A stretch of DNA of 64,000 nucleotides from Mycobacterium sp. MS1601 (lineage in GTDB: Bacteria > Actinomycetota > Actinomycetes > Mycobacteriales > Mycobacteriaceae), in assembly GCF_001984215.1 (NCBI RefSeq), contig NZ_CP019420.1:2976001-3040000 (forward strand). The letters are read 5' to 3'. Shown here in pieces: positions 1 through 64,000 of the stretch. Position numbers and translations under genes: made by a program. Position 1 is the first letter of the stretch, and each line of letters opens with the position of its first letter. The notes under the pieces are model-generated. The model had not been told where the DNA came from, made no database searches, and saw only the letters and a program-made list of their open reading frames with translations.

Positions 1-621
1 CTGGCGCGGGCCGATGCCCCCTATCGTGAGCTGACACCACAAGCCGTGGACATCGACGTCGACCTCGGCGACGGCCGCAGGCTCACCGGCACCGTCACAC
101 CCGTGTACGGCACCACCGTGGTGGCCACCACCTTCTCGCGACTGGACGGCAGACACCTGCTGGAACCATGGGTGCGCATCCTGGCACTGGCCATGGCCGA
201 GCCGGCGCACGACTGGACTGCGGTCTGCACCGGCCGGGCCGGCGAGGGTGTGTCGACCCGGATCCTCGGCGTGCCCGCCGAGGGGCCGCAAACTGCGCTG
301 AAAGACCTTGTGGCCCTGTATGACCAGGGTCTCACCGAGCCGTTGCCGCTGCCGGTCCGCACGTCCTACACATGGGCCGAGAACCGGTTCCGCCACCGTG
401 ACCCGTGGCCTGCCGCGCAGCGCACCTGGCGGAACAAATACGGAGGCGACCAGGACGACGTCGCGCACATCCGGGTGTGGGGTGGACCGCCGGCGCCGTT
501 CGCGGCGCTGACGGTCCCGCCACGTCCGGGTGAGGAGGTCGACGGTGAGGACACCCGGCTGGGGGCGTTCGCTGTCCGGCTGTGGTCGCCGTTGCTTGCT
601 GCCGAGCGGAGGCGGCGATGA
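1..621 (+). CDS. recC: RecC, exonuclease V gamma subunit (C-terminal part)
   Basis: The frame is open from the first base of the window, so this is the 3' end (206 codons) of a gene starting outside it. RecC is the non-catalytic scaffold and Chi-recognition subunit of the RecBCD helicase-nuclease. No enzymatic motif is expected in this part and none is seen. The Trp/Arg-rich segment near codons 120-165 fits RecC C-termini. Identification rests mainly on position: the stop TGA (619-621) overlaps the recB ATG at 618, as in the standard mycobacterial recC-recB-recD operon. Confidence 0.88.
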   Translation: MARADAPYRELTPQAVDIDVDLGDGRRLTGTVTPVYGTTVVATTFSRLDGRHLLEPWVRILALAMAEPAHDWTAVCTGRAGEGVSTRILGVPAEGPQTALKDLVALYDQGLTEPLPLPVRTSYTWAENRFRHRDPWPAAQRTWRNKYGGDQDDVAHIRVWGGPPAPFAALTVPPRPGEEVDGEDTRLGAFAVRLWSPLLAAERRRR

Positions 622-3600
622 TCGAACCTTTCGACCTGCTGGGTCCGCTGCCGCAACCGGAGTCGACGACCGTGCTGGAAGCCAGCGCAGGCACCGGCAA
701 GACTTTTGTGCTGGCCGGCTTGGTCACCCGCTACCTGGCCGAGACCGACGCCACCCTCGACGACATGCTGCTGATCACCTTCAGTCGCGCGGCCACCGCG
801 GAACTGCGAGAGCGCGTGCGTGAGCAGATCGTGGCCGTGGTCGCCGCGTTCGACGGGGCGCACGTGCACCGCACGGACCTGATTGCCCACCTGCTGACCG
901 GTAGCCCCGAAGAGTTGGTGCTCCGCCAGGCTCGGCTGCGGAATGCGCTGGCGGAGTTCGACTCCGCCACCATCGCCACCACCCACGAGTTCTGCCGACT
1001 GGTACTGACCTCTCTCGGGGTGGCCGGTGACAGCGACGCCGGAGTGTCTCTGGTGGAGGACCTCGGTGAGCTGGTCCGCGAGATCGTCGACGACGTGTAC
1101 CTGCGGCGTTTCGGAGGACAGGCCGACATTCCTCCCTTCGACCACGAGGCGGCCCTGAAACTGGCCAGGTCGGTGGTCGAGAAGGCCGGCACCGAACTGC
1201 GCCCGGTTGAAGCCGACCCGGGATCGCTGGCACATGCCCGGGTCGAGTTCGCCCGGGATGTGCTGACTGAGTTGGAGGTTCGCAAACGTCGGCTCGGTAT
1301 CCTGCACTTCGACGACCTGCTGTCCCGGCTCGCCGACGCACTGGAGCCGGACGATTCGCCGGCCCGGCAGCGGATGCGGCGACGCTGGCGCATCGTGATG
1401 ATCGACGAGTTCCAGGACACCGACCCGGTGCAGTGGCAGGTGGTGGACCGTGCCTTCCGCGGTCACGCCACCCTGGTCCTGATCGGTGACCCCAAACAGT
1501 CCATCTACGCGTTCCGCGGTGGTGACATCGATGCCTATCTCGAGGCGTCACGCACTGCCGGAAAGAAATTCACCCTTGCCACCAACTGGCGCAGCGACAG
1601 CGCGCTGGTGGAGCGGTTGCAGGCGGTGCTGCGCGGCGCTGCGCTTGGTGACCCGGAGATCGTCGTGCACGATGTCGACGCCGCGCACGTCGGGCACCGA
1701 CTGGCCGGCGCACCGCACAATGCACCGTGGCGGTTACGCGTGGTCTCCCGTGACACGCTGGGGTATTCACGCACCCAGAACATCCCCATCGAAGAGGTGC
1801 GCAACCACGTCACCGCCGACATGGCCGCCGATATCGCCGCCACGCTGACCTCCGGGGCCACCTTCGACGGCCGACCGCTGCGTGCTGGTGACCTGGCGGT
1901 GATCGTGGAGAGCCATGCCGACGCCCGCCGCTGCCAGAGCGCGCTGGCGGACGTGGGTGTGGCGGCGGTGTACACCGGTGACTCCAACATCTTCGCCTCG
2001 GAGGCTGCTGCCGAATGGTTGACGCTGCTCAACGCCTTCGACCAGACCCACCGCAGCTCGCTGGTGCGCGCCGCGGCCGCCACATCGTTCTTCGGATATA
2101 CAGTCGAAGACCTTGCCCAACAAGGTGAGTCGCTCACCGACCGAGTGGCCGCGACCATCCGGCAGTGGACCGACCATGCCCGCGAACGGGGTATCGCCGC
2201 GGTGTTCGAAGCCGCGAACGTCGCCGGGCTGAGCCGACGGGTGTTGGGCCGTCGCGGCGGTCAGCGGCTGATGACCGACCTGGCGCATGTCGGCGAACTG
2301 CTACTCGACGTAGCGCACCAGCGCAGGCTCGGTATACCCGCGTTGCGGGACTGGCTACGGGAGCAGTGCACCGACGGAGGGTCGAAAGCCCGTATTGCCG
2401 AACGTAACCGGCGCCTGGACAGCGATGCCGCCGGCGTACAGATCATGACGGTGTGGGCCAGCAAGGGACTGCAGTTCCCGATCGTCTACCTGCCGTTTCA
2501 TTTCAACCGCTACGTCGGTACCGATGATGTGGTTACCTACCACGACGAGCACGGCCGCCGCTGCACGTTCATCGGCGGGGAGACGGCCCGCGACTTCGGT
2601 GATGCCGCCGACGCTGCCCGCGCCGAGGACACCCAGGAGCGGCTGCGCCTGGCCTACGTTGCGCTCACCCGGGCGCAGTCGCAGGTGATCACCTGGTGGG
2701 CGCCCACCAAAGACGAGGTGAACGCCGGCCTTTCACGACTACTACGTGGTCGCGGCAAGGGTGATGCCGAGGTGCCCGACATCTGCGGGCGCGGCATCTC
2801 CGATACCGAGGCCTTGGCCTGCTTCGGCGCCTGGTCGGAACTGGGCGGCCCGGTGGTGGAGGAATCGGTGATCGGCGTGGCACCGGCGGTCCCGGTCGCC
2901 GAGTGCCGCACCGATCTCGCGGTGCGGCATTTTCACCGGGCCATCGACACCGGTTGGAGGCGCACGTCGTACTCGGGACTCATCCGGGCGGCCTGGACCG
3001 AGCCTGGAGGTGTCGGAAGCGAACCGGAAGTTGCTGCCAAAGACGATGAGGTGGAGGAGGTTCCGGTGACACCGGCCGCGGCGGTGGGAGCCGGCGTCAT
3101 CTCCCCCATGGACGCGCTCCCCGGCGGGACGGCCTTCGGATCCCTGGTGCACGCGGTCCTGGAGACCGCGAACCCGGACGCCGAGGACCTGGCGGCCGAA
3201 CTGGCTGCCGAGGTGGACCGGCACTCGTCGTGGTGGGGTGTGGAGGCGACGGCGCAGGAGGTGGCCGACGCGCTGGTTGCGGTCCACGCGACGCCGCTGG
3301 GTCCCCTGGCGCCCGGAGCCACCCTGCGTGATGTGCCTCTGTCAGATCGACTGTGCGAGATGGAGTTCGAGATGCCGCTGGCCGGCGGCGACGTCGGTTG
3401 TGGTGTGGAGCCGACTCTTGCTGACGTCGGTGTGCTGGTGCGGCGCCATCTACCCACGGGGGATCCGATGGCGGTGTACGCCGAGCGGCTCGCCGGGCCG
3501 TTGCTCGGCGGGCAGTCGCTGCGCGGGTATCTCAGCGGCTCCATCGACGCGGTGCTGCGGATCCGTGACGGCGACGACGTTCGCTACCTGGTGGTGGACT

Positions 3601-3926
3601 ACAAGACCAACCGCCTGGGCGATGCGAGCCGGCCGCTGACCGCCGCCGACTACGCCCCTGACCAGCTGGCCGCTGCGATGGTGCACTCCGACTACCCGCT
3701 GCAGGCGCTGCTGTACTGTGTTGTGCTGCACCGATTCCTGCGGTGGCGCCAACCCGGGTACCAGCCCGAGCGGCATCTGGGCGGCGTTTTGTACCTGTTC
3801 CTGCGCGGGATGTGCGGCGCTGACACTCCGGCCTACGACGGGCACCCCGCGGGGGTGTTCAGCTGGCTGCCTCCCGCGGCGCTGGTGATCGCCATCTCGG
3901 ATCTGCTGGACGGGGTGACTCAGTGA
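618..3926 (+). CDS. recB: RecB, exonuclease V beta subunit (helicase-nuclease)
   Basis: 1102 aa, close to the usual mycobacterial RecB length. It is an SF1A 3'-5' helicase fused to a nuclease that processes double-strand ends. Visible motifs are Walker A (EASAGTGKT, residues 21-29), the DEFQDTD Walker B/motif II near 262, GDPKQSIYAFRGG motif III near 291, a VWASKGLQFPIVYLP motif V-like stretch near 612, and the C-terminal nuclease core GSIDAVL...VVDYKTN near 975-995, whose Asp/Asp/Lys residues bind metal. The ATG at 618 was chosen over upstream in-frame starts because it begins just before Walker A and overlaps the recC stop. Its own stop overlaps the recD GTG. Confidence 0.95.
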   Translation: MIEPFDLLGPLPQPESTTVLEASAGTGKTFVLAGLVTRYLAETDATLDDMLLITFSRAATAELRERVREQIVAVVAAFDGAHVHRTDLIAHLLTGSPEELVLRQARLRNALAEFDSATIATTHEFCRLVLTSLGVAGDSDAGVSLVEDLGELVREIVDDVYLRRFGGQADIPPFDHEAALKLARSVVEKAGTELRPVEADPGSLAHARVEFARDVLTELEVRKRRLGILHFDDLLSRLADALEPDDSPARQRMRRRWRIVMIDEFQDTDPVQWQVVDRAFRGHATLVLIGDPKQSIYAFRGGDIDAYLEASRTAGKKFTLATNWRSDSALVERLQAVLRGAALGDPEIVVHDVDAAHVGHRLAGAPHNAPWRLRVVSRDTLGYSRTQNIPIEEVRNHVTADMAADIAATLTSGATFDGRPLRAGDLAVIVESHADARRCQSALADVGVAAVYTGDSNIFASEAAAEWLTLLNAFDQTHRSSLVRAAAATSFFGYTVEDLAQQGESLTDRVAATIRQWTDHARERGIAAVFEAANVAGLSRRVLGRRGGQRLMTDLAHVGELLLDVAHQRRLGIPALRDWLREQCTDGGSKARIAERNRRLDSDAAGVQIMTVWASKGLQFPIVYLPFHFNRYVGTDDVVTYHDEHGRRCTFIGGETARDFGDAADAARAEDTQERLRLAYVALTRAQSQVITWWAPTKDEVNAGLSRLLRGRGKGDAEVPDICGRGISDTEALACFGAWSELGGPVVEESVIGVAPAVPVAECRTDLAVRHFHRAIDTGWRRTSYSGLIRAAWTEPGGVGSEPEVAAKDDEVEEVPVTPAAAVGAGVISPMDALPGGTAFGSLVHAVLETANPDAEDLAAELAAEVDRHSSWWGVEATAQEVADALVAVHATPLGPLAPGATLRDVPLSDRLCEMEFEMPLAGGDVGCGVEPTLADVGVLVRRHLPTGDPMAVYAERLAGPLLGGQSLRGYLSGSIDAVLRIRDGDDVRYLVVDYKTNRLGDASRPLTAADYAPDQLAAAMVHSDYPLQALLYCVVLHRFLRWRQPGYQPERHLGGVLYLFLRGMCGADTPAYDGHPAGVFSWLPPAALVIAISDLLDGVTQ

Positions 3927-5659
3927 CCGTCGAGGACATCTACGACTGGCGGCGCGTCAACGGCGCCCGGGGACTGCTGCACGAGTTCAACAACGCCGGT
4001 GTGCTCGAAGCCGCGGATGTCCACGTGGCGATGCGGCTGACGCAACTGGCCGGTGAGACAGATGAGACCGTGGCGCTGGCAGCCGCTTTGGCGGTCCGCG
4101 GGTTGCGTTACGGGTCGGTGTGTGTGGATCTGTCCACTGTCGCGGCGGACACCGAGGTCGATGTGCCGTGGCCGGAGATCTCGGCGTGGCTGAGCGCGGT
4201 GCGGGCCAGCCCGCTGCTGGGCACCCCGCCGGTACTGCGACTGTTCGGCGACCACCTGCTGTACCTGGACCGCTACTTCCGTGAGGAAGAGCAGGTGTGT
4301 GCCGATCTGCTGGCCACCCGCGGCCAGAAGGTGCCGGTGGATGCAGCGGCGCTGACGGCCGGACTGGACCGGGTGTTCCCGGCGCAGAAGTTCCCCGAAC
4401 AGCGGGCCGCTGCGCAGATTGCGCTGTCGCAGTGGACGACTGTGCTCACCGGCGGTCCGGGCACCGGCAAGACCACCACGGTGGCCGGCCTGTTGGCCCT
4501 GCTGGCCGAGCAAGCCGAATTGACCGGGCGAACCAGGCCGCGGATCGCGCTGGCCGCCCCTACCGGCAAGGCGTCGGCCAGGTTGCAGCAGGCGGTCCAG
4601 ACGCAGATCGACCACCTCGAACCCCAGGACCGGGCACGACTGTCCGGTCTGCACGCCGTCACCCTGCACCGGCTGCTGGGACGCTCGCGGAAGAACTCCG
4701 GCAGATTCGAGCACAACCGGTCCAACCGGCTGCCGTACGACGTCATCGTCGTCGACGAGACGTCGATGGTACCGCTGACCATGATGGCCCGGCTGCTCGA
4801 ATCCATCCGTCCGGCAACACGGTTGATCCTCGTCGGCGATCCCGACCAACTGGCCTCGGTGGAGGCCGGGGCGGTGCTGGCCGACCTGGTGGACGGGCTC
4901 GGTGCGCGCGGCGACCTGCAGGTTGCCGCGTTGCACACGTCGCACCGGTTCGGCGAGTCCATCGGTGCCCTGGCCGACGCGGTGCGACGCGGAGACGGTG
5001 ACGAGGTGCTGTCCGTGCTGCGCTCCGGCAATGAGCACATCGAGTACCTCGAGGAGCCGTCCACGCAGCTGCGTGACGTCCTGGTGGGACACGCTCTGGA
5101 TGTGCGGGCCGCCGCACTGCGGGGAGAGTCGCAAGCGGCGCTGTCGGCCTTGGATTCTCACCGGTTGCTGTGTGCACACCGCGACGGCCCGCACGGCGTG
5201 CGGCACTGGAACCGGCAGATCGAGCGCTGGCTGTCCGAGGAAACCGGCGAGGGTCGCTGGGCTGATTGGTATGCCGGGCGACCGGTGCTGGTCACCGAGA
5301 ACGACTACGGGCTGCGGCTGTACAACGGTGACACCGGTGTGACGGTGCGCGACGGCGATCACCTGCGGGTGGTGATCGGCGGTGCTGCCGGCATGGCGGA
5401 CTTCTCGACCAGCCGACTCGCCGATGTCGAGACCATGCACGCCATGACCATTCACAAGAGTCAGGGCAGTCAGGCTGACGAGGTGACGGTGCTGTTGCCG
5501 CCGGAGGACTCGCGGCTGCTGACCCGAGAGTTGTTCTACACCGCCATCACCCGCGCCAAGATGCGGGTACGGGTGGTGGGCACCGAGGCCGGGGTGCGGG
5601 CGGCGCTGGACCGTCGCGTGGTGCGGGCGACGGGTTTGCGTCAGCGCCTGGCTGACTGA
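3923..5659 (+). CDS. recD: RecD, exonuclease V alpha subunit (5'-3' helicase)
   Basis: 578 aa SF1B helicase, the fast motor of RecBCD. Walker A GGPGTGKTTT lies at about 176-185, VVDETSMV (motif II) near 276, GDPDQLASVEAG (motif III) near 305, and MTIHKSQGSQADEV with FYTAITRAK (motifs V/VI) near 508-545. The alpha-helical N-terminal region that contacts RecC occupies about residues 1-150. The GTG start at 3923 overlaps the recB TGA by four bases, implying translational coupling. All three subunits are intact here apart from the window edge. Confidence 0.95.
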   Translation: MTVEDIYDWRRVNGARGLLHEFNNAGVLEAADVHVAMRLTQLAGETDETVALAAALAVRGLRYGSVCVDLSTVAADTEVDVPWPEISAWLSAVRASPLLGTPPVLRLFGDHLLYLDRYFREEEQVCADLLATRGQKVPVDAAALTAGLDRVFPAQKFPEQRAAAQIALSQWTTVLTGGPGTGKTTTVAGLLALLAEQAELTGRTRPRIALAAPTGKASARLQQAVQTQIDHLEPQDRARLSGLHAVTLHRLLGRSRKNSGRFEHNRSNRLPYDVIVVDETSMVPLTMMARLLESIRPATRLILVGDPDQLASVEAGAVLADLVDGLGARGDLQVAALHTSHRFGESIGALADAVRRGDGDEVLSVLRSGNEHIEYLEEPSTQLRDVLVGHALDVRAAALRGESQAALSALDSHRLLCAHRDGPHGVRHWNRQIERWLSEETGEGRWADWYAGRPVLVTENDYGLRLYNGDTGVTVRDGDHLRVVIGGAAGMADFSTSRLADVETMHAMTIHKSQGSQADEVTVLLPPEDSRLLTRELFYTAITRAKMRVRVVGTEAGVRAALDRRVVRATGLRQRLAD

Positions 5660-5663
5660 GCTG

Positions 5664-5724
5664 CTCGACACGTAAACAGTTGCGACGACACGCCGCCCAA
5701 CGGCGCAACCGTTTACGTGTCGAG
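5664..5724. repeat. Long imperfect inverted repeat, REP-like
   Basis: The arms at 5664-5684 and 5704-5724 are complementary at 20 of 21 positions and enclose a 19-base loop. The core is ACGTAAAC...GTTTACGT. It lies directly after recD, between convergent genes. A second long intergenic palindrome of different sequence is at 60466-60528. It could be a dispersed palindromic element or a terminator-like hairpin. No T-run follows. Confidence 0.55.
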
Positions 5725-5739
5725 ACACGGAACACGAAA

Positions 5740-5765
5740 GCGGCCCCTGCCTATGCAGGGGCCGC
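5740..5765. terminator. Bidirectional terminator between recD and fbpC
   Basis: A perfect 11-bp GC-rich stem (GCGGCCCCTGC / GCAGGGGCCGC) with a 4-base loop sits between the convergent recD and fbpC stops. It is preceded by AAAG and followed by TTGT, so either strand has only a weak U-tract, which is common in mycobacteria. Confidence 0.75.
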
Positions 5766-5781
5766 TTGTCGTGCGGTCAGA

Positions 5782-6804
<1,023 letters not shown>

Positions 6805-6895
6805 TTACAAGCTTGTTACTCGTGTGACGAAAGTGAATCATGTGGTTTCCGGTCGCACCGCCCGGGAAACCCGTTTCGGCTGTCGCGGTTGGACA

Positions 6896-6927
6896 ACGAT
6901 TGGGTGTCTGCCCGGAGGCCCAATCGT
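6896..6927 (-). terminator. Hairpin downstream of the LtrA-family gene
   Basis: Perfect 9-bp arms ACGATTGGG (6896-6904) and CCCAATCGT (6919-6927) enclose 14 bases, about 50 bases beyond the stop of the leftward LtrA-family gene and upstream of fbpC. There is no clear U-tract. It may be a tract-less terminator, or an operator for fbpC. Confidence 0.5.
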
Positions 6928-6973
6928 CACCCGGTTGTTACCGGCACCGGGCGCGTCGGCCCCGGTCAAGGCC

Positions 6974-8203
6974 TCAGTGGTGCGCGAGTGCCGCGGTGGC
7001 GCGCCGGTGGCCCACCAGTTCGTAACCGAGCACCGTCACGGCCGGGGCCAGGGTGACAACAAGCAGGCAGATGGCCATATCCACGCCCGCGGCGGCCATT
7101 GCCACCGCTGCCCCCAACACCACCGCGGTCAGTGCCAGCAATGCCGCATGGAAGAGGTGGAACCTGCCTACCAGCAGGATGTACAGCGCGCAGATCAAGA
7201 GCAGATAAACGCCCACCGGAATGGCCACCGACAACACCGTCGACATCGAATCCAGCGTCGAATGGTGCTCCAGGTAGTACGCCGCGGCGTGTAGTCCGGC
7301 GCCGGTGGCGACGATGGAACCGAACACGAGGATGTGCGAATAGCCCCACGGGAACGAGCGCTCGCGGTTGGCGTGCAGCAGATCCGCGGTGGGGATGACG
7401 AAGTACACCCACCACATGCCGAAGGTCAGCCCGATGCCGGCGATGGTCACCGACACCGCGTCGAAGGTCCACCCCTGCTCGTGCACCACGGCGGTCAGCG
7501 ATGCGACCGTGCCGATGACGCCCTCACCCAAGGCGATGATCACCAGCAGGCCGTACCGCTCGGCGATGTGGTGCGGGTGCCAGGGGGTGCCGCCCATCCG
7601 CTTCTCGGCCAGCCACGGTCCCGACATCTCCACAAGTGTCATCAGACCCACCAACAGGAACGTCACGGGCACTGAGGTATTGAGGATGATGACCGCGATC
7701 CAGCCCACCTGCGCGACGGTGATCGAGATGGCGTAGGTCAAGCATGCCCGGCGACGGGTCGGGTCTTGCCGGGCCGCGCGCAGCCATTGCAGGATCATCG
7801 CCACCCGCATCACCACATAGCCGGCCACCATGACGCGGTTGTCGACGTGGCTTCCCTCGTAGATGGAGGAGAACACCGGCGGAATGCCCAGTGCCAGAAC
7901 AACAACGCCCACCATCTGCAGCATGGTGGTCAGCCGGTACGCCCAGTCGTCGGTGTCGTAGGCAGAGGCGAACCAGCTGAAGTTGATCCACGCCCAGCTG
8001 ATGGCGAACGTGGAGAAGGCGAAACCGATCAGCCCGGTGCCGACGTGGTTCTCCGCCAGCATGTGTGCCAGCTCCGACGCCGACACCCCGAAGGCGATGA
8101 CGAACGTCAGGTCGAACAACAACTCCAGCGGAGTGGCCACGCGGTGCGCCTCGTGCGGGTCGCGCCCGGACATCACTTTCAGACGATGAGCAGGTGTGAT
8201 CAC
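6974..8203 (-). CDS. LtrA-family integral membrane protein
   Basis: 409 aa with about 11-12 hydrophobic segments across nearly its whole length. The N-terminal signature HRVATPLELLFDLTFVIAF (starting near residue 20) and the IALGEGVIGT motif near 230 are typical of the low-temperature-requirement A family (PF06772). The biochemical role of the family is unsettled. In Listeria it was linked to growth at low temperature. The ATG at 8203 places the family signature at the usual distance from the N terminus. It is monocistronic, between fbpC and a small regulator-membrane pair. Confidence 0.85.
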   Translation of the reverse strand: MITPAHRLKVMSGRDPHEAHRVATPLELLFDLTFVIAFGVSASELAHMLAENHVGTGLIGFAFSTFAISWAWINFSWFASAYDTDDWAYRLTTMLQMVGVVVLALGIPPVFSSIYEGSHVDNRVMVAGYVVMRVAMILQWLRAARQDPTRRRACLTYAISITVAQVGWIAVIILNTSVPVTFLLVGLMTLVEMSGPWLAEKRMGGTPWHPHHIAERYGLLVIIALGEGVIGTVASLTAVVHEQGWTFDAVSVTIAGIGLTFGMWWVYFVIPTADLLHANRERSFPWGYSHILVFGSIVATGAGLHAAAYYLEHHSTLDSMSTVLSVAIPVGVYLLLICALYILLVGRFHLFHAALLALTAVVLGAAVAMAAAGVDMAICLLVVTLAPAVTVLGYELVGHRRATAALAHH

Positions 8204-8289
8204 CGGGTCATGGTGCCAGGTGACGCTGTCAATCGCGCCCGGATCGCCGGGGCCGCCTCGTCAAACGGTGGAGGAGTCCGGTACGGGAA

Positions 8290-8829
8290 TCAGGCGCTTC
8301 CCACGTCCTCCGGTTCGGGATCGGGCCTGCTCCAGCCCAGGATCATCGCCGGTGAGCAGCCACCGGCCAGTAGTGCCGTCAGCGCCATCAATCCACCTGC
8401 GTACGCCATGTTCTGATCGGCGCCTCCGGTGATCACCGAACCGAAGATCAGGTAGAAGGCCACCAGCAACACCAAATTCTGGGTGATGGTCAGCCCGATG
8501 GAGCGGGCGCTGTTGCGCTGGGCGATCTCGAACTCGTCGAGGACTCCCTCAGGGGCGTCGCCTCGTCGTCCTGAGACGATCTGCAGAGCAATCCACAGCG
8601 GCAAGAATGCCAGGCAGGCCGGCAACCACAGCAGCGGAGCCCACTGCACGCCGAAGGCGCACATGACACTCACCACGGCCATGAACGCGAGCGTCGCCGC
8701 CAATGCGCCGACCAGCAGTCGCCTTCGGCTGCGGGTTCGCCAACCGGGCAGCGAATTCGCCCATGTGCGTTCATGTTTGAGGAATCGTGCGGTGCGGTAG
8801 GTCTGGTAGCGGTCAAGCAGTTCGGTCAT
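8290..8829 (-). CDS. Four-helix membrane protein paired with an XRE regulator
   Basis: 179 aa. Predicted transmembrane segments lie at about residues 40-60, 64-84, 115-135 and 142-165, with a basic N-terminal cytoplasmic stretch and an acidic C terminus. The start overlaps the end of the upstream XRE regulator by 17 bases, so the two are almost certainly co-transcribed and translationally coupled. No family is recognised from sequence. XRE-plus-small-membrane-protein pairs are widespread, often with the regulator controlling its partner. Confidence 0.75.
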   Translation of the reverse strand: MTELLDRYQTYRTARFLKHERTWANSLPGWRTRSRRRLLVGALAATLAFMAVVSVMCAFGVQWAPLLWLPACLAFLPLWIALQIVSGRRGDAPEGVLDEFEIAQRNSARSIGLTITQNLVLLVAFYLIFGSVITGGADQNMAYAGGLMALTALLAGGCSPAMILGWSRPDPEPEDVGSA

Positions 8830-9112
8830 CGGATTCGCCTCCTCTGGCGGGGGTGCGTCGGTATACCTCGGCGGACAGCGGTGTGAACGCGGTGCGTGAG
8901 AAGACCGCCTCGACAGGCAGGTCGAACACGTCGCAGATGCGGAACGCCAGGTCCAGGCTGGGGTAGTGATCGCCTCGTTCCAGCGCGCCGACGGTCTGCG
9001 GATTGACCTCGATGAGGTCCGCCAGGTCGGCCCGGCTCATGCCACGCTCGGCGCGCAGCACGCGGATTCGGTTGTGGATGGGGAGAGCATTTCCCCGCTT
9101 CACCGGACTCAC
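8813..9112 (-). CDS. XRE/Cro-type HTH regulator
   Basis: 99 aa from the GTG at 9112. A single Cro/C1-type helix-turn-helix spans about residues 13-65, with RADLADLIEVNPQTVGALE as the recognition core, as in short stand-alone YozG-like regulators. The longer in-frame TTG at 9148 is unlikely to be the start, because those bases form a consensus -35 box (TTGACA) and the start codon would precede the promoter. The GTG at 9112 lies 7 bases after the -10 box, consistent with a leaderless mRNA. The 3' end overlaps the membrane-protein partner. Confidence 0.85.
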   Translation of the reverse strand: MSPVKRGNALPIHNRIRVLRAERGMSRADLADLIEVNPQTVGALERGDHYPSLDLAFRICDVFDLPVEAVFSRTAFTPLSAEVYRRTPARGGESDDRTA

Positions 9113-9148
9113 ACAAACAAGTGTTGGGAAAACCCAACGATTTGTCAA
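9112..9148 (-). promoter_or_regulatory. Leaderless promoter with embedded operator of the XRE gene
   Basis: On the minus strand, TTGACA (9148-9143), a 17-base spacer and AACACT (9125-9120) precede the GTG by 7 bases. The dyad GTTGGG-TTTT-CCCAAC (9138-9123) fills the spacer, a good position for an autorepressor site. Confidence 0.6.
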
Positions 9149-9172
9149 TCCTGGACTATTCGGAGGTGGGGG

Positions 9173-11503
9173 TCAGTCGCGCTCCAGCACCGTCACCGCA
9201 GGATCCTCGAGGAAGATCGCCCGCGTGCCGGACTGGCGGGCCTTGCCCGTCAGCCGAAGCTGTTGTCCCACTGCGAGATCGTCACCGCGGCCCAGGTTGA
9301 ACAGCACGTTGAGCTCGCCGCTGTCGTCACCGAGCACAAGAATCCGCAGGGGTTCGCCGTCGCGCACCTTCTCCTCGATGCGCAGCACCTCGCCCTCGAC
9401 GGTGGCCTGCAGGCCGCTGACCAGATTGTCGACGGTGATCACCTGAGGGGTGGTGGCAGGCCGCTCGGCTTCGGGCTTGCCCTCGACCCGAGACTGCACC
9501 TTCTCCAGTTCCCGGGTGATGCGTTCCTCGAAACGGTCGGGGAACGTCTGGCGGATCTTGGACCTCACGTCGTAGGGCACGATGGTGGCCACCGCGAAAG
9601 GTAGTCGGCTGACCGCCCGCGCGATCCGGTCTGCCGTGCGGTCGTGCAGGAAGAACCCGATCAGCGGTGCGTAACTACGTCGCGGCAGCAACATCGTCAC
9701 CATGGTTCCCGGCTGCTCGTTGGCTGCTGCGGTGACGAGTTCCTGTGCGGCCCTGATCAATCGGCGATCGGGGCACTCGATGATGCGCAGCGGGGTCTGC
9801 ATGCCGAAGTACACCCACTTCTTGAGCAGCAGCTCAGTGTGTGCCTCGTCGATGTTGAAGTGCACGGCGGTGAACTCGTCGGCCTCCAGCCCGCGACCGT
9901 AGCGCAGCGCCTCCAACGACGCCAGATCCAGCGACGCCACCAATACGAAGACTCGTAACCGTTCGTAGTCCTGCATCGGGCTCCTGCCGCGGACGGACTC
10001 CAGAATTGCTGCCTCGGCGCGGTATTCGCGGTTCAGACGCATCAGGATGAACACCAGGATCGGGAAGATCACCACCACCAGCCACGCGCCCTCGGTGAAC
10101 TTGGCGATCGCGAAGATCAGCACCACGATTGTCGACACCACACCGGCTGACAAGCAGATGGCGAACTTGTGGCGCCAGGAGCCTTCGCGGTGCGCGTGAT
10201 GATGCTTGGCCATACCGAAGCCGGCCATGGCGAAGCCGGTGAACACGCCGATGGCGTAGAACGGCACCAGGGCGCTCACCGATCCGCCGGTGCCGATCAG
10301 CAGCGCCACCGACAGCACGGTCAGCAGGATGATGCCGTTGGAGAACACCAGTCGGTGGCCACGCTTGGCCAACTGGCGTGGCAGGAACCGGTCTTCGGAG
10401 ACGTAGTTGGCCAGTGCCGGGAAACCGTTGAAGCTGGTGTTGGCTCCGGTGAACAAGATGAGCGCCGTGGAAATCTGGACCAACCCGTACAAGATGTGGC
10501 CCACCGCGCCGTGACCGAAGACGGCGCGGGCGATCTCCGAGAGCACCGATGGATAACCGGCCGTGTATGGGGTGGCGTAGGTGGCCCACGCCAGAAACGC
10601 CACACCTGCCAACAGGAAGAACAGCACCGACGCCATCACGATGATGACCTTGCGGGCGTTGCGGCCCGCGGGTTCGTGAAAGGCTCCGACGGTGTTCGAG
10701 ATCGCCTCGACGCCGGTGAGCGAGGCACCGCCATTGGCGAAGGCCCGCAGCAGCACCAGCACTGTCGCACCCATGATCATGCCGTCGGCGTGCTCTACCG
10801 GGACGGCGCCGACGATGGTCGTCGGGTCGTACTTCGGCAGCCCCCAGATCAGGTGGCGCACCACGCCGGTGACGATCATCGTCGTCATCATCACGATGAA
10901 GAAGTACGTCGGGACCGCGAACGGCCGGCCGGCCTCCTTGAGCCCGCGCAGGTTCACAAAGCACATCGCCAACACGATGCCGACGGTGATCTCGAGGCTG
11001 TACGGCCCGAGTACCCGGATGGCGGAGACGACGGCGACGGTGCCCGCGGCGGCCTGCACCGCGACGGTGACGACGTAGTCGATCATCAGCGCAGCGGCGG
11101 CCACCTGGGCCACCCGGGGGCCGAAGTTGTCGCGCGCCACCACATACGAACCGCCCGCTTTGGTGTACTTCATCACCACCTGGCAGTAGGCGGCGGCCAC
11201 CAACACCAGGATGCACAGGATGGCCGCGGTGATGGGCAGCAACAGTGCGAACGACGCCAACGCCGCATACGGCAGCAACTCGACCAGCACTACCTCGGTG
11301 CCGTACGCACTGGAGGAGATGGCGTCCGGTGAAAGCACGCCGAGGGCAACCCGATTCGAGAGCTTCTCGTCCTTGAGCTGATCGGTGACCAGAGGCTTGC
11401 CCAGGAAGAGGCGCTTGAGGCTGTACCCGATGGATGGCGGGAGCGGGGGTGGGACGTAATTGGGCAGGGCCGCTTTGGCCGGGGACGCCTCGTTCACCGC
11501 CAC
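9173..11503 (-). CDS. KimA-like APC-family transporter with C-terminal OB-fold extension
   Basis: 776 aa. Residues about 50-470 hold 12 predicted membrane helices of the amino acid-polyamine-organocation superfamily. SNRVALGVLSPDAISSSAYG near residue 50 and the TKAGGSYVVARDNFGP motif near 130 are hallmarks of the KimA/YdaO group of K+ importers, which are inhibited by c-di-AMP in Firmicutes. About 480-690 is a cytosolic domain with USP-like alternation. About 695-776 looks like an OB-fold (EGEVLRIEEK...GELNVLFNLG...QLRLTGKAR). The combined architecture is unusual to me. Potassium transport is inferred from family similarity. The GTG start at 11503 is tentative. Confidence 0.8.
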   Translation of the reverse strand: MAVNEASPAKAALPNYVPPPLPPSIGYSLKRLFLGKPLVTDQLKDEKLSNRVALGVLSPDAISSSAYGTEVVLVELLPYAALASFALLLPITAAILCILVLVAAAYCQVVMKYTKAGGSYVVARDNFGPRVAQVAAAALMIDYVVTVAVQAAAGTVAVVSAIRVLGPYSLEITVGIVLAMCFVNLRGLKEAGRPFAVPTYFFIVMMTTMIVTGVVRHLIWGLPKYDPTTIVGAVPVEHADGMIMGATVLVLLRAFANGGASLTGVEAISNTVGAFHEPAGRNARKVIIVMASVLFFLLAGVAFLAWATYATPYTAGYPSVLSEIARAVFGHGAVGHILYGLVQISTALILFTGANTSFNGFPALANYVSEDRFLPRQLAKRGHRLVFSNGIILLTVLSVALLIGTGGSVSALVPFYAIGVFTGFAMAGFGMAKHHHAHREGSWRHKFAICLSAGVVSTIVVLIFAIAKFTEGAWLVVVIFPILVFILMRLNREYRAEAAILESVRGRSPMQDYERLRVFVLVASLDLASLEALRYGRGLEADEFTAVHFNIDEAHTELLLKKWVYFGMQTPLRIIECPDRRLIRAAQELVTAAANEQPGTMVTMLLPRRSYAPLIGFFLHDRTADRIARAVSRLPFAVATIVPYDVRSKIRQTFPDRFEERITRELEKVQSRVEGKPEAERPATTPQVITVDNLVSGLQATVEGEVLRIEEKVRDGEPLRILVLGDDSGELNVLFNLGRGDDLAVGQQLRLTGKARQSGTRAIFLEDPAVTVLERD

Positions 11504-11585
11504 ATTCTGACGCCTCCAGTGATTTGCTGCGACCGTTTGTGACTCGATCGAAAAGACGGCGTCTCCCGCTGCTGTTGCACACCGC

Positions 11586-12034
11586 GTGAAGTGGGGATTC
11601 CACGAGGGTGAGCTCGCGGCGCAGCATGTGGCGGGAGTGGCGCTGCAGGCGCAGCGACTCGAGGGGATGCTGGCCCCGGCCGACCTGTCCGGCGGTGCGC
11701 AGAAGTTCCTGAGCCTACGCAGTTATGCGGTGTTGACCAGTCGTTGGCGGCACCGCCCGGATTCCTGGACGCCCACGGCGATGTCCTGCAGATCGCGACG
11801 GCACCGCGAACCAACGACCCGCTGCATGCCCTGCCCGCCGAGCGGTTGGTGGTTCATGTGGATCAGGCTTACGGCAACTGCCCGCAGCACATCCATCCGC
11901 ACGATCTGGCCTACGGCACCGGCGCCACGGTGCAGATGTCGGGCACCGCCCATGTGCCGTGGTCACCGCAGCGGCGGGTCGAATTCGTGGTGCGGCACGT
12001 GGTCGACGGGCTCTCAGCGCACCAGCCGGCGTAG
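11586..12034 (+). pseudogene. Decayed pyridoxamine-5'-phosphate-oxidase-family gene
   Basis: Two adjacent frames carry pieces of one protein. Frame one (from GTG 11586) gives KWGFHEGELAAQ...LSLRSYAVLTSRW. The +2 frame from about 11744 continues with PPGFLDAHGDVLQIATAP, HALP, then LVVHVDQAYGNCPQ and a C-terminal RRVEFVVRHVV strand. Compared with the family as I know it, the junction after TSRW has lost bases, and there is a second deletion between HALP and LVVHVDQ where the middle beta-strands belong. The 3' end overlaps the convergent ABC permease gene by 21 bases. I infer an inactivated gene. Confidence 0.65.
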
Positions 12035-12817
12035 CAACGCCGAGGCCACGGCGATGCCAAGGACCGCTGCCGCCACCAGCACCCCGATGTCCAGTGCCAT
12101 GTTCGACGGCGTACCGATCAGCAGCCCCCGCAACGCATTCACCTCGTAGCTCAGCGGGTTCACCGCGGACAGCCACCGCAGCCACTGCGGCATGATGTCC
12201 ACCGGGTAGAGCGCGTTGGAGGCGAAGAACAACGGCATGGTGATTGCCTGGCCGATCCCCATCAACCGATCGCGGTTGCGCACCAGCCCCGCCAGCGAGA
12301 TGGACAAGCAGGAGAAGAACACCGCGCCCAGCACCACCACGGCCATGGCGGCCAGGATCTTCAGCGGGTTCGTGGTGAGCGCGACACCCATCAGGTAGGC
12401 AATGACGAGCACGCCGATCACCTGTGCCACCGAACGCACCCCCGCCGCGAACGACTTTCCCGCCACCAGTGCTGATGCTGGAGCGGGGGTGACCATGAGC
12501 TTGGCCAGCACCCCGGCGTCGCGTTCCCACACGATCTGGATGCCGTAGAAGATCGAGATGAACAGCGCTGACTGCGCGATGATGCCGGGCGCCAGGAACG
12601 CCAGATAGGACACCGAGCCGGTGTCTATGACGTCGAGATGGCTGAAGGTCTGCCCGAAGATCAGCAGCCAGAGCGCCGGCTGCACCATCCGGGTGATCAG
12701 CTCGGAGCGGTCATGGCGCAGCTTCTGCAGCTCGACGAGGGCGAACGTGCCCATCCGCAGGGCGATTCCGCGCAGCCGTCGCACCCCTCGCGGTGCCAGC
12801 ACCAGTTCAGTTGCCAC
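12014..12817 (-). CDS. ABC-2 type transporter permease (DrrB-like)
   Basis: 267 aa with six predicted helices and the ABC-2 permease layout of daunorubicin-resistance DrrB proteins. An N-terminal cytoplasmic helix (ALVELQKLRHDRSELITRMV) precedes the first membrane span. The GTG at 12817 was chosen because it overlaps the ATPase stop (TGA 12809-12807) by 11 bases and gives the usual family length. Frames extending further upstream are antisense to the ATPase-coding region and lack family similarity. It probably forms a homodimeric exporter with the upstream ATPase. The substrate is unknown. Confidence 0.88.
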   Translation of the reverse strand: MATELVLAPRGVRRLRGIALRMGTFALVELQKLRHDRSELITRMVQPALWLLIFGQTFSHLDVIDTGSVSYLAFLAPGIIAQSALFISIFYGIQIVWERDAGVLAKLMVTPAPASALVAGKSFAAGVRSVAQVIGVLVIAYLMGVALTTNPLKILAAMAVVVLGAVFFSCLSISLAGLVRNRDRLMGIGQAITMPLFFASNALYPVDIMPQWLRWLSAVNPLSYEVNALRGLLIGTPSNMALDIGVLVAAAVLGIAVASALLRRLVR

Positions 12818-13610
12818 GGCGCGCCGTCCTTCGGCTGGAGCGGATCTCTTTGAGGCCCTGCGGGGAGGTGTCATCGAGAGCCGAGCCGGCGTAATGGCGG
12901 AACACGTCTTCCAGAGTGGCTGTGGGACCGACGGTTTCCTTGAGGTCACCGGGGGTGCCGACGGCTTGCAGTTTCCCGTGGTGCAACAGCGCCACCCGGT
13001 CACACAGGGCGTCGGCCTCCTCCATGTAGTGGGTGGTGAGCAGCACGGTCATGCCGAATTGGTCCTGCATCTTCTGCACCTGGTTCCACACCCCGTCGCG
13101 AGCGATGGGATCCAGGCCCACGGTGGGTTCGTCGAGGATCAGCAGGGACGGCCGGTTCACCAGTGCCTGGGCGAGCTCGAGACGACGCACCATTCCGCCG
13201 GAGTACGTGCTGGCCAGCGCATCGGCGACGTCGAGGAGGTTCATCGCGGCCAGCGCATCGTCCACCCTGGCTCTGCGCCGTCGACGCGGCACGTCATAGA
13301 GACGGGCGAACCATTCGACGTTCTGCCGGCCCGTCAGCGCCGACTCGATCGAGAGTTGCTGCGGCACATAGCCGATGTTGTAGCGGATGTCCATGGTGTC
13401 ACGGCGGGCGTCCAAGCCGAAAATGGAGACGTCGCCGTGCTGGACGGGCGTCAGGGTGGTCAGTACCCGTACCGCGGTGGTCTTCCCGGCGCCGTTGGGG
13501 CCCAGCAGTCCCAGCGTCTCGCCCGGTTCGGCGGTCAGCGTCAGATCATCGACGGCGGTGAACTTGCCGTACCGGTGAGTGAGGTGGCGGCAGTCGATCG
13601 CGGGAGTCAT
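12807..13610 (-). CDS. ABC transporter ATP-binding protein (DrrA-like)
   Basis: 267 aa. Walker A GLLGPNGAGKTTAVR near residue 34, Q-loop near 80, signature YSGGMVRRLEL near 134, Walker B LLILDEPTVGLD near 155, and the switch His in LLTTHYMEE near 190. The C-terminal extension after about 215 (TPGDLKETVG...LEDVFRHYAG) is typical of the DrrA/NodI class. The ATG overlaps the TGA of the upstream marR by four bases. The order marR-ATPase-permease suggests drug- or lipid-responsive export. Confidence 0.92.
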   Translation of the reverse strand: MTPAIDCRHLTHRYGKFTAVDDLTLTAEPGETLGLLGPNGAGKTTAVRVLTTLTPVQHGDVSIFGLDARRDTMDIRYNIGYVPQQLSIESALTGRQNVEWFARLYDVPRRRRRARVDDALAAMNLLDVADALASTYSGGMVRRLELAQALVNRPSLLILDEPTVGLDPIARDGVWNQVQKMQDQFGMTVLLTTHYMEEADALCDRVALLHHGKLQAVGTPGDLKETVGPTATLEDVFRHYAGSALDDTSPQGLKEIRSSRRTARRGN

Positions 13611-14068
13611 GGCTCACGCTCGGCCAGTAGTTGTGTCATCTTGGTCAGAACCTCTAATCCTGCTGTCAGCGAGGCGATCTCTTGCTCGTCGAGTTCGGCG
13701 AGAACGTCTGCCATGACCGCGTGTCGGGCGGCGCGGGAGGCGTCGGCAAGCTGCTGGGCCGGTTCGGTCAGCTGCAGTCGGCCTATGCGGCGGTCTGTCG
13801 GGTCGGGTACGCGGACCAGCAGATCATCGGCGGCGAGCTTGGAGACCAGGGTGGACGTGGTGTTGGCCGCCAGACCGAGTTCAGCGGCGGCCTGGCTGAC
13901 CGAGATTCCCGGTCGGCGTCCGACCAGGCGCAGCAGTTCGGCCTGTGATTCGGTGCGGCCGGCGGCGAAGCTTCGATCTGTTGAACGGCCTGCCGAGCGT
14001 CGCACCTGGCGCTTGAACCGCCCGACAGTACCGAACAGCGCGCTGGTCAGATCGGTACTGGAGTCCAC
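13607..14068 (-). CDS. MarR-family transcriptional regulator
   Basis: 153 aa from the GTG at 14068. The winged helix covers about residues 45-105 (ISVSQAAAELGLAANTTSTL, then the wing VRVPDPTDRRIGRLQLT), flanked by the dimerisation helices usual for MarR. An upstream in-frame extension would run into the 3' end of the neighbouring phosphoesterase and does not look like MarR, so I reject it. It is first gene of the operon with the ABC exporter and likely its ligand-controlled repressor. Confidence 0.88.
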   Translation of the reverse strand: MDSSTDLTSALFGTVGRFKRQVRRSAGRSTDRSFAAGRTESQAELLRLVGRRPGISVSQAAAELGLAANTTSTLVSKLAADDLLVRVPDPTDRRIGRLQLTEPAQQLADASRAARHAVMADVLAELDEQEIASLTAGLEVLTKMTQLLAEREP

Positions 14069-14094
14069 CCGACCAAGATACCTCTGCTGCAGAG
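14068..14094 (-). promoter_or_regulatory. marR operon promoter with dyad operator
   Basis: On the minus strand, TATCTT (14080-14075) is a good -10 box seven positions before the GTG start, implying a leaderless message. Immediately upstream is the dyad CTCTGC-A-GCAGAG (14094-14082, minus-strand reading), placed to block RNA polymerase. The promoter overlaps the last codons/stop of the phosphoesterase gene. Confidence 0.55.
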
Positions 14095-14607
14095 CTATCT
14101 CGGCGGCAGGTTGTGCAGTGTCACGCCGCCAAGTACGCCATCGGCGACTGTGGTGGTCATATACGTGCAGAACGGCTGTCTGCGCCGATCGGTGGGGGAG
14201 CCGGGATTGAGCAGCCTGAGCGGCCGGGCACCTGCCCGAGAGACAGTGGTGTCCCACGGGATGTGGCTGTGGCCGAACACCAGCACATCGGTGCCCGGAT
14301 ACTCGCGTGCCATTCGCGCGTCGCGGCCCTGCGCGCCGCCGGTCTCGTGGACGACGGTGAACTGCACCCCGGCAAGCGTCACGTCGTGACGCTCCGGAAG
14401 GCGCGCGCGCAGGTCAGGGCCGTCGTTGTTGCCCCAGCAGCCGACCAGCCTGCGTGCTCGTGCCTCCAGGGCGTCCAACAGGGCCACATTCACCCAGTCG
14501 CCGGCATGGAACACCACGTCCGCGGTGTCTACCTCGTTCCACACCTGCGCGGGCAGGTCTTTGGCTCGTTTGGGCAGGTGAGTGTCGGCGATCAGCAGCA
14601 GGTGCAT
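14095..14607 (-). CDS. YfcE/MJ0936-type metallophosphoesterase
   Basis: 170 aa calcineurin-like phosphodiesterase. All metal-binding blocks are present: D8-x-H10 (LIADTHLP), GDW near 37, GNND near 59-62, and GHSHIPW near 111, with a conserved LLNPGSPTDRR ending. Family members hydrolyse phosphodiesters or nucleotides with Mn2+. The physiological substrate is unknown. Reads leftward towards the marR operon with a 26-base gap. Confidence 0.9.
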   Translation of the reverse strand: MHLLLIADTHLPKRAKDLPAQVWNEVDTADVVFHAGDWVNVALLDALEARARRLVGCWGNNDGPDLRARLPERHDVTLAGVQFTVVHETGGAQGRDARMAREYPGTDVLVFGHSHIPWDTTVSRAGARPLRLLNPGSPTDRRRQPFCTYMTTTVADGVLGGVTLHNLPPR

Positions 14608-14702
14608 TCACTCATTCTCGGCGGGAGCCTCGACGCCGTCCGCGCGGGACGCGGCCACAAGACCTCGGGCCGGGACGAAGAGGACAATGGTTGACTACCG
14701 TC

Positions 14703-15899
14703 ATGACCGTCGATGCGACGAAACCCCTGGCCGGAGTGCGGGCCATCGAGATCTCCAGCTTCGTGGCCATCCCGTTGGCCGGCATGACGTTGGCGCAGCT
14801 GGGCTGCGAGGTGATCCGCGTCGACCCCTTGGGTGGAGCTGCCGACTACAAGCGCTGGCCGTTGAGCAAGGGCGGCCACAGCATCTACTGGGCCGGGCTG
14901 AACAAGGGCAAACGTTCGGTGGCCGTGGACTTCCGCTCCGCCGACGGGCAGGAGCTGGTGCGACGCCTGATCGCCGACGCGGGCGTGCTGATCACCAATG
15001 TGGTTGGGCGGCAGTGGCACTCGTATGAATCTTTGGCGCAGTTGCGTCCCGACCTGATCCAGCTCGAGGTGTCGGGGCGTTTCGACGGGACCACCGGGGT
15101 GGACTACACCGTCAACGCCGGTATCGGTTTTCCGATGGTGACCGGACCGGAGACAGAGGACGGTCCGGTGAACCACGTATTGCCCGCATGGGACGTCGCA
15201 TGCGGACTGTATGCGGCGCTGGGCATCACGACCGCACTGCGGCACCGCGAGTCCACTGGCGAGGGCGCCCATCTGCGTCTGCCGCTCGAAGATGTCGCAC
15301 TGGCCACCGCGGGCAACCTGGGCTTCTTGACCGAACCCATGATCAACGGTGAGCAGCGCCAGCGGCTGGGCAATGCGATCTACGGCCAGTACGGGCAGAA
15401 CTTCACCTCATCGGACGGCGTGTCGTTCATGCTCGTCGCGCTGACCCCGCGACATTTCCGCGATCTTGCCGAGCTCACCGGAACTACCAAAGCCGTTGCT
15501 GCCCTGCAAGATGCTCTGGGCGTCGACTTCGCCGATGAGGGCAGCCGGTATCGTCACCGCGCGGCACTGAGCGGATTGTTCGCGGTGTGGTTCGGCGACC
15601 ACACCGCCGCCGAGGTGGCGGACGGGTTGGCCTCGACTTCCGTGCTGTGGGAGCGCTACCGTACGTTTGCCGAAGCGGCGGTGGACGAGAGGGTCACGGA
15701 CAACCCGTTGTTCAGCCCACTGGATCAGCCGCGTATCGGGCAGTACCTGGCACCGGGGCTGCCGCTGTCGGTCAACGGTTCGCGGGCCGCAGCCGTGGCC
15801 GCGCCGGCACTCGGTGACGACACAGTCGATGTCTTGGGCCGACTGGGGCTGTCGGCAGTGGAGTTGCGGAGCCTGACTGATGCCGGGGTGGTGCGATGA
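14703..15899 (+). CDS. CaiB/BaiF-family (class III) CoA-transferase
   Basis: 398 aa. The N-terminal GVRAIEISSFVAIPLAG...LGCEVIRVDPLGG block and KRSVAVDFRSADGQELVRRLI are characteristic of the formyl-CoA transferase/alpha-methylacyl-CoA racemase family. The aspartate in TTGVDYTVNAGIGF (about residue 134) aligns with the catalytic Asp region. The C-terminal part is shorter than in formyl-CoA transferases. The ATG at 14703 begins the conserved sequence; longer frames would overlap the divergent gene. It overlaps the thioesterase by four bases, so the pair probably activates and then hydrolyses a common acyl-CoA. Confidence 0.9.
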   Translation: MTVDATKPLAGVRAIEISSFVAIPLAGMTLAQLGCEVIRVDPLGGAADYKRWPLSKGGHSIYWAGLNKGKRSVAVDFRSADGQELVRRLIADAGVLITNVVGRQWHSYESLAQLRPDLIQLEVSGRFDGTTGVDYTVNAGIGFPMVTGPETEDGPVNHVLPAWDVACGLYAALGITTALRHRESTGEGAHLRLPLEDVALATAGNLGFLTEPMINGEQRQRLGNAIYGQYGQNFTSSDGVSFMLVALTPRHFRDLAELTGTTKAVAALQDALGVDFADEGSRYRHRAALSGLFAVWFGDHTAAEVADGLASTSVLWERYRTFAEAAVDERVTDNPLFSPLDQPRIGQYLAPGLPLSVNGSRAAAVAAPALGDDTVDVLGRLGLSAVELRSLTDAGVVR

Positions 15900-16693
15900 G
15901 CACACTGCTGGAGCTGATGGAACTGGTTGCGGTGGAGGAGGATCTGTTCCAGGCCAGGGGTCACGGGCCGGAGGGCAAGCGGGCCTTCGGCGGGCAGTTC
16001 CTGGGCCAGTCCATGGCCGCTGCGGGCCGCACCGTCACAGCGGACGTCTGGCCCACCAGTCTGCACCTGCAGTTCCTGCGGGGCGGGGATTCCGGTGCGC
16101 CGGTGGACTACTCCATCGAGCGGCTGTACGACGGGCGCACCGCCATGACGCGGCGGGTGCTGGCCCGCCAGGGCGGCCGCATCATCACCTCGGCCACGGT
16201 GTCCTTCTCGGCGCCGCTTCCCGGGCCGTCACACGGGGAGTGCACCTTCCCCGATGACCCCGCCGGCTTGGAGGAAACCGGTCCAGCCGGACCCGCGCCC
16301 GGACTACCGCTCGACGAGCTGGACATCAGGATCTCCGATTCGGGCACCGGATCGGACTTTGTGCGCCGGCTGTATTGGCGCACAACGGTTCCGGTGCCGG
16401 ACGATGCGCTGCTGCACACCTGCCTGGCGCTGTTCGTCACCGATGTCTACATGATCGACGCGGTGCTGCGGGTACACGGCCACTCGATGAGCGACCGCAG
16501 CCACCGCAGCGGCACCACCGACGCCTCGGTCTGGTTCCATCGACCCGTCCGTGCCGATGCGTGGAACCTGTTGGAATCGCGGTCACCGGCCGCGGCCCGC
16601 GGACGGGGTGTGGTGACCGCGCAGATGGTCGGCGCCGACGGCGCCGTGTACGCGACGGCGGTCCAGGAAGGGCTGGTCGCGGCCCGGGAGTAG
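15896..16693 (+). CDS. TesB-like acyl-CoA thioesterase II
   Basis: 265 aa double hot-dog protein. The first hot-dog has AFGGQFLGQSMAAAGRTV near residue 30 and LHLQFLRGGD near 61. The second has DVYMIDAVLRVHGHS near 182 and SVWFHRPVRADAW near 209, all typical of TesB. It hydrolyses acyl-CoA to free acid and CoA in the cytosol. The ATG overlaps the CoA-transferase stop, so both are made from one mRNA, with htdZ following 34 bases later. Confidence 0.9.
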   Translation: MSTLLELMELVAVEEDLFQARGHGPEGKRAFGGQFLGQSMAAAGRTVTADVWPTSLHLQFLRGGDSGAPVDYSIERLYDGRTAMTRRVLARQGGRIITSATVSFSAPLPGPSHGECTFPDDPAGLEETGPAGPAPGLPLDELDIRISDSGTGSDFVRRLYWRTTVPVPDDALLHTCLALFVTDVYMIDAVLRVHGHSMSDRSHRSGTTDASVWFHRPVRADAWNLLESRSPAAARGRGVVTAQMVGADGAVYATAVQEGLVAARE

Positions 16694-16727
16694 GTTCACT
16701 GCAACAACACACGAGAGGAACTCATCG

Positions 16728-17183
16728 ATGCGGACCTTCGAATCAGTCGACGCGCTGGTGGCGGCCAAGGGCGAGGAGCTGGGCTCCAGCGACTGGGTGA
16801 CCATCAGCCAGGACGAGGTGAATCTCTTCGCCGATGCCACCGGCGATCACCAGTGGATCCACATCGACCAGGAGAAGGCCGCCAAGGGGCCGTTCGGTAC
16901 TACCATCGTCCACGGCTTCATGACCCTGTCGCTGCTGCCGCGGCTGATGCACCAGATCTTCGACGTCAACGGCGTCAAGATGGGTATCAACTACGGCCTC
17001 AACAAGGTGCGGTTCCCGTCGCCGGTGCCCGTCGGCTCGAAAGTACGCGCCACCAGCACGCTGACCGACACCCAGGACATCGGCCAGGGCACGGTGCAGG
17101 TCACCGTCACCACTGTCATCGAGATCGAGGGCGCGGCCAAGCCGGCGTGTGTGGCCGAAAGCATCCTGCGCTACATCAGCTGA
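16728..17183 (+). CDS. htdZ: MaoC-like (R)-specific enoyl-CoA hydratase (HtdZ-like)
   Basis: 151 aa single hot-dog hydratase. FADATGDHQWIHID (about residues 34-47) contains the catalytic Asp40/His45 pair of R-hydratases, followed by the GTTIVHGFMTLSLLP helix. It is the expected orthologue of M. tuberculosis Rv0130, which adds water to trans-2-enoyl-CoA. An AGAGGAAC ribosome-binding site lies at 16711-16718. In M. tuberculosis it sits beside fbpC; here about 10 kb of extra genes separate the two. Confidence 0.88.
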   Translation: MRTFESVDALVAAKGEELGSSDWVTISQDEVNLFADATGDHQWIHIDQEKAAKGPFGTTIVHGFMTLSLLPRLMHQIFDVNGVKMGINYGLNKVRFPSPVPVGSKVRATSTLTDTQDIGQGTVQVTVTTVIEIEGAAKPACVAESILRYIS

Positions 17184-17186
17184 CGC

Positions 17187-17657
17187 TCACAGACCGAGGT
17201 CGCTGAGCTCGGGATGATCGTCGGGCCGCGGCCCGGAGCTGTCCCAGTGGAACAACCGCTCGGCCTCGGTGATGGGAACGTCGTTGATGCTGGCGTGGCG
17301 GGTGCGCATCAGGCCGTTGTCATCGAACTCCCAGTTCTCGTTGCCGTAGGCACGGAACCACCTGCCGTCGACGTCGTGGTATTCGTAGGCGAACCGGACG
17401 GCGATGCGGTTCCCGTCGAACGCCCAGAGCTCCTTGATCAGCCGGTAGTCGAGCTCGCGGGCCCACTTGCCGGTCAGGAACTCGACGATCTCGGCACGCC
17501 CCCGGACGAATGTCGAGCGGTTACGCCACCAGCTGTCGGGTGTGTAGGCCAGCGCGATCTTCTCGGGATCCCGAGTGTTCCAGGCATTCTCACCGGCGCG
17601 GACCTTCCGGACCGCGGTCTCGTGGGTGAACGGCGGCAGAGGCGGTTTTGTGGTCAT
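17187..17657 (-). CDS. DUF1348 / NTF2-like protein
   Basis: 156 aa. A compact cone-shaped NTF2-like domain with the family signature [20 protein letters not shown] near the N terminus, [12 protein letters not shown] near 50 and [20 protein letters not shown] near 95. Such proteins are often stress-associated, with no fixed reaction. The ATG at 17657 is preceded by AAGGGA and starts at the family boundary; the 40 residues encoded upstream are not conserved. Convergent with htdZ at a 3-base gap. Confidence 0.85.
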
Positions 17658-18074
17658 GTGATGTCCCTTCGGTCTTGCTCCAGTGTGCTCGGGTAACCGG
17701 AGCATGCAGAGCTGGCGGTAGTCCTCTCTCCGCGACACCGCGGGACTGCTCCCCGAGTACCTGTCTGGGGTACTCACGCCGGACGCAGCTCACGGCTGCT
17801 CAAAACCGTCACCTCGACGCACAAGCGATCACCAGCTGCATTCGAGCGGCCTAAGTGCCCGACAAGCCCCGTCAGACGCAGCCACCGTCGCTACCAACCT
17901 CGCCCGTCACACGATCACGACCGCCAACTGCGTCCGGCGTGAGGACCCGGAAAGCACATTCCCCTGGGAGGCATCGGTCCGGACTTCTCCCCAGATCGGC
18001 ACTTCTCCACAACCGGATGGCGGTACCCGCCTCAGAGGTCGTCGATGTCACCGCCGACGGCCACCGTGAGAAGC
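17658..18074. other. Non-coding interval with one dyad
   Basis: About 417 bases between two divergent genes. No convincing coding sequence is seen; short open frames here lack ribosome-binding sites and family similarity. The dyad GAGTACC-N7-GGTACTC (17755-17775) is about 100 bases upstream of the DUF1348 start and may be an operator. The region has more mixed composition than its neighbours. Confidence 0.5.
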
Positions 18075-18914
18075 ATGAGAGCGATCCTCGGCACCGAAGC
18101 CTTGGCCTCGGGACTCCTGACCCGAGGTGAGCTTCGCTGGAACTACGAACGCGTCGCCACCGACGTCTACCTGCCCAAGGAGGGCGAGCGTTGTATTTTC
18201 GACCTGGCCGAGGCGGCCTGGCTGTGGTCCGGGCGATCCGGCATCGTCACCGGAAGAGCCGCGGCGGCATTACACGGCGCCACGGGTATCAACGTGGATA
18301 CGCCCGTCGAATTGCTCACCGGTAGAAGGACTTCGAACCCGCGGTTGGTCGCCCGCAATGTCCGGTTCCATGACGACGAGGTGCAGCGGCGGAGTTCCGG
18401 AATGCTGGTGACGACACCCGCCCGGACGGCTTTCGACCTGGGACGCCACCTCGAACGCAGGGAAGCCGTGCGACACCTGGACGCGTTGACGGCTGCTACC
18501 GGCGTCTCGCGCATCGAGGTCGAGAAGCTGGCAGACCGCTATCGGGGTGCGGCCGGTACCTACCAGGCCGTCTTCGCGGCCCATCTCATGGACGGAGGCG
18601 CACAGTCTCCGCAGGAATCCATGACACGAATGGCGTTGGTGGACGCAGGCTTTCCCAGGCCGTCGACCCAGATCCTGGTTTGCGGCGGCCGGCAAACCGC
18701 CGTCACCGTTGCGCTTGGATGGGAGCAGCATCGCATTGGCCTCACCTTCGCGGCGGCCGGCAAGCGCCTGCTTGCAGTGCCTGAGTGGTCGCGGAACAAC
18801 TTCCTGCAGCTCCAGGGCTGGATCAACCTGTACGTCTCGCCCACCGAGGCGGTCCAGATGACCGTCGATCGGGCCCGTGCGGCTTTCCGGGTTCGAGCCC
18901 GCCGCGGCTATTGA
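18075..18914 (+). CDS. AbiEi/DUF559-type actinobacterial protein, nuclease core degenerate
   Basis: 279 aa. The N-terminal half shows the wHTH-like pattern common in mycobacteria: LGTEALASGLLTRGELRW, YLPKEGERC, then TGRAAAALHGATGINVDTPVELL and VTTPARTAFDLGRHLERREAVRHLDAL. The C-terminal DUF559 (Vsr-like nuclease fold) part normally reads VDMGW...AEYDGDQHR. Here the same place reads TVALGWEQHRIGLTFAAAGKR, without the Asp/Glu/His metal residues. Alternative starts are GTG 18066 and ATG 18045. Function is unknown; it resembles antitoxin-like or solitary nuclease-fold proteins that have lost activity. Confidence 0.75.
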   Translation: MRAILGTEALASGLLTRGELRWNYERVATDVYLPKEGERCIFDLAEAAWLWSGRSGIVTGRAAAALHGATGINVDTPVELLTGRRTSNPRLVARNVRFHDDEVQRRSSGMLVTTPARTAFDLGRHLERREAVRHLDALTAATGVSRIEVEKLADRYRGAAGTYQAVFAAHLMDGGAQSPQESMTRMALVDAGFPRPSTQILVCGGRQTAVTVALGWEQHRIGLTFAAAGKRLLAVPEWSRNNFLQLQGWINLYVSPTEAVQMTVDRARAAFRVRARRGY

Positions 18915-18947
18915 CCTGAAGGCGTGCACGACCAGCGGGTGGAAACC

Positions 18948-19700
18948 TCAGTAGGCGTCCAGACCGAGCGTGATGGCGAGCACCAGGCCGCCGAGGCCGA
19001 TGAGCCACCGGATCGGGGTGGCCGGAGCGTGGCGCACCACCACCGGGCCCAGCCGCGACCCCAGGATGCAGCCGATGGCCAGCGGGATCAGTGAGGGCCA
19101 ATGCACTGGGGCGACGGTGAGGAAGATGACGGCCGCGACGCCGTTGGAAGCGCCGAGCAGGACGTTCTTCGATGCGTTGGCATGCGCCAGGGTGGAGCTA
19201 CCCGCGCGGAGCAGCAGAGCGAGCAGCAGCACCCCCGCGGCCGCGCCGAAGTAGCCACCGTAGATCGCGATGGCGAAGATCGCCGCACCCTCGAGTCCCA
19301 GCGCGAGACGGCTGCGCGGTGGTGTGTCGGCGTCGACGCGCTCGCGGCGAGGCCAGACGATGGCTATCGACGAGAAGAAGATCAGAACCGGCACCAGCTT
19401 CTCGAACCCTTCGGCGGGGGTCGACAGCAGCAGCACCGCACCCAGCGCCCCGCCGATCCCGGCCAGCGGCAGTGTGCGCAGCAGGAACGGACCCTGGCCG
19501 CGCAGCTCGGGGCGTGACCCGATGATCGAGCCGACGGCGTTGCCCACCAGTGCGACGGTGTTGGTCACGTTGGCGGTCACCGGCGGCAGGCCGACTGCCA
19601 ACAGAGCGGGATAGGTGGCGACAGACGCCAGCCCGGCGATGCTGCCAGCCAGTCCGCCGAGCATGCCGGCGACCAGCAACAGCGCGATATCGGTCCAGCT
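18948..19700 (-). CDS. TauE/SafE-family anion exporter
   Basis: 250 aa with about eight helices in two repeats. LLVAGMLGGLAGSIAGLASVATYPALL and ANVTNTVALVGNAVGS in the first half and AAAGVLLLALLL...ANASKNVLLGASNGVAAVIF in the second are the TauE/SafE signatures (PF01925). Members export sulfite, sulfoacetate or related organosulfur anions. The GTG at 19700 (SWTDIALLL) starts at the usual family position. A longer form from GTG 19754 adds 18 residues without hydrophobic or conserved character. Confidence 0.85.
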   Translation of the reverse strand, partial: SWTDIALLLVAGMLGGLAGSIAGLASVATYPALLAVGLPPVTANVTNTVALVGNAVGSIIGSRPELRGQGPFLLRTLPLAGIGGALGAVLLLSTPAEGFEKLVPVLIFFSSIAIVWPRRERVDADTPPRSRLALGLEGAAIFAIAIYGGYFGAAAGVLLLALLLRAGSSTLAHANASKNVLLGASNGVAAVIFLTVAPVHWPSLIPLAIGCILGSRLGPVVVRHAPATPIRWLIGLGGLVLAITLGLDAY

Positions 19701-19859
19701 CACGGCAGTATCAGGTGATTCATAGAGAAAGTATGTATGGACAAAGTCTGGCACACCGGTTCAGGTGCGCGGTGTGTGCCCCGCCGGTTTGGCCGGATAC
19801 TCCGGGGTCGCTCGGGATCTGCACTTTCGCGCATGCGACACATCAGGTAAACCTGTCTC

Positions 19860-20006
19860 ATGAAGACTCACCTGAACTGCCCGTGCGGCGAATCCATCGT
19901 CGGGACTGACGAGGACGATTTGGTGGAGAAGACCCAGAAGCACCTCGCCGACAACCATCCCGGGCACGACTACTCGCGCGACGAGATCCTGTTCATCGCC
20001 TACTAG
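19860..20006 (+). CDS. DUF1059 small protein
   Basis: 48 aa, starting MKTHLNCPCGESIVGTDEDD. Cys7 and Cys9 near the start, and His29, His33 and His36 in the helix (HLADNHPGHDY), suggest a small metal-binding fold. It matches the DUF1059 pattern of tiny actinobacterial proteins ending DEILFIAY-like. Codon third positions are GC-rich, and an AGGTAAACC stretch precedes the ATG. The role is unknown. Confidence 0.82.
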   Translation: MKTHLNCPCGESIVGTDEDDLVEKTQKHLADNHPGHDYSRDEILFIAY

Positions 20007-20048
20007 GTGGGTAGGCGCCAGGGCGAGGCGGCCGGCCCCAGAAGGGGC

Positions 20049-20495
20049 TCAGGCGAACCGGTCCTGCAAGCGGACCAATGTCGCCTCGATCCCGGCCTCG
20101 TTGGCGCTGACGAAGCCCAGCCGCCGGTAGAAGTCGATGCGGTCCTTGACCGGACCGGTGTCGCGGTAGTCGAAGGTCTCGGTGACGCGGGTCCGCGTCG
20201 GCGAAATCTCCTCGAACTCCCAACGCCAGTGATGCCCGAACGGGTGACGCCACTCGAGGAGTTCGGTGGGCTTGAGCGCGGTGATGACGCTGGTGATCCG
20301 GTACGGGATGCCCTTCATCTTCATCCGCGTGGAAAAGCGAGATCCCAGAGAGAGTTCCGCGGGTGCTGTGACAGTGCTGCCCACGGTTGCCGACCCGTCC
20401 AGCTCATGGTGGCGGCGCGGGTCGGCCACGAGGGCGAACAGGTCGGCAGCCGGCGCGTTCACTTCGACGGTCCTGCTCACCTGGCGTGCACTCAT
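20049..20495 (-). CDS. SRPBCC-fold protein
   Basis: 148 aa START/Bet v1-like domain beginning [26 protein letters not shown], the standard opening of polyketide-cyclase/dehydrase family 2 proteins. A central [23 protein letters not shown] strand pair and a long C-terminal helix follow. It probably binds a hydrophobic ligand. It lies 8 bases downstream of the alpha/beta hydrolase on the same strand, so the two are likely co-transcribed. Confidence 0.82.
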
Positions 20496-20503
20496 GGGGC
20501 TCC

Positions 20504-21382
20504 TCAGCAGCGGGTCACGGCCACCGATCGGCGGTCTGTGGACGCCATGAAATCACGCAGGATCTGCGTCACCTCCCAGGGTGCCTCGACATGCGGGAAA
20601 TGTCCCACGCCGGGCAGAACTTCCAGGCGGCTGCCCGGTAGCGCCTCATGGGCGGCATAGCCGTGTGCGACGGGGATGATGCGGTCGTTGTCGCCCCAGA
20701 TGAACAGCATCGGCACTTGTGCGGTGAGATGCAGCCGGTTCAGTGCGCTCACGGCTTGGCCGCGGTGATCGACGACAGAGCGCAGCGTGCGCAGGAATGC
20801 ACTGCGTGTCTCCCGGTCCGACAGTGACGAGTAGGCGCTCCAGAGTTCACCACCCCGCGGGGAGTGGATGCCCGCCGACGACAGCCACGACCGGATCGAG
20901 TTCCCTACGGTGAGCACCGGCTGCGGTGCCACGGCGGGCAATACCAGTTCGGCGCCGGGGGTGCTCAGCAGCCGCAGCATCCAGCTGAGGTCCGGCCCCA
21001 GCCCGCCGCTGCCGATGAGTACCAGCCGCTCGCACTTGTCGCGGTGCTGGTAGCCGAACTGCATGGCGATGCCGCCGCCCAGTGATTGCCCCACCACCGT
21101 GGCGTGCATGACGCCCAGTTCGTCGAGCAGGTCGCGCAGCCACACCGCGAACGCGCCGAGCGAGTAGTCGCCCCGCGGCTTGGCCGAGCCGCCGTGGCCC
21201 AGCAGGTCAGGGGCGATCACTCGGTAGTGCTGGGAGAGCTGTGGGATCACCGAGCGCCAGGTGGCGGAGCTGCCTGCCATGCCGTGGATCAGCAGCAGGG
21301 TCTCCGGGCTGCCGGTCTCGGGACCAGCGTCGCGGTAAGCCACGCGGTCGCCATGCAGCTCGAGAAAACGAAGTTCGTCCAT
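20504..21382 (-). CDS. Alpha/beta-fold hydrolase
   Basis: 292 aa. Oxyanion-hole HG ([13 protein letters not shown], residues 30-42), nucleophile Ser100 in GQSLGG, acid Asp in WGDNDR near 238 and His in GVGHFPH near 267. The cap domain lies between about 130 and 210. It resembles mycobacterial Rv2715-type esterases and C-C hydrolases. The substrate cannot be read from sequence. A strong GGAGG site precedes the ATG on the minus strand. Confidence 0.9.
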
Positions 21383-21627
21383 GTGGACCTCCTTCAGTCG
21401 TGCGAAAGTCCGTTCTACCGACGATAGCGGAGGTTACGCAGGCGTAGGTTACTCACGGGTAACACAAGGGGGTGTCGTCACTCTCCCGCGCCGGTTGCCA
21501 CCTGCGTGGATCACAACTTGATCACGGTCTTCGGCGCAACGGTGTCGCCTGCGGGTTAGCGTTTACCCCTGATGCCCGCGGGTAAAAAGTGCCCAGGGAC
21601 GGGGCCGACGAAGGGAACACGACAAAC
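21383..21627. other. Divergent intergenic region
   Basis: 245 bases between the hydrolase and the haemophore-like gene, with the GGAGG of the former at its left end and the AAGGGA of the latter at its right. Small dyads are GTTAC-N6-GTAAC near 21448-21463 and GATCA-N5-TGATC near 21510-21524. Nothing codes for protein here. Confidence 0.4.
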
Positions 21628-22002
21628 ATGACGTTCATCGGAAAGACCGTGCTGGGGGGCGCACTGGTATCCGGGGCTGCGGCCGCACTGCTGGGCGCCC
21701 CGTCCGCCGCAGCGGAACCGTGCCGCGCCGACGCGGCCACCGCCACCATCAGCCAGGTCTCCGGTGCAGCCAGCCAGTACCTGGCCGGCCACCCCGGCGC
21801 CAACGACGCGCTGTCGAACGCGCTGACCCAGCCCCGCGACCAAGCCACCGTCACGGTGCGCAACTACTTCCTGGCCAACCCCGGCGAGTACTTCGACCTG
21901 CGCAACATCACCGCGCCGCTGCAGACACTGCGCAGCCAGTGCGGGGCGTCGTTCGCCGGCTCGGATCTGATCGCGGCTTTCGACGAATTCCAGATGGGCT
22001 AA
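21628..22002 (+). CDS. Haemophore-related exported protein
   Basis: 124 aa. A signal peptide (about 1-29, ending GAPSAAA) precedes EPCRADAATATISQVSGAASQYLAGHP, the pattern of the mycobacterial haemophore/heme-binding group related to Rv0203. Two cysteines (in EPCRAD and RSQCGAS) would form one disulfide. The exported helical domain may bind heme or a similar ligand. The ATG at 21628 has AAGGGA at 21611-21616; earlier in-frame codons would disrupt the signal peptide. It is convergent with the Lrp gene, with the stops overlapping. Confidence 0.82.
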   Translation: MTFIGKTVLGGALVSGAAAALLGAPSAAAEPCRADAATATISQVSGAASQYLAGHPGANDALSNALTQPRDQATVTVRNYFLANPGEYFDLRNITAPLQTLRSQCGASFAGSDLIAAFDEFQMG

Positions 22003-22451
22003 TCGAGCAAAGGCGTCAGACGGTAATCGACCAGCTGGCGCATCACCAACGAAGTGTTGGTCTGCTCAACTCCGTCGATGTCGAGGATGCGGCCCGCAAT
22101 CCGGTAGAGATCGTCGGCGTCACGAGCCACCACCTGCACGTGCAGGTCGACGGTGCCGCTGACGCCCAGTACCTCGAGCACCTCGGGAACGGCGGCCAGC
22201 GCGTCGGCGACGCGTTGCAGCTTGCGCTGGGTCACCGTGGTCAGGATGTAGGCCGTCAGCGGATAGCCCAAGGCGGCAGGTGAAATGCGCCGCTCGAACG
22301 GGCGCAACACGCCGCTGGACTCCAGCCGGGCCAGCCGGGTCTGCACCGTGTTGCGGGACAGTCCGGTGCGTTCGGCGAGCGTGACGGCAGCGGCCCGCGG
22401 ATCGTTGTTGAGTGCCAGCAGAATCCGTCTGTCGATGGCGTCGACTGTCAT
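21999..22451 (-). CDS. Lrp/AsnC-family regulator
   Basis: 150 aa. HTH at about residues 5-50 (DAIDRRILLALNNDPRAA, then LSRNTVQTRLARLE) followed by the RAM/ligand domain (GVSGTVDLHVQVVARDADDL near 95). It is divergent from the E1 gene with about 100 bases between them, so it probably regulates that gene and itself in response to an amino acid or 2-oxo acid. The ATG at 22451 is the family start; the long upstream frame runs antisense through the E1 gene. Confidence 0.9.
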   Translation of the reverse strand: MTVDAIDRRILLALNNDPRAAAVTLAERTGLSRNTVQTRLARLESSGVLRPFERRISPAALGYPLTAYILTTVTQRKLQRVADALAAVPEVLEVLGVSGTVDLHVQVVARDADDLYRIAGRILDIDGVEQTNTSLVMRQLVDYRLTPLLD

Positions 22452-22494
22452 TGTGCTTGCCTCCGGCTGGTGGTCGAGTGTCCAGATGTGCAGA

Positions 22495-22524
22495 TTGCGC
22501 ATCTTAGACCTTCGGCGTTGCGCA
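22495..22524. promoter_or_regulatory. Two TTGCGCA repeats, candidate Lrp sites
   Basis: TTGCGCA occurs at 22495-22501 and again at 22518-22524. The repeats are 23 bases apart, about two helical turns, in the Lrp/E1 divergent promoter. Each holds the palindrome TGCGCA. This is the multi-site arrangement expected of Lrp-type octamers. Confidence 0.4.
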
Positions 22525-22553
22525 AATATGGGCCAAGATCCCAAAATCGAGTG

Positions 22554-24827
22554 ATGAATGCGCTGACGGAGATCGAGCAGCGAGTGTTGTGGCTGTCGAC
22601 GGCCATGATCCACCACGCCAACCATGTCCGGCCCAACACCTCCGGCCTGAAGGTGGGCGGCCATCAGGCGTCGTCGGCGTCGATGGCCACCATCATGACG
22701 TCGCTGTGGTTCGAACACCTCCAGGCCGGCGACCGGGTGTCGGTCAAGCCACACGCCTCGCCGGTGCTGCATGCGATCAACTACCTGATCGGCGAACTCG
22801 ACCAGTCCTACCTGGGCACCTTGCGTCAACTCGGTGGCCTGCAGAGTTACCCCAGCCGCACCAAAGACCCTGACCCCGTTGACTATTCGACAGGTTCAGT
22901 CGGAATAGGTGCCACCGCGCCCATTTGGGGTGCGATGGCGCGCCGGTTTGTCACCACCAAGTTCGGTCCAGCGGCAGGAACCGGCAGGCAGTACTCCCTG
23001 GTGGGTGACGCCGAACTCGATGAGGGTGCGGTCTGGGAGGCGATCCTGGATCCCGGGGTGACCGAGTTCGGTGAGATCGTCTGGATCGTCGACATGAACC
23101 GGCAGTCGCTGGACCGGGTGGTGCCGCACATCGCCGCCGATCGGCTGGAGCGGATGTTCGGGGCGGCGGGCTGGCAGGTGCTCACCTGCAAGTTCGGCAG
23201 GCTGCTAGAAGATCTGTTCGCGCGGCAGGGCGGGCAGGCGTTGCGGCGGCGCATCGTCGAGATGCCGAACGCCGAGTACCAGCGATTGCTGCGCTGCAAT
23301 GCGGCACAATTGCGCGACCGGCTGCCGGACGGTCCTGAAATCGCCGCGCTGATCGCCGAGCTGGACGACGCCACCATGTTGGCCGCCATCCGTAATCTCG
23401 GCGGGCATGACATCGACGTTCTCGGCGACGCGTTCGCCAGGATCGACGACACCCGACCGACGGTGATCTTGGCCTACACCATCAAGGGCTACAGCCTTCC
23501 GACACAGGGTCATCCGCAGAACCACTCGTCGCTGCTGTCGCCCGCGCAGTACGAGGCGCTTGCGGCAGACCTCGGCATGGACCCACGAGATCCCTGGCAG
23601 CGGTTCGCCGACGAGACCGATGCCGGGAAGCTGTGCCGTGAGACGCACGACCGGCTGACCCGTCCGGTGGTCGCGGCGTCCACTCCGCCGGCCGTGCCCA
23701 CCGACATCGGGCGCACACCCACAGGCACGTCCACCACACAGGCGGCACTGGGTCGCACGTTGCTGGATCTCACGAGGGAGGCGCCGGCGGCCGCTGCCCG
23801 GGTGGTCACCGTCAGCCCCGACGTCAGCTCGACCACCAACCTGGCAGGCTGGCTGAACAAGGTGGGGGTGTGGTCACCCACCGAACGGCGGGACTGGTTC
23901 GACGACGACGCCGAGACCATCATGCACTGGCGCGAGAAACCCACCGGTCAGCATTTGGAGCTCGGGATCGCCGAGACCAACCTGGTGGGACTGATCGGTG
24001 AGCTGGGCGCGACATGGAGCCGCTGGGGGGAGCCGCTGTTCCCCATCGGAGTGCTCTACGACCCCTTCGTGGAACGGGCACTGGAACCCTGGTCCTACGG
24101 CATCTACGCCGGCGGCCAGTCGATTCTGGTTGGCACACCCTCCGGAGTCACGCTGGCAGCCGAAGGTGGTGCGCACCAATCGATCAAGACGCCGTCGATC
24201 GGACTGGAGCAGCCCGGCTGTGTCAGCTACGAACCGGCGTTCGCCATCGACGTCGAGTGGACGCTGCTGTCCTGCATCGCCCGGCTGGGCCGCGCCGGCG
24301 GCAGCTCGTCATACCTGCGGCTGTCCACCCGTCCGGTGAACCAGACCCTGGCCGACGTGCCTGCCGATCCGGCGGCACGGGAACGCCGCCGACGGCAGGT
24401 GCTCGCCGGGGCGTACCTGTTGCGGCGTGCTGCCACGCCGGAGGTGACGCTGGTCGGCATGGGGGCGATGATGACCGAAACCCTCTCGGCGGCAGATCGA
24501 TTGGCCGAGCAGGGGGTGGACGTCGACGTGGTGTGCGTGACCAGCCCCGGGCTGCTGTTCGAGGCCATGCAGGCCCGCCGCGGTCTCGGCGACGGCCCCA
24601 GCTGGATTCTTGACCAAGTGTTCACCGCGGATCGCGCCGCACCCATGGTGACGGTGCTCGACGGCCACCCACACACGCTGTCATTCCTGGCCGGGATCAA
24701 CCACGTGCGGGCCATGGCGTTGGGCGTCAGCCGGTTCGGGCAGGTGGGCTCACTCGAGGAGGTCTACCGCCACCACGGCATCGACAGCGACAGCATCGTG
24801 CGGGCCGCACTCGACGTCAGGGGGTGA
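22554..24827 (+). CDS. AceE-type 2-oxoacid dehydrogenase E1 / transketolase-like enzyme
   Basis: 757 aa, ThDP-dependent, a shorter relative of homodimeric pyruvate dehydrogenase E1 (AceE, usually about 900 aa). The ThDP/Mg2+ motif is [13 protein letters not shown]...VDMN near 172-202. HHANHVRP and [19 protein letters not shown] near the N terminus are AceE signatures. The transketolase pyrimidine domain lies at about 415-620 and the C-terminal domain at 640-750. Decarboxylation of pyruvate or another 2-oxo acid is inferred; no E2/E3 gene is nearby. The ATG at 22554 is preceded by an in-frame GTG at 22551. Its divergent Lrp partner supports control by 2-oxo or amino acids. Confidence 0.78.
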
Positions 24828-25593
24828 CGGCCTCCGGCGACTCGGGCAGCACCTGGCCGCCGTCGACGGTGATGGACTGGCCGGTGATGTAGCCCGCCTC
24901 CTCGGTGGCCAGAAACGCCGCGGCGTAGCCGATGTCCTCGGGCTTGCCGAGTGCGCCTGCCGGAATGGAGCGCGCCATGGTCGCCAGGTAGTCCTCACCG
25001 AGATCGGCCAGGCCCTCGGTGTAGATGTTGCCGGGCAGCACGGCGTTGACGGTGATGTTGTGCGGGGCCAACTCGATGGCCGCGGTACGCATGAAGCCCA
25101 GCTGTGCGGCCTTCGACGCGCCGTAGTGTGACCAGCCCGGGAACCCGGTGATGGGTCCGGTGATGGACGAGGTGAGGATCACCCGGCCCCGCCCGGAGGC
25201 GATCAGCGCGTCCAGGCAAGCCTGCACGCTGAACACGTTGCCCTTGACGTTGATGTCGAAGACGTCGTCGAACTGCTCGGGAGTCATGGTCTTCAGCGGG
25301 GCCTCGGGGAACACGCCGGCGTTGGCACACAGTACGTCGATGCCGCCGAACGCATCGATTACCGCCGCAGCCATGGCCGCACACGAATCCGGTTGCCGCA
25401 CATCCGCGGTCACGCCGATCACCTTGCCGCTGCCCAGACCGTCCAACTCGGCGACGGTGGCGTCCAGGCCGGCCGTGGTGCGTGCGGCGATTGCGACGTT
25501 CGCGTCAGCCTTGGCGAACACCGACGCGATGCCCTTGCCGATGCCCTTGCTGCCGCCGGTGACCACAACTGATTTTCCTTGCAGTGAAAACAT
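24817..25593 (-). CDS. Short-chain dehydrogenase/reductase (FabG-like)
   Basis: 258 aa classical SDR. Cofactor loop [11 protein letters not shown] (12-22), NAG at 91-93, catalytic Ser142/143, Tyr157 and Lys161 in SHYGASK. Arg38 after the second beta-strand (IAARTT) suggests NADP(H) preference. The C-terminal [18 protein letters not shown] is typical of 3-oxoacyl-reductase-like SDRs. It is convergent with the E1 gene, overlapping by 11 bases. The substrate is unknown. Confidence 0.9.
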
Positions 25594-25666
25594 TGCCCCA
25601 GTCTGCGGTACCGGGCCGGTTTCAGCACGGCGGTGTACTGGACCCCAAGGACGCGTGTGGTCCGCG

Positions 25667-26269
25667 CTACGGGCGAAACGGTGGTTGCCCCGAACCGGTC
25701 ACGGTGTACCCGCCCCAGGGGGTGGTCTCGGTGATCCGGGCCTGGACCTCGCGCTCGGCGATCGTCAATGTGACGGTACGTCCGCCCTTGCGCAGATCGG
25801 CGGGCAGATCACCGGTGATGGTGCCACGCCAGTGGTACTGCCCGTCGATGGCGGCCAGGTGACCCGACAGCCTGGCTCGTACTTCGACGCCGTTCACGGT
25901 GGCGGGACCGTCGTACCCGTCGTCCTCATCAGGAACCTCGCCGCTGAGGTGAAAACGCTGCGCCAGTGGGACGGGGCGCCAGCCGCCGGCCTTGATTCGT
26001 GACCTGGCCTCGATCCTGGTGGCGCCGGAGCGTTCGAACAGATCAAGGCACCGTTGCACCAGCCGGGTCTGACGTTCGACATCGGGTCCGGGGATGCGGA
26101 AGTGGTTGGGGATGCCGTGTACGGCGACCGTGGCATCGGGGGAGCGGCGGGCGTCGATCACCACCCGGGCGCTCTCTGTCGTCCCGTCGGCGGTGGTCAC
26201 CGTCCAGGTCTGGCTGCCCTCGTCGAAGGACGCGCGGTCCGCGTCGTTGCGCAGGACGATGGCGCTCAT
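25667..26269 (-). CDS. DUF4873-domain protein
   Basis: 200 aa. The C-terminal half ([20 protein letters not shown]...[14 protein letters not shown]) is a DUF4873 domain, often found attached to flavin monooxygenases or diiron partners in mycobacteria. The N-terminal 100 residues contain a strand-rich segment ([19 protein letters not shown]). The ATG at 26269 overlaps the upstream diiron oxygenase stop in an ATGA junction, so it is likely an accessory protein translated with it. No catalytic residues are recognised. Confidence 0.8.
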
Positions 26270-27159
26270 AGGAATCCGGCCCTGCGCCACATCCGCCGGC
26301 CCAGCCGACCATTGAGCCCAACCTCGTCGAAGAACGCGTTCAGCGAGGCGAACGATGCCACGCACATGGCCCGGAAGTGTGGATTCTCGCGTGCCACCTT
26401 GCGCATCCTGCGGCCGTCCAGCCCCACCCGGTTGTACTGGATGGGCAGCGTGAACAGCATCCGGTAGAAGGGGCCGCCTGCTCCATGGATGTTGGCCAGC
26501 AGCATCTTTCGATACCGCGGCATGCCGGGCACCGACGTGCGCAGGCCGTCGCGCGCGAACTGGATGTGGCGCGCCTCTTCGGTGACGTGGATGCGCATCA
26601 GTCGCTGGACGATGGGCTGGAGATCGGGGTCTTCCATGATCTGGCGCTGTAGCGCGTCGAAGATCTCCTCGCCCACCAGCGCCGCTGCCCACAGCACGCT
26701 GCCGCGGAACGTGAACGGCAGCGTGTTGATGATGATGCGCTGGAACAGTTTGGGCCGCACCGGGACTCCGCCGATCCGGGCTATGGTCTTGCCGAACATC
26801 ACCATGTGTCGGGTCTCGTCACCGAGCTCGGTCAGCGCGTAGTGAGTGGAATTGGCGGTCGGGTTCTTGTGCATCAGATCCCGCAGCAGCGCCTGGTTGA
26901 GAATGTTCTCGAACCAGATGCCCGCCGACAGGATGTTCACCAGTTCCTGCCGGGACAGTTCGATCTGCTGCTCCCGCGTCATCGCCTCCCACTCCGGAGT
27001 CCCGTAGAGCGAGACGACCGCTGGGGGCAGGAAGAACTTGTCCGGGTCCAACGGAGCGTTCCAGTCGATATCGACCACCGGCTCGTAGGATTTCTTCACC
27101 GAGCCCTTCAGCAGTCGCTCGGCGAACTCTTCGCGCGTGGGGGTAGTCGGCGCAACCAT
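26266..27159 (-). CDS. AurF-like diiron oxygenase
   Basis: 297 aa helical protein. Diiron ligands are visible in ELGDETRHMVMFG near 131-143 and HVTEEARHIQFARDG near 205-219, plus an earlier Glu in WFENILNQALLRD near 98. This is the p-aminobenzoate N-oxygenase AurF pattern (PF11583). Family members N-oxygenate aryl amines or hydroxylate other substrates; the substrate here is unknown. The ATG at 27159 lies six bases beyond a -10-like box, and longer frames add 12 unconserved residues. Confidence 0.85.
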   Translation of the reverse strand: MVAPTTPTREEFAERLLKGSVKKSYEPVVDIDWNAPLDPDKFFLPPAVVSLYGTPEWEAMTREQQIELSRQELVNILSAGIWFENILNQALLRDLMHKNPTANSTHYALTELGDETRHMVMFGKTIARIGGVPVRPKLFQRIIINTLPFTFRGSVLWAAALVGEEIFDALQRQIMEDPDLQPIVQRLMRIHVTEEARHIQFARDGLRTSVPGMPRYRKMLLANIHGAGGPFYRMLFTLPIQYNRVGLDGRRMRKVARENPHFRAMCVASFASLNAFFDEVGLNGRLGRRMWRRAGFL

Positions 27160-27224
27160 GTTCCCACGGTAGGGACCCTCTCGGCCGTTAGTCAATACCT
27201 GCGGTACCGGATACTTCTAGTATC
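27157..27224 (-). promoter_or_regulatory. AurF-gene promoter with upstream dyad
   Basis: On the minus strand, TTGACT (27195-27190), an 18-base spacer and TACCGT (27171-27166) lead to the ATG six bases later. Upstream of the -35 is the perfect dyad GATACT-N3-AGTATC (27210-27224), also within the divergent DUF5709 promoter region. Confidence 0.5.
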
Positions 27225-27259
27225 GAGGTGTTTGCACAGGGGGGCAATAGGGCAGACTC

Positions 27260-27565
27260 GTGCGCGTGGGTGATTACGACGACGATGGCGGACCCGACCA
27301 GACGCTGAGCCCCAGCGAATCGCTGGACTCCGACGAGGTGCGCAACGACGACGGCGACATCGTTGCCGACCCGCCGGAGCAGTGGATCGAGGCCAAGGAA
27401 GAGGAGACGCTCGACGAGCGCCTCGCCGACGAGGAACCCGATGTGCTGACCGGCGGTGAGGACGACGCGCGACCGGCCCGGCGAACCCGCGGCCAGATCG
27501 ACGGCACGCCGGAAGACGGCGACTCCTTCTACGACATCGTCGACGACGACGACCCGACGGCCTAG
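27260..27565 (+). CDS. DUF5709-like acidic protein
   Basis: 101 aa, very acidic (Asp/Glu about one third). It has the actinobacterial DUF5709 pattern: DDDGGPDQTLSPSESLDSD, PPEQWIEAKEEETLDERLADEEPD, and a short acidic tail. It is probably largely disordered and cytosolic. The GTG at 27260 or the GTG at 27266 may initiate. It is divergent from the diiron oxygenase across a dyad-bearing region. The role is unknown. Confidence 0.75.
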   Translation: MRVGDYDDDGGPDQTLSPSESLDSDEVRNDDGDIVADPPEQWIEAKEEETLDERLADEEPDVLTGGEDDARPARRTRGQIDGTPEDGDSFYDIVDDDDPTA

Positions 27566-27591
27566 CTTTCTGTAACCTGGCTCGCCCGCAC

Positions 27592-28617
27592 CTAGGTGGT
27601 GAGGGCAACCTTCACGCAGTCGGCGGTGCGAGCTGCCACCGCAGCGTAGGCCCGGGCCGCATCATCGAGTGTCACTGTGTCGGTGAAGATTCCGCCGGCG
27701 TCCAGTCTGCCTTCGACCAGCAGAGGGATCAGTTCCGGCCAGGTGCGCTGCACCGGGGCCGTCGTCATCCGCAAGGTCACACTGCGCACCAGGCTCATCA
27801 GCGCCGGGAACGGGAACGGGTTCAGATCGTGCACCCCGATCACCGACACCGTGCCGCCGGCTCGCACCAGAGTCAGCGCGTCGGACATGGTGGTGTCGTT
27901 GCCCACCGCATCGATCACCGAGGCGGCGCCCCGGCCGCCGGTGGCGTCGAAAACCGCCGCCGCAGCGGGCGACTCCACCGGCGTAGCGCCCGACAGTGCG
28001 GCGCGTTGCCGACGTCCTGCCACCGGGTCGACGGCGAACACCGTGCCGGCACCCAGGGCGATGGCACTGCGCACCGCACACAGCCCGACGGCGCCGAGAC
28101 CCAGAACCACGACGGTTCCGCCGGGCGGGATGTCGGCCCGCTGCGCACCTGCCCATCCGGTGGCCAAGTTGTCGGTGAGCAGCAGCGCGGCCTCGGTATC
28201 GATCCCGTCCGGGACTTTCAACAGCTGGAAGTCCGCGGCGGGTACGGCCAGGTACTCCGACTGCGCCCCACCCAGAGCGCCGGAGCCGAAGATCCTGGGC
28301 CCGGACACGCACGTCACCGGATCGGCGGTGGCGCAGCCGGCACAACCGCCGCAGCCGGCCACCGACGACACCAGCACCCTGTCGCCGACATGCACAGAAC
28401 GTGTCTCGGACCCCACCTCGACGACGGTGCCGACTGCCTCGTGCCCCAGCGGAACCGGCTGTGCCAGTGGATAATCACCCTCGTAGAAGTGCAGATCCGA
28501 GCCGCAGATGGCGGTGGTGTGCACCGCCACCACGGCGCCGTCGGCCCCAGGCAGGATGGCGTCGGGCACGGTGTCCACCCGGATCTGCCCGGGAGCCTCG
28601 ATCAGTACGGAGCGCAT
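27592..28617 (-). CDS. Zinc-dependent alcohol dehydrogenase (MDR)
   Basis: 341 aa. Catalytic zinc ligands are Cys38 (TTAICGSD) and His in PLGHEAVGTV near 59. A structural-zinc Cys cluster GCGGCAGC...VTC lies near 88-102. The Rossmann motif GLGAVGLCAV is near 173. It oxidises an alcohol with NAD(P)+. The start lies 11 bases downstream of the stop of the Baeyer-Villiger monooxygenase on the same strand. The pair could convert a secondary alcohol to a ketone and then to an ester. Confidence 0.9.
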   Translation of the reverse strand: MRSVLIEAPGQIRVDTVPDAILPGADGAVVAVHTTAICGSDLHFYEGDYPLAQPVPLGHEAVGTVVEVGSETRSVHVGDRVLVSSVAGCGGCAGCATADPVTCVSGPRIFGSGALGGAQSEYLAVPAADFQLLKVPDGIDTEAALLLTDNLATGWAGAQRADIPPGGTVVVLGLGAVGLCAVRSAIALGAGTVFAVDPVAGRRQRAALSGATPVESPAAAAVFDATGGRGAASVIDAVGNDTTMSDALTLVRAGGTVSVIGVHDLNPFPFPALMSLVRSVTLRMTTAPVQRTWPELIPLLVEGRLDAGGIFTDTVTLDDAARAYAAVAARTADCVKVALTT

Positions 28618-28627
28618 GAGGAACCCT

Positions 28628-30550
28628 TCAGGTCAGGATGTAGTCACTCGCGTCGGGCGTGCGGGTCCAGGACCAGTAGTCGACGAGGCGCCACGGGCTC
28701 AGCGAGTGCACCAGGCCGGCGTCGTCCTTGTAGAAGCTGTGTTTGATGGCCGGATGCGACCACACCATGGTCTTCAGTTCAGCTTGCGATCGTCGATACC
28801 AGTCGTCGTAGCGCTCCTGCCTCGGCTCCATCGCCTGTTTGTCCGTGGCGATCAGCAGGTCGAGGCAGCCCATGATGTAGCGGACTTCGCACTCGGAGTG
28901 AAAGATCAGGCTGCCGCCGCTGGCCAGGTTGGTACCGGGGCCGTAGAGGCAGAAGAAGTTGGGGAAGCCGGGGACCGTCATCCCCAGATAGGCTGCGGGC
29001 CTGCTGCCCCAATAGTCATGGATCTCGATTCCGTTGCGGCCCCTGATGGTCAATGAGCAGAGCGTGTCGTTGACGCGGAAACCGGTGGCGTAGACCAGGA
29101 CGTCGGCGGGGTAGCGGGTGCCGTCTTCGGCCACCACGGCGTCGTGGTCGATGCGGGCGACACCGCCGCGGACCAGCTCGACGTTGTCCCGGGTCAGGGT
29201 CTGCAACCAGCTCCCGTTGTCCTGCAGGGTGCGTTTGCCGGTGGCGGGATAGTCGGGGATCACCTTCGCCAGAAGCTCCGGGTCATCCGGGATCTGGCTC
29301 TTGATCCATTCGGTGAACATCATTCGAGCCAGGTCGTTGGCGGCACTGATCGAGGTCTGCTGTTCGGGCCAGTCCGGATCGATCTTTGCGGCGGCCAAGC
29401 CGGTGTCGCATCCGGGCCAGAAGATCAGGAAGCGGTACCAGCGGCCGTAGAACGGCAGATGCCGCAACGCCCACCGGACTCCGGGCCCCACCTGTGCGTG
29501 GTAGTTCGGGTTGGGGAACATCCACTGCGCGGTGCGCTGGAAGACGGTGAGACTGCCCACCCGCTCGGCGATGGCCGGGGCCACCTGGAACCCGGAGGCG
29601 CCCGCGCCGATCATCACGACGTTCTTACCGTCGAGGTCCACGTCATGATCCCAGCGGGCGGTGTGAAAGGCCGCTCCGGCAAAGGATTCCGCGCCGTCGA
29701 ACACCGGTATGTGGGGGGCGTTGAGTTGGCCGACCGCGGTGATCACCGCGCGAGCGCGCAGCGTCTCGCCGTTGCCGAGATGCACAGTCCAGCTGGACGA
29801 GTCGTCGTCCCATTCTGCGGACGTCACCGCGGTGTTGAACCGGATGTGCTCGGCCACGCCGTGGCGATCCATCACCGACTGGAAGTAGCCCTGCAGTTCG
29901 GGTTGCTGGGCGAAGAACTCCGACCAGTGATCGTCGGGTTCGAAGCTGTAACAGTAGAAGTGGTTGCCGACATCCACCCTGGCTCCGGGATAGGTGTTCT
30001 CCCACCAGGTTCCGCCGACACCGGCGTTCTTCTCCAGTACGGTGAAAGGAATGCCGGCCTGCTGCAACCGGATGGCGGCCAGCAGCCCGGACTGGCCCGC
30101 TCCGATGACGACGACCGGGAAGTTCGCGCGGTCAAGGGGGGCGGACAAGAGGTGGGTGTCGCGTTGGTCGCGGCCGTCGAGTTCCATCTCCTCGAGCATC
30201 ATGGGCACGTACTCGGGTGAAACATCCTCGCACACCAGCCAGTTCATCATCCGTTTCAGCAGTGTGCGATCCACGGGAGCAGGCTCGGGACAGCCGCGGT
30301 CGCGGTAGTCGCGGATGATGTCGAGGGCCAGTGCCCGGGCTGCGGCTTTGTCGGGCTCGCTCATGTAGCCCTGGACCTCGTTGAGGAACAGCCCGGCGGG
30401 CTTGAGTGGCCCGTCGAGCAGTGCTGCATTGCCACTCATATGGACACAGGACAGCAGAAGCGCAGGAATCGATACGTCCTCGAGTGCGGCGGCGATCTCG
30501 GTGTCGGAATCGGTGAACGGCACGCCGGCATGCGGATTGCGCGAGGTCAC
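28628..30550 (-). CDS. Baeyer-Villiger-type flavin monooxygenase
   Basis: 640 aa. A helical N-terminal extension (DSDTEIAAALEDVSIPALLL) precedes the FAD-binding GAGQSG near 151 and GGTWWENTYPGARVD near 180. The BVMO fingerprint FxGxxxHxxxW is matched exactly by FAGAAFHTARW near 290. The NADPH-binding GAGASG is near 315. It inserts oxygen next to a ketone, giving an ester or lactone. The GTG at 30550 was chosen because the conserved N-terminal extension begins there, and TAGCGT seven bases upstream could be its -10. Further upstream sequence is antisense to the acyl-CoA dehydrogenase promoter and gene. Confidence 0.88.
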   Translation of the reverse strand: MTSRNPHAGVPFTDSDTEIAAALEDVSIPALLLSCVHMSGNAALLDGPLKPAGLFLNEVQGYMSEPDKAAARALALDIIRDYRDRGCPEPAPVDRTLLKRMMNWLVCEDVSPEYVPMMLEEMELDGRDQRDTHLLSAPLDRANFPVVVIGAGQSGLLAAIRLQQAGIPFTVLEKNAGVGGTWWENTYPGARVDVGNHFYCYSFEPDDHWSEFFAQQPELQGYFQSVMDRHGVAEHIRFNTAVTSAEWDDDSSSWTVHLGNGETLRARAVITAVGQLNAPHIPVFDGAESFAGAAFHTARWDHDVDLDGKNVVMIGAGASGFQVAPAIAERVGSLTVFQRTAQWMFPNPNYHAQVGPGVRWALRHLPFYGRWYRFLIFWPGCDTGLAAAKIDPDWPEQQTSISAANDLARMMFTEWIKSQIPDDPELLAKVIPDYPATGKRTLQDNGSWLQTLTRDNVELVRGGVARIDHDAVVAEDGTRYPADVLVYATGFRVNDTLCSLTIRGRNGIEIHDYWGSRPAAYLGMTVPGFPNFFCLYGPGTNLASGGSLIFHSECEVRYIMGCLDLLIATDKQAMEPRQERYDDWYRRSQAELKTMVWSHPAIKHSFYKDDAGLVHSLSPWRLVDYWSWTRTPDASDYILT

Positions 30551-30639
30551 TTGCCGAACGCTAGGGCATGGATGCCACCGTGTGGGCAGATTTCGAAAAG
30601 TGTCTACACCGACCACCTTGCATCGGATGACGTCCATAA

Positions 30640-30651
30640 AATATTTTCTAT
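30640..30651 (+). promoter_or_regulatory. Candidate GntR operator at the acyl-CoA dehydrogenase promoter
   Basis: AATATTTTCTAT matches 11 of 12 bases of AATATTGTCTAT in the promoter of the gntR gene (minus strand 33533-33522). TATTTT within it may be the -10 of the acyl-CoA dehydrogenase transcript. A TGTCTA core also occurs at 30601-30606. Confidence 0.5.
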
Positions 30652-30670
30652 GGAGACGGGAGGTGGCGGC

Positions 30671-31837
30671 ATGGTGCTGTCGGCAGAAGAGAAGGCCCTG
30701 GTCGATGCGGTGAGAGAGTTCGTCGAAAAGCAGGTGAAGCCCGTGGTGCGTGATCTCGAGCACGCCAACACCTATCCGGAAGAGCTCATCAACATGATGA
30801 AGCAGATCGGGATCTTCGGGCTCGCGATCCCGGAACCCTATGGCGTCGGACAGGTCTCGATGCCCTGCTACGTGGCCGTCACCGAGGAACTCGCCCGCGG
30901 TTGGATGAGCCTGGCCGGCGCGATGGGTGGACACACCGTGGTGTCCAAGCTGATCGTCATGTTCGGCACCGAGGAGCAGAAACAGAAGTACCTGCCCCGG
31001 ATGGCAACCGGGGAACTGCGCACCACCATGGCGCTGACCGAGCCCGGCGGCGGTTCCGACCTGCAGGCCATGCGGACCGTCGCCCGCCTGGAAGAGCGCG
31101 ATGGCGCCGACGAATACGTCATCAACGGCAGCAAGACCTGGATCACCAATGCCCGCCGCGCCGGGCTGGTGGCGCTGATGTGCAAGACCGACCCTAGTGC
31201 AGAGCCCGCGCACAAGGGCGTCTCGATCCTGTTGGTGGAGAAGGTTCCTGGCTTCACGGTGTCCAAGGACCTGCCCAAGCTCGGCTACAAGGGAGTCGAG
31301 AGCTGCGAGCTGAATTTCCACGACTGCCGGGTACCTGCCGATGCACTGCTGGGGGAGTCCGAGGGAAACGGCTTTGCGCAGATGATGAAAGGCCTGGAGG
31401 TGGGGCGGCTGCAGGTGGCAGCCCGTGCCACCGGCGTCGCCCGTGCCGCCTTCGAGGATGCGCTGCGCTACTCCCAGGAACGAGAGAGCTTCGGCAAGCC
31501 CATCTGGCAGCACCAGTCGGTGGGCAACATGCTGGCCGATATGGGCACCAAGCTGTCGGCTGCCCGCGCGCTGTTGAACACTGCCGCAGAGAAATTCGAC
31601 TCCGGCGCCCGGGTGGACATGGAGGCCGGCATGGCCAAGCTGTTCGCGTCCGAGGTGGGAATGGAGGTGGCCCTGGACGCGGTGCGGGTGCACGGGGGGT
31701 ACGGCTACTCCACCGAGTACGACGTCGAACGCTACTTCCGTGACGCCCCGCTGATGATCGTGGGGGAGGGTACCAACGAGATCCAGCGCGGCGTCATCGC
31801 CAAGCAGCTGGTGAAGCGGGGCGGGCTGGACCAGTGA
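30671..31837 (+). CDS. Acyl-CoA dehydrogenase (FadE)
   Basis: 388 aa flavoprotein. FAD/substrate signature TMALTEPGGGSDL near 119, WITNARRAG near 157, and the C-terminal RDAPLMIVGEGTNEIQRG near 358-376 with the catalytic Glu in GEGTNEIQ. It introduces the alpha,beta double bond in acyl-CoA. The ATG at 30671 is chosen for the GGGAGG site at 30657-30662; the ATG at 30650 would be nearly on the -10 box. With the MaoC-like gene and the citE remnant downstream it forms a branched-chain or short-chain acid degradation operon. A GntR regulator convergent with the operon's 3' end likely controls it. Confidence 0.93.
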   Translation: MVLSAEEKALVDAVREFVEKQVKPVVRDLEHANTYPEELINMMKQIGIFGLAIPEPYGVGQVSMPCYVAVTEELARGWMSLAGAMGGHTVVSKLIVMFGTEEQKQKYLPRMATGELRTTMALTEPGGGSDLQAMRTVARLEERDGADEYVINGSKTWITNARRAGLVALMCKTDPSAEPAHKGVSILLVEKVPGFTVSKDLPKLGYKGVESCELNFHDCRVPADALLGESEGNGFAQMMKGLEVGRLQVAARATGVARAAFEDALRYSQERESFGKPIWQHQSVGNMLADMGTKLSAARALLNTAAEKFDSGARVDMEAGMAKLFASEVGMEVALDAVRVHGGYGYSTEYDVERYFRDAPLMIVGEGTNEIQRGVIAKQLVKRGGLDQ

Positions 31838-31895
31838 CGCCGGCCATGTTGTCGTTGCTCGCAGGAACAGACCGCCCTCGACACGAGGAGTTGAG

Positions 31896-32747
31896 ATGTC
31901 ACTGGATCGGTACATCCAAGGCTGGAATCCTCAAACACTCACCAGCACAGAGAATCTGACTGTCGATACCGCACAGCGGTTCGCTGCGACCCTGGACCTG
32001 GATGTCAACATCGGCGGCGGTGACCGCCTGCCGCCGATGTGGCACTGGTTCTACTTCACCGAGTTCGCGCCCACTGCCGAACTGGGGGACGACGGGCACC
32101 CGCGTGACGGGCACTTCCTGCCGCCGATCCCGCACCGCCGCAGGATGTTCGCCGGAGCGCGGCTGCGCATCCACGAACCGATGCTGCTGGGGCAACAGGC
32201 CACTCGCACGTCCGAGTTGGTGACCACCAAGGTCAAGCAGGGCAGGACCGGTGAACTGCTGTTCGTCACGGTGCGCAACGAGTTCAGCCAGAATGGCAGC
32301 GCGCGTATGACGGAGGAACAGGACCTGGTGTACCGCAGCGACTCCGGGGCGGCCACACCGTTCGTCAAGGTCAACGAGCCGCTGGAAGCCCCGACTGCGC
32401 CCTGGGTGTCCGAACCGCACACACACCCGGCGCTGCTGTTCCGGTTCAGCGCATTGACCGCCAATGCGCACCGCATCCACTACGACCAGGAGTACACCAC
32501 GACAGTCGAAGGCTTCCCAGGACTGGTGGTGCACGGACCTCTACTGGCGCTGTACATGTCCGAGCTCGCCCGCACCAACAGTGACAGGCCACTGACCAGC
32601 TTCGACTTTCGGCTCTTGAAACCGGTTTTTGTCGGCGACCCGATCAGGGTGCAGGGCGCCCCGGCGGCCGACGGAGCCGCCGCGGAACTGTCGGTGGTCT
32701 CCGGCGCGGGGATCCTGCATGCCACCTCCACCGCCGGCTACTCATGA
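31896..32747 (+). CDS. FAS1-like/MaoC-type dehydratase (mesaconyl-CoA hydratase-like)
   Basis: 283 aa double hot-dog protein of the HTD2/mesaconyl-C4-CoA hydratase group. MWHWFYFTEFAP near 49, PPIPHRRRMFAGARL near 77, and the second hot-dog catalytic region FRFSALTANAHRIHYDQEYT near 175-195 followed by VHGPLLALYM. It hydrates or dehydrates an acyl-CoA. A GAGGAG ribosome-binding site lies at 31883-31888. The order FadE, this gene, citE remnant is like M. tuberculosis Rv2500c-Rv2498c, a branched-chain/C5-dicarboxylate acyl-CoA pathway. Confidence 0.82.
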   Translation: MSLDRYIQGWNPQTLTSTENLTVDTAQRFAATLDLDVNIGGGDRLPPMWHWFYFTEFAPTAELGDDGHPRDGHFLPPIPHRRRMFAGARLRIHEPMLLGQQATRTSELVTTKVKQGRTGELLFVTVRNEFSQNGSARMTEEQDLVYRSDSGAATPFVKVNEPLEAPTAPWVSEPHTHPALLFRFSALTANAHRIHYDQEYTTTVEGFPGLVVHGPLLALYMSELARTNSDRPLTSFDFRLLKPVFVGDPIRVQGAPAADGAAAELSVVSGAGILHATSTAGYS

Positions 32748-32832
32748 TGTGGCCCCGCCGGTCAACGGCAGGATGATCGATGTGCCGGTGGTGGAGCGGG
32801 CTCGCCGTATTCTCGCGGTGGCGGCGCGTTAG
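32743..32832 (+). pseudogene. 3' remnant of a citE-like (HpcH/HpaI) CoA-lyase gene
   Basis: The frame ending TAG at 32830-32832 encodes VNGRMIDVPVVERARRILA, very like the conserved C terminus of CitE/malyl-CoA-lyase proteins (DGxMIDxPVVxRAxRIL). Only about 30 codons survive, fused directly behind the dehydratase stop. The stop overlaps that of the convergent gntR. I infer deletion of the rest of a lyase that once completed the FadE-MaoC operon. Confidence 0.6.
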
Positions 32833-33512
32833 CCGAGTGTGCCGCTGGCCGTCAGGTGCTCGGCCAGCAGCACGCCCGCCCGCCGCACGTGATGTGCCAT
32901 CGCATCCCGCGCCGCCTCGGCGTCACCGGAGCGCAGATGCTCGATGATGGCGCGGTGGTCCTTGGCCGACGCCTCGGGCCAGCCCTCGACCGCGGCGAAG
33001 AACTTCCGTGGTGCGTACGGCAGCGTCGCCTTGATGAGCCAACGGATCTTGCGTGACCCGGCCACCCGGTAGATCGTTTCGTGGAAGCGGTGATTGAGCC
33101 GCTCGACAGCCTCGAAGTCCTTGTCCGCATTGGCCTGTTCCAGCTCGGCCTGGATGCCCTCCAGCTCGTCCACCAACTCGACACTGATGATCTGCGCGGC
33201 CCTGGCGGTGAGTTCACCACCCAGCAGTGCCTGCGCGTCGTAGACGTCGCGGATGTCCTCCCCGGACAGCGCGGTGACGGAGAACCCGCGTCGTGGTTCG
33301 ATCGTCAAGAACCCCTCGGTCTGCAACAGCAGCAGGCCTTCCCGCGCCGGGGTGGCGCTGATCCCGAGGTCGTCGGCCACCACCTCGGGGCGGATGAATT
33401 CGCCCGCGCGCAGTTGGCCGGAGACGATGAGCTCGCGGACGTGAGCTGCGGCAAGGTCGCTGAGGCGCATCAGCGGCCCCCGCTTGCGGTCAGCGGCAGC
33501 CGTCGGTTTCAC
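32829..33512 (-). CDS. GntR/FCD-family regulator (FadR-like)
   Basis: 227 aa. The winged HTH is at about residues 15-75 (IRPEVVADDLGISATPAREGLLLL, with wing EPRRGFSV). The helical FCD ligand domain has metal-ligand type Asp/His positions (DVYDAQALL near 88, HRFHETIYRVAG near 142, DHRAIIEHL near 188). The GTG start at 33512 lies six bases beyond a TATATT -10 box, so the message is probably leaderless. A promoter motif shared with the FadE operon suggests that acyl-CoA or a dicarboxylate ligand controls both. Confidence 0.88.
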   Translation of the reverse strand: MKPTAAADRKRGPLMRLSDLAAAHVRELIVSGQLRAGEFIRPEVVADDLGISATPAREGLLLLQTEGFLTIEPRRGFSVTALSGEDIRDVYDAQALLGGELTARAAQIISVELVDELEGIQAELEQANADKDFEAVERLNHRFHETIYRVAGSRKIRWLIKATLPYAPRKFFAAVEGWPEASAKDHRAIIEHLRSGDAEAARDAMAHHVRRAGVLLAEHLTASGTLG

Positions 33513-33533
33513 CCGTCAAATATAGACAATATT
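33512..33533 (-). promoter_or_regulatory. gntR promoter with candidate self-operator
   Basis: On the minus strand, AATATTGTCTAT (33533-33522) overlaps the -10 box TATATT (33524-33519), and the GTG start follows six bases later. The operator motif recurs at 30640-30651. A short CTCC-ATC-GGAG dyad lies alongside (33534-33544). Confidence 0.55.
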
Positions 33534-33613
33534 CTCCATCGGAGAGGCCATATCCGTCGCGGGGCTCCGGTATGGGCGCGGCCGCGGACGCACCAACGTT
33601 GTCACCGTGGCGG

Positions 33614-33635
33614 CCGGCCGGTCCGGACTGGCCGG
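33614..33635 (-). terminator. Palindrome downstream of glgX
   Basis: A 22-base near-perfect GC palindrome (CCGGCC...GGCCGG arms around GTCCGGAC) lies about 18 bases after the glgX stop. No U-tract. A possible factor-independent stop for the leftward transcript. Confidence 0.4.
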
Positions 33636-33652
33636 TCTTCCGGCCTGAAGGA

Positions 33653-35797
33653 TCAACCGGCGGTGGCCTGTAGCACCACGATTGCGCGGGCACCGACCTT
33701 CAGCGTCGCCGAGGCGGCCACCGGCTCGGCCTCCGCGTCACCAGGCTCGGAGGCGGTGTCCACCACCGGTTGCCAGCCTTCACCGAATTCCGAAGGTGGG
33801 AGCGTGAACTCGATGGGTTCGTGGTGGGCGTTGAAGCACACCACAAACGAGTCATCGGTGACGCGCTGGCCCCGAGGATCGAGATCGGGGATGCCGTGGC
33901 CGTTGAGGTAGACCGCCACCGACTTGCCGAAACCGGAATCCCAGTCCTCGTCGTTCATCTCGGAACCGTCAGGGCGGAACCAGGAGATGTCGGGGACACC
34001 CGCGGATCCGCGCTGGCGCACCGGACGGCCATTGAAGAACCGCCGACGCCGAAACACCGGATGCTCGGCGCGCAGCGCCGACACTGTGCAGGCGAAGTCC
34101 AGCAGTCCCTGATCGGCCTCGGCCCAGTTGACCCAGGTGATTTCGTTGTCCTGGCAATAGCCGTTGTTGTTGCCGCCCTGCGTTCGGCCCAACTCGTCGC
34201 CGTGGCAGATCATCGGAACACCCTGCGACAGCAGCAGAGTGGTCAGGAAGTTGCGCTGCTGCTGGGCGCGCAGCGCGTTGATCTCCGGGTCATCGGTGGG
34301 ACCTTCGGCACCGCAGTTCCACGACCGGTTGTGGCTCTCGCCGTCGTTGTTGTCCTCACCATTGGCCTCGTTGTGTTTCTCGTTGTAGGACACAAGGTCT
34401 CGCAACGTGAAACCGTCGTGGGCGATGACGAAGTTGATGGAGGCGACTGGCCGGCGCGCAGTGTGTTCGTAGAGATCCGCCGAGCCGGTCAGGCGCGAGG
34501 CGAACTCGCCGAGGCTGGCCGCCTCACCACGCCAGAAGTCGCGCACCGTGTCGCGGTACTTGCCGTTCCACTCGGTCCACTGCGGCGGGAAGTTGCCCAC
34601 CTGGTAACCGCCGGGGCCGACATCCCACGGTTCGGCGATCAGCTTCACCTGGCTGACCGTCGGATCCTGTTGCACCAGTTCGAAAAACGTCGACAACTTG
34701 TCGACGTCGTAGAACTCACGGGCCAGAGTGGACGCCAGATCGAAGCGGAAGCCGTCGACGTGCATCTCGGTGACCCAGTACCGCAACGAATCCATGATGA
34801 GCTGCAGCGAATGCGGGTGCCCGACGTTGAGGCTGTTGCCCGTTCCGGTGTAGTCCATGTAGTACCGCTTGTCGTCATCGACAAGGCGGTAGTAGGCGGC
34901 ATTGTCGATACCGCGCATCGACACCGTGGGGCCCATGTGGTTGCCCTCGGCGGTGTGGTTGTAGACCACATCGAGGATGACCTCGATGCCGGCCTCGTGC
35001 AGCGCCCGGACCATCGCCTTGAATTCCTGCACCTGACCACCGGGGGTGGTGCTGCTGGTGTACTTCGAATCCGGCGCGAAGAAGCCGATGGTGTTGTATC
35101 CCCAGTAATTCGACAGACCCTTGTCGATCAGCGTCGAGTCATTGGCGAAGTGGTGCACCGGCATCAACTCAATTGCAGTGATGCCCAAGGACTTCAAGTG
35201 ATCGATGATCGCCGGGTGGGCGATTGCGGCGTAGGTGCCGCGGATGGCATCGGGGATATCTGGGTGAGTTTCGGTGAGGCCCTTGACATGAGCCTCATAG
35301 ATGAAACTGTCGGCGTACTCGCGCTGCGGTGGGCGGTCCATTCCCCAGTCGAAGAACGGATTGATCACCACCGACTTCGGCATACTGGCGGCCGAGTCCT
35401 CGTCGTTGCGGCTGTCGGGATCACCGAAGTTGTAGCCGAACAGCGACTGATCCCACTTGAACGTACCGTCGATGGCTTTCGAGTACGGGTCCAGCAGCAG
35501 CTTGTTCGGGTTACAGCGAAGCCCGGCGCCCGGATCGTGGGGTCCGTGGACGCGGAAACCGTAACGCTGTCCGGACTCGATGCCGGGTAGGAAGCAGTGC
35601 CAGACAAAACCGTCGACTTCGGGCAGTGTGTACCGGGTCTCGGTGCCGTCTTCGTCGAACAGGCACAACTCGACCTTCGTGGCCACCTCGCTGAACACGG
35701 CGAAGTTGGTGCCCGATCCGTCGTAGGTGGCGCCAAGCGGGTAGGCCTTGCCAGGCCACACCTCGACCACTCGAGCCGGGTTGGTGGCGGGGCTCAC
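33653..35797 (-). CDS. glgX: Glycogen debranching enzyme GlgX/TreX
   Basis: 714 aa GH13 enzyme that hydrolyses alpha-1,6 branches of glycogen in the cytosol. The N-terminal CBM48-like domain opens with [27 protein letters not shown]13 regions are [10 protein letters not shown] (I), [10 protein letters not shown] with the nucleophile Asp near 350 (II), LIAEPWDVG with the acid Glu (III), and [10 protein letters not shown] (IV). Length agrees with the family. The GTG at 35797 overlaps the TGA of a 10-codon leader ORF, suggesting coupled initiation; no better start is seen further upstream. Confidence 0.93.
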
Positions 35798-35826
35798 CTG
35801 GTCGCTCGCTTGCGCCTGGCGGTCAT
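35794..35826 (-). CDS. Ten-residue leader ORF coupled to glgX
   Basis: ATG at 35826 has a GAGGAG ribosome-binding site nine bases upstream. It encodes [10 protein letters not shown] and stops at TGA 35796-35794, which overlaps the glgX GTG in a GTGA junction. Its size and position suggest a translational-coupling leader. It could instead be chance, so confidence is modest. Confidence 0.4.
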   Translation of the reverse strand: MTARRKRATR

Positions 35827-35915
35827 CTGGGGCAACTCCTCGCGTCGGGGATGAGGAGTTCAACCTATCGACTGACCTTTCGGGTTGCACATCGGTGGGT
35901 GGTGGCGAGACAGCT

Positions 35916-36086
35916 CTATTCGGCGACACGGTGCCGACCGTGATACAGCGAATCGGAACTGCGGCCGGTTCCGCCGAATAGCGCCAGGCCAGGGTCGCCG
36001 AACAACAACATGTCGGAAGCGGCGGCGATGCGGTCAATCGCAACACCGTCGGGTGTTGACAGCGGTTCGGGTGTGGTGTTCGCCAT
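35916..36086 (-). CDS. Small hypothetical protein (56 aa)
   Basis: ATG at 36086 is preceded by GAGGAAGG with good spacing. The product begins MANTTPEPLSTPDGVAIDRI and has a hydrophobic middle (DMLLFGDPGLALFGG) and a basic tail with several His/Arg. A TATAGA -10-like box (36142-36137) lies 50 bases upstream, next to the GGTGTC-N7-GACACC dyad. Third-position GC is lower (about 70%) than in neighbours. No family is recognised. It precedes the glgX leader by about 90 bases on the same strand and may be co-transcribed. Confidence 0.45.
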   Translation of the reverse strand: MANTTPEPLSTPDGVAIDRIAAASDMLLFGDPGLALFGGTGRSSDSLYHGRHRVAE

Positions 36087-36152
36087 GTCGCCTTCCTCAG
36101 TCGGTCCGGGCCACCGCGCCGTGGCAGTCGAGCAGGTCTATACCCCAAACAC

Positions 36153-36171
36153 GGTGTCCAAAACTGACACC
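36153..36171. promoter_or_regulatory. Dyad upstream of the small ORF
   Basis: Perfect arms GGTGTC and GACACC with a seven-base centre lie about 10 bases upstream of the TATAGA box. They would overlap the -35 region of a leftward promoter for the 56-aa ORF/glgX. It could also serve as a terminator for the convergent-side 139-aa gene, whose stop is 16 bases away. Confidence 0.4.
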
Positions 36172-36186
36172 TCGGGCAATTGCTCC

Positions 36187-36606
36187 TCAGTCCGGAGTCG
36201 CCTCGTGCCCCTGGCGTCCGGGAGTGCGTCTGACCTGCTTCATCTCTGCTTCGTAGACGTGCCGGACACCGCCGGTGAGCTCCCGCCGAACCGCCTTCTC
36301 ATGCTCGCGGAACACCGTCCAGTACACGTCGTCGTACTCCTCGACCACCTGGAATGTCCAGCGGCCAGCGAGCACGTTCCGTCCCACCAGGTCAGCGTCC
36401 AGCTCGTCGGCGATGTCGATGTGACCCGCGGCGCGCAGCTGAGCACACGCCTCGCCGACCTGGCCGTCGGCGTGGCCCATCAGCTGGTGGAAGGTGTACA
36501 GGGCGCCGCGGGCGCGTTCGACGGTCTCCAACGCTTCGGAGAGTTTGCCCACGGCTTCGACCGTGGCGTCGTCCACTCCGGGCGGGCGTCGATCAAGACT
36601 GTCCAT
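36187..36606 (-). CDS. Conserved actinobacterial protein of unknown function
   Basis: 139 aa, mostly helical. It has a conserved N-terminal block PPGVDDATVEAVGKLSEALE...ARGALYTFHQLMGHAD and a C-terminal GRNVLAGRWTFQVVEEYDDVYW...VRRELTGGVRHVYEAEMK. I recognise this as a family recurring in mycobacteria and relatives, without known activity. It overlaps the upstream HAD gene by 14 bases, suggesting a two-gene operon. Confidence 0.78.
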   Translation of the reverse strand: MDSLDRRPPGVDDATVEAVGKLSEALETVERARGALYTFHQLMGHADGQVGEACAQLRAAGHIDIADELDADLVGRNVLAGRWTFQVVEEYDDVYWTVFREHEKAVRRELTGGVRHVYEAEMKQVRRTPGRQGHEATPD

Positions 36607-37285
36607 GGCGGGCTTCCCCCTTGGCGAGTTCCCCGATGCGGGTGGAGTGCAGGTGCTCTAGCAGTTCCTGGGCGTCTTCGAAAACTGCCCGGGCTCCGGC
36701 GTTTTCGAGCTCACCGCGGGACACCCCGCCGGACATCAGTCCGATGCAGGGCACGTCGGCACGCTCGCACGCCTCGACGTCCCAGACCGCGTCCCCCACG
36801 AACACCGCTTTCTCGGTGCCGACCCCGGCGCGCTGTAGGGCGATCTCGACGATGCCCGGCTCCGGTTTGGCGGTGTCGACGTCCTCGCCGGAGGTCACAG
36901 CCGAGAACACATCCTCACTGTCGAGGACGCGACGCAACAGTTCGAGTTCGTCCTCGGGGGCGGAGGTCGCCAGAACCACCTGCAGGCCGAGCTGCTCGAC
37001 GCGGTCCAGTAAGGCTCGCGCACCAGGTAGCTGTTTCATCAGTGGCGCGGTCTCGCGGTAGAAGCGCGAGTGCAGGTCCTTCAGTCGGGCGGCGACGTCC
37101 TCGTCGACGCCGCCGGTCAAGACATCCACCAGCGCCGAGCCGTCCATGCCGATGCACCGGTGTGTTCGCCAGGCCGCGACGTCGATGCCTTCTTCGGCGA
37201 AGGCCCGGGTCCACGCGTGGACATGCAGATAGTTGGAGTCGACAAGCGTGCCGTCGACGTCGAAGAGAACCGCAGAAGAAGACAT
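36593..37285 (-). CDS. HAD-family hydrolase (phosphatase/phosphoglucomutase-like)
   Basis: 230 aa. HAD motif I LFDVDGTLVDSN (residues 7-18) with nucleophile Asp9 and Asp11, motif II in VVLATSAPEDE near 103, the Lys in DTAKPEPG near 141, and motif III VFVGDAVWDVEA near 160. A helical C1 cap sits between motifs I and II, as in beta-phosphoglucomutase and phosphoglycolate phosphatase. Likely a small phosphorylated metabolite phosphatase. Confidence 0.88.
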   Translation of the reverse strand: MSSSAVLFDVDGTLVDSNYLHVHAWTRAFAEEGIDVAAWRTHRCIGMDGSALVDVLTGGVDEDVAARLKDLHSRFYRETAPLMKQLPGARALLDRVEQLGLQVVLATSAPEDELELLRRVLDSEDVFSAVTSGEDVDTAKPEPGIVEIALQRAGVGTEKAVFVGDAVWDVEACERADVPCIGLMSGGVSRGELENAGARAVFEDAQELLEHLHSTRIGELAKGEARHGQS

Positions 37286-37421
37286 CTGGTAGCGGTACCC
37301 GGAAACGAGGTGTCCAGCGCCAAAAAAGTTTTACAAATTCGCCTCAACGTAAATCTGGGCGCGACGAGGGCGTTTGAGTTACTCACCGGTACCAGCGGTC
37401 CGGCTATTTGCTCGAAGGCTC

Positions 37422-37459
37422 TTGAAACCGCCCGCGAACAGTCCATACTCAGGAACGTG
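37422..37459 (+). promoter_or_regulatory. Leaderless promoter of the four-gene membrane operon
   Basis: TTGAAA (37422-37427), a 16-base spacer and CATACT (37444-37449), with the GTG start seven bases later. The spacing suits a sigma-A-type leaderless promoter. Confidence 0.5.
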
Positions 37460-39310
37460 ACGTCCCCGAGCGCCGTTGAAACCTCCGCCGTCCTGGCCGC
37501 CGCCACTGAGGGCGGAGGTGCGGCGCTCGACCAGGTGATCGGCCTGTCGGCTGTCGCTGCCGTGGTCACCGTCCTCCTGATCTGGATCGGCTACCAGCAC
37601 AGGGCCAGGAAGATCACCTGGCTCAACACCACAGCCGAGAGCCTGGGCCGGCGGTTCAAGCGCCCGCCCTGGGTGGCCATGCAGATCTTCCTGTTCACCG
37701 GGACACTGATCTGCGCACTGTTCGGCTTCATCTGGGACGTCGGCCTGCACATCGGCAAGGGGCGAGACGATGGACCGCTGGCCAACCCCGCCCACTACTT
37801 CATCCTGGTGGGGCTGTTCATGCTGTTCATCGCCGGGGCGTTGGCCTGCACACTGCCCTACGACAAACCGGGGACGGCCGCGGTTCGTATCACCCGGCAC
37901 TGGTACGCCCCAGTGGGTGGTGTGTTGATGACCGTCTGCGGGCTCTACGCGCTGATCGGCTTTCCGCTCGACGACGTCTGGCACCGCATCTTCGGCCAGG
38001 ACGTCACGTTGTGGGGGCCCACCCACCTGATGCTGATCGGCGGGGCCGGACTGTCGCTGATCGCGGTGCTGTTCCTGGAATACGAGGGCCGAAAAGCCAT
38101 GGGGCCGGACGCGCCGCGCGACGGCTACGCCATCAAGTCGCTGCGCTATCTGTCCTTCGGCGGGCTGGTGATCGGACTGTCGGTCTTCCAGATCGAATAC
38201 GACTTCGGCGTCGAACAGTTCCGGCTTGTGTTGCAGCCCATGATGATCGCCGGTGCCGCGGCTCTGGCGCTGGTGGCCGCACGGCTGGTGCTGGGGCCGG
38301 GCGCAGCCATCGCCGCAGCGCTGCTGGCGATCGTGCTGCGCGGGGCCGTCGTCCTGGTGGTCGGCCCGGTGCTGGGCGCACCCATCAGTTGGTTCCCGCT
38401 TTACCTCGGGCCTGCGATCATGGTGGAACTGCTGGCCTTGACGCCATTGCTCAAGCGGCCCTTGTTGTTCGGCGCGGTGGGGGGAGCGTTGGTGGCCACC
38501 GCCGGGCTGTGGCTCGAGTCGTTCTGGATCGCCGCCGTCTATCACTATCCTTGGCCGACGAGTATGTGGGGCGAAGCGCTGCTGATGGCAGTGCCGGTCG
38601 CGGTGTTCCTGGGCCTGTGTGGGGCGATGGTGGGCATGGTGCTCACCGGACAGCGCCTACCGCGCCCCGCGGTGGGCGTCTCCATCGTGGTGCTGACGGT
38701 CCTGGTACTCGGCGGGGCGGTCACCTTGGGTCTACAGGCAAAGGTTCCCGAGAATGCCACGGCCACCATCGCTTTGACGGACGCACCGAATGTCGGTGAT
38801 CAGCGGATGGTGACCGCCGATGTCCGCATCAACCCGCCCGACCTGGTGAGCGAGCACCCCGAATGGGTCTCGATCCTGGCCTGGCAGGGTGGGCTGGCCA
38901 ACGAACGCGGCCTGATCATCGACCGCCTGGAGAAGGTGGGCACTGGACACTACCGCTCCACACGCGCCGTTCCGGTGTCCGGAACGTGGAAGACTCTGTT
39001 GCGTGTGCAAGACGGGTCGATGATGGCCGGAGTCCCGATCTACCTGCCCGCCGATCCGGGTATCGGTGCGGAGGGGTTGCCGGCCGAGGCCAGCGTGACA
39101 AGGGATTTCGTCCCCGAGATCACCATTCTGCAGCGGGAACGCAACTTCGACCATCCGAGCTGGTTGTTCACCGCGGCATCGTTGGTGGTGCTGGTGTGCA
39201 CGCTGGCCCTCATCGCCGCACTGACCTGGGGCGGTGGTCGGATCAATCGGGCGGACCCGCAGTCGGTGACGCAGGACGATCCGGAGCCGAGGGTGCAGCC
39301 GACCCGCTGA
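37457..39310 (+). CDS. Polytopic membrane protein with D/H motif and exported C-terminal domain
   Basis: 617 aa. About 11 helices lie between residues 30 and 430, then an extracytoplasmic beta-rich domain (about 435-575, resembling YtkA/CopC-like domains in TALTDAPNVGD-type strands) and a final helix near 585-605. A loop or helix at 172-190 reads DDVWHRIFGQDVTLWGPTH. Asp172, His176, Asp182 and His190 form a potential metal site like that of Cu-membrane-monooxygenase subunit C. The GTG at 37457 is favoured by the promoter; longer frames run antisense to the HAD gene. It heads a tightly overlapping four-gene operon. Copper handling is an inference. Confidence 0.75.
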   Translation: MTSPSAVETSAVLAAATEGGGAALDQVIGLSAVAAVVTVLLIWIGYQHRARKITWLNTTAESLGRRFKRPPWVAMQIFLFTGTLICALFGFIWDVGLHIGKGRDDGPLANPAHYFILVGLFMLFIAGALACTLPYDKPGTAAVRITRHWYAPVGGVLMTVCGLYALIGFPLDDVWHRIFGQDVTLWGPTHLMLIGGAGLSLIAVLFLEYEGRKAMGPDAPRDGYAIKSLRYLSFGGLVIGLSVFQIEYDFGVEQFRLVLQPMMIAGAAALALVAARLVLGPGAAIAAALLAIVLRGAVVLVVGPVLGAPISWFPLYLGPAIMVELLALTPLLKRPLLFGAVGGALVATAGLWLESFWIAAVYHYPWPTSMWGEALLMAVPVAVFLGLCGAMVGMVLTGQRLPRPAVGVSIVVLTVLVLGGAVTLGLQAKVPENATATIALTDAPNVGDQRMVTADVRINPPDLVSEHPEWVSILAWQGGLANERGLIIDRLEKVGTGHYRSTRAVPVSGTWKTLLRVQDGSMMAGVPIYLPADPGIGAEGLPAEASVTRDFVPEITILQRERNFDHPSWLFTAASLVVLVCTLALIAALTWGGGRINRADPQSVTQDDPEPRVQPTR

Positions 39311-39462
39311 TGGGCGTCACCTACCTGGCCGACCACACACTGCTGTTGGCCCTACCTGCCCTGCTGCCCGCGGTGATCGTCGCGGGTGTGGTGGTCTTCA
39401 TCGCCGTCCGAGATCGCAGGCAAGGGCCTGACGAGCACGCCGACAACACCGAAAGTGACTGA
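39310..39462 (+). CDS. One-helix small membrane protein
   Basis: 50 aa starting MGVTYLADHTLLLALPALL, with one transmembrane segment at about 12-33 and a charged cytosolic tail (RDRRQGPDEHADN). The ATG overlaps the upstream stop by one base and its own stop overlaps the next ATG, so it is a true member of the operon. Like the small CcoQ- or CydX-like subunits of other membrane complexes, it may stabilise its large neighbours. Confidence 0.75.
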   Translation: MGVTYLADHTLLLALPALLPAVIVAGVVVFIAVRDRRQGPDEHADNTESD

Positions 39463-39845
39463 TGTACCGACTCTGTGGTGTGTTCTTCGCCCTCCTCGCG
39501 CTCGCGGGATGTTCCTCGGCACCGACTGTTCCGCAGGCCCCGCAGTCCGTCTCGACCACAGCCGCTGCGGCCGAACTCGGCCCCGTCCTGGACATCACCA
39601 TCGCCGGCGCAACCGTGACACCCACCAACGCCGAACTCGAGGCCCGGGTGGGAATGCCGATCACCCTGAACGTCACCAGCGACGTGGCCGATGAGCTGCA
39701 TGTACACGCGGTTCCCGAGCGCACCTTTGCCGTGGAACCCGCTGCGGGCCAGAGTTTTCAGTTCACCGTCGACGTGCCGGGCCGCGTCGATGTCGAGCTG
39801 CACGAGGCGCACCGCACCGTGGTGAGCATCCAGGTCCGGCCATGA
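39462..39845 (+). CDS. Cupredoxin-like lipoprotein
   Basis: 127 aa. The lipobox LALAGC puts the lipidated cysteine at 17. The mature part is a small beta sandwich: ITIAGATVTPTNAELEARVG, ITLNVTSDVADELHVHAVPE and a C-terminal VDVELHEAHRTVVSIQVRP. The pattern matches cupredoxin-1/EfeO-type N-terminal domains. The histidines in ELHVHA and ELHEAH are candidate copper ligands, but the Cys of a type-1 blue copper site is missing. It is encoded between two polytopic proteins, so a periplasmic copper carrier is a reasonable guess. Confidence 0.75.
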   Translation: MYRLCGVFFALLALAGCSSAPTVPQAPQSVSTTAAAAELGPVLDITIAGATVTPTNAELEARVGMPITLNVTSDVADELHVHAVPERTFAVEPAAGQSFQFTVDVPGRVDVELHEAHRTVVSIQVRP

Positions 39846-41119
39846 CCGAGGCCACCGTGCTCGCCCATGGGCTCGGTGGCTCGACGGATCTGCCGATCCC
39901 GCCCACCTTCGCCCTGATCGGTGCGGCGTGGGCGCTGACACTGACCTTCGTTGTGGTGGCGTTCGCTTGGCGCACAGCACGTTTCGACACGGCTGCTGCC
40001 GGCCGGGAAATGCCGAGGCTGACGGCGCTGATCGACAGCGTGGTGCTCCGCCGGATCGCGGGCGGAGTGGCGCTGGTGTTGGCAGTCTGGGTTGTGGTGC
40101 TGGCGCTGACGTCCGAAGCCGACAATCCGCTGCCCGGGGTGTTCTATGTGCTGCTCTGGGTGGGTCTGCCGGTGCTCTCGGCCATGACCGGCCCGCTGTG
40201 GCGGGTGCTCTCGCCGGTGCGTACGCTCTGGCCGGCGGGACGCGCAGCACGCCGGTATCCCGAGAGCTGGGGCTATCTGCCTGCCGCCGCGGGGCTTTTC
40301 GCCTTCGTCTGGCTGGAGCTGGCCAGTCCGGATCCCGGCGCCTCGTCGGTGATCCTGCTGTGGTTGGGCTGTTACGCCGTGGTGATGGTGGTGGGCGGGG
40401 CCGTGTTCGGGCCCCGTTGGTTCGCCCGAGCCGATCCCTTCGATGTGTACAGCGTCACGGCGTCGCGGCTTTCGCCGTTTCGGCGGAGCTCCGACTCGAT
40501 CGTGGTGTTCGGCAGCCCATTCCACCACCTGCCCTCGCTGCCGGTACGCCGCGGCACGGTCACTGTGCTGGCGGTGTTGCTGGGTTCCACTGCCTTCGAC
40601 AGCTTTTCGGCCATGCCGGTGTGGCGGGCTTTCGTCGACGACCTGGGCGGCGGCGCCTGGGTCGGTACCGCCGTCGCCACCGTGGGCCTGGCGGTGTTCA
40701 TCATCGTGGTGGGGGTGAGTTTCTGGGGCGCCGCGCGCGCCACGGGAGGGCTGGACGCCCCACGGCGACGCCTGCTACCAGGTCAGCTGGCGCACTCACT
40801 GATTCCCATTGTCATGGGATATGTACTGGCGCACTATCTTTCGTATCTGGTGGAGCGTGGACAGCAGACGCTGATCCTGCTGCTGAAACCCATGGGTCTG
40901 AGCTGGGACGTGGCGTACGTACTCTCCGAGCATCCCGGTGTGTTGGCCACCGTGAAGGTCGGCGCTGTGGTGCTGGGGCACATGGCCGGTGTGGTGGCCG
41001 CCCACGACGCAGCCTTGCGTCTGCTCCCGAAAGGACATCAGCTCACCGGGCAGTTGGCCATGATGCTGGTGATGGTGGCCTACACGTTCACCGGGTTGTA
41101 CCTGCTGTTCGGCGGGTGA
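39842..41119 (+). CDS. Fenitrothion-hydrolase-like polytopic membrane protein
   Basis: 425 aa with about 10-11 helices. The N-terminal AHGLGGSTDLPIPPTFALIG and the central PRWFARADPFDVYSVTASRLSPF are signatures of proteins annotated as fenitrothion hydrolase (FedB-like) in actinobacteria. Conserved His residues occur in TM segments (VMGYVLAHYLSYLVERGQ near 323 and GHMAGVVAAHDAA near 379). The organophosphate activity name comes from one plasmid case and may not reflect the native role. The ATG overlaps the lipoprotein stop by four bases. Confidence 0.75.
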   Translation: MTEATVLAHGLGGSTDLPIPPTFALIGAAWALTLTFVVVAFAWRTARFDTAAAGREMPRLTALIDSVVLRRIAGGVALVLAVWVVVLALTSEADNPLPGVFYVLLWVGLPVLSAMTGPLWRVLSPVRTLWPAGRAARRYPESWGYLPAAAGLFAFVWLELASPDPGASSVILLWLGCYAVVMVVGGAVFGPRWFARADPFDVYSVTASRLSPFRRSSDSIVVFGSPFHHLPSLPVRRGTVTVLAVLLGSTAFDSFSAMPVWRAFVDDLGGGAWVGTAVATVGLAVFIIVVGVSFWGAARATGGLDAPRRRLLPGQLAHSLIPIVMGYVLAHYLSYLVERGQQTLILLLKPMGLSWDVAYVLSEHPGVLATVKVGAVVLGHMAGVVAAHDAALRLLPKGHQLTGQLAMMLVMVAYTFTGLYLLFGG

Positions 41120-41244
41120 GCCCGGGGCCGGCCGCCAGCACCGTGAGCGCGTCGGCTCTTTGGGCGCAGAACTCGTGGGATCCCACCTGACTGCGGGTCA
41201 TCACCCCCGGGGTACCGGCCAGCAGCCTCTGGGACAATCGCTCG

Positions 41245-42648
41245 GTGTCATCGACCGAACGTGCGGGGTTTCCGCTCGGGATGGCGTTGCTGGTGGCCGG
41301 TGCGCTCTTCATGGAGATCCTCGACGCCACCATCATCACCCCGGCCATCCCGCTGATCGCCGATTCTCTGGGCGTAGAACCGGTCGACGTCAACGTCGCG
41401 ATCTCCGCCTATCTGGTGACGGTGGCGGTGCTGATTCCGGCCACTGGGTGGCTGACCGACAGATTCGGGATCCGGCGGGTGTTCCTCGGCGCCATCGTGG
41501 TGTTCACCGTCGCCTCGATCGGCTGCGCGTTCAGTGTCTCGTTGCCGATGCTGGTCGGGATGCGGGTGCTGCAGGGTGTCGGCGGCGCGATGATGGTGCC
41601 CGTCGGGCGGTTGGCGGTGCTGCGCTACAGCGACAAACTGGACCGGGTGCGGGCCATCGCGCTGCTCACCTGGCCGGCGTTGGCCGCGCCCGTGGTGGCC
41701 CCGGTTCTGGGGGGTGCCATCGCCACGCTGGGATCGTGGCGATGGATCTTCCTGGTCAACATTCCGATCGGCATCGTCGGATTCGTCCTGGCGCTGCGGT
41801 TGATACGTGGTGGCCCCGCCGAGACTTCCCGACCGCTGGACTGGCGCGGACTGCTGACCCTGAGCTCCGGTATCGCGGCGGCGCTGATCGCCTTGGAGAG
41901 CATCCGGGTGTCGGGCACGGACTGGCTGCTGGTGCTCGTCGGCGGGGTGGCGGCCGTGGTGCTGCTGGGGCTGGCGGCCGGGCATCTGCACCGGGCTGCG
42001 GAGCCGCTGGTGAGGTTCGGCGTGCTGAAGTTCCGCTCGCTGCGCATCACGGTCTCGGCGGGAGGGCTGTACCGGATGGTGATCACAGCGGTGCCTTTCC
42101 TGCTGCCGCTGCAGTTCCAACTGGTGTTCGGATGGTCGCCGTTCATGGCCGGTGCCATGGTGGCGGCGCTGTTCGCCGGCAACCTCACGATCAAACCGAT
42201 CACCACCCCGCTGCTGCGCAGATTCGGCTTCAAGTGGGTGCTGCTGGTCAACGGAGTGCTGTCGGTCGGGTGGTTCGGGGTGCTGGCGACACTGTCGCCC
42301 ACCATGCCGACGTGGATGATCGCGGTGATCCTCTATGTCAGCGGCGCGCTGCGCTCCATCGGCTTCACCGCCTACAACACGCTGGCATTCGCCGACGTCG
42401 AAGGCGACGATCTGACCCACGCCAACACCCTCAACGCCTCGGTGCAGGAGCTGGCCTCAGGCGTGGGCATCGCGCTGGCGGCCTTGCTGCTGAGCCAGCT
42501 GACCCCGGTTGTCGGCGGCGACCTCGGGGCGGCCTACCAGTGGACGTATCTGGTGCTGGCGGCGCTGCTGGCGCTCACCCTGATGGAGACCATCCGGTTG
42601 CCGCGCGCCGCCGGCGCCGAGGTCAGCGGCACCCGCATCAGACGCTGA
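41245..42648 (+). CDS. MFS transporter (DHA2-like)
   Basis: 467 aa with 14 predicted helices. Motif D-like LDATIITPAIPLIADSLG near 26, motif A GWLTDRFGIRRVF near 70 and the motif C region PVVAPVLGGAI near 148 mark a drug:H+ antiporter of the DHA2 group. It exports lipophilic compounds; the substrate is unknown. The GTG at 41245 follows GACAAT by six bases, again suggesting leaderless expression. Confidence 0.88.
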   Translation: MSSTERAGFPLGMALLVAGALFMEILDATIITPAIPLIADSLGVEPVDVNVAISAYLVTVAVLIPATGWLTDRFGIRRVFLGAIVVFTVASIGCAFSVSLPMLVGMRVLQGVGGAMMVPVGRLAVLRYSDKLDRVRAIALLTWPALAAPVVAPVLGGAIATLGSWRWIFLVNIPIGIVGFVLALRLIRGGPAETSRPLDWRGLLTLSSGIAAALIALESIRVSGTDWLLVLVGGVAAVVLLGLAAGHLHRAAEPLVRFGVLKFRSLRITVSAGGLYRMVITAVPFLLPLQFQLVFGWSPFMAGAMVAALFAGNLTIKPITTPLLRRFGFKWVLLVNGVLSVGWFGVLATLSPTMPTWMIAVILYVSGALRSIGFTAYNTLAFADVEGDDLTHANTLNASVQELASGVGIALAALLLSQLTPVVGGDLGAAYQWTYLVLAALLALTLMETIRLPRAAGAEVSGTRIRR

Positions 42649-42682
42649 CCAGGTTGCTTCACCGCGCACTACGCTGGATCAG

Positions 42683-43141
42683 GTGCCTCGTACCTATGCC
42701 ACCGCTGAACACGTGGAACTCGCCGCTCTACTGGAGTTCGTGACCCCACGGCATCGCATGGTGCTGACCACCTTCCGCGCCGACGGCAGCCCGCAGAGCT
42801 CGCCGGTGACGGGCGGGGTGTACGACGGCACGTTGGTGATCTCGACCTACCCGCAACGTGCCAAGGCGGCCAACATACGTCGCACCGGCACCGCCAGCGT
42901 CGTGGTGCTCTCCGACGAGTTCAACGGACCCTACGTGCAGATCGACGGTGACGCCGAGGTGGTGGATCTGCCCGACGCCGTGGAGGCCTTGGTGGACTAC
43001 TACCGCGCCGTGGCCGGCGAGCATCCCGACTGGGAAGAATACCGTCAGGCCATGCGTGAGCAGGGCAAATGCCTGATCCGGGTGACGCCGAGGCGGTGGG
43101 GACCGGTAGCCACAGGCGGATTCCCGCCGGAAAAGGCGTAG
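42683..43141 (+). CDS. PPOX-class F420-type oxidoreductase
   Basis: 152 aa split-barrel protein. RHRMVLTTFRADGSPQSSPVTGGVYDG near 24-50 and RAKAANIRRTGTASVVV near 60 are typical of the Rv1155/F420-binding FDOR-B group. It probably reduces a substrate using F420H2 or binds flavin. The GTG at 42683 is seven bases beyond a TACGCT -10-like box. Convergent with the coiled-coil gene, separated by no spacer. Confidence 0.85.
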   Translation: MPRTYATAEHVELAALLEFVTPRHRMVLTTFRADGSPQSSPVTGGVYDGTLVISTYPQRAKAANIRRTGTASVVVLSDEFNGPYVQIDGDAEVVDLPDAVEALVDYYRAVAGEHPDWEEYRQAMREQGKCLIRVTPRRWGPVATGGFPPEKA

Positions 43142-43945
43142 TCAGCCGCGCAGTTCGTCGAGCCGCTCGCGCAGCTCGGTGATGCGCGCGTCGGCGTCGA
43201 GCCCTGCCACCTCGGCCTCGCTGTAGGCGCGTTCGGCGTCCTGCAGCGCACTCTCGGCTGCGCGCAACCGACGCTGAGCTTCGTCGTGGGCGGTCCGTGC
43301 GGCGGCGAGCTCGGTGTGTCTACGCCGCAACACCTCATCGGTGTCCTTCTTGGTCCGGCGGGCCTGCGCCATCTCTGTGCGGGCCTGCTCGCGTTCCTGG
43401 CCGCGCGCGTCCGTCGCGGGCTTGTCGGCCGGCCTCGTCGGCGGCTTCCCGGCTTTCTTGGGCGGCGGTGCTTTGGCGGTGGAGACACCAAAACCGAAGC
43501 CCGACCACTGCTCGGCTTTGACCAGCGTGCCCAGTCGGGCGGCGACCTCGGGGTCAGCGATGGCGGCCTGCAGTGTGGCCGTAACGTCATCGCGCAGTGC
43601 GGCGGGCGGGTTGTCGACATCTGCGGCGCGCAACGCTTCCGTGGTCAGTCCGGTGACCAGTTTGCGCTGCTGCGCCGACAGCGCCCGGATGCGTTCACCG
43701 TCCATCTGGGCGTGGGCGTCACGAAGCTGATCGGCCAGTTCTTGCAGCCGGTCACGCGCGTCGGGATCGTGATGCACCAGCGTGTTGACCACCCATGCCG
43801 CGGTGGTCGGTTTGCGCGCGGCCTTGAGCGCGGCGGCGGCGTCGGTATCGCCGCGGCTTTTCGCCTCGGCCGCCAATCTGGTGCGTAGTGCGGTGAACTC
43901 CTCGGGCCGGGCCCGGTACAGCTCGTCCAGCATGTCCACCATCAT
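43142..43945 (-). CDS. Coiled-coil protein, unknown function
   Basis: 267 aa. The N-terminal half (LYRARPEEFTALRTRLAAEAK...ARKPTTAAWVVNTL) is a conserved helical block seen in many actinobacteria. About 165-265 forms a long Ala/Glu/Arg-rich coiled coil after a basic linker (PPPKKAGKPPTRPADKP). Such proteins are sometimes misannotated as histone- or transposase-like. No enzymatic motif is seen. Divergent from the C39-like gene. Confidence 0.75.
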   Translation of the reverse strand: MMVDMLDELYRARPEEFTALRTRLAAEAKSRGDTDAAAALKAARKPTTAAWVVNTLVHHDPDARDRLQELADQLRDAHAQMDGERIRALSAQQRKLVTGLTTEALRAADVDNPPAALRDDVTATLQAAIADPEVAARLGTLVKAEQWSGFGFGVSTAKAPPPKKAGKPPTRPADKPATDARGQEREQARTEMAQARRTKKDTDEVLRRRHTELAAARTAHDEAQRRLRAAESALQDAERAYSEAEVAGLDADARITELRERLDELRG

Positions 43946-43984
43946 GGGCGCTGAGTTCGAAGGACGGGCTTAACCTGGCAGGTG

Positions 43985-44482
43985 ATGGCGCTCGATTTCA
44001 CCAAACTGAAGCTCAGGCAGCGCGACGGCGTGACGTGCGGACCCAGTACCGCGATCGTCGCCGCGGCGATGTTGGATGACTCCTACGCCGCCCACCTGGA
44101 GCAGGCGGGGTGGTTCGAGGCCGAGCAGCAGACGCTGCATCGTCAACTCAACACGGTGTGGCCGCGCGCGCTGGGCACCACCCCGTTCGCCATGGTTACC
44201 GCACTCAACCGGCACAGCGGCGACGTGCGTTACCGGTGGACGTCGCGTTTTGACGGCGTGCCCGCGGCGGTGCGGCAGGGTTGGCCGGTGCCGATGCTGC
44301 TCGGCAGGGGCATCCCGCGGCATTGGGTGCTGTTGGTCGGAGTCGAGGGCGGCCGCTACCGCATCTACGACCCGGGTCACGGTGATGTGCTGTTGGCGAC
44401 GGCCGCGGAACTGCGTGGTGGGCTGGGTTTCCCGCAGGTGTTCGGCTATGTGGTGCCCGCAGTTTCTGCACCTGGGTCGTGA
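43985..44482 (+). CDS. C39-like cysteine peptidase-fold protein
   Basis: 165 aa papain-like fold. Cys18 in GVTCGPSTAIVAA, His in RHWVLLVGVEGG near 112 and Asp in YDPGHGDVL near 125 form a plausible triad, as in peptidase C39 domains of bacteriocin transporters. It is stand-alone here and lacks a signal peptide. An in-frame GTG three bases upstream is an alternative start. The substrate is unknown. Confidence 0.75.
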   Translation: MALDFTKLKLRQRDGVTCGPSTAIVAAAMLDDSYAAHLEQAGWFEAEQQTLHRQLNTVWPRALGTTPFAMVTALNRHSGDVRYRWTSRFDGVPAAVRQGWPVPMLLGRGIPRHWVLLVGVEGGRYRIYDPGHGDVLLATAAELRGGLGFPQVFGYVVPAVSAPGS

Positions 44483-44514
44483 TCGGGTGCGACTCGGCGA
44501 CCCTGATGCAGAAG

Positions 44515-45696
44515 TCAGCTCTGGACCAGCGAGTTCGCGATGGTGTCGAAGGCCGCCAGCGTCGGGAAGAACTTGGTGGCGTCCTGCGGCAGCGGCCAAC
44601 TCGACAGCTTGGCCGCCACCATGTTGACCGCACGGTTGATGTAGATCATCTGGCCGTGGATGCCCAGGCACAGCGCCACGTGGTTGCCGGGGTAGGGGAA
44701 CCACACCTGGTTGCGGTACATCCCGCCGGGCATCCGGTTGTCGTCCGGGCTGGCGGCGAAGGCCTCGCGGGAATCGGGGCCGCCGGCCAGGGTGTCGGCG
44801 ATCCACGCCGGTGGCACCACCTGCGCTCCGGTCAGTGACACCCCGTCGTTCAGGAACAGTGAGCCGAACCGCGCCAGATCGGCCAGGCAGGCGTTGATGC
44901 CGCCGTCGAACATGCCGGTGCCCACCGGGTCGACACCGATGGTGGCGTCGTGCTCGGCACCCAGGTTGGCCCACAGCAGCCGTGACATCAGCTCCGGCAT
45001 GCGTTCCCCGGCGGCGGCCTCACACACCCAGCCCAGTACGTCGGTCTCACACGAGCGGTAGCGGAACGGCCCCCCGTGCGGAGCGTCGGCACGCAGCGTC
45101 GCCAGGTAGTCGTACATGGTGGACGGCAGGTCGGCCACGGTGCGCGGAGCCCAGCCAATGGCCTGTTCGAGCAGGCGCACCTCGGCCGTCGGATCCAGAT
45201 AGTCCTCGGAAAACGAGATGCCGGAACGCATATCGAGCAGATTGCGCACGGTCGCTCCGTCGTACCCGGACGTCGACAGCGCGGGCACGAAAGCGGTGAC
45301 CGGTGTGTCGACGTCGATTTCCAGCGCGCCCAGCACCGTGGACACCAGGGTCTTGCTCACCGACATCAACAGGTGCGGGCTGGCCGCCGTCATGCCGGCG
45401 TAGTACTGCTCGGTGAGCACCGTGCCGTTGTGTACGACGATCCAGCCGTCGGTGGCGGTGGCCGCCATGACGTCGCCGACGGTGGTCTGCCGGGCGTGGG
45501 TGGCGTCGAAGAACGGCAGTTCGGCAAGAGCTGATGGTGTCGCGGGCAGTTCGGCCACCGGGCCGGCGCCGCGGGAGATGGTGGCGACGGGCAGGAAGTC
45601 GGCGATGTGCTGAAAGGTCCAGTGCAGCTGCTCAGCTGATTGCCAGTTGTCCAGCGTCAGGTTCGACGGAACACGGCCAGACTTGCCGCCGATCAC
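44515..45696 (-). CDS. Serine hydrolase (class C beta-lactamase / 6-aminohexanoate-dimer hydrolase type)
   Basis: 393 aa. SxxK motif SVSK (Ser112-Lys115), the YxS/N element in FRYRSCETDVLG near 203, and a C-terminal H-x-G-like segment (CLGIHGQMIYINR near 350). The WxVVHxG...YY block near 85-98 resembles EstB/NylB-type esterases and amidases. No signal peptide is present, so it is probably cytosolic. It likely hydrolyses an ester or small amide. Confidence 0.87.
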   Translation of the reverse strand: MIGGKSGRVPSNLTLDNWQSAEQLHWTFQHIADFLPVATISRGAGPVAELPATPSALAELPFFDATHARQTTVGDVMAATATDGWIVVHNGTVLTEQYYAGMTAASPHLLMSVSKTLVSTVLGALEIDVDTPVTAFVPALSTSGYDGATVRNLLDMRSGISFSEDYLDPTAEVRLLEQAIGWAPRTVADLPSTMYDYLATLRADAPHGGPFRYRSCETDVLGWVCEAAAGERMPELMSRLLWANLGAEHDATIGVDPVGTGMFDGGINACLADLARFGSLFLNDGVSLTGAQVVPPAWIADTLAGGPDSREAFAASPDDNRMPGGMYRNQVWFPYPGNHVALCLGIHGQMIYINRAVNMVAAKLSSWPLPQDATKFFPTLAAFDTIANSLVQS

Positions 45697-45735
45697 GTGG
45701 GTTCTCCTCTGTAGTTCTCGACGACATTAACCGAC

Positions 45736-47292
45736 TCACTTGACGCTGGGTGGGGTGGGCGGAGCCGGTTCCGTCAGAGGAGTACCCGCATATTCGGTAC
45801 GTATCGAGTCGATGAGGTGTCGGGCCCGGATGGTCAGCGCCGAGGTGCCCGCGGATTCGGTCTGCAGCCGGCCCTTGGTGACCAGTACCCCGAGATCGGC
45901 ACCTTTCCAGCGGTAGTCGCCGGGGCCGTAGATCCGCAGGAAAAACGCCTCGGACTCGTTCTGCAGCTGGTGCCAGTCCAAGGCGGCGCGCCGGAACACC
46001 AGGGCGCCGCTGCCGTCGAGGGCGTACTGGCCGGTGCGCGGGGTGGCGGTGAGCTGCTGGACGATGTCGTCGGTCTCCTTGAGGATCATCTGGCTCCATA
46101 CGTCCTCGGAGGCCAGTTCCTCCCAGCGCTCGTTGATCTCGTCGACGTCGAGATCGAAGTCCACACCCATGAACTCGAGGATGTGGAACAGGAACAGTGG
46201 CACGTCGGCGTAGGCGCCGGCGGTGACGTTGGTGATGGATGAGGCGCCGCTGATGCGCGGGTTGAGCTCGCCGAGGTAGACCTCGCCGGTGTCGGTGTCC
46301 ACCAGGACGTCGACCTCGAAGAATCCGCGGTAGCCTTCCCTGGCCAGTCGGTCACCGAGTCGCCGCACCAATTGTCGTGCAGTGCTTCTACTTTCGCCGG
46401 TCAGTACCTCGGGGAACATCTCGTTGCCGCACCAGCCCCCGCGCGCCGGGGTCAGCTTGGGGTAGCCGATCAGTTCCGACATGAACGGGCCGACGATGGT
46501 GCCGCACCGCGTCAGGACGGCCTCCACCGCCACTGGGCGGTTGTTGATGCGGCGCATGACCTTGATGTCCTGGCCGACGATATCGGCGCTGTGCTTGCGC
46601 CAGTCGACTTCCGAGGAGATGAAGAAGGTGGTCTTGCCCGAGTCGCCGTAGGGGGTCTGGACCACGAGTTCGTCTCCCAAACCGGCCTTTTCGGCCGCCT
46701 CCTGCAGACCGGCCCAGTCGTCGACCTTGGTCAGCACGTTCGGGACGCTGGGGGCACCCGCCTCGTTGCCCAGTTGGGTGGTGACGATCTTGGAATCCAG
46801 GTGCTGGCGCAGGCTCGCTGGCGGCAGGATCAGGTCGTAGCCCAGTTCGCGGCAGATGTCCTCGGTTTCGGCGTCGAAGAACACCATCGCGACCTTGGGG
46901 CGCACACCGCGGGGGGTGTCGGCGTCGATGAACGCCCGGACCTCGGGATTGGTGAGCAGCCAGTTGTTGATCTCCTCGCCGCTCTCGAATTCCTTGTACG
47001 GCTTGTGTGCCGGAGTGAACACCCGGGGGTGCGCGCCGTCCCAGGCGTCGTAATAGGCGATGTAGGAGAAATTGCGCACCCAGCGGTCCAGGCCGAGCAG
47101 GTTGAACGGTGTGGCGCCCACAAAGTAGATGGGGATGTCGTTGGTGCGGAAGAAATGCCGCACCTCCGAGATGTTCTTCAGACGCCGCCGTGGGGTGCCC
47201 GAACCCGGCGCGAATGCGGCGTCGGTGGCGACGCTGACCTCGGATGCAGTGGCTTTGGTGGCACGGGTGGTGCGGACCGGGCGCTCGCTCAT
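45736..47292 (-). CDS. ATP-grasp (biotin-carboxylase-like) ligase
   Basis: 518 aa. The ATP-grasp core spans about residues 170-390: LVVQTPYGDSGKTTFF (ATP-binding loop), then GFFEVDVLVDTDTGEVYLGELNPRISGAS with the metal-binding Glu/Asn pair (ELNPR). N- and C-terminal parts are not biotin-carboxylase-like and there is no BCCP domain nearby. It probably joins a carboxylate to an amine, thiol or similar group. The ATG at 47292 is preferred over 47307. Likely monocistronic. Confidence 0.83.
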   Translation of the reverse strand: MSERPVRTTRATKATASEVSVATDAAFAPGSGTPRRRLKNISEVRHFFRTNDIPIYFVGATPFNLLGLDRWVRNFSYIAYYDAWDGAHPRVFTPAHKPYKEFESGEEINNWLLTNPEVRAFIDADTPRGVRPKVAMVFFDAETEDICRELGYDLILPPASLRQHLDSKIVTTQLGNEAGAPSVPNVLTKVDDWAGLQEAAEKAGLGDELVVQTPYGDSGKTTFFISSEVDWRKHSADIVGQDIKVMRRINNRPVAVEAVLTRCGTIVGPFMSELIGYPKLTPARGGWCGNEMFPEVLTGESRSTARQLVRRLGDRLAREGYRGFFEVDVLVDTDTGEVYLGELNPRISGASSITNVTAGAYADVPLFLFHILEFMGVDFDLDVDEINERWEELASEDVWSQMILKETDDIVQQLTATPRTGQYALDGSGALVFRRAALDWHQLQNESEAFFLRIYGPGDYRWKGADLGVLVTKGRLQTESAGTSALTIRARHLIDSIRTEYAGTPLTEPAPPTPPSVK

Positions 47293-47365
47293 GCGCACAG
47301 TCTCCACCCGCGGCGCCGAATGCGCTTTCTGATCGGATGATTCGGTAGTTCCGGCTGCGGAGTGC

Positions 47366-47998
47366 CTAGGCGGGATGGGCGCGGCTGAGCAGCGCCGCGC
47401 AGGCGGTCACGGCGGTGTCGGTGATCGACCGGATCTCCTCGCCGCGCTCCATGGTGTCGGCGGTCAGCTCACGAAGTCCGCCGAAGAGGATCAGTGACAG
47501 CGGCCGCGTCACCGGCTCGAAGTCGGCGCGCAGAAAGCCGGGATTGGTGGTGAGCTCCATGAGCATGCTGGTGAGCCGTTCCATCGTGCGACGTTGCACG
47601 GGTCGGGCACGATCACCCAGGGCGGGGAACTCCCGGATCCAGGCCAGCCAGATCGCCGGCCGGGATTCGATGGTGTTGACGTAGGACTCGACGGCCTGTT
47701 CCACCTGCTGGTACCAGTGCCCTTCGGGATCGATGGTGGCCAGGATGTCGGTGATCATCCTGGCGTTCTCGATCTCGAGGAGTTCCAGCAGGCAGTCGTC
47801 CTTGTTGCCGAACTGGTCATAGAAGGTGCGTTTGGAGGTGCGGGCGTGCCGGACGATGTCTGCGACGGTGGTCTCGCGGTAGCCCCGTTGCTCGATGGAG
47901 GTGGCCAGGCCGTCGAGCAGACGGTCGCGGAACGGGTCGTTGCCGTCGGCGGGAGTGTTGATCGTGTCGACGGCGGCCACCTGTCCATACTCCCGCAT
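47366..47998 (-). CDS. TetR-family regulator next to cyp138
   Basis: 210 aa. HTH at about residues 20-65 (TTVADIVRHARTSKRTFYDQFGNKDDCL), then a helical ligand domain. It is divergent from the P450 with about 110 bases between them, as with Rv0135c/Rv0136 in M. tuberculosis, so it likely represses the P450. Upstream in-frame sequence reaches into the P450 gene and is rejected. The start coordinate may be off by one base. Confidence 0.88.
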   Translation of the reverse strand: MREYGQVAAVDTINTPADGNDPFRDRLLDGLATSIEQRGYRETTVADIVRHARTSKRTFYDQFGNKDDCLLELLEIENARMITDILATIDPEGHWYQQVEQAVESYVNTIESRPAIWLAWIREFPALGDRARPVQRRTMERLTSMLMELTTNPGFLRADFEPVTRPLSLILFGGLRELTADTMERGEEIRSITDTAVTACAALLSRAHPA

Positions 47999-48031
47999 TC
48001 CCGCTCCGGATTCGCCGATTGATGTTGCCTT

Positions 48032-48049
48032 TACTGGTACTACCCAGTA
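48032..48049. promoter_or_regulatory. TetR/cyp138 intergenic dyad
   Basis: TACTGG-N6-CCAGTA with an inner GGTA-C-TACC symmetry, centred between the divergent tetR and cyp138 starts. Size and location fit a TetR-family operator. Confidence 0.5.
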
Positions 48050-48108
48050 CCGTCGGTAACACGACGCGGTACGCAGCGGTACCGCGGCAAGCGAGGGGAG
48101 TGACCCCG

Positions 48109-49434
48109 ATGACGGTGCACACCGATCACACCACCGACGCCCGGCTGCCCGTTCCGCCGGTGGCGCGCGCACCCAAGGTGCTCCAAGGCATCGGGTACGC
48201 GTTGTTCCGCAGACAGACCATCGGCATGCTGACTGACCGGCACGGCAGCGTGTTCACCATTCGCATCCCGGTCTTCGGAAACATGGTGGTGGTCACCGAT
48301 CCGGCACTGGCGAAGCAGGTGTTCACCGCCGGCACCGAGGACCTGGGCAACATCCAGCCCAACTTGAGCCGCATCTTCGGTCCCGGGTCGGTGTTCGCCC
48401 TGGAGGGTGCCGAACACCGTCGGCGCCGCAAGCTGCTCACCCCGCCGTTCCACGGCAAGGCGATGAAGAACTACGAGCAGATCGTCGAAGAGGAGACCCT
48501 GCGCGAAGCCGCCACCTGGCCTGACGGGCAGGAGTTCGAAACGCTGGAACCGATGATGCGCATCACGCTGAACATCATCCTGCGGGCGATCTTCGGCGCA
48601 GACGGTGCCAACCTGGAGGCGTTGCGCCGCATCATCCCGCCGTGGGTGACCCTCGGCTCCCGGTTGGCTGTGGTCCCGACGCCCACGAGGAACCTCGGCA
48701 AGTGGACACCCTGGGGCAGGCTGGCCGCCTACCGAAGTCAATACAACACCGTGGTGGACCAACTGATCGACCGGGCCCGACACGATCCTGGGCTCGACAG
48801 TCGCACCGATATCCTGGCGTTGCTGCTGCGCAGCACCTACGAAGACGGTACGCCCATGTCGCGCAGCGAGATCGGCGACGAACTGCTGACCTTGCTGGCA
48901 GCCGGCCACGAGACCACCGCCTCCACGCTGGCGTGGAGCTTCGAGCGGATCTCCCGTCATCCGGCGGTTCTGCGGCAGTTGGCCGCCGAGGCCCAAGGGG
49001 GTGGTAACGAGTACCGCCAGGCCGTCATCCTCGAGGTGCAGCGCAACCGCACCGTCATCGACTTCGCTGGCAGGCACGTCCTTTCCCCGGATTTTCAGCT
49101 CGGGGACTTCCATGTCCCACAGGGGTATTCGGTGTCCGTGGCGATCGGTCAGGTGCACGGCGACCACGGCGAGTTCCCCGATCCGGAGCGCTTCGACCCG
49201 GAGCGCTTCCTGGGCAAGCGGCCCAACACATTCGCGTGGGTGCCGTTCGGCGGCGGCACCCGCCGCTGCGTGGGGGCGGCCTTCGCCACCATGGAGATGG
49301 ATGTCGTGCTCCGAACGGTGTTGCGCGAATTCACCATCGAGACCACCACGCAACCCGGCGAGAAGTGGCATTCCCGGGGAGTGGCCTTTACCCCGAAGAA
49401 GGGGGGCCGGGTCACTCTGCGGCGCGGGCGCTGA
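48109..49434 (+). CDS. cyp138: Cytochrome P450 (CYP138-like)
   Basis: 441 aa, the same length as M. tuberculosis CYP138 as I recall it. I-helix LLAAGHETTAS near 264, K-helix ExxR in LEVQR near 309, and the heme loop FGGGTRRCVGAA with the axial Cys387. It oxidises an organic substrate using ferredoxin-delivered electrons. The ATG at 48109 follows a GCGAGGGGAG ribosome-binding region; upstream frames are unconserved. The neighbours TetR and msrA match the M. tuberculosis order. Confidence 0.9.
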   Translation: MTVHTDHTTDARLPVPPVARAPKVLQGIGYALFRRQTIGMLTDRHGSVFTIRIPVFGNMVVVTDPALAKQVFTAGTEDLGNIQPNLSRIFGPGSVFALEGAEHRRRRKLLTPPFHGKAMKNYEQIVEEETLREAATWPDGQEFETLEPMMRITLNIILRAIFGADGANLEALRRIIPPWVTLGSRLAVVPTPTRNLGKWTPWGRLAAYRSQYNTVVDQLIDRARHDPGLDSRTDILALLLRSTYEDGTPMSRSEIGDELLTLLAAGHETTASTLAWSFERISRHPAVLRQLAAEAQGGGNEYRQAVILEVQRNRTVIDFAGRHVLSPDFQLGDFHVPQGYSVSVAIGQVHGDHGEFPDPERFDPERFLGKRPNTFAWVPFGGGTRRCVGAAFATMEMDVVLRTVLREFTIETTTQPGEKWHSRGVAFTPKKGGRVTLRRGR

Positions 49435-49438
49435 CGCT

Positions 49439-50623
49439 CTACAGGCGTGTCGGGAAGGCCTGTCTGGCGGCCATGCTCAGACCGAGTGAAGCGGTGATCA
49501 GAGCCACCGCCACCCACGGCAACCACGACGGGCCGATCGTCGGCAGCAGAGCCGCGCCGAGCGCGGAGCCGCCGGCGATGCCGAAGTTGGCGGTCGAATT
49601 GACCCAGGCGCCCGCCATTTCCGGTGCCACCGCGTGCGTGCGTACCGAACACGCCTGATAGATCAGGGGAGCTCCGCCGAAGGCGCCGTTCCACACCGCC
49701 GCGGCGATCACCACAGGAATCAGGGCCGGGTATCCCGCACCGAACGCGATCAGTGCGATCACCACGCCCCCCAATGAGAGCAGGGTTGCGCGGCGTGGTG
49801 CGCGGTCCAGTGCCCGCCCGGTGAGCCAGAGTCCGACGAGTCCACAAGCGCCGCACGCCAACAGGATCGGGCCCACCAGTGTCGGTGACGCACCCGCCCC
49901 GAGCAGCAGCACGCTGATGAAGGTGTACACCGTGAACTGGCCCAGATAGGTCATCGTGTTGGCGGCCGCGACCGCGGTCAGGTCACGACGACTGCCGGTG
50001 CTGTCCGCCGGCCGCTCCGGAGTACCCGAGCCGACGGCGGGCAGCAGGCGGGCCACCAGCACGAGTGTCACCGCAGCCAGGACGGTCAACAGGCCGAACG
50101 ACAGTCGCCAGCCCACCGCGGTGCCCAACGAAGTCGAAATGGGCACGCCCAGAACAAAACCCGCCGAGGCACCGCCGGTGGCGATGGACAGCGCCCGGCC
50201 CACGTGCGAGCGGTTCACCAGCCGTGGGACATAGCCGATGCACAACGAGAAGAACAGCGCGTGGGTGATGCCACCGATCACCCGACCCGCAGCCAGCACC
50301 GCGAACGTGGGCGCCAGGGCCACCACCAGATTGCTCAGCAGGTAGCAGAACAACGTGGACAGCAGCAGGGGCTTGCGGCGGAGGCCGGCGGTGAGTTGTG
50401 TCAGGGGGACGGCCAGGGTGGCGACCATGACGGCATACAGGCTGACCAGTAGTCCGGTGGTGGCATCGGAAGTGTCGAAGGTGGCACTGATGGCGGGCAG
50501 CAGGCCGATGGGCAGCATCTCGGTGGTGACGGCCAGGCAGGACGCCAGCGCCAGTGACAGCAGGCCGGGCAGCTGGGTGCGCAGGTCAGGGGCGTCGGTG
50601 TGGGAGTCCCCGAGAGCGGTCAC
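49439..50623 (-). CDS. MFS transporter (DHA1/AraJ-like)
   Basis: 394 aa with 12 predicted helices. CLAVTTEMLPIGLLPAIS near 34 is the typical first-helix motif of the AraJ/YdhP group, which exports sugars, nucleosides or drugs. The GTG at 50623 follows a -10 TATATT by seven bases. It is divergent from a ROK regulator whose apparent operator lies in this promoter, so transport of a sugar-related compound under ROK control is likely. Confidence 0.88.
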   Translation of the reverse strand: MTALGDSHTDAPDLRTQLPGLLSLALASCLAVTTEMLPIGLLPAISATFDTSDATTGLLVSLYAVMVATLAVPLTQLTAGLRRKPLLLSTLFCYLLSNLVVALAPTFAVLAAGRVIGGITHALFFSLCIGYVPRLVNRSHVGRALSIATGGASAGFVLGVPISTSLGTAVGWRLSFGLLTVLAAVTLVLVARLLPAVGSGTPERPADSTGSRRDLTAVAAANTMTYLGQFTVYTFISVLLLGAGASPTLVGPILLACGACGLVGLWLTGRALDRAPRRATLLSLGGVVIALIAFGAGYPALIPVVIAAAVWNGAFGGAPLIYQACSVRTHAVAPEMAGAWVNSTANFGIAGGSALGAALLPTIGPSWLPWVAVALITASLGLSMAARQAFPTRL

Positions 50624-50630
50624 CGCAGTG

Positions 50631-50658
50631 AATATACTCAGCTGCTGAGTTTAATCAA
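50631..50658. promoter_or_regulatory. MFS promoter filled by a 15-bp ROK-type dyad
   Basis: The perfect dyad ACTCAGC-T-GCTGAGT (50636-50650) lies in the 16-base spacer between TTGATT (-35, 50658-50653 minus) and TATATT (-10, 50636-50631 minus), overlapping the -10 by a base. A second dyad AATCA-N3-TGATT is at 50653-50665. Good position for a repressor acting on both divergent genes. Confidence 0.6.
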
Positions 50659-50678
50659 CATGATTGAGTGGTCCATCG

Positions 50679-51839
50679 ATGGAACAACGTCCAGTCGAAC
50701 AGGTGCGCTGGTTGCGGGCCGCTCAGCTGCTGGCGCTGCTGCGCTCCGAACCGGGTATCACCCGGGCCGAGGCGGCCACCCGGCTGGGGATCGGCAGCGG
50801 TGGCGCCACCGATCTGGTGGCCCGCTTGCGCCGTGTGGAACTGCTCGACGAAACGCCCGCGCCCGCGCAGGGCCGCGGCCGTCCCACCACGGTGCTGACG
50901 CCGCACTCGGACGGTCCACTGGTACTGGCGGTCGAGGTGGGGCCGGCCCACTGGCGACTGGCCGTGGCAGGCCTGGATGCGCAGTACGACGTGGTGGATG
51001 AGGGCGAGCATGTCGGCAAGCAGTTGCCGCGGCTGCTGGTCGAACTGCGCGACGCCGTGGCCAGCGTGCACCGCCGATCGTCGAAGCGCATCGCCGCGGT
51101 GTCGGTGTCGATGGCCGGCACCGTCAGCGGCACCCGGCTGGTGCAGTTCACCACCAAGGGCTGGAACGACGTCGATTTGTCGGTGCTCACCGCAGACCTG
51201 TCGGTGCCCTTGCTGATCGGCAACGACGCCACCCTGGCCGGGCTGGCCGAGGCCTGCACCGGTGCCGCCCGCACGGCGCGCACGGCGCTGCACCTGATCG
51301 TGGCGGTGGGACTGGGCGGGACGCTGGTGCTCGACGGTGTGCCCGCCGCGGGGGCGCACGGAGCGGCCGGCGAATACGGGCACATCCCCTTCGGCGACCC
51401 GCGCCGAGTCTGCCCGTGCGGGGCCCGGGGGTGCTGGGACATGGATGTCGACGGCCGCGCACTGGCGCGTCATCTCCGCGAACCGGAACCCGACGACCCG
51501 GTGGCCTACGCCCGCCGACTACTGGACGTCGGGCCCACTACCACGACCAGGAAGGCGTTCACCCAGGTGGCCTCCGCGCTGGGTGCAGGCATCGCCGGCC
51601 TGGTCAATCTGCACGACCCGGAAGTGGTGACGCTCGGAGGGCTGGCTGTTGGCCTGCGGGCCGCCGCGCCCGAGCAGTTCAGGCAGGCCTACCTCGAGGG
51701 GCTGATGGCCTTCCGCAAAGCAGACCCACCGCAGGTGCGGGACGGCATCCACGGCGACGACGCCCCGTTGCGGGGCGCCGTCCTACGCGGACTGGACCAC
51801 ATCACCACCGAAGCCGCACTCGCGGAGTGGGCCCGGTAG
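50679..51839 (+). CDS. ROK-family transcriptional regulator
   Basis: 386 aa. The N-terminal winged HTH (GITRAEAATRLGIGSGGATDLVARL near 27-51) is fused to a ROK sugar-kinase-fold domain. The zinc motif CPCGARGCWD is near 247-256, after GEYGHIPFGD. The ATP-phosphate motif is VSMAGTVSG rather than a clear kinase DxGGT, so it is a regulator rather than an active kinase. The ATG at 50679 starts the conserved sequence. It likely represses the divergent MFS gene and senses a sugar or sugar phosphate. Confidence 0.88.
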   Translation: MEQRPVEQVRWLRAAQLLALLRSEPGITRAEAATRLGIGSGGATDLVARLRRVELLDETPAPAQGRGRPTTVLTPHSDGPLVLAVEVGPAHWRLAVAGLDAQYDVVDEGEHVGKQLPRLLVELRDAVASVHRRSSKRIAAVSVSMAGTVSGTRLVQFTTKGWNDVDLSVLTADLSVPLLIGNDATLAGLAEACTGAARTARTALHLIVAVGLGGTLVLDGVPAAGAHGAAGEYGHIPFGDPRRVCPCGARGCWDMDVDGRALARHLREPEPDDPVAYARRLLDVGPTTTTRKAFTQVASALGAGIAGLVNLHDPEVVTLGGLAVGLRAAAPEQFRQAYLEGLMAFRKADPPQVRDGIHGDDAPLRGAVLRGLDHITTEAALAEWAR

Positions 51840-51845
51840 TACGAG

Positions 51846-52373
51846 TCAGGCGTCCTGCGTCGCTCGCTTGGGCAACTTCCATCCCGCACGCGGGAAGTGG
51901 CAGGTGTAGCCGTTGGGATAGTGCACCAGGTAGTCCTGGTGCTCAGGCTCGGCCTCCCAGAAGTCGCCGGCCGGCGTGACCTCGGTGACCACCTTGCCCG
52001 GCCACAATCCGGAGGCGTCCACGTCGGCGATCGTGTCCTCGGCGACCTGCTTCTGCTCGTCGTCGAGATAGAAGATCGCCGATCGGTAGCTGGAGCCGAC
52101 GTCGTTGCCCTGGCGGTCCTTGGTGCTCGGATCATGGATCTGGAAGAAGAACTCCAGCAGCGCCCGGAAGTCGGTGACCGCCGGGTCGAATTCGATCTCG
52201 ATGGCCTCGGCATGCCCGGGGTGGTTGCGGTACGTCGGGTGGTCGTTGCGCCCACCGGTGTAGCCGACGCGCGTGGAGACGACGCCGGGCTGCTTGCGGA
52301 TCAGGTCCTGCATGCCCCAGAAGCAGCCACCTGCAAGAATCGCGGTCTTGTTCGTCGTCCTGCTTGAAGTCAC
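51846..52373 (-). CDS. msrA: Peptide methionine-(S)-S-oxide reductase MsrA
   Basis: 175 aa. Catalytic Cys17 in [10 protein letters not shown], with the family blocks [25 protein letters not shown] and [12 protein letters not shown]. It reduces methionine-S-sulfoxide in oxidised proteins. The ATG overlaps the msrB stop by four bases, so both stereospecific reductases come from one mRNA. M. tuberculosis has msrA (Rv0137c) alone in the equivalent place. Confidence 0.95.
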
Positions 52374-52825
52374 TGTGCGTCCTCCTTGAACAGACTGATG
52401 TACTGGCCGTAGCCCTGTGCCTCGAGCTCGTCGAGGTGGATGAACTTCAGCGAAGCCGAGTTGATGCAGTAGCGCAACCCGCCCTGGTCTTTCGGGCCGT
52501 CGGGGAACAGGTGACCCAGATGGCTGTCGCCGCCGGCCGAACGCACTTCGGTGCGGATCATGAAGTGGCTCAGGTCGCGCTTCTCGACGACGTTCTGCGC
52601 GTCGATGGGCTTGGTGAAACTGGGCCAGCCGCTACCGCTCTCGAACTTGTCCACCGACGCGAAGAGCGGCTCCCCGCTGACCACGTCGACGTAGATGCCG
52701 GGCTCGTGGTTGTCCCAGTACTCACCGGTGAACGGGCGCTCAGTGCCGTTCTCCTGCGTGACGTGGTACTGCTCCGGCGACAGTGCGCTGAGCGCCTGCG
52801 GGTTCTTGTTGTAGGTCTGTGCCAC
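52370..52825 (-). CDS. msrB: Peptide methionine-(R)-S-oxide reductase MsrB
   Basis: 151 aa. The catalytic Cys120 lies in [14 protein letters not shown], with [10 protein letters not shown] near 61 and [11 protein letters not shown] near 101. The two CxxC pairs of zinc-binding MsrBs are absent, so this is a zinc-free form. The GTG at 52825 has a strong AAGGAGG site upstream; longer frames have no MsrB similarity. It is first in the msrB-msrA operon. Confidence 0.94.
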
Positions 52826-52992
52826 GGAAACCTCCTTGAATTGGCACTTGTATAACCTGAACTGCGCTTCAGTTAGTTCCCGTTTCGAACCGTGTCTACC
52901 GGTGTCGCGATGTCGCCGGCGGCAGCATGCGGGTCTGCGGCATCCCGTTGTGGGAGGTGCACCGCTGAACACAACTGGTCGACAACTACGGG

Positions 52993-53006
52993 TAGAACGT
53001 GTTCTA
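52993..53006. promoter_or_regulatory. Perfect KstR-type operator
   Basis: TAGAACGTGTTCTA has exact arms TAGAAC/GTTCTA and matches the KstR consensus TnnAACnnGTTnnA, the TetR-type repressor of cholesterol catabolism. It is 10 bases upstream of the GTG of the SnoaL-like gene and would cover its promoter. Confidence 0.7.
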
Positions 53007-53015
53007 GTTCTGGAT

Positions 53016-53525
53016 GTGACGGCAGCAGGCATTTTCACCCGCGATGAGCTCAGTGCCGCGTTCGCGACGTTCGAACAGACAGTGGATCGCGCGGCACGCA
53101 CCCAGGACTGGGACGCCTGGGTGGCGCACTACACCGACGACGTCACCTACGTCGAGCACGCGGCGGGCACCATGCGCGGACGCGAGCAGGTACGCAGCTG
53201 GATCTACCGCACCATGACGGTGTTTCCCGGTAGCTACATGACGGCGTTCCCGTCGCTGTGGACCGTCTACGACGAACCGACTGGCCGGGTGATCTGCGAA
53301 CTGGACAACCCGATGCGCGATCCCGGTGACGGCACCATCATCAGCGCCACCAACATCTCGATCGTCACCTACGCAGGTGATGGCAAGTGGCGGCGACAGG
53401 AAGACATCTACAACCCGCTGCGCTTTGTGCAGGCCAGTCTGAAGTGGTGCCGCAAAGCCAAGGAGCTGGGGACTCTCGACGCTGAAGCGGCGGCGTGGTT
53501 CGACAAGTACGGGAGCAGACAGTGA
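53016..53525 (+). CDS. SnoaL/NTF2-like protein (Rv0138-like)
   Basis: 169 aa. It opens with [21 protein letters not shown] and then [24 protein letters not shown], the SnoaL/ketosteroid-isomerase-like fold, closest to M. tuberculosis Rv0138. Such folds bind steroids or polyketides and may be isomerases, hydratases or carrier-like. The GTG at 53016 follows the KstR-type operator. It overlaps the downstream epimerase start by four bases, forming an operon. Confidence 0.85.
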
Positions 53526-54529
53526 CCTCACTTGTCATAGGAGCCAACGGTTTTCTCGGCTCGCACGTCACCCGCCAACTCGTCACCGCGGACGAAGACG
53601 TCCGGGTGATGGTCCGCGCTGGGGCCAACACCGTCAGCATCGACGATCTGGACGTCACCCGGTTCGTCGGCGACATCTTCGACCTCGACACCGTGCGCGC
53701 CGCGATGGACGGCGCCGACGTCGTCTACTACTGCGTCGTCGACACCCGGGCGTGGCTGCGTGATCCTGCGCCGCTGTTTCGCACCAACGTCGAGGGGCTG
53801 CGCGGGGTGCTGGACGTGGCCCTGGCCAGTGAACTGTCGAAGTTCGTCTTCACCAGCAGTTACTCCACAGTGGGCCGCAAACACGGACGGGTGGCCACCG
53901 AGGACGATCCGATCGACCGCAACGGGCTGACCGCGTACGTGCGGTCCCGGGTCCAGGCCGAGGACCTGGTGCTCGAGTACGCCCGTGAGCGCGGACTGCC
54001 CGCGGTGGCGATGTGTGTGGCCAGCACCTACGGACGCGGTGACTACGGCATGACCCCGCACGGCGCCCTGATCGCCGGGACGGTCTTCGGCAAGATGCCG
54101 TTTGTCCTGGACAAGATCTCGCTGGAGGCCGTCGGCGTCGAGGACGCAGCCGACGCGATGCTCAAGGCCGCCGAATACGGCGTGAATGGTCACCGGTATC
54201 TGATCTCCGAGCGGATGATCACCAACGCCGAGGTGGTGCGCATCGCGGCCGAGGAGGTGGGCGTCGCGCCGCCGCGGCGCACCCTGCCACTGCCGCTGCT
54301 GTGGGTGATGGCTGCGGCCGGAACCCTCAAGGCCCGGCTTCGCGGCACGGACGAGCGGCTGACGCTGGAGTCCGTGCGGCTGATGCGTGCCGAGGCGCCG
54401 GTGGACTGCTCCAAGGCCCGCCGTGAGCTGCACTGGCAGCCGCGGCCGGTGCAGGAGTCGGTACGCGAAGCGGCCCGCTTCTGGGCGGACATGCGTGCAG
54501 AACGCAAGAAGGCGCGCGCGTCGGACTAG
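53522..54529 (+). CDS. NAD(P)-dependent epimerase / 3-beta-HSD-like oxidoreductase (Rv0139-like)
   Basis: 335 aa extended SDR. The cofactor motif GANGFLGSHV is at 8-17, the catalytic region SSYSTVGRKHG near 119 is in place of the usual TSS, and a Tyr in TAYVRSRVQAEDL near 142 supplies the YxxxK-like element, though Lys is replaced (YVRSR), an unusual feature. It resembles Rv0139 and the dihydroflavonol reductase/3-beta-HSD group. With the KstR box upstream it may act on a sterol-derived ketone or alcohol. Confidence 0.83.
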   Translation: MTSLVIGANGFLGSHVTRQLVTADEDVRVMVRAGANTVSIDDLDVTRFVGDIFDLDTVRAAMDGADVVYYCVVDTRAWLRDPAPLFRTNVEGLRGVLDVALASELSKFVFTSSYSTVGRKHGRVATEDDPIDRNGLTAYVRSRVQAEDLVLEYARERGLPAVAMCVASTYGRGDYGMTPHGALIAGTVFGKMPFVLDKISLEAVGVEDAADAMLKAAEYGVNGHRYLISERMITNAEVVRIAAEEVGVAPPRRTLPLPLLWVMAAAGTLKARLRGTDERLTLESVRLMRAEAPVDCSKARRELHWQPRPVQESVREAARFWADMRAERKKARASD

Positions 54530-54540
54530 GTTGGGGCGCA

Positions 54541-54703
54541 TGGGCATTCACATTGATCTGACTCCGTCGAGCGCATCGACGACGACTGGTCACTGACCAC
54601 CATCACCCCCGGCACCGCCGCCTCGGTAGCCATCCGCAGCCTGCTGGTGCCTGCGTTGTGGGGGATGCAGACCTTCCAACGCTGCGCATTCGGTGGCGTT
54701 TGA
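54541..54703 (+). pseudogene. Possible short frameshifted remnant
   Basis: ATG at 54541 gives MGIHIDLTP and then, one base out of frame, ERIDDDWSL...GTAASVAIRSLLVPALWG to a TGA at 54701-54703. The two parts look like one sequence with a single frameshift. The C-terminal part is hydrophobic and has reasonable codon bias. I cannot name a family. Confidence 0.3.
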
Positions 54704-54715
54704 GAGAATGCAACG

Positions 54716-56089
54716 ATGATCTCGACGATCAACGGTCACGTCTCCCACTGGTTCAGTAGTCTGCCGGGGTCCCGCCCCGCCTTGCCTGGCGATCGCGACG
54801 CCGACGTGTGCATCGTCGGCGCCGGATACACCGGACTCTGGACGGCCTACTACCTGAACAAACTCGATCCCAGCCTGCGCATCGTGGTCCTCGAAGCCCG
54901 GTTCGCCGGCTTCGGCGCCTCCGGCCGCAACGGCGGCTGGCTGTCGGGGCTGGCGCCCGGGCACCGTCACTTGCTGGCCAAGCAGTACGGCAGGCAGTCG
55001 GTGATCGAATGGCAGCGCGCGCTGCTCGGCGCGGTGGACGAGGTAATCGACGTGGCCGCCGCGGAGGGTATCGAGGCGGGCATCGTCAAGGGCGGCACGC
55101 TGGAGATAGCCCGCAATCCCGCGCAGGCCGCCCGACTGCGGGCCGAGTTCGACGAGGAACGAGAGTGGGGGATCGACGGCCTCACCATTTTATCGAAAGA
55201 GCAAGCCGCACAACGTATCCGATTCGACAACCTGCAGCTGGCCTATCACACTCCGCATTGCGCGCGGATTCAGCCGGCGCAACTCGCCCAAGGGCTGGCC
55301 GATGTCGTCGAACGTTCCGGGGTGAGGGTGTACGAGCAGACGGAGGTCACCGAGATCCGGCCCGGTGCTGCCGTCACCGCCCACGGCACCGTCCGCGCGC
55401 CGGTGGTGTTGCGTGCCACCGAGGGGTTCACCACCCGACTGCCCGGACTGAAGCGACGCTGGCTGCCGATGAACAGCGCGATGATCGCCACCGAACCGCT
55501 GAGCCCGGCGGTGTGGGACGCCATTGGCTGGGAGGGCCGCGAGACCGTCGGCGACACCGCGCACGGCTTCTTTTACGCCCAGCGCACCCCGGACGACCGG
55601 ATCGCCATCGGCGGTCGCGCCGTGCCCTACCGCTTCGGGTCGCGGATCGACCGCGACGGCGCCGTCAGCCCCGGGACCGTGCGCTACCTCACCGCCGTAC
55701 TGCACAAGTTGTTGCCGCAGACCCGCAGCGCAGCCATCAGCCACGGCTGGTGCGGGGTGCTGGCCGTGCCGCGGGACTGGTCGGCCGGCGTGGCATTGGA
55801 TCGGTCGACAGGCCTGGGCTGGGCCGGGGGGTACGTCGGACACGGCGTGACGGCCACCAACCTGGCCGGGCAGACGCTGGCCGATCTGGTGTTGCGCCGC
55901 GACACCGACCTGGTGCGGATGCCGTGGGTGGGGCACGTCTCGAAGACCTGGGAACCCGAACCGCTGCGCTTTCTCGGTGTGCGCGGGATGTACCTGGCCT
56001 ACAAGGCGGCCGACCGGCACGAAGACCGCGGGCGGGCGACCACGTCACCGATTGCGGTGGTGGCGGACAAGATCGCGCGGCGCCCCTAG
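54716..56089 (+). CDS. FAD-dependent amine/glycine oxidase-like (DAO) oxidoreductase
   Basis: 457 aa. The N-terminal FAD motif DADVCIVGAGYTGLWTAYYLN is at about 29-49, followed by GFGASGRNGGWLSGLAPG near 65 and a C-terminal DAO region with GYVGHGVTATNLAGQTLADL near 378. It is like gamma-glutamylputrescine or glycine oxidases and probably oxidises a secondary amine or amino acid. The ATG at 54716 is 9 bases past GAGAGAATG. Convergent with a TetR gene, overlapping by four bases. Confidence 0.87.
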   Translation: MISTINGHVSHWFSSLPGSRPALPGDRDADVCIVGAGYTGLWTAYYLNKLDPSLRIVVLEARFAGFGASGRNGGWLSGLAPGHRHLLAKQYGRQSVIEWQRALLGAVDEVIDVAAAEGIEAGIVKGGTLEIARNPAQAARLRAEFDEEREWGIDGLTILSKEQAAQRIRFDNLQLAYHTPHCARIQPAQLAQGLADVVERSGVRVYEQTEVTEIRPGAAVTAHGTVRAPVVLRATEGFTTRLPGLKRRWLPMNSAMIATEPLSPAVWDAIGWEGRETVGDTAHGFFYAQRTPDDRIAIGGRAVPYRFGSRIDRDGAVSPGTVRYLTAVLHKLLPQTRSAAISHGWCGVLAVPRDWSAGVALDRSTGLGWAGGYVGHGVTATNLAGQTLADLVLRRDTDLVRMPWVGHVSKTWEPEPLRFLGVRGMYLAYKAADRHEDRGRATTSPIAVVADKIARRP

Positions 56090-56625
56090 CGCTCGGGCGA
56101 ATCAGTTGAACGCAACTGGGTGAAAACCCTGCCCGCCCAGTTGGTGTCGACGGTGCCGCTGCGGGCGAACTCGGTGATGTAACTGCCGACGATCATGTCG
56201 ACGACGGTGTCGCCGTCGAGGGTGTCGGCATCCAATGCGGCGACGGCAGGCGCGCGGTAACTGTCGAGGATGCCGCGGAAGGCGTCACTGAACTCGGGAT
56301 CCTCGTTGGTGAGCAGAGCCGCGAACCCGCCGACGCCGATGCCGTTGACGATCACGTCGACCGACTGCCGGATGGCCCACTCGAGCCGCTGATCCGGCGT
56401 GGCCGCGGGATCGACACGTGGTTGCTGTGCCAGCTTGGTCAACGAGGCGGTCAGAAGCGCTCGCCGGTCGCGGTGTCTGCGGTAGATCGTGGTCTTCGCG
56501 ATACCGGTGGCTTCCGTCACCGCCTGCATGGTGACGGCCCGGGGTCCGGCGGACCTGAGCAACTCCAGTGCGGCGTCGACTATGCGCGCACCCGTCGGAT
56601 CGGTGCCGTCGCCGCCGGGAGTCAT
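56086..56625 (-). CDS. TetR-family regulator
   Basis: 179 aa. HTH at about residues 28-58 (VTMQAVTEATGIAKTTIYRRHRDRRALL). The C-terminal domain is short and fits TetR_C_33-like helices. It is divergent from the small membrane protein across a dyad at 56649-56667, which is likely its operator. The effector is unknown. Confidence 0.87.
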   Translation of the reverse strand: MTPGGDGTDPTGARIVDAALELLRSAGPRAVTMQAVTEATGIAKTTIYRRHRDRRALLTASLTKLAQQPRVDPAATPDQRLEWAIRQSVDVIVNGIGVGGFAALLTNEDPEFSDAFRGILDSYRAPAVAALDADTLDGDTVVDMIVGSYITEFARSGTVDTNWAGRVFTQLRSTDSPER

Positions 56626-56648
56626 GGGAATAACCTACCGACCTCAAG

Positions 56649-56667
56649 CGCTACGATACGTGTAGCG
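56649..56667. promoter_or_regulatory. TetR operator candidate
   Basis: CGCTACGATACGTGTAGCG has perfect 6-bp arms CGCTAC/GTAGCG around a seven-base centre. It lies 24 bases from the tetR start and 20 bases before the membrane-protein ATG. Confidence 0.5.
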
Positions 56668-56686
56668 TAGCGATCGAGGAGGAGTC

Positions 56687-57076
56687 ATGAAGTCGTTGAT
56701 GCAGAAAATTCCATTCCCGTACCTGGGCTATCTGTTCGTCCTGGTCCGCTTCGTCAGCCTCGGCCTGTTCGTCGCCACTCTGGCGCACGGCATGCCGGTG
56801 GCCTGGTATCTGGGTGTCGGTACCGTCGCCGCGTACGCAGCGGGTGCGGGCTGCTTTCGGTACCGCGCGCGGCAGATGCGCCAGAGTGATCCCACCGCCA
56901 ACCGGGTGCTGCATGTCGATCCGATGGTGCCGGACAACGATCGGCGTGACGAAGCGCGATACCTGCGAAACTATCGCGGGATCGCCATGGACGATTCCCG
57001 CCAGCGCCCTGGTCTGTGGGGTGAACCGGTGCCTGGCGCAGGCGCCGGGCAGGTCATTTCTCGGCGCGTTCCTTGA
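56687..57076 (+). CDS. Two-helix membrane protein, unknown function
   Basis: 129 aa. Helices are at about 11-34 and 39-57, then a basic/polar cytosolic tail (RARQMRQSDPTANRV...RYLRNYRG). GAGGAGGAG precedes the ATG with ideal spacing. It is the likely target of the divergent TetR. The 3' end overlaps the convergent SRPBCC gene by 23 bases. No family is recognised. Confidence 0.7.
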   Translation: MKSLMQKIPFPYLGYLFVLVRFVSLGLFVATLAHGMPVAWYLGVGTVAAYAAGAGCFRYRARQMRQSDPTANRVLHVDPMVPDNDRRDEARYLRNYRGIAMDDSRQRPGLWGEPVPGAGAGQVISRRVP

Positions 57077-57518
57077 GTCGCTGCAGCGTCAGCTTGATGT
57101 GCTCGCCGTTGGCCGTGGTCCGATCGCGGACCCCGGTGGCCAGGCCGGCGATCCCGCTGAACCAGCCGGGCCGGCGATCCCAGGTGCTCTCGGTGACTCG
57201 GCAACCGCCGTCGACCTCGACGATCTCGTAACGCCAGTGCGCCACCGGGATGACGCTGCTCTTCACGTCGAACCCGAACACCCGACCCGGTGTGGCGGCC
57301 GTGACCGTGCAGGTGGTGGTCCAGGTCCGGCCGCCGTTGCGGTTCTTGCCGGTGAACACCGCACCCGCTGTGGCCGACGCGCCCTTGCGCCATCGCATCT
57401 CAGTGGGCTCGACGGCCAGGCTGGTCAGCACATCGAGGTCGGTGATCAGCGCATACACCCGCTCGGCGGGCGCGTCGATCTGGACGGTGGCGGTGGCGCT
57501 GGGCGGGCCGGTCTCCAT
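57054..57518 (-). CDS. SRPBCC-fold (polyketide cyclase-like) protein
   Basis: 154 aa. It opens ATVQIDAPAERVYALITDLD, the standard SRPBCC N terminus, with FTGKNRNGGRTWTTTC near 55 and EVDGGCRVTESTWDRRPGW near 99. A cytosolic hydrophobic ligand-binding fold with no catalytic signature. It is on the opposite strand to its neighbours and possibly monocistronic. Confidence 0.83.
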   Translation of the reverse strand: METGPPSATATVQIDAPAERVYALITDLDVLTSLAVEPTEMRWRKGASATAGAVFTGKNRNGGRTWTTTCTVTAATPGRVFGFDVKSSVIPVAHWRYEIVEVDGGCRVTESTWDRRPGWFSGIAGLATGVRDRTTANGEHIKLTLQRLKERAEK

Positions 57519-57579
57519 CTCGGGAATGCTAGCGGCCCGCCGGCGTTGAAGGGTCTAACCTGAACTCGGAGGTGACAGC

Positions 57580-57957
57580 ATGGGGCAGCACAAAATCCTG
57601 CAACCCAGCGCCGACCACCCGATCACCGTCGAGCCCACCGCGGGCCACGTGGTGGTGCGGATGAACGGTGAGGTGGTGGCCGACACCCGCTCGGCGCTCA
57701 CTCTGCGCGAGTCCACTTACCCTGCGGTGCAGTATATTCCGATGGGGGATGTGGTACAGCACGGGCTTTCGTGCACCACCACCACGACCTACTGCCCATA
57801 CAAGGGCATTGCCACGTACTACAGCGTCACCGCCGGTGATTCCACTGTGGACGATGCCATCTGGGCCTACGAGAGTCCGCACTCGGCTGTCGCTGAGATA
57901 GCCGGCCACGTGGCCTTCTACCCGGACAAGGCCGACGTCAGCGTCACCGACGATTGA
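57580..57957 (+). CDS. DUF427 protein (Rv0140-like)
   Basis: 125 aa. The DUF427 beta-barrel pattern is complete: HPITVEPTAGHVVVRMNGEVVADT, YPAVQYIPMGDV, TYCPYKGIATYYSV and a final HVAFYPDKADV. It resembles Rv0140 of M. tuberculosis. The Cys in TTYCPYKG is conserved in the family, but the activity is unknown. It overlaps the downstream glycosylase TTG start by four bases. Confidence 0.87.
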   Translation: MGQHKILQPSADHPITVEPTAGHVVVRMNGEVVADTRSALTLRESTYPAVQYIPMGDVVQHGLSCTTTTTYCPYKGIATYYSVTAGDSTVDDAIWAYESPHSAVAEIAGHVAFYPDKADVSVTDD

Positions 57958-58868
57958 CCCCCCTGGAACGCACCGTCACCTTCGACGGGCCCACCAGTCT
58001 GGGTGCCACGTTGTTCCCACTGCGCCGCGGTCCGGGTGATCCCACATTCCAGATCGGTGCTGACGGCGCGATGTGGCGGACGTCGCTGCTGGAAAGCGGT
58101 GCGGTGACCGCGCGCCTGCAACGCACCGGCCCCGATACGGTGCACGCACAGATCTGGGGCGCGGGTGCTGCCGAGTTTGCCGAAGCACTGCCCGCCTTCG
58201 TGGGCGCGGACGACGACGCCCGCGATCTGATTCCCACCCATCCCACCGTCGCGGCCGCCCTCCAGAAGGCGCCGCACCTGCGCCTGGGGCGCACCGGCAG
58301 GGTGCTCGAAGCGCTCATCCCAGCGGTGATCGAACAGCGTGTTCCCGGCGCCGATGCGTTCCGGTCGTGGCGACTGCTGGTGACCAAGTACGGGGCGCCG
58401 GCGCCGGGCCCGGCGCCGGCACGGATGCGGGTGTTCCCGGAAGCCGAAGTGTGGCGGCGCATTCCGTCATGGGAATTCCACCGTGCCAACGTCGACCCCG
58501 GACGGGCACAGACCGTGATCGGCTGCGCAACGCGGGCCGCCTCGTTGGAGAGACTGGCCGGGCGTCCCGCCGAGGAGGCCCGCACGGCCATGACGTCACT
58601 GCCCGGTGTCGGGATCTGGACTGCCGCGGAGACGGCCCAACGAGCGTTCGGCGACGCCGACGCGCTGTCGGTGGGCGACTACCACGTGGCGAAGATGATC
58701 GGCTGGACATTCCTGGGTCATCCGATCGACGACGACGCGATGGTCGAACTGCTGGAACCCATGCGCCCGCATCGGCATCGCGTGGTGCGGCTGCTGTATG
58801 TCAGCGGGCTCGCCCGAGAACCTCGGCGCGGGCCTCGGCTGCCTGTCCAGGACATCAGCGCTCTCTGA
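57954..58868 (+). CDS. AlkA-like DNA glycosylase (Rv0142-like)
   Basis: 304 aa. Helix-hairpin-helix motif LPGVGIWTAAETAQRAFG near 222, followed by DALSVGDYHVAKMIG, whose Asp is the catalytic residue of AlkA-type glycosylases. The N-terminal half is a divergent beta domain (LERTVTFDGPTSLG). It probably excises alkylated or damaged bases. The TTG at 57954 is the best start: it overlaps the DUF427 stop, and no upstream alternative exists. Confidence 0.8.
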   Translation: MTPLERTVTFDGPTSLGATLFPLRRGPGDPTFQIGADGAMWRTSLLESGAVTARLQRTGPDTVHAQIWGAGAAEFAEALPAFVGADDDARDLIPTHPTVAAALQKAPHLRLGRTGRVLEALIPAVIEQRVPGADAFRSWRLLVTKYGAPAPGPAPARMRVFPEAEVWRRIPSWEFHRANVDPGRAQTVIGCATRAASLERLAGRPAEEARTAMTSLPGVGIWTAAETAQRAFGDADALSVGDYHVAKMIGWTFLGHPIDDDAMVELLEPMRPHRHRVVRLLYVSGLAREPRRGPRLPVQDISAL

Positions 58869-58946
58869 GCTGGGCCTGTTTTCGTGTCCGGACTGCGGGT
58901 ACACCACCTCACGATCGACTAACACGTCAGGCCAAGGAGGTTCACT

Positions 58947-59501
58947 GTGCCTACTTTCACCATCCCCGGAATGTCGGACACCACTGCCCGCAAGGTCACC
59001 GACCTGCTGCAAAAGCAGCTCAGCACCTACAACGACCTGCACTTGACGCTCAAGCATGTGCACTGGAACGTGGTGGGGCCCAACTTCATCGGCGTCCACG
59101 AGATGATCGACCCGCAGGTGGAGCTGGTCCGTGGCTACGCCGACGAGACCGCGGAACGCATCGCCGCGCTGGGCGTATCGCCGCAGGGCACTCCCGGGGC
59201 CATCCTCAAGGACCGCACCTGGGACGACTACTCCGTGGGACGCGACAACGTGCTGGCCCACCTGGCCGCGGTCAACCTCGTCTACGACGGCGTGATCGAG
59301 GACACCCGCAAAGCCATCCAAACCCTCGACGATCTGGATCTGGTGTCGCAAGACATGTTGATCGGCCACTCGGCTGAACTGGAGAAGTTCCAGTGGTTTG
59401 TGCGCGCCCACCTGGAGAACTCCGGCGGTGAGCTGGTCACCTCGGGTGAGACCACCGAGAAGGGTGCCGCCAGCAAGGCCAAGGAGAAGGCGAAGAAGTA
59501 G
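58947..59501 (+). CDS. dps: Dps, DNA-protecting ferritin-like protein
   Basis: 184 aa, nearly the length of M. smegmatis Dps1 and very similar through LLQKQLSTYNDLHLTLKHVHW and RGYADETAERI. Ferroxidase ligands His39, His51, Asp66 and Glu70 are present. The C-terminal Lys/Ala tail (AASKAKEKAKK) is the DNA-binding extension of mycobacterial Dps. It forms a dodecamer that stores iron and shields DNA under starvation and oxidative stress. The GTG follows AAGGAGG, and a strong terminator follows the gene. Confidence 0.95.
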   Translation: MPTFTIPGMSDTTARKVTDLLQKQLSTYNDLHLTLKHVHWNVVGPNFIGVHEMIDPQVELVRGYADETAERIAALGVSPQGTPGAILKDRTWDDYSVGRDNVLAHLAAVNLVYDGVIEDTRKAIQTLDDLDLVSQDMLIGHSAELEKFQWFVRAHLENSGGELVTSGETTEKGAASKAKEKAKK

Positions 59502-59513
59502 TCGGTGCAACAG

Positions 59514-59547
59514 ATTCGGGCCCGCGTTCGCTGACGCGGGCCCGAAT
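59514..59547. terminator. Strong terminator between dps and the FAH-family gene
   Basis: A perfect 14-bp stem (ATTCGGGCCCGCGT / ACGCGGGCCCGAAT) with loop TCGCTG starts 13 bases after the dps stop. It touches the convergent FAH-family stop codon. It should serve both strands. Confidence 0.8.
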
Positions 59548-60449
59548 CATGCCGGCAGAATCTGGTGTTCGACGGTGCCGATCCCGTCCAGCTCCAACCG
59601 CAGGGTGTCGCCGGGGCGCAGCCAGTTGCCGGTCTCCATCCCGGACCCGCCCGCCAGCGTCCCGAGGCCGATCAGCTCGCCGGGCAGCAGCTGTTCGTCG
59701 CGCGAGAAGTGCACCAGCGTGTCCTCGGCTGACCACTGCAGACCCGCATAGTCGACGCGGCTCACGGTGCGGCCGTTGATCACCACGGAGCCGGTGAGCT
59801 GGTCGATGCGGGGAAGTATTTCGTCGGCAGTCACCGCGGTCTCCGACAGTGAACTCCGGAAGTGCTTGGCCTTCTGCGGCCCCAGACCGCTGTTCATCTC
59901 GTCACGCTGAATGTCGCGGGCACTGAAGTCGTTCAACAGCACGAACGCGCCGATGGCCTCGCGTGCTTGCGCCGCGGTGGCGTTGAGCAGCGGCCTGGTG
60001 AGCACAAAGCCGACCTCGAGTTCGAAGTCCAGCGCCGTGCTGTAACTCGGGAATGCCACCGGGGTGCCGCTGGGCACGATGGTCAACGCGTTGGACATGT
60101 AGTAGATCGGCTGGCGGTAGAACAGTTTCTTCGGCAGGAAGCCGGGAAATGTTCTGCGGGTGAGTTTTTCGAATGTGTTGGTGATGCGCGCCGTGGCCGG
60201 GTAGAACGTGTTGATCATGCCGCGGGCGGCGCTGACGTTGTGCTGCTCGGACAGTAGGGAGTCGCGAAACGACAGCGGCGAGAACGGCAGTAGCGCATCC
60301 GTCTGCTGTAGGTGGCGCAGGGCGGTGGCCAGTTCCCACTCGGCGCCAAATGGTGATGGGCCCAGTGGGGACGGGGCGTCCTGCCACTGTCCGTCGACGA
60401 ACTGCTGGGTGGTCACCGCGTCGCCGGCCAGCACTCTGCGAATCTTCAC
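59547..60449 (-). CDS. Fumarylacetoacetate-hydrolase-family protein
   Basis: 300 aa. The metal-binding core is in DFELEVGFVLTRP near 152, VLLNDFSARDIQRDEM near 184 and the C-terminal LIGLGTLAGGSGME near 266. The two Glu/Asp ligands of the FAH superfamily are visible. Members are hydrolases, decarboxylases or isomerases in aromatic degradation; the substrate is unknown. The GTG at 60449 was chosen because upstream sequence is antisense to the copper ATPase and unconserved. Confidence 0.8.
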   Translation of the reverse strand: MKIRRVLAGDAVTTQQFVDGQWQDAPSPLGPSPFGAEWELATALRHLQQTDALLPFSPLSFRDSLLSEQHNVSAARGMINTFYPATARITNTFEKLTRRTFPGFLPKKLFYRQPIYYMSNALTIVPSGTPVAFPSYSTALDFELEVGFVLTRPLLNATAAQAREAIGAFVLLNDFSARDIQRDEMNSGLGPQKAKHFRSSLSETAVTADEILPRIDQLTGSVVINGRTVSRVDYAGLQWSAEDTLVHFSRDEQLLPGELIGLGTLAGGSGMETGNWLRPGDTLRLELDGIGTVEHQILPA

Positions 60450-60465
60450 GCCCCACCCTAACTGT

Positions 60466-60528
60466 GCCGAGCAGACACAAACTCGAGCGATTTTCGGCGC
60501 TCGGAGCTCGATTATGTGTCTGTTCGGC
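60466..60528. repeat. Long inverted repeat, dispersed-type element
   Basis: Arms 60466-60488 and 60506-60528 match at 20 of 23 positions. The 17-base loop holds TTTTCGGCGCTC. It lies between the FAH-family gene and the copper ATPase promoter. It looks like a recurring mycobacterial intergenic palindrome (core AGCAGACACAAA). Confidence 0.55.
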
Positions 60529-60547
60529 GAAAAAATACTTGGACTAG

Positions 60548-60564
60548 ATACCCCTAGGGGGTAT
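60548..60564. promoter_or_regulatory. CsoR/RicR-type copper operator
   Basis: ATACCCC-TAG-GGGGTAT is a perfect dyad of the type bound by CsoR-family Cu(I) sensors. It overlaps a TATATG -10-like box eight bases from the copper ATPase GTG, so copper should relieve repression. Confidence 0.7.
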
Positions 60565-60575
60565 ATGGTGGCGAC

Positions 60576-62582
60576 GTGAGCGACGTCGAGCACATGCACA
60601 TGGATCACGCGCAGGGTCACGGGGGCCACGGCGGGCATCACGGCCACGCCGACCACGTGGCGCACTATCGCAGGCTGTTCTGGATCATGCTGGTGCTGGC
60701 CGTGCCGACCGTTTCGCTCTCGGCGATGTTCGCCGTGATCATCGGCTACAGGATCCCGGATATCCCTGGTGCGCAATGGATCTCGCCCGTGCTGGGCACC
60801 GTCATGTACGTCTGGGGCGGCCGGCCCTTCCTGCGCGGCGCGATCGACGAGCTCCGCTCCCGCGCGCCCGGCATGATGCTGCTCATCGGCCTGGCCATCA
60901 CCGTCGCATTCCTGTCGTCGCTGGGTGCCAGCCTGGGCTTGCTCGACCATCAGTTGGACTTCTGGTGGGAGTTGGCTCTGCTGATCGTCATCATGCTGCT
61001 GGGGCACTGGATCGAGATGCGTTCACTGGCGCAGACCGCCTCTGCGCTGGACTCGCTGGCGGCGTTGCTGCCCGACGAGGCTGAACGTGTAGACGGCGAC
61101 GCGGTGGTGATCGTGGCGCCGGCACAGCTGAGAGTCGGCGACGTGGTGCTGGTGCGCCCCGGGGCCAGCGTGCCCGCCGACGGCCGTGTGGTCGACGGAG
61201 CCGCCGACATGGACGAGTCCATGGTCACCGGTGAGTCGCGAACAGTCCGGCGTGGCATGGGGGACAACGTGGTGGCGGGCACTGTCGCCACCGACTCAGG
61301 GCTGCGGGTCCAGGTGACCGCCGTGGGTGATGACACCGCACTTGCCGGCATCCAGCGGATGGTGACCGACGCGCAGAACTCCTCGTCGCGGGCCCAGCGC
61401 CTCGCCGACCGCGCCGCCGGTTGGCTGTTCTGGTTCGCACTCGGTGCCGCGGCGCTGACCGCGGTGGTATGGGGTGTGCTCGGTCAGCCCGACCAGGCGG
61501 TGATCCGCGTGATCACCGTCCTGGTGATCGCCTGCCCGCACGCACTGGGCCTGGCAATCCCGCTGGTGGTGTCGATCGCCACCGAAAGGGCAGCCCGCGC
61601 AGGAATTCTCGTCAAGGACAGGCTGTCTTTGGAACGCATGCGGGTGGTGGACGCCGTGCTCTTCGACAAGACCGGCACCCTCACCAGGGGACAGCCTGCC
61701 GTGGTGGGCATCCAGGCCGCTGACGAGGAGGAACTGCTGGCGTTGGCTGCAGCGGCCGAGGCCGATTCCGAGCATCCGTTGGCGCGCGCCATTGTCGAGG
61801 CCGCTCGTCAGCGGGGCGTGGACGTGCCTGGTGCAACGGATTTCGCGTCTTCACCCGCACTCGGGGTCAGTGCCACGGTGCTCGGGCGCCGTATCCAGGT
61901 CGGAGGTCCGCGGCTGCTGCAGCAGGCCGGGGTCACCGGTACCCGGCAGTGGGCACCGTCGGGAGCCACGGTGCTGCATGTCCTGGCAGACGGCCACGTG
62001 CTCGGAGCGCTGGCCCTGGCCGACGAGATCCGGCCCGAATCCCGGGCGGCCGTCGCCGAACTGCACCGCCGCGGTGTCCAGGTTGTCATGATCACCGGTG
62101 ACGCCGAGTCCGTCGCGCAGGCGGTGGCCGCCGACCTCGGGATCGACCGGGTGTTCGCTGAGGTCCGCCCCGAGGACAAGGCTGCCACGGTCGCCGCGCT
62201 ACAGCAGGAGGGCCGCACTGTCGCGATGGTGGGCGACGGCGTCAACGACGCACCCGCCCTGGCGCAGGCGGACGTCGGCGTGGCGATCGGTGCGGGTACC
62301 GATGTGGCGATCGCGTCGGCCGGGGTGATCCTGGCCAGTTCCGATCCGCGGGCGGTGGTCTCGGCCATCGACCTGTCAGCCGCGTCCTACCGCAAGATGA
62401 CGCAGAACCTGTGGTGGGCGGCCGGCTACAACCTGGTGTCGGTGCCGTTGGCCGCCGGGGTGCTGGCACCCGTCGGCTTCGTGATGCCGATGTCGGTGGG
62501 CGCACTGCTGATGTCGGCGTCGACGGTGATCGTCGCGTTGAATGCCCAACTGCTGCGCCGCCTGGACCTGCGTCGATCGTAG
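60576..62582 (+). CDS. CopB-like P1B-type copper-transporting ATPase
   Basis: 668 aa. A His-rich N-terminal tail of 11 His in residues 6-30 (HMHMDHAQGHGGHGGHHG) replaces the usual Cys-x-x-Cys domain. TM motif CPH (IACPHALG near 319), phosphorylation site DKTGT near 364, TGES near 214, ATP site HP (SEHPLAR near 395) and GDGVND near 553. CPH with a His-rich tail is the P1B-3/CopB class, which exports Cu(II)/Ag(I) rather than Cu(I). The GTG start follows the CsoR-type operator. Confidence 0.92.
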   Translation: MSDVEHMHMDHAQGHGGHGGHHGHADHVAHYRRLFWIMLVLAVPTVSLSAMFAVIIGYRIPDIPGAQWISPVLGTVMYVWGGRPFLRGAIDELRSRAPGMMLLIGLAITVAFLSSLGASLGLLDHQLDFWWELALLIVIMLLGHWIEMRSLAQTASALDSLAALLPDEAERVDGDAVVIVAPAQLRVGDVVLVRPGASVPADGRVVDGAADMDESMVTGESRTVRRGMGDNVVAGTVATDSGLRVQVTAVGDDTALAGIQRMVTDAQNSSSRAQRLADRAAGWLFWFALGAAALTAVVWGVLGQPDQAVIRVITVLVIACPHALGLAIPLVVSIATERAARAGILVKDRLSLERMRVVDAVLFDKTGTLTRGQPAVVGIQAADEEELLALAAAAEADSEHPLARAIVEAARQRGVDVPGATDFASSPALGVSATVLGRRIQVGGPRLLQQAGVTGTRQWAPSGATVLHVLADGHVLGALALADEIRPESRAAVAELHRRGVQVVMITGDAESVAQAVAADLGIDRVFAEVRPEDKAATVAALQQEGRTVAMVGDGVNDAPALAQADVGVAIGAGTDVAIASAGVILASSDPRAVVSAIDLSAASYRKMTQNLWWAAGYNLVSVPLAAGVLAPVGFVMPMSVGALLMSASTVIVALNAQLLRRLDLRRS

Positions 62583-62585
62583 ACT
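62580..62585 (+). promoter_or_regulatory. -10 box for the CNNM leader transcript
   Basis: TAGACT fits a mycobacterial -10 and lies six bases before the ATG of leader ORF 1, so the transcript probably starts at or near that codon. No clear -35 is seen. Confidence 0.4.
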
Positions 62586-62590
62586 TCGCT

Positions 62591-62632
62591 ATGCTCGATC
62601 TCCACTGTCAACCATCGAGCATGAGGGAGTGA
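62591..62632 (+). CDS. Leader ORF 1 upstream of the CNNM gene
   Basis: Thirteen codons (MLDLHCQPSSMRE). The first and last parts form a perfect 9-bp hairpin, ATGCTCGAT (62591-62599) with ATCGAGCAT (62614-62622). The stop TGA overlaps the ATG of leader ORF 2 in a TGATG junction, allowing translational coupling. It starts at or near the presumed transcript end, so it may be leaderless. Confidence 0.4.
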   Translation: MLDLHCQPSSMRE

Positions 62633-62721
62633 TGAGGCGCTTGCCCGCCGAACCCCGAAGACCCGTCCCACCTCCGACTGACGCCGCGACGAGATGCAGG
62701 CCGGAGGTGGGGACATGCTGA
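62632..62721 (+). CDS. Proline-rich leader peptide ORF 2
   Basis: 29 codons, with the stop TGA (62719-62721) overlapping the CNNM start region. Seven of 29 residues are Pro, including RRPVPPPTD around residues 9-17. Codons P13-P15 form the left arm of the hairpin that hides the CNNM ribosome-binding site. The design resembles proline-codon leader peptides such as MgtL. Confidence 0.5.
   Translation: MRRLPAEPRRPVPPPTDAATRCRPEVGTC
62667..62711 (+). promoter_or_regulatory. RBS-sequestering hairpin of the CNNM leader
   Basis: CCCACCTCCG (62667-62676) pairs perfectly with CGGAGGTGGG (62702-62711), plus one U-G pair. The right arm holds the GGAGG ribosome-binding site (62703-62707) of the gene starting at 62715, so folding blocks initiation. 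The left arm lies in leader ORF 2. Confidence 0.6.
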
Positions 62722-64000
62722 CAGCCCTCGCCGGTATCGCACTCGGCATTGTCGTGGTGCTCCTGATCACCGCGCTGACCGGTTACTTCGTCGCACAGGA
62801 ATTCGCCTACATGGCCGTCGACCGGTCGCGCCTCAAAGCGCGCGCCGAGTCCGGTGACAGCGCTGCCCAACGCGCGCTGAACGTCACCAAACGGACGTCG
62901 TTCATGCTCTCGGGCGCACAACTGGGCATCACCGTCACCGGCCTGCTGGTCGGTTACGTGGCCGAACCACTCATCGGTAAGGGCGTCGGCGTGTTGCTGG
63001 GCGGGGTGAGTGTGCCCACGGGCATCGGTATCGCCGCCGGTGCAGTGGCGGCCATCGTGTTCTCGACGGTTGTGCAGATGCTCTTCGGAGAGCTGTTCCC
63101 GAAGAACCTGGCCATCGCGCGCCCCGAACCCGTCGCACGGGCTCTGGCGTTGTCGACCACCTGGTATCTCCGGCTGTTCGGTTGGCTCATCTGGCTGTTC
63201 GACCAGAGCAGCAACCTGCTGCTGCGGGCCCTGCGAATCGAACCCGTCCACGACGTCGAACACTCGGCCACCCCGAAGGACCTGGAGCACATCGTGGCCG
63301 CGTCCCGCGATGCCGGCGAGCTGCCGCGGGATCTGTCCACACTGCTGGATCGCACCCTGGATTTTCCCACCCGCTCCGCCGAGCACGCCATGATCCCCCG
63401 ATCACGGGTGGACGTCCTGTCCGCTGATCTTCCCGCTGACGAGGTGTTGGCGTTGATGGCCCAGGGGCACACCCGTTATCCGGTGGTGGGTGAGGATGTT
63501 GATGATCTGCGCGGCGTGGTGCACATGCTCGACCTGCTCGATCCGTTGGCATCGGGCGGCACGGCGGGCTCGCGCTGCCGGAAGGCCGTCATCGTGCCCA
63601 CCGCAATGCCGTTGCCGTCGGTACTGCAGGCACTGCGGGCCACCGACGACGAAATGGCACTGGTGATCGACGAATACGGTGGTTTTGCCGGTGTGGTCAC
63701 CGTCGAGGACATGGCCGAAGAGCTGGTCGGTGAGATCGATGACGAGCATGACCATGAGGCCGACGACGACGCGGTGGCCGAGGGCGACGGATGGGTGATG
63801 CCCGGCGACACTCCGCTCGACGAAGTGCACCGGCTGCTGGATCGTCCTTTGCCCGAAGGGGATTACGAGACCATCGCGGGTCTGGCCATCGCCGAGTCCG
63901 GCGGCCTGCCCGCTGTGGGCGACACAGTGGCGGTGGCGTTGCAGCCCGAAGCTGAAGACCTGGTGGCAGACGAGCCGCAGCCGCAGGATCTGCTCACCAT
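62715..64000 (+). CDS. CNNM/CorC-family divalent-cation transporter (runs off the window)
   Basis: 428 codons shown, no stop before the window edge. Residues about 1-200 form the DUF21/CNNM membrane domain (EFAYMAVDRSRLKARAESGD near 29, GAQLGITVTGLLVGYVAEPLIG near 68, and the LFGELFPKNLAIARPEPVARAL helix near 125). Two CBS domains span about 215-330 (IPRSRVDVLSAD, RYPVVGEDVDDLRGVVHMLDLL), then a CorC_HlyC acidic region (IDEYGGFAGVVTVEDMAEELVGEI near 318). The family moves Mg2+ (or Co2+) across the membrane. GGAGG lies seven bases before the ATG, inside the leader hairpin. Confidence 0.9.
   Translation, partial: MLTALAGIALGIVVVLLITALTGYFVAQEFAYMAVDRSRLKARAESGDSAAQRALNVTKRTSFMLSGAQLGITVTGLLVGYVAEPLIGKGVGVLLGGVSVPTGIGIAAGAVAAIVFSTVVQMLFGELFPKNLAIARPEPVARALALSTTWYLRLFGWLIWLFDQSSNLLLRALRIEPVHDVEHSATPKDLEHIVAASRDAGELPRDLSTLLDRTLDFPTRSAEHAMIPRSRVDVLSADLPADEVLALMAQGHTRYPVVGEDVDDLRGVVHMLDLLDPLASGGTAGSRCRKAVIVPTAMPLPSVLQALRATDDEMALVIDEYGGFAGVVTVEDMAEELVGEIDDEHDHEADDDAVAEGDGWVMPGDTPLDEVHRLLDRPLPEGDYETIAGLAIAESGGLPAVGDTVAVALQPEAEDLVADEPQPQDLLT

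Follow-up and report, generated by a model that had tools for sequence, protein, structure and literature searches.

The window (the whole stretch of 64,000 nucleotides from Mycobacterium sp. MS1601 that was analysed) ends within a gene for a CNNM protein in which the CorC_HlyC domain is present, and 132 bases separate its start from the end of a gene for a metal-transporting ATPase (Table 1). A second CNNM-CBS gene lies 3' of the first at 80 of 80 named loci and also in the window's own genome, where the two are joined by an ATGA-type overlap; by gene order, the predicted arrangement is a uORF–CNNM–CNNM operon. At one locus, the second CNNM-CBS gene (L074:3359-4372) lacks CorC_HlyC and its start overlaps the stop of the first gene. 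The neighbouring copper-type ATPase was considered as a partner of the leader and rejected, as a similar gene was found upstream (0.7–2 kb flank) in only 1 of 172 regions, the window itself.

Table 1 Features at the 3' end of the window (positions are those of the window).
Feature	Position	Strand	Remarks
Heavy-metal/copper-type P1B ATPase gene	60576-62582		3' end reaches into the leader promoter
Probable −10 hexamer of the leader promoter, TATGCT	62590..62595	+	Putative function; window-type relatives have a TANNNT similarly placed
uORF1 of the sequence-only reading, rejected	62591..62632	+	Its ATG lies inside the −10 hexamer
9-bp inverted repeat	62591..62622		Arms 62591-62599 and 62614-62622, 9/9 complementary; left arm probably not transcribed
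Shine–Dalgarno sequence of the leader ORF, GAGGGAG	62623..62629	+	From sequence; duplex energy −8.0 kcal/mol
Leader ORF (second ORF), 29 codons	62632..62721	+	ATG to TGA; MRRLPAEPRRPVPPPTDAATRCRPEVGTC; 7-nt overlap with the CNNM start (ATGCTGA)
Conserved codon motif CGA-AGA-CCC (codons 9–11)	62656..62664	+	Rare codon, then CCC proline
Left (anti-SD) arm of the 10-bp stem	62667..62676	+	10/10 complementary to the right arm, 25 nt apart
Right arm of the 10-bp stem	62702..62711	+	Holds the CNNM SD GGAGG (62703-62707)
CNNM-CBS-CorC_HlyC protein	62715..64000	+	Continues beyond the window; second CNNM-CBS gene downstream

The second of two short ORFs described in a sequence-only reading of this DNA, chained to the first by TGATG, is present as claimed. 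CNNM orthologues were collected from the genus (396 genomes with 64 close CNNM places, all taken), the order and the class (249 and 296 genomes; best 30 places each) and the contigs of named genomes (best 80 loci), sets that overlap. The resulting 205 loci gave 172 distinct upstream regions (CNNM identity of at least 59%) from Mycobacterium, Rhodococcus, Nocardia, Tsukamurella and genomes of other families. A leader ORF (uORF) was accepted if it began with ATG, had 8–60 codons, shared its reading frame with the second ORF of the window, had a Shine–Dalgarno (SD) duplex of −4 kcal/mol or better, and stopped between −45 and +75 relative to the CNNM start. Such an ORF was found in 146 of the 172 upstream regions compared with 16.0 in shuffled sequences (ten rounds, dinucleotide), counts that are not independent given the shared descent of orthologous sequences; by the same definition, 26 regions have no leader ORF. 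A control using the other frame gave 145 versus 1 of 172 and is uneven—a stop is reachable there in just 48 of 172 regions—so that the shuffles are preferred. With nearly identical settings (ORFs up to 50 codons, stops up to +60), the common mycobacterial CNNM paralogue (38–41% identical) had a leader ORF in the window frame in 0 of 20 genomes and in the other frame in 1 of 20, indicating that the leader belongs to the orthologue group of the window's CNNM. In several of these 20 paralogue upstream regions, a G+C-rich CCGGGC...GCCCGG hairpin follows a TAG (L246-L248, L254, L256-L258 and L261-L265).

The leader peptides are highly diverse (for example, MRRAKRKPRRP..., MQPHRPEAVTC, MSPDHSPQA..., MDPSRSPQT... 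and MDSDRPGP...) and range from 11 to 50 codons in length. Orthologous leaders without a proline-rich ORF had been named in the sequence-only reading as evidence that would tell against it; the ORF is instead conserved, usually with a proline in a fixed context. Judged by these comparisons, the leader is real and broadly conserved among actinobacteria beyond the mycobacteria. In the clade of 11-codon leaders (such as L015-L038), the sequence CGAG-CAAGGA-CTCG surrounds the uORF SD 14 nt before the ATG in 10 of 32 cases among the frames listed, once as CGAA/TTCG, and may form a small SD hairpin.

The junction with the CNNM gene is constrained. A set of 127 distinct uORFs, no two alike over residues 1–12, shows two main junctions with the CNNM start: a 7-nt overlap (64 uORFs) and a 4-nt overlap (54; 118 of 127 together). 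For 13 of the 127, no SD stronger than −3 kcal/mol precedes CNNM (for example, L042 and L064; in a few of the 13, such as L048, L053 and L055, it is uncertain where the uORF begins), so that re-initiation by ribosomes from the leader looks necessary.

The core that recurs within the ORF is a very rare codon (AGA, AGT, TTA, ATA or AAA) immediately 5' of a proline codon, mostly CCC. AGA occurs 0.4 times per 1,000 codons in the CNNM genes of the same loci and makes up 44 of the 161 codons that precede CCC within codons 2–15 of the uORFs. Where a CCC lies at codons 5–13, the codon before the first one is among the 15 rarest (together 18 per 1,000 in CNNM coding sequence) in 64 of 95 uORFs, compared with 144 of 823 other early codons; 32 of 127 uORFs, including some Gordonia and Williamsia leaders, have no CCC in this interval. 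The commonest form, C[AG]N-AG[AT]-CC[CTG], is in the uORF frame at 60 of 62 places, and AGACCC or AGTCCC inside CNNM genes is in frame in 1 of 34 occurrences. Across leaders, the residue before the proline varies (R, S, K, L, I or Q). Twenty-six leaders have eleven codons and carry GCG-GTC at codons 8–9; in these, codon 5 is AGA (19), TTA (5), AAA (1) or ATA (1) and codon 6 always encodes proline (CCC 23, CCG 2, CCT 1). The residue at codon 5 thus changes while its rarity stays, although arginine, leucine, lysine and isoleucine all have common codons, and decoding speed rather than residue identity therefore seems, as far as codon choice can tell, to be what is conserved before the proline. 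CCC is described in Escherichia coli as giving the slowest diproline synthesis and as the codon most dependent on its own tRNA (PMC8129111). The sequence-only reading had placed the decisive ribosome position at P13–P15; the conserved site is codons 10–11 instead, AGA-CCC (62659-62664). In L004, a close relative, the codon after AGA is ACC (Thr) rather than a proline codon.

Genome scans for the motif depended on the pattern. A loose pattern matched 257 places in the window's own genome compared with 193 in a reversed control, and a very strict, uninformative one gave 0 matches in 121 genomes of the order. In 12 chosen genomes, all five matches with 0–1 mismatch lay at leaders; with two mismatches, one of five did and four lay elsewhere.

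The 10-bp stem that was proposed to sequester the CNNM GGAGG is well founded in the window itself. Its arms are fully complementary, and the predicted accessibility of the CNNM SD is 0.12 compared with 0.31 (s.d. 0.07) after permutation of the uORF codons, with 0 of 20 permutations as low; the fold of the whole 153-nt leader is no more stable than those of shuffled sequences (z = −0.35). In an alignment of 11 leaders picked as window-type, from which the stemless L064 and L065 were excluded, 84.5% of cells are compatible with the stem exactly as drawn, a share that rises to 97.3% with one bulge allowed. The arms are nearly invariant in this clade and the loop varies in length and sequence. The covariation that the sequence-only reading had looked to for its pairing did not appear, with 0 stem pairs changed on both sides in the 11 leaders. 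Over 119 leaders, CNNM SD accessibility is 0.287 versus 0.317 after codon permutation (lower in 75 of 119), a weak effect that, together with the stemless L064 and L065, indicates that the stem is not general. From these alignments and folds, the stem is best described as a local addition of the window's clade, the constant features being the coupling and the putatively slow dicodon. The motif itself was not seen to pair with the CNNM SD region (mean 0.03; 122 leaders selected for the motif). A riboswitch was rejected, consistent with the earlier statement that the element matches none known—a search of 61500-64000 against Rfam returned no family at its gathering score (two matches fell far below theirs) and no M-box.

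Upstream of the leader ORF, the earlier picture changes. TAGACT (62580-62585), suggested as a possible −10, is present in the window alone and in 0 of 12 window-type relatives in the matching region, and a scan for the sigma-70 consensus gave no match. What the relatives share is the hexamer written TATGCT in the window: among the 13 window-type leaders (the window counted in), nine carry a TANNNT whose first base is 40–52 nt 5' of the uORF (1.1 expected), and in the remaining four it lies 32–39 nt 5' of the uORF (by eye). This hexamer contains the ATG of the first ORF, which had been read as a leaderless gene. We rejected that gene, as its start would lie at or before the start of transcription, and for the same reason transcription would be expected to begin too late to include the left arm of the 9-bp repeat. 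The repeat exists in the DNA, as had been noted, but as an RNA hairpin it was also discarded: the closest relative, L003 (87% identical), keeps the hexamer as TAAGCT and has lost the repeat. The first ORF and the hairpin are thus probably not RNA features, and of the two chained uORFs proposed only the second stands as a leader ORF. In other clades, GGAAC-N15..18-CGT[TC], which we take to resemble ECF-sigma sites, occurs within 150 nt upstream of 40 of the 127 distinct uORFs, where two-base block shuffles predict 0.9 (for example, L029, L043, L112, L135 and L157), suggesting that the same leader lies behind different promoter types. Three Nocardia leaders (L191, L194 and L225; MPDGE...) start shortly downstream of a TACTNT hexamer and are possibly leaderless; in these, SRLP or SRYP replaces the AGA form.

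The recurrence of a tiny overlapping gene with a rare codon and a proline suggests that the passage of ribosomes may set the amount of transporter. We favour, with moderate confidence, a leader, translationally coupled to CNNM, whose slow rare-codon/CCC step meters the flow of ribosomes into the CNNM–CNNM operon. Downstream of the promoter would come a single short ORF, the leader, with a stop codon that overlaps the start of CNNM, and CNNM would be translated largely by ribosomes that arrive through the leader, terminate and re-initiate at the overlap. The rare codon and the CCC proline after it would be a built-in slow step. In the window's clade, re-initiation would gain from the melting of the GGAGG-masking stem by the leader ribosome: with AGA (62659-62661) or CCC in its P site and the 3' reach of the usual ribosome footprint, a paused ribosome would extend to about 62675-62678, covering the anti-SD arm and exposing GGAGG. 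In 21 of 79 motif uORFs (7-nt overlap assumed), the proline codon lies at most 16 nt from the CNNM start, and a ribosome paused there would sit on the CNNM SD instead of freeing it. Transporter synthesis would be metered by the speed of ribosomes through the slow dicodon. The anatomy, conservation, overlap and codon signature are read directly from the DNA, and from them we infer leader translation, pausing and the direction of the effect as well as a signal. Our guess is that the leader responds to the condition of the translation apparatus, including its Mg2+ supply, because CNNM/CorC proteins act in Mg2+ efflux; Mg2+ as such is again something we infer. More tentatively, the class may be widespread in actinobacteria and gauge decoding capacity instead of a single amino acid: any of the rarest codons before CCC would report the supply of rare tRNAs, tRNA-Pro(GGG) or the state of the ribosome, and stop–start coupling would tune the CNNM operon to translation and its Mg2+.

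The overlap and the ORF are kept more widely than the motif (no CCC at codons 5–13 in 32 of 127), and peptide and length (11 to 50 codons) vary, as might be expected of plain translational coupling—a fixed bicistronic start device that gives a low, constant CNNM level, in which the rare codon slows ribosomes and nothing is sensed. This is a credible alternative that we nevertheless think rather unlikely, as it would be costly to retain a rare codon through changes of residue when a weaker SD would suffice for low output. That same change of residue bears on an arrest peptide dependent on a drug or metabolite, in which a basic residue before the proline would arrest the ribosome with a ligand in the exit tunnel. 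The conserved dicodon lies 5–10 residues from the start, known drug-induced leaders have their arrest site at a similar distance, and the ECF-like promoter precedes 40 of 127 uORFs (0.9 expected); the residue before the proline nonetheless varies (R, S, K, L, I or Q), unlike in residue-specific arrest, and what stays is rarity, leaving this explanation improbable.

Least probable of all, in our view, is an element acting at the level of RNA, with the conserved bases a site for a protein, small RNA or ligand and the ORF incidental. The nearly invariant stem arms of the window's clade would suit it, as would the small stem around the uORF SD of the 11-codon clade with its one exchange of CGAG/CTCG for CGAA/TTCG, but the motif keeps to the reading frame at 60 of 62 places, and neither an Rfam family at gathering score, nor covariation, nor pairing of the motif with the CNNM SD (mean 0.03) was found. 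The sequence-only reading had seen the logic of MgtL-like proline sensing, in which prolines—or, in intrinsic ribosome destabilization, N-terminal aspartate and glutamate—lead to stalling or drop-off at low Mg2+. The link of the CNNM family to Mg2+, the PVPPP of the window's leader and a leader from a Rhodococcus metagenome-assembled genome with a EPDPDPEPEPEPEPE run (L190), possibly a ribosome-destabilizing variant, point in this direction. Against it, polyproline is not conserved (PPP in 2 and PP in 51 of 127 distinct uORFs), only 3 of 127 have at least three D/E in the first 10 residues, most leaders of the window's genus are basic there (mean 2.6 K/R versus 0.6 D/E), and the related CorC/MgpA proteins are described as rising at high Mg2+, the opposite direction (PMC12421838); we give such a leader little credence.

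If metering at the rare-codon/CCC step is correct, a family of leaders extends across several actinobacterial families in front of one CNNM operon and is marked by the rarity of a codon, not by a residue. The AGA-CCC dicodon would then offer a small, exactly placed handle on the link between cation export and the ribosome.

In the open-licence literature, we found no description of this CNNM leader. Among known systems, the mycobacterial M-box with rv1805A shares a Mg2+-linked leader and a conserved small ORF, but its peptide and genes (pe20) are different, no M-box lies at the CNNM leader, and the main text of that paper contains neither 'CorC' nor 'CNNM' (PMC12810186). MgtL/mgtP leaders likewise place a proline-containing leader before a Mg2+-linked gene (PMC12421838, PMC8092293). 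In the CNNM leader, by contrast, neither consecutive prolines (PP in 51 of 127) nor N-terminal acidic residues (one E in the first 10 residues of the window's leader) are conserved, and the output seems to be re-initiation rather than transcription attenuation.

Closer in working is mgtQ before mgtB in Salmonella, in which a short uORF precedes a Mg2+ transporter gene whose ribosome-binding site is masked by a stem, and uORF translation frees that site (PMC8092293). A stem over the ribosome-binding site is predicted by sequence and folding for the window and its clade also, not for L064 and L065 and not in general. As described, however, mgtQ depends on two acidic residues, Asp2 and Glu5, as well as on alternative stems, and its target is an importer used at low Mg2+ (PMC8092293). 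The window's leader has R and P at positions 2 and 5 and few acidic residues; it has a single stem, its stop overlaps the CNNM start, and its CCC is preceded by a rare codon. YoaL before mgpA/yoaE in enterobacteria is likewise a short leader that runs into the start region of a cation-homeostasis gene with a CorC domain (PMC12421838), as the window's leader does with its 7-nt overlap, and exchanging the YoaL start codon for a stop reduces translation of MgpA (PMC12421838). The membrane domain of MgpA is TerC, compared with CNNM here, and the accessible text on YoaL reports no rare-codon/CCC signature (PMC12421838). MgpA and CorC of Salmonella are described as rising at high Mg2+, and CNNM/CorC proteins as linked to Mg2+ efflux (PMC12421838), so that low Mg2+ is a less likely inducer here. 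As these sources describe them, mgtQ (PMC8092293) and YoaL–mgpA (PMC12421838) are the systems nearest in working to the CNNM leader.
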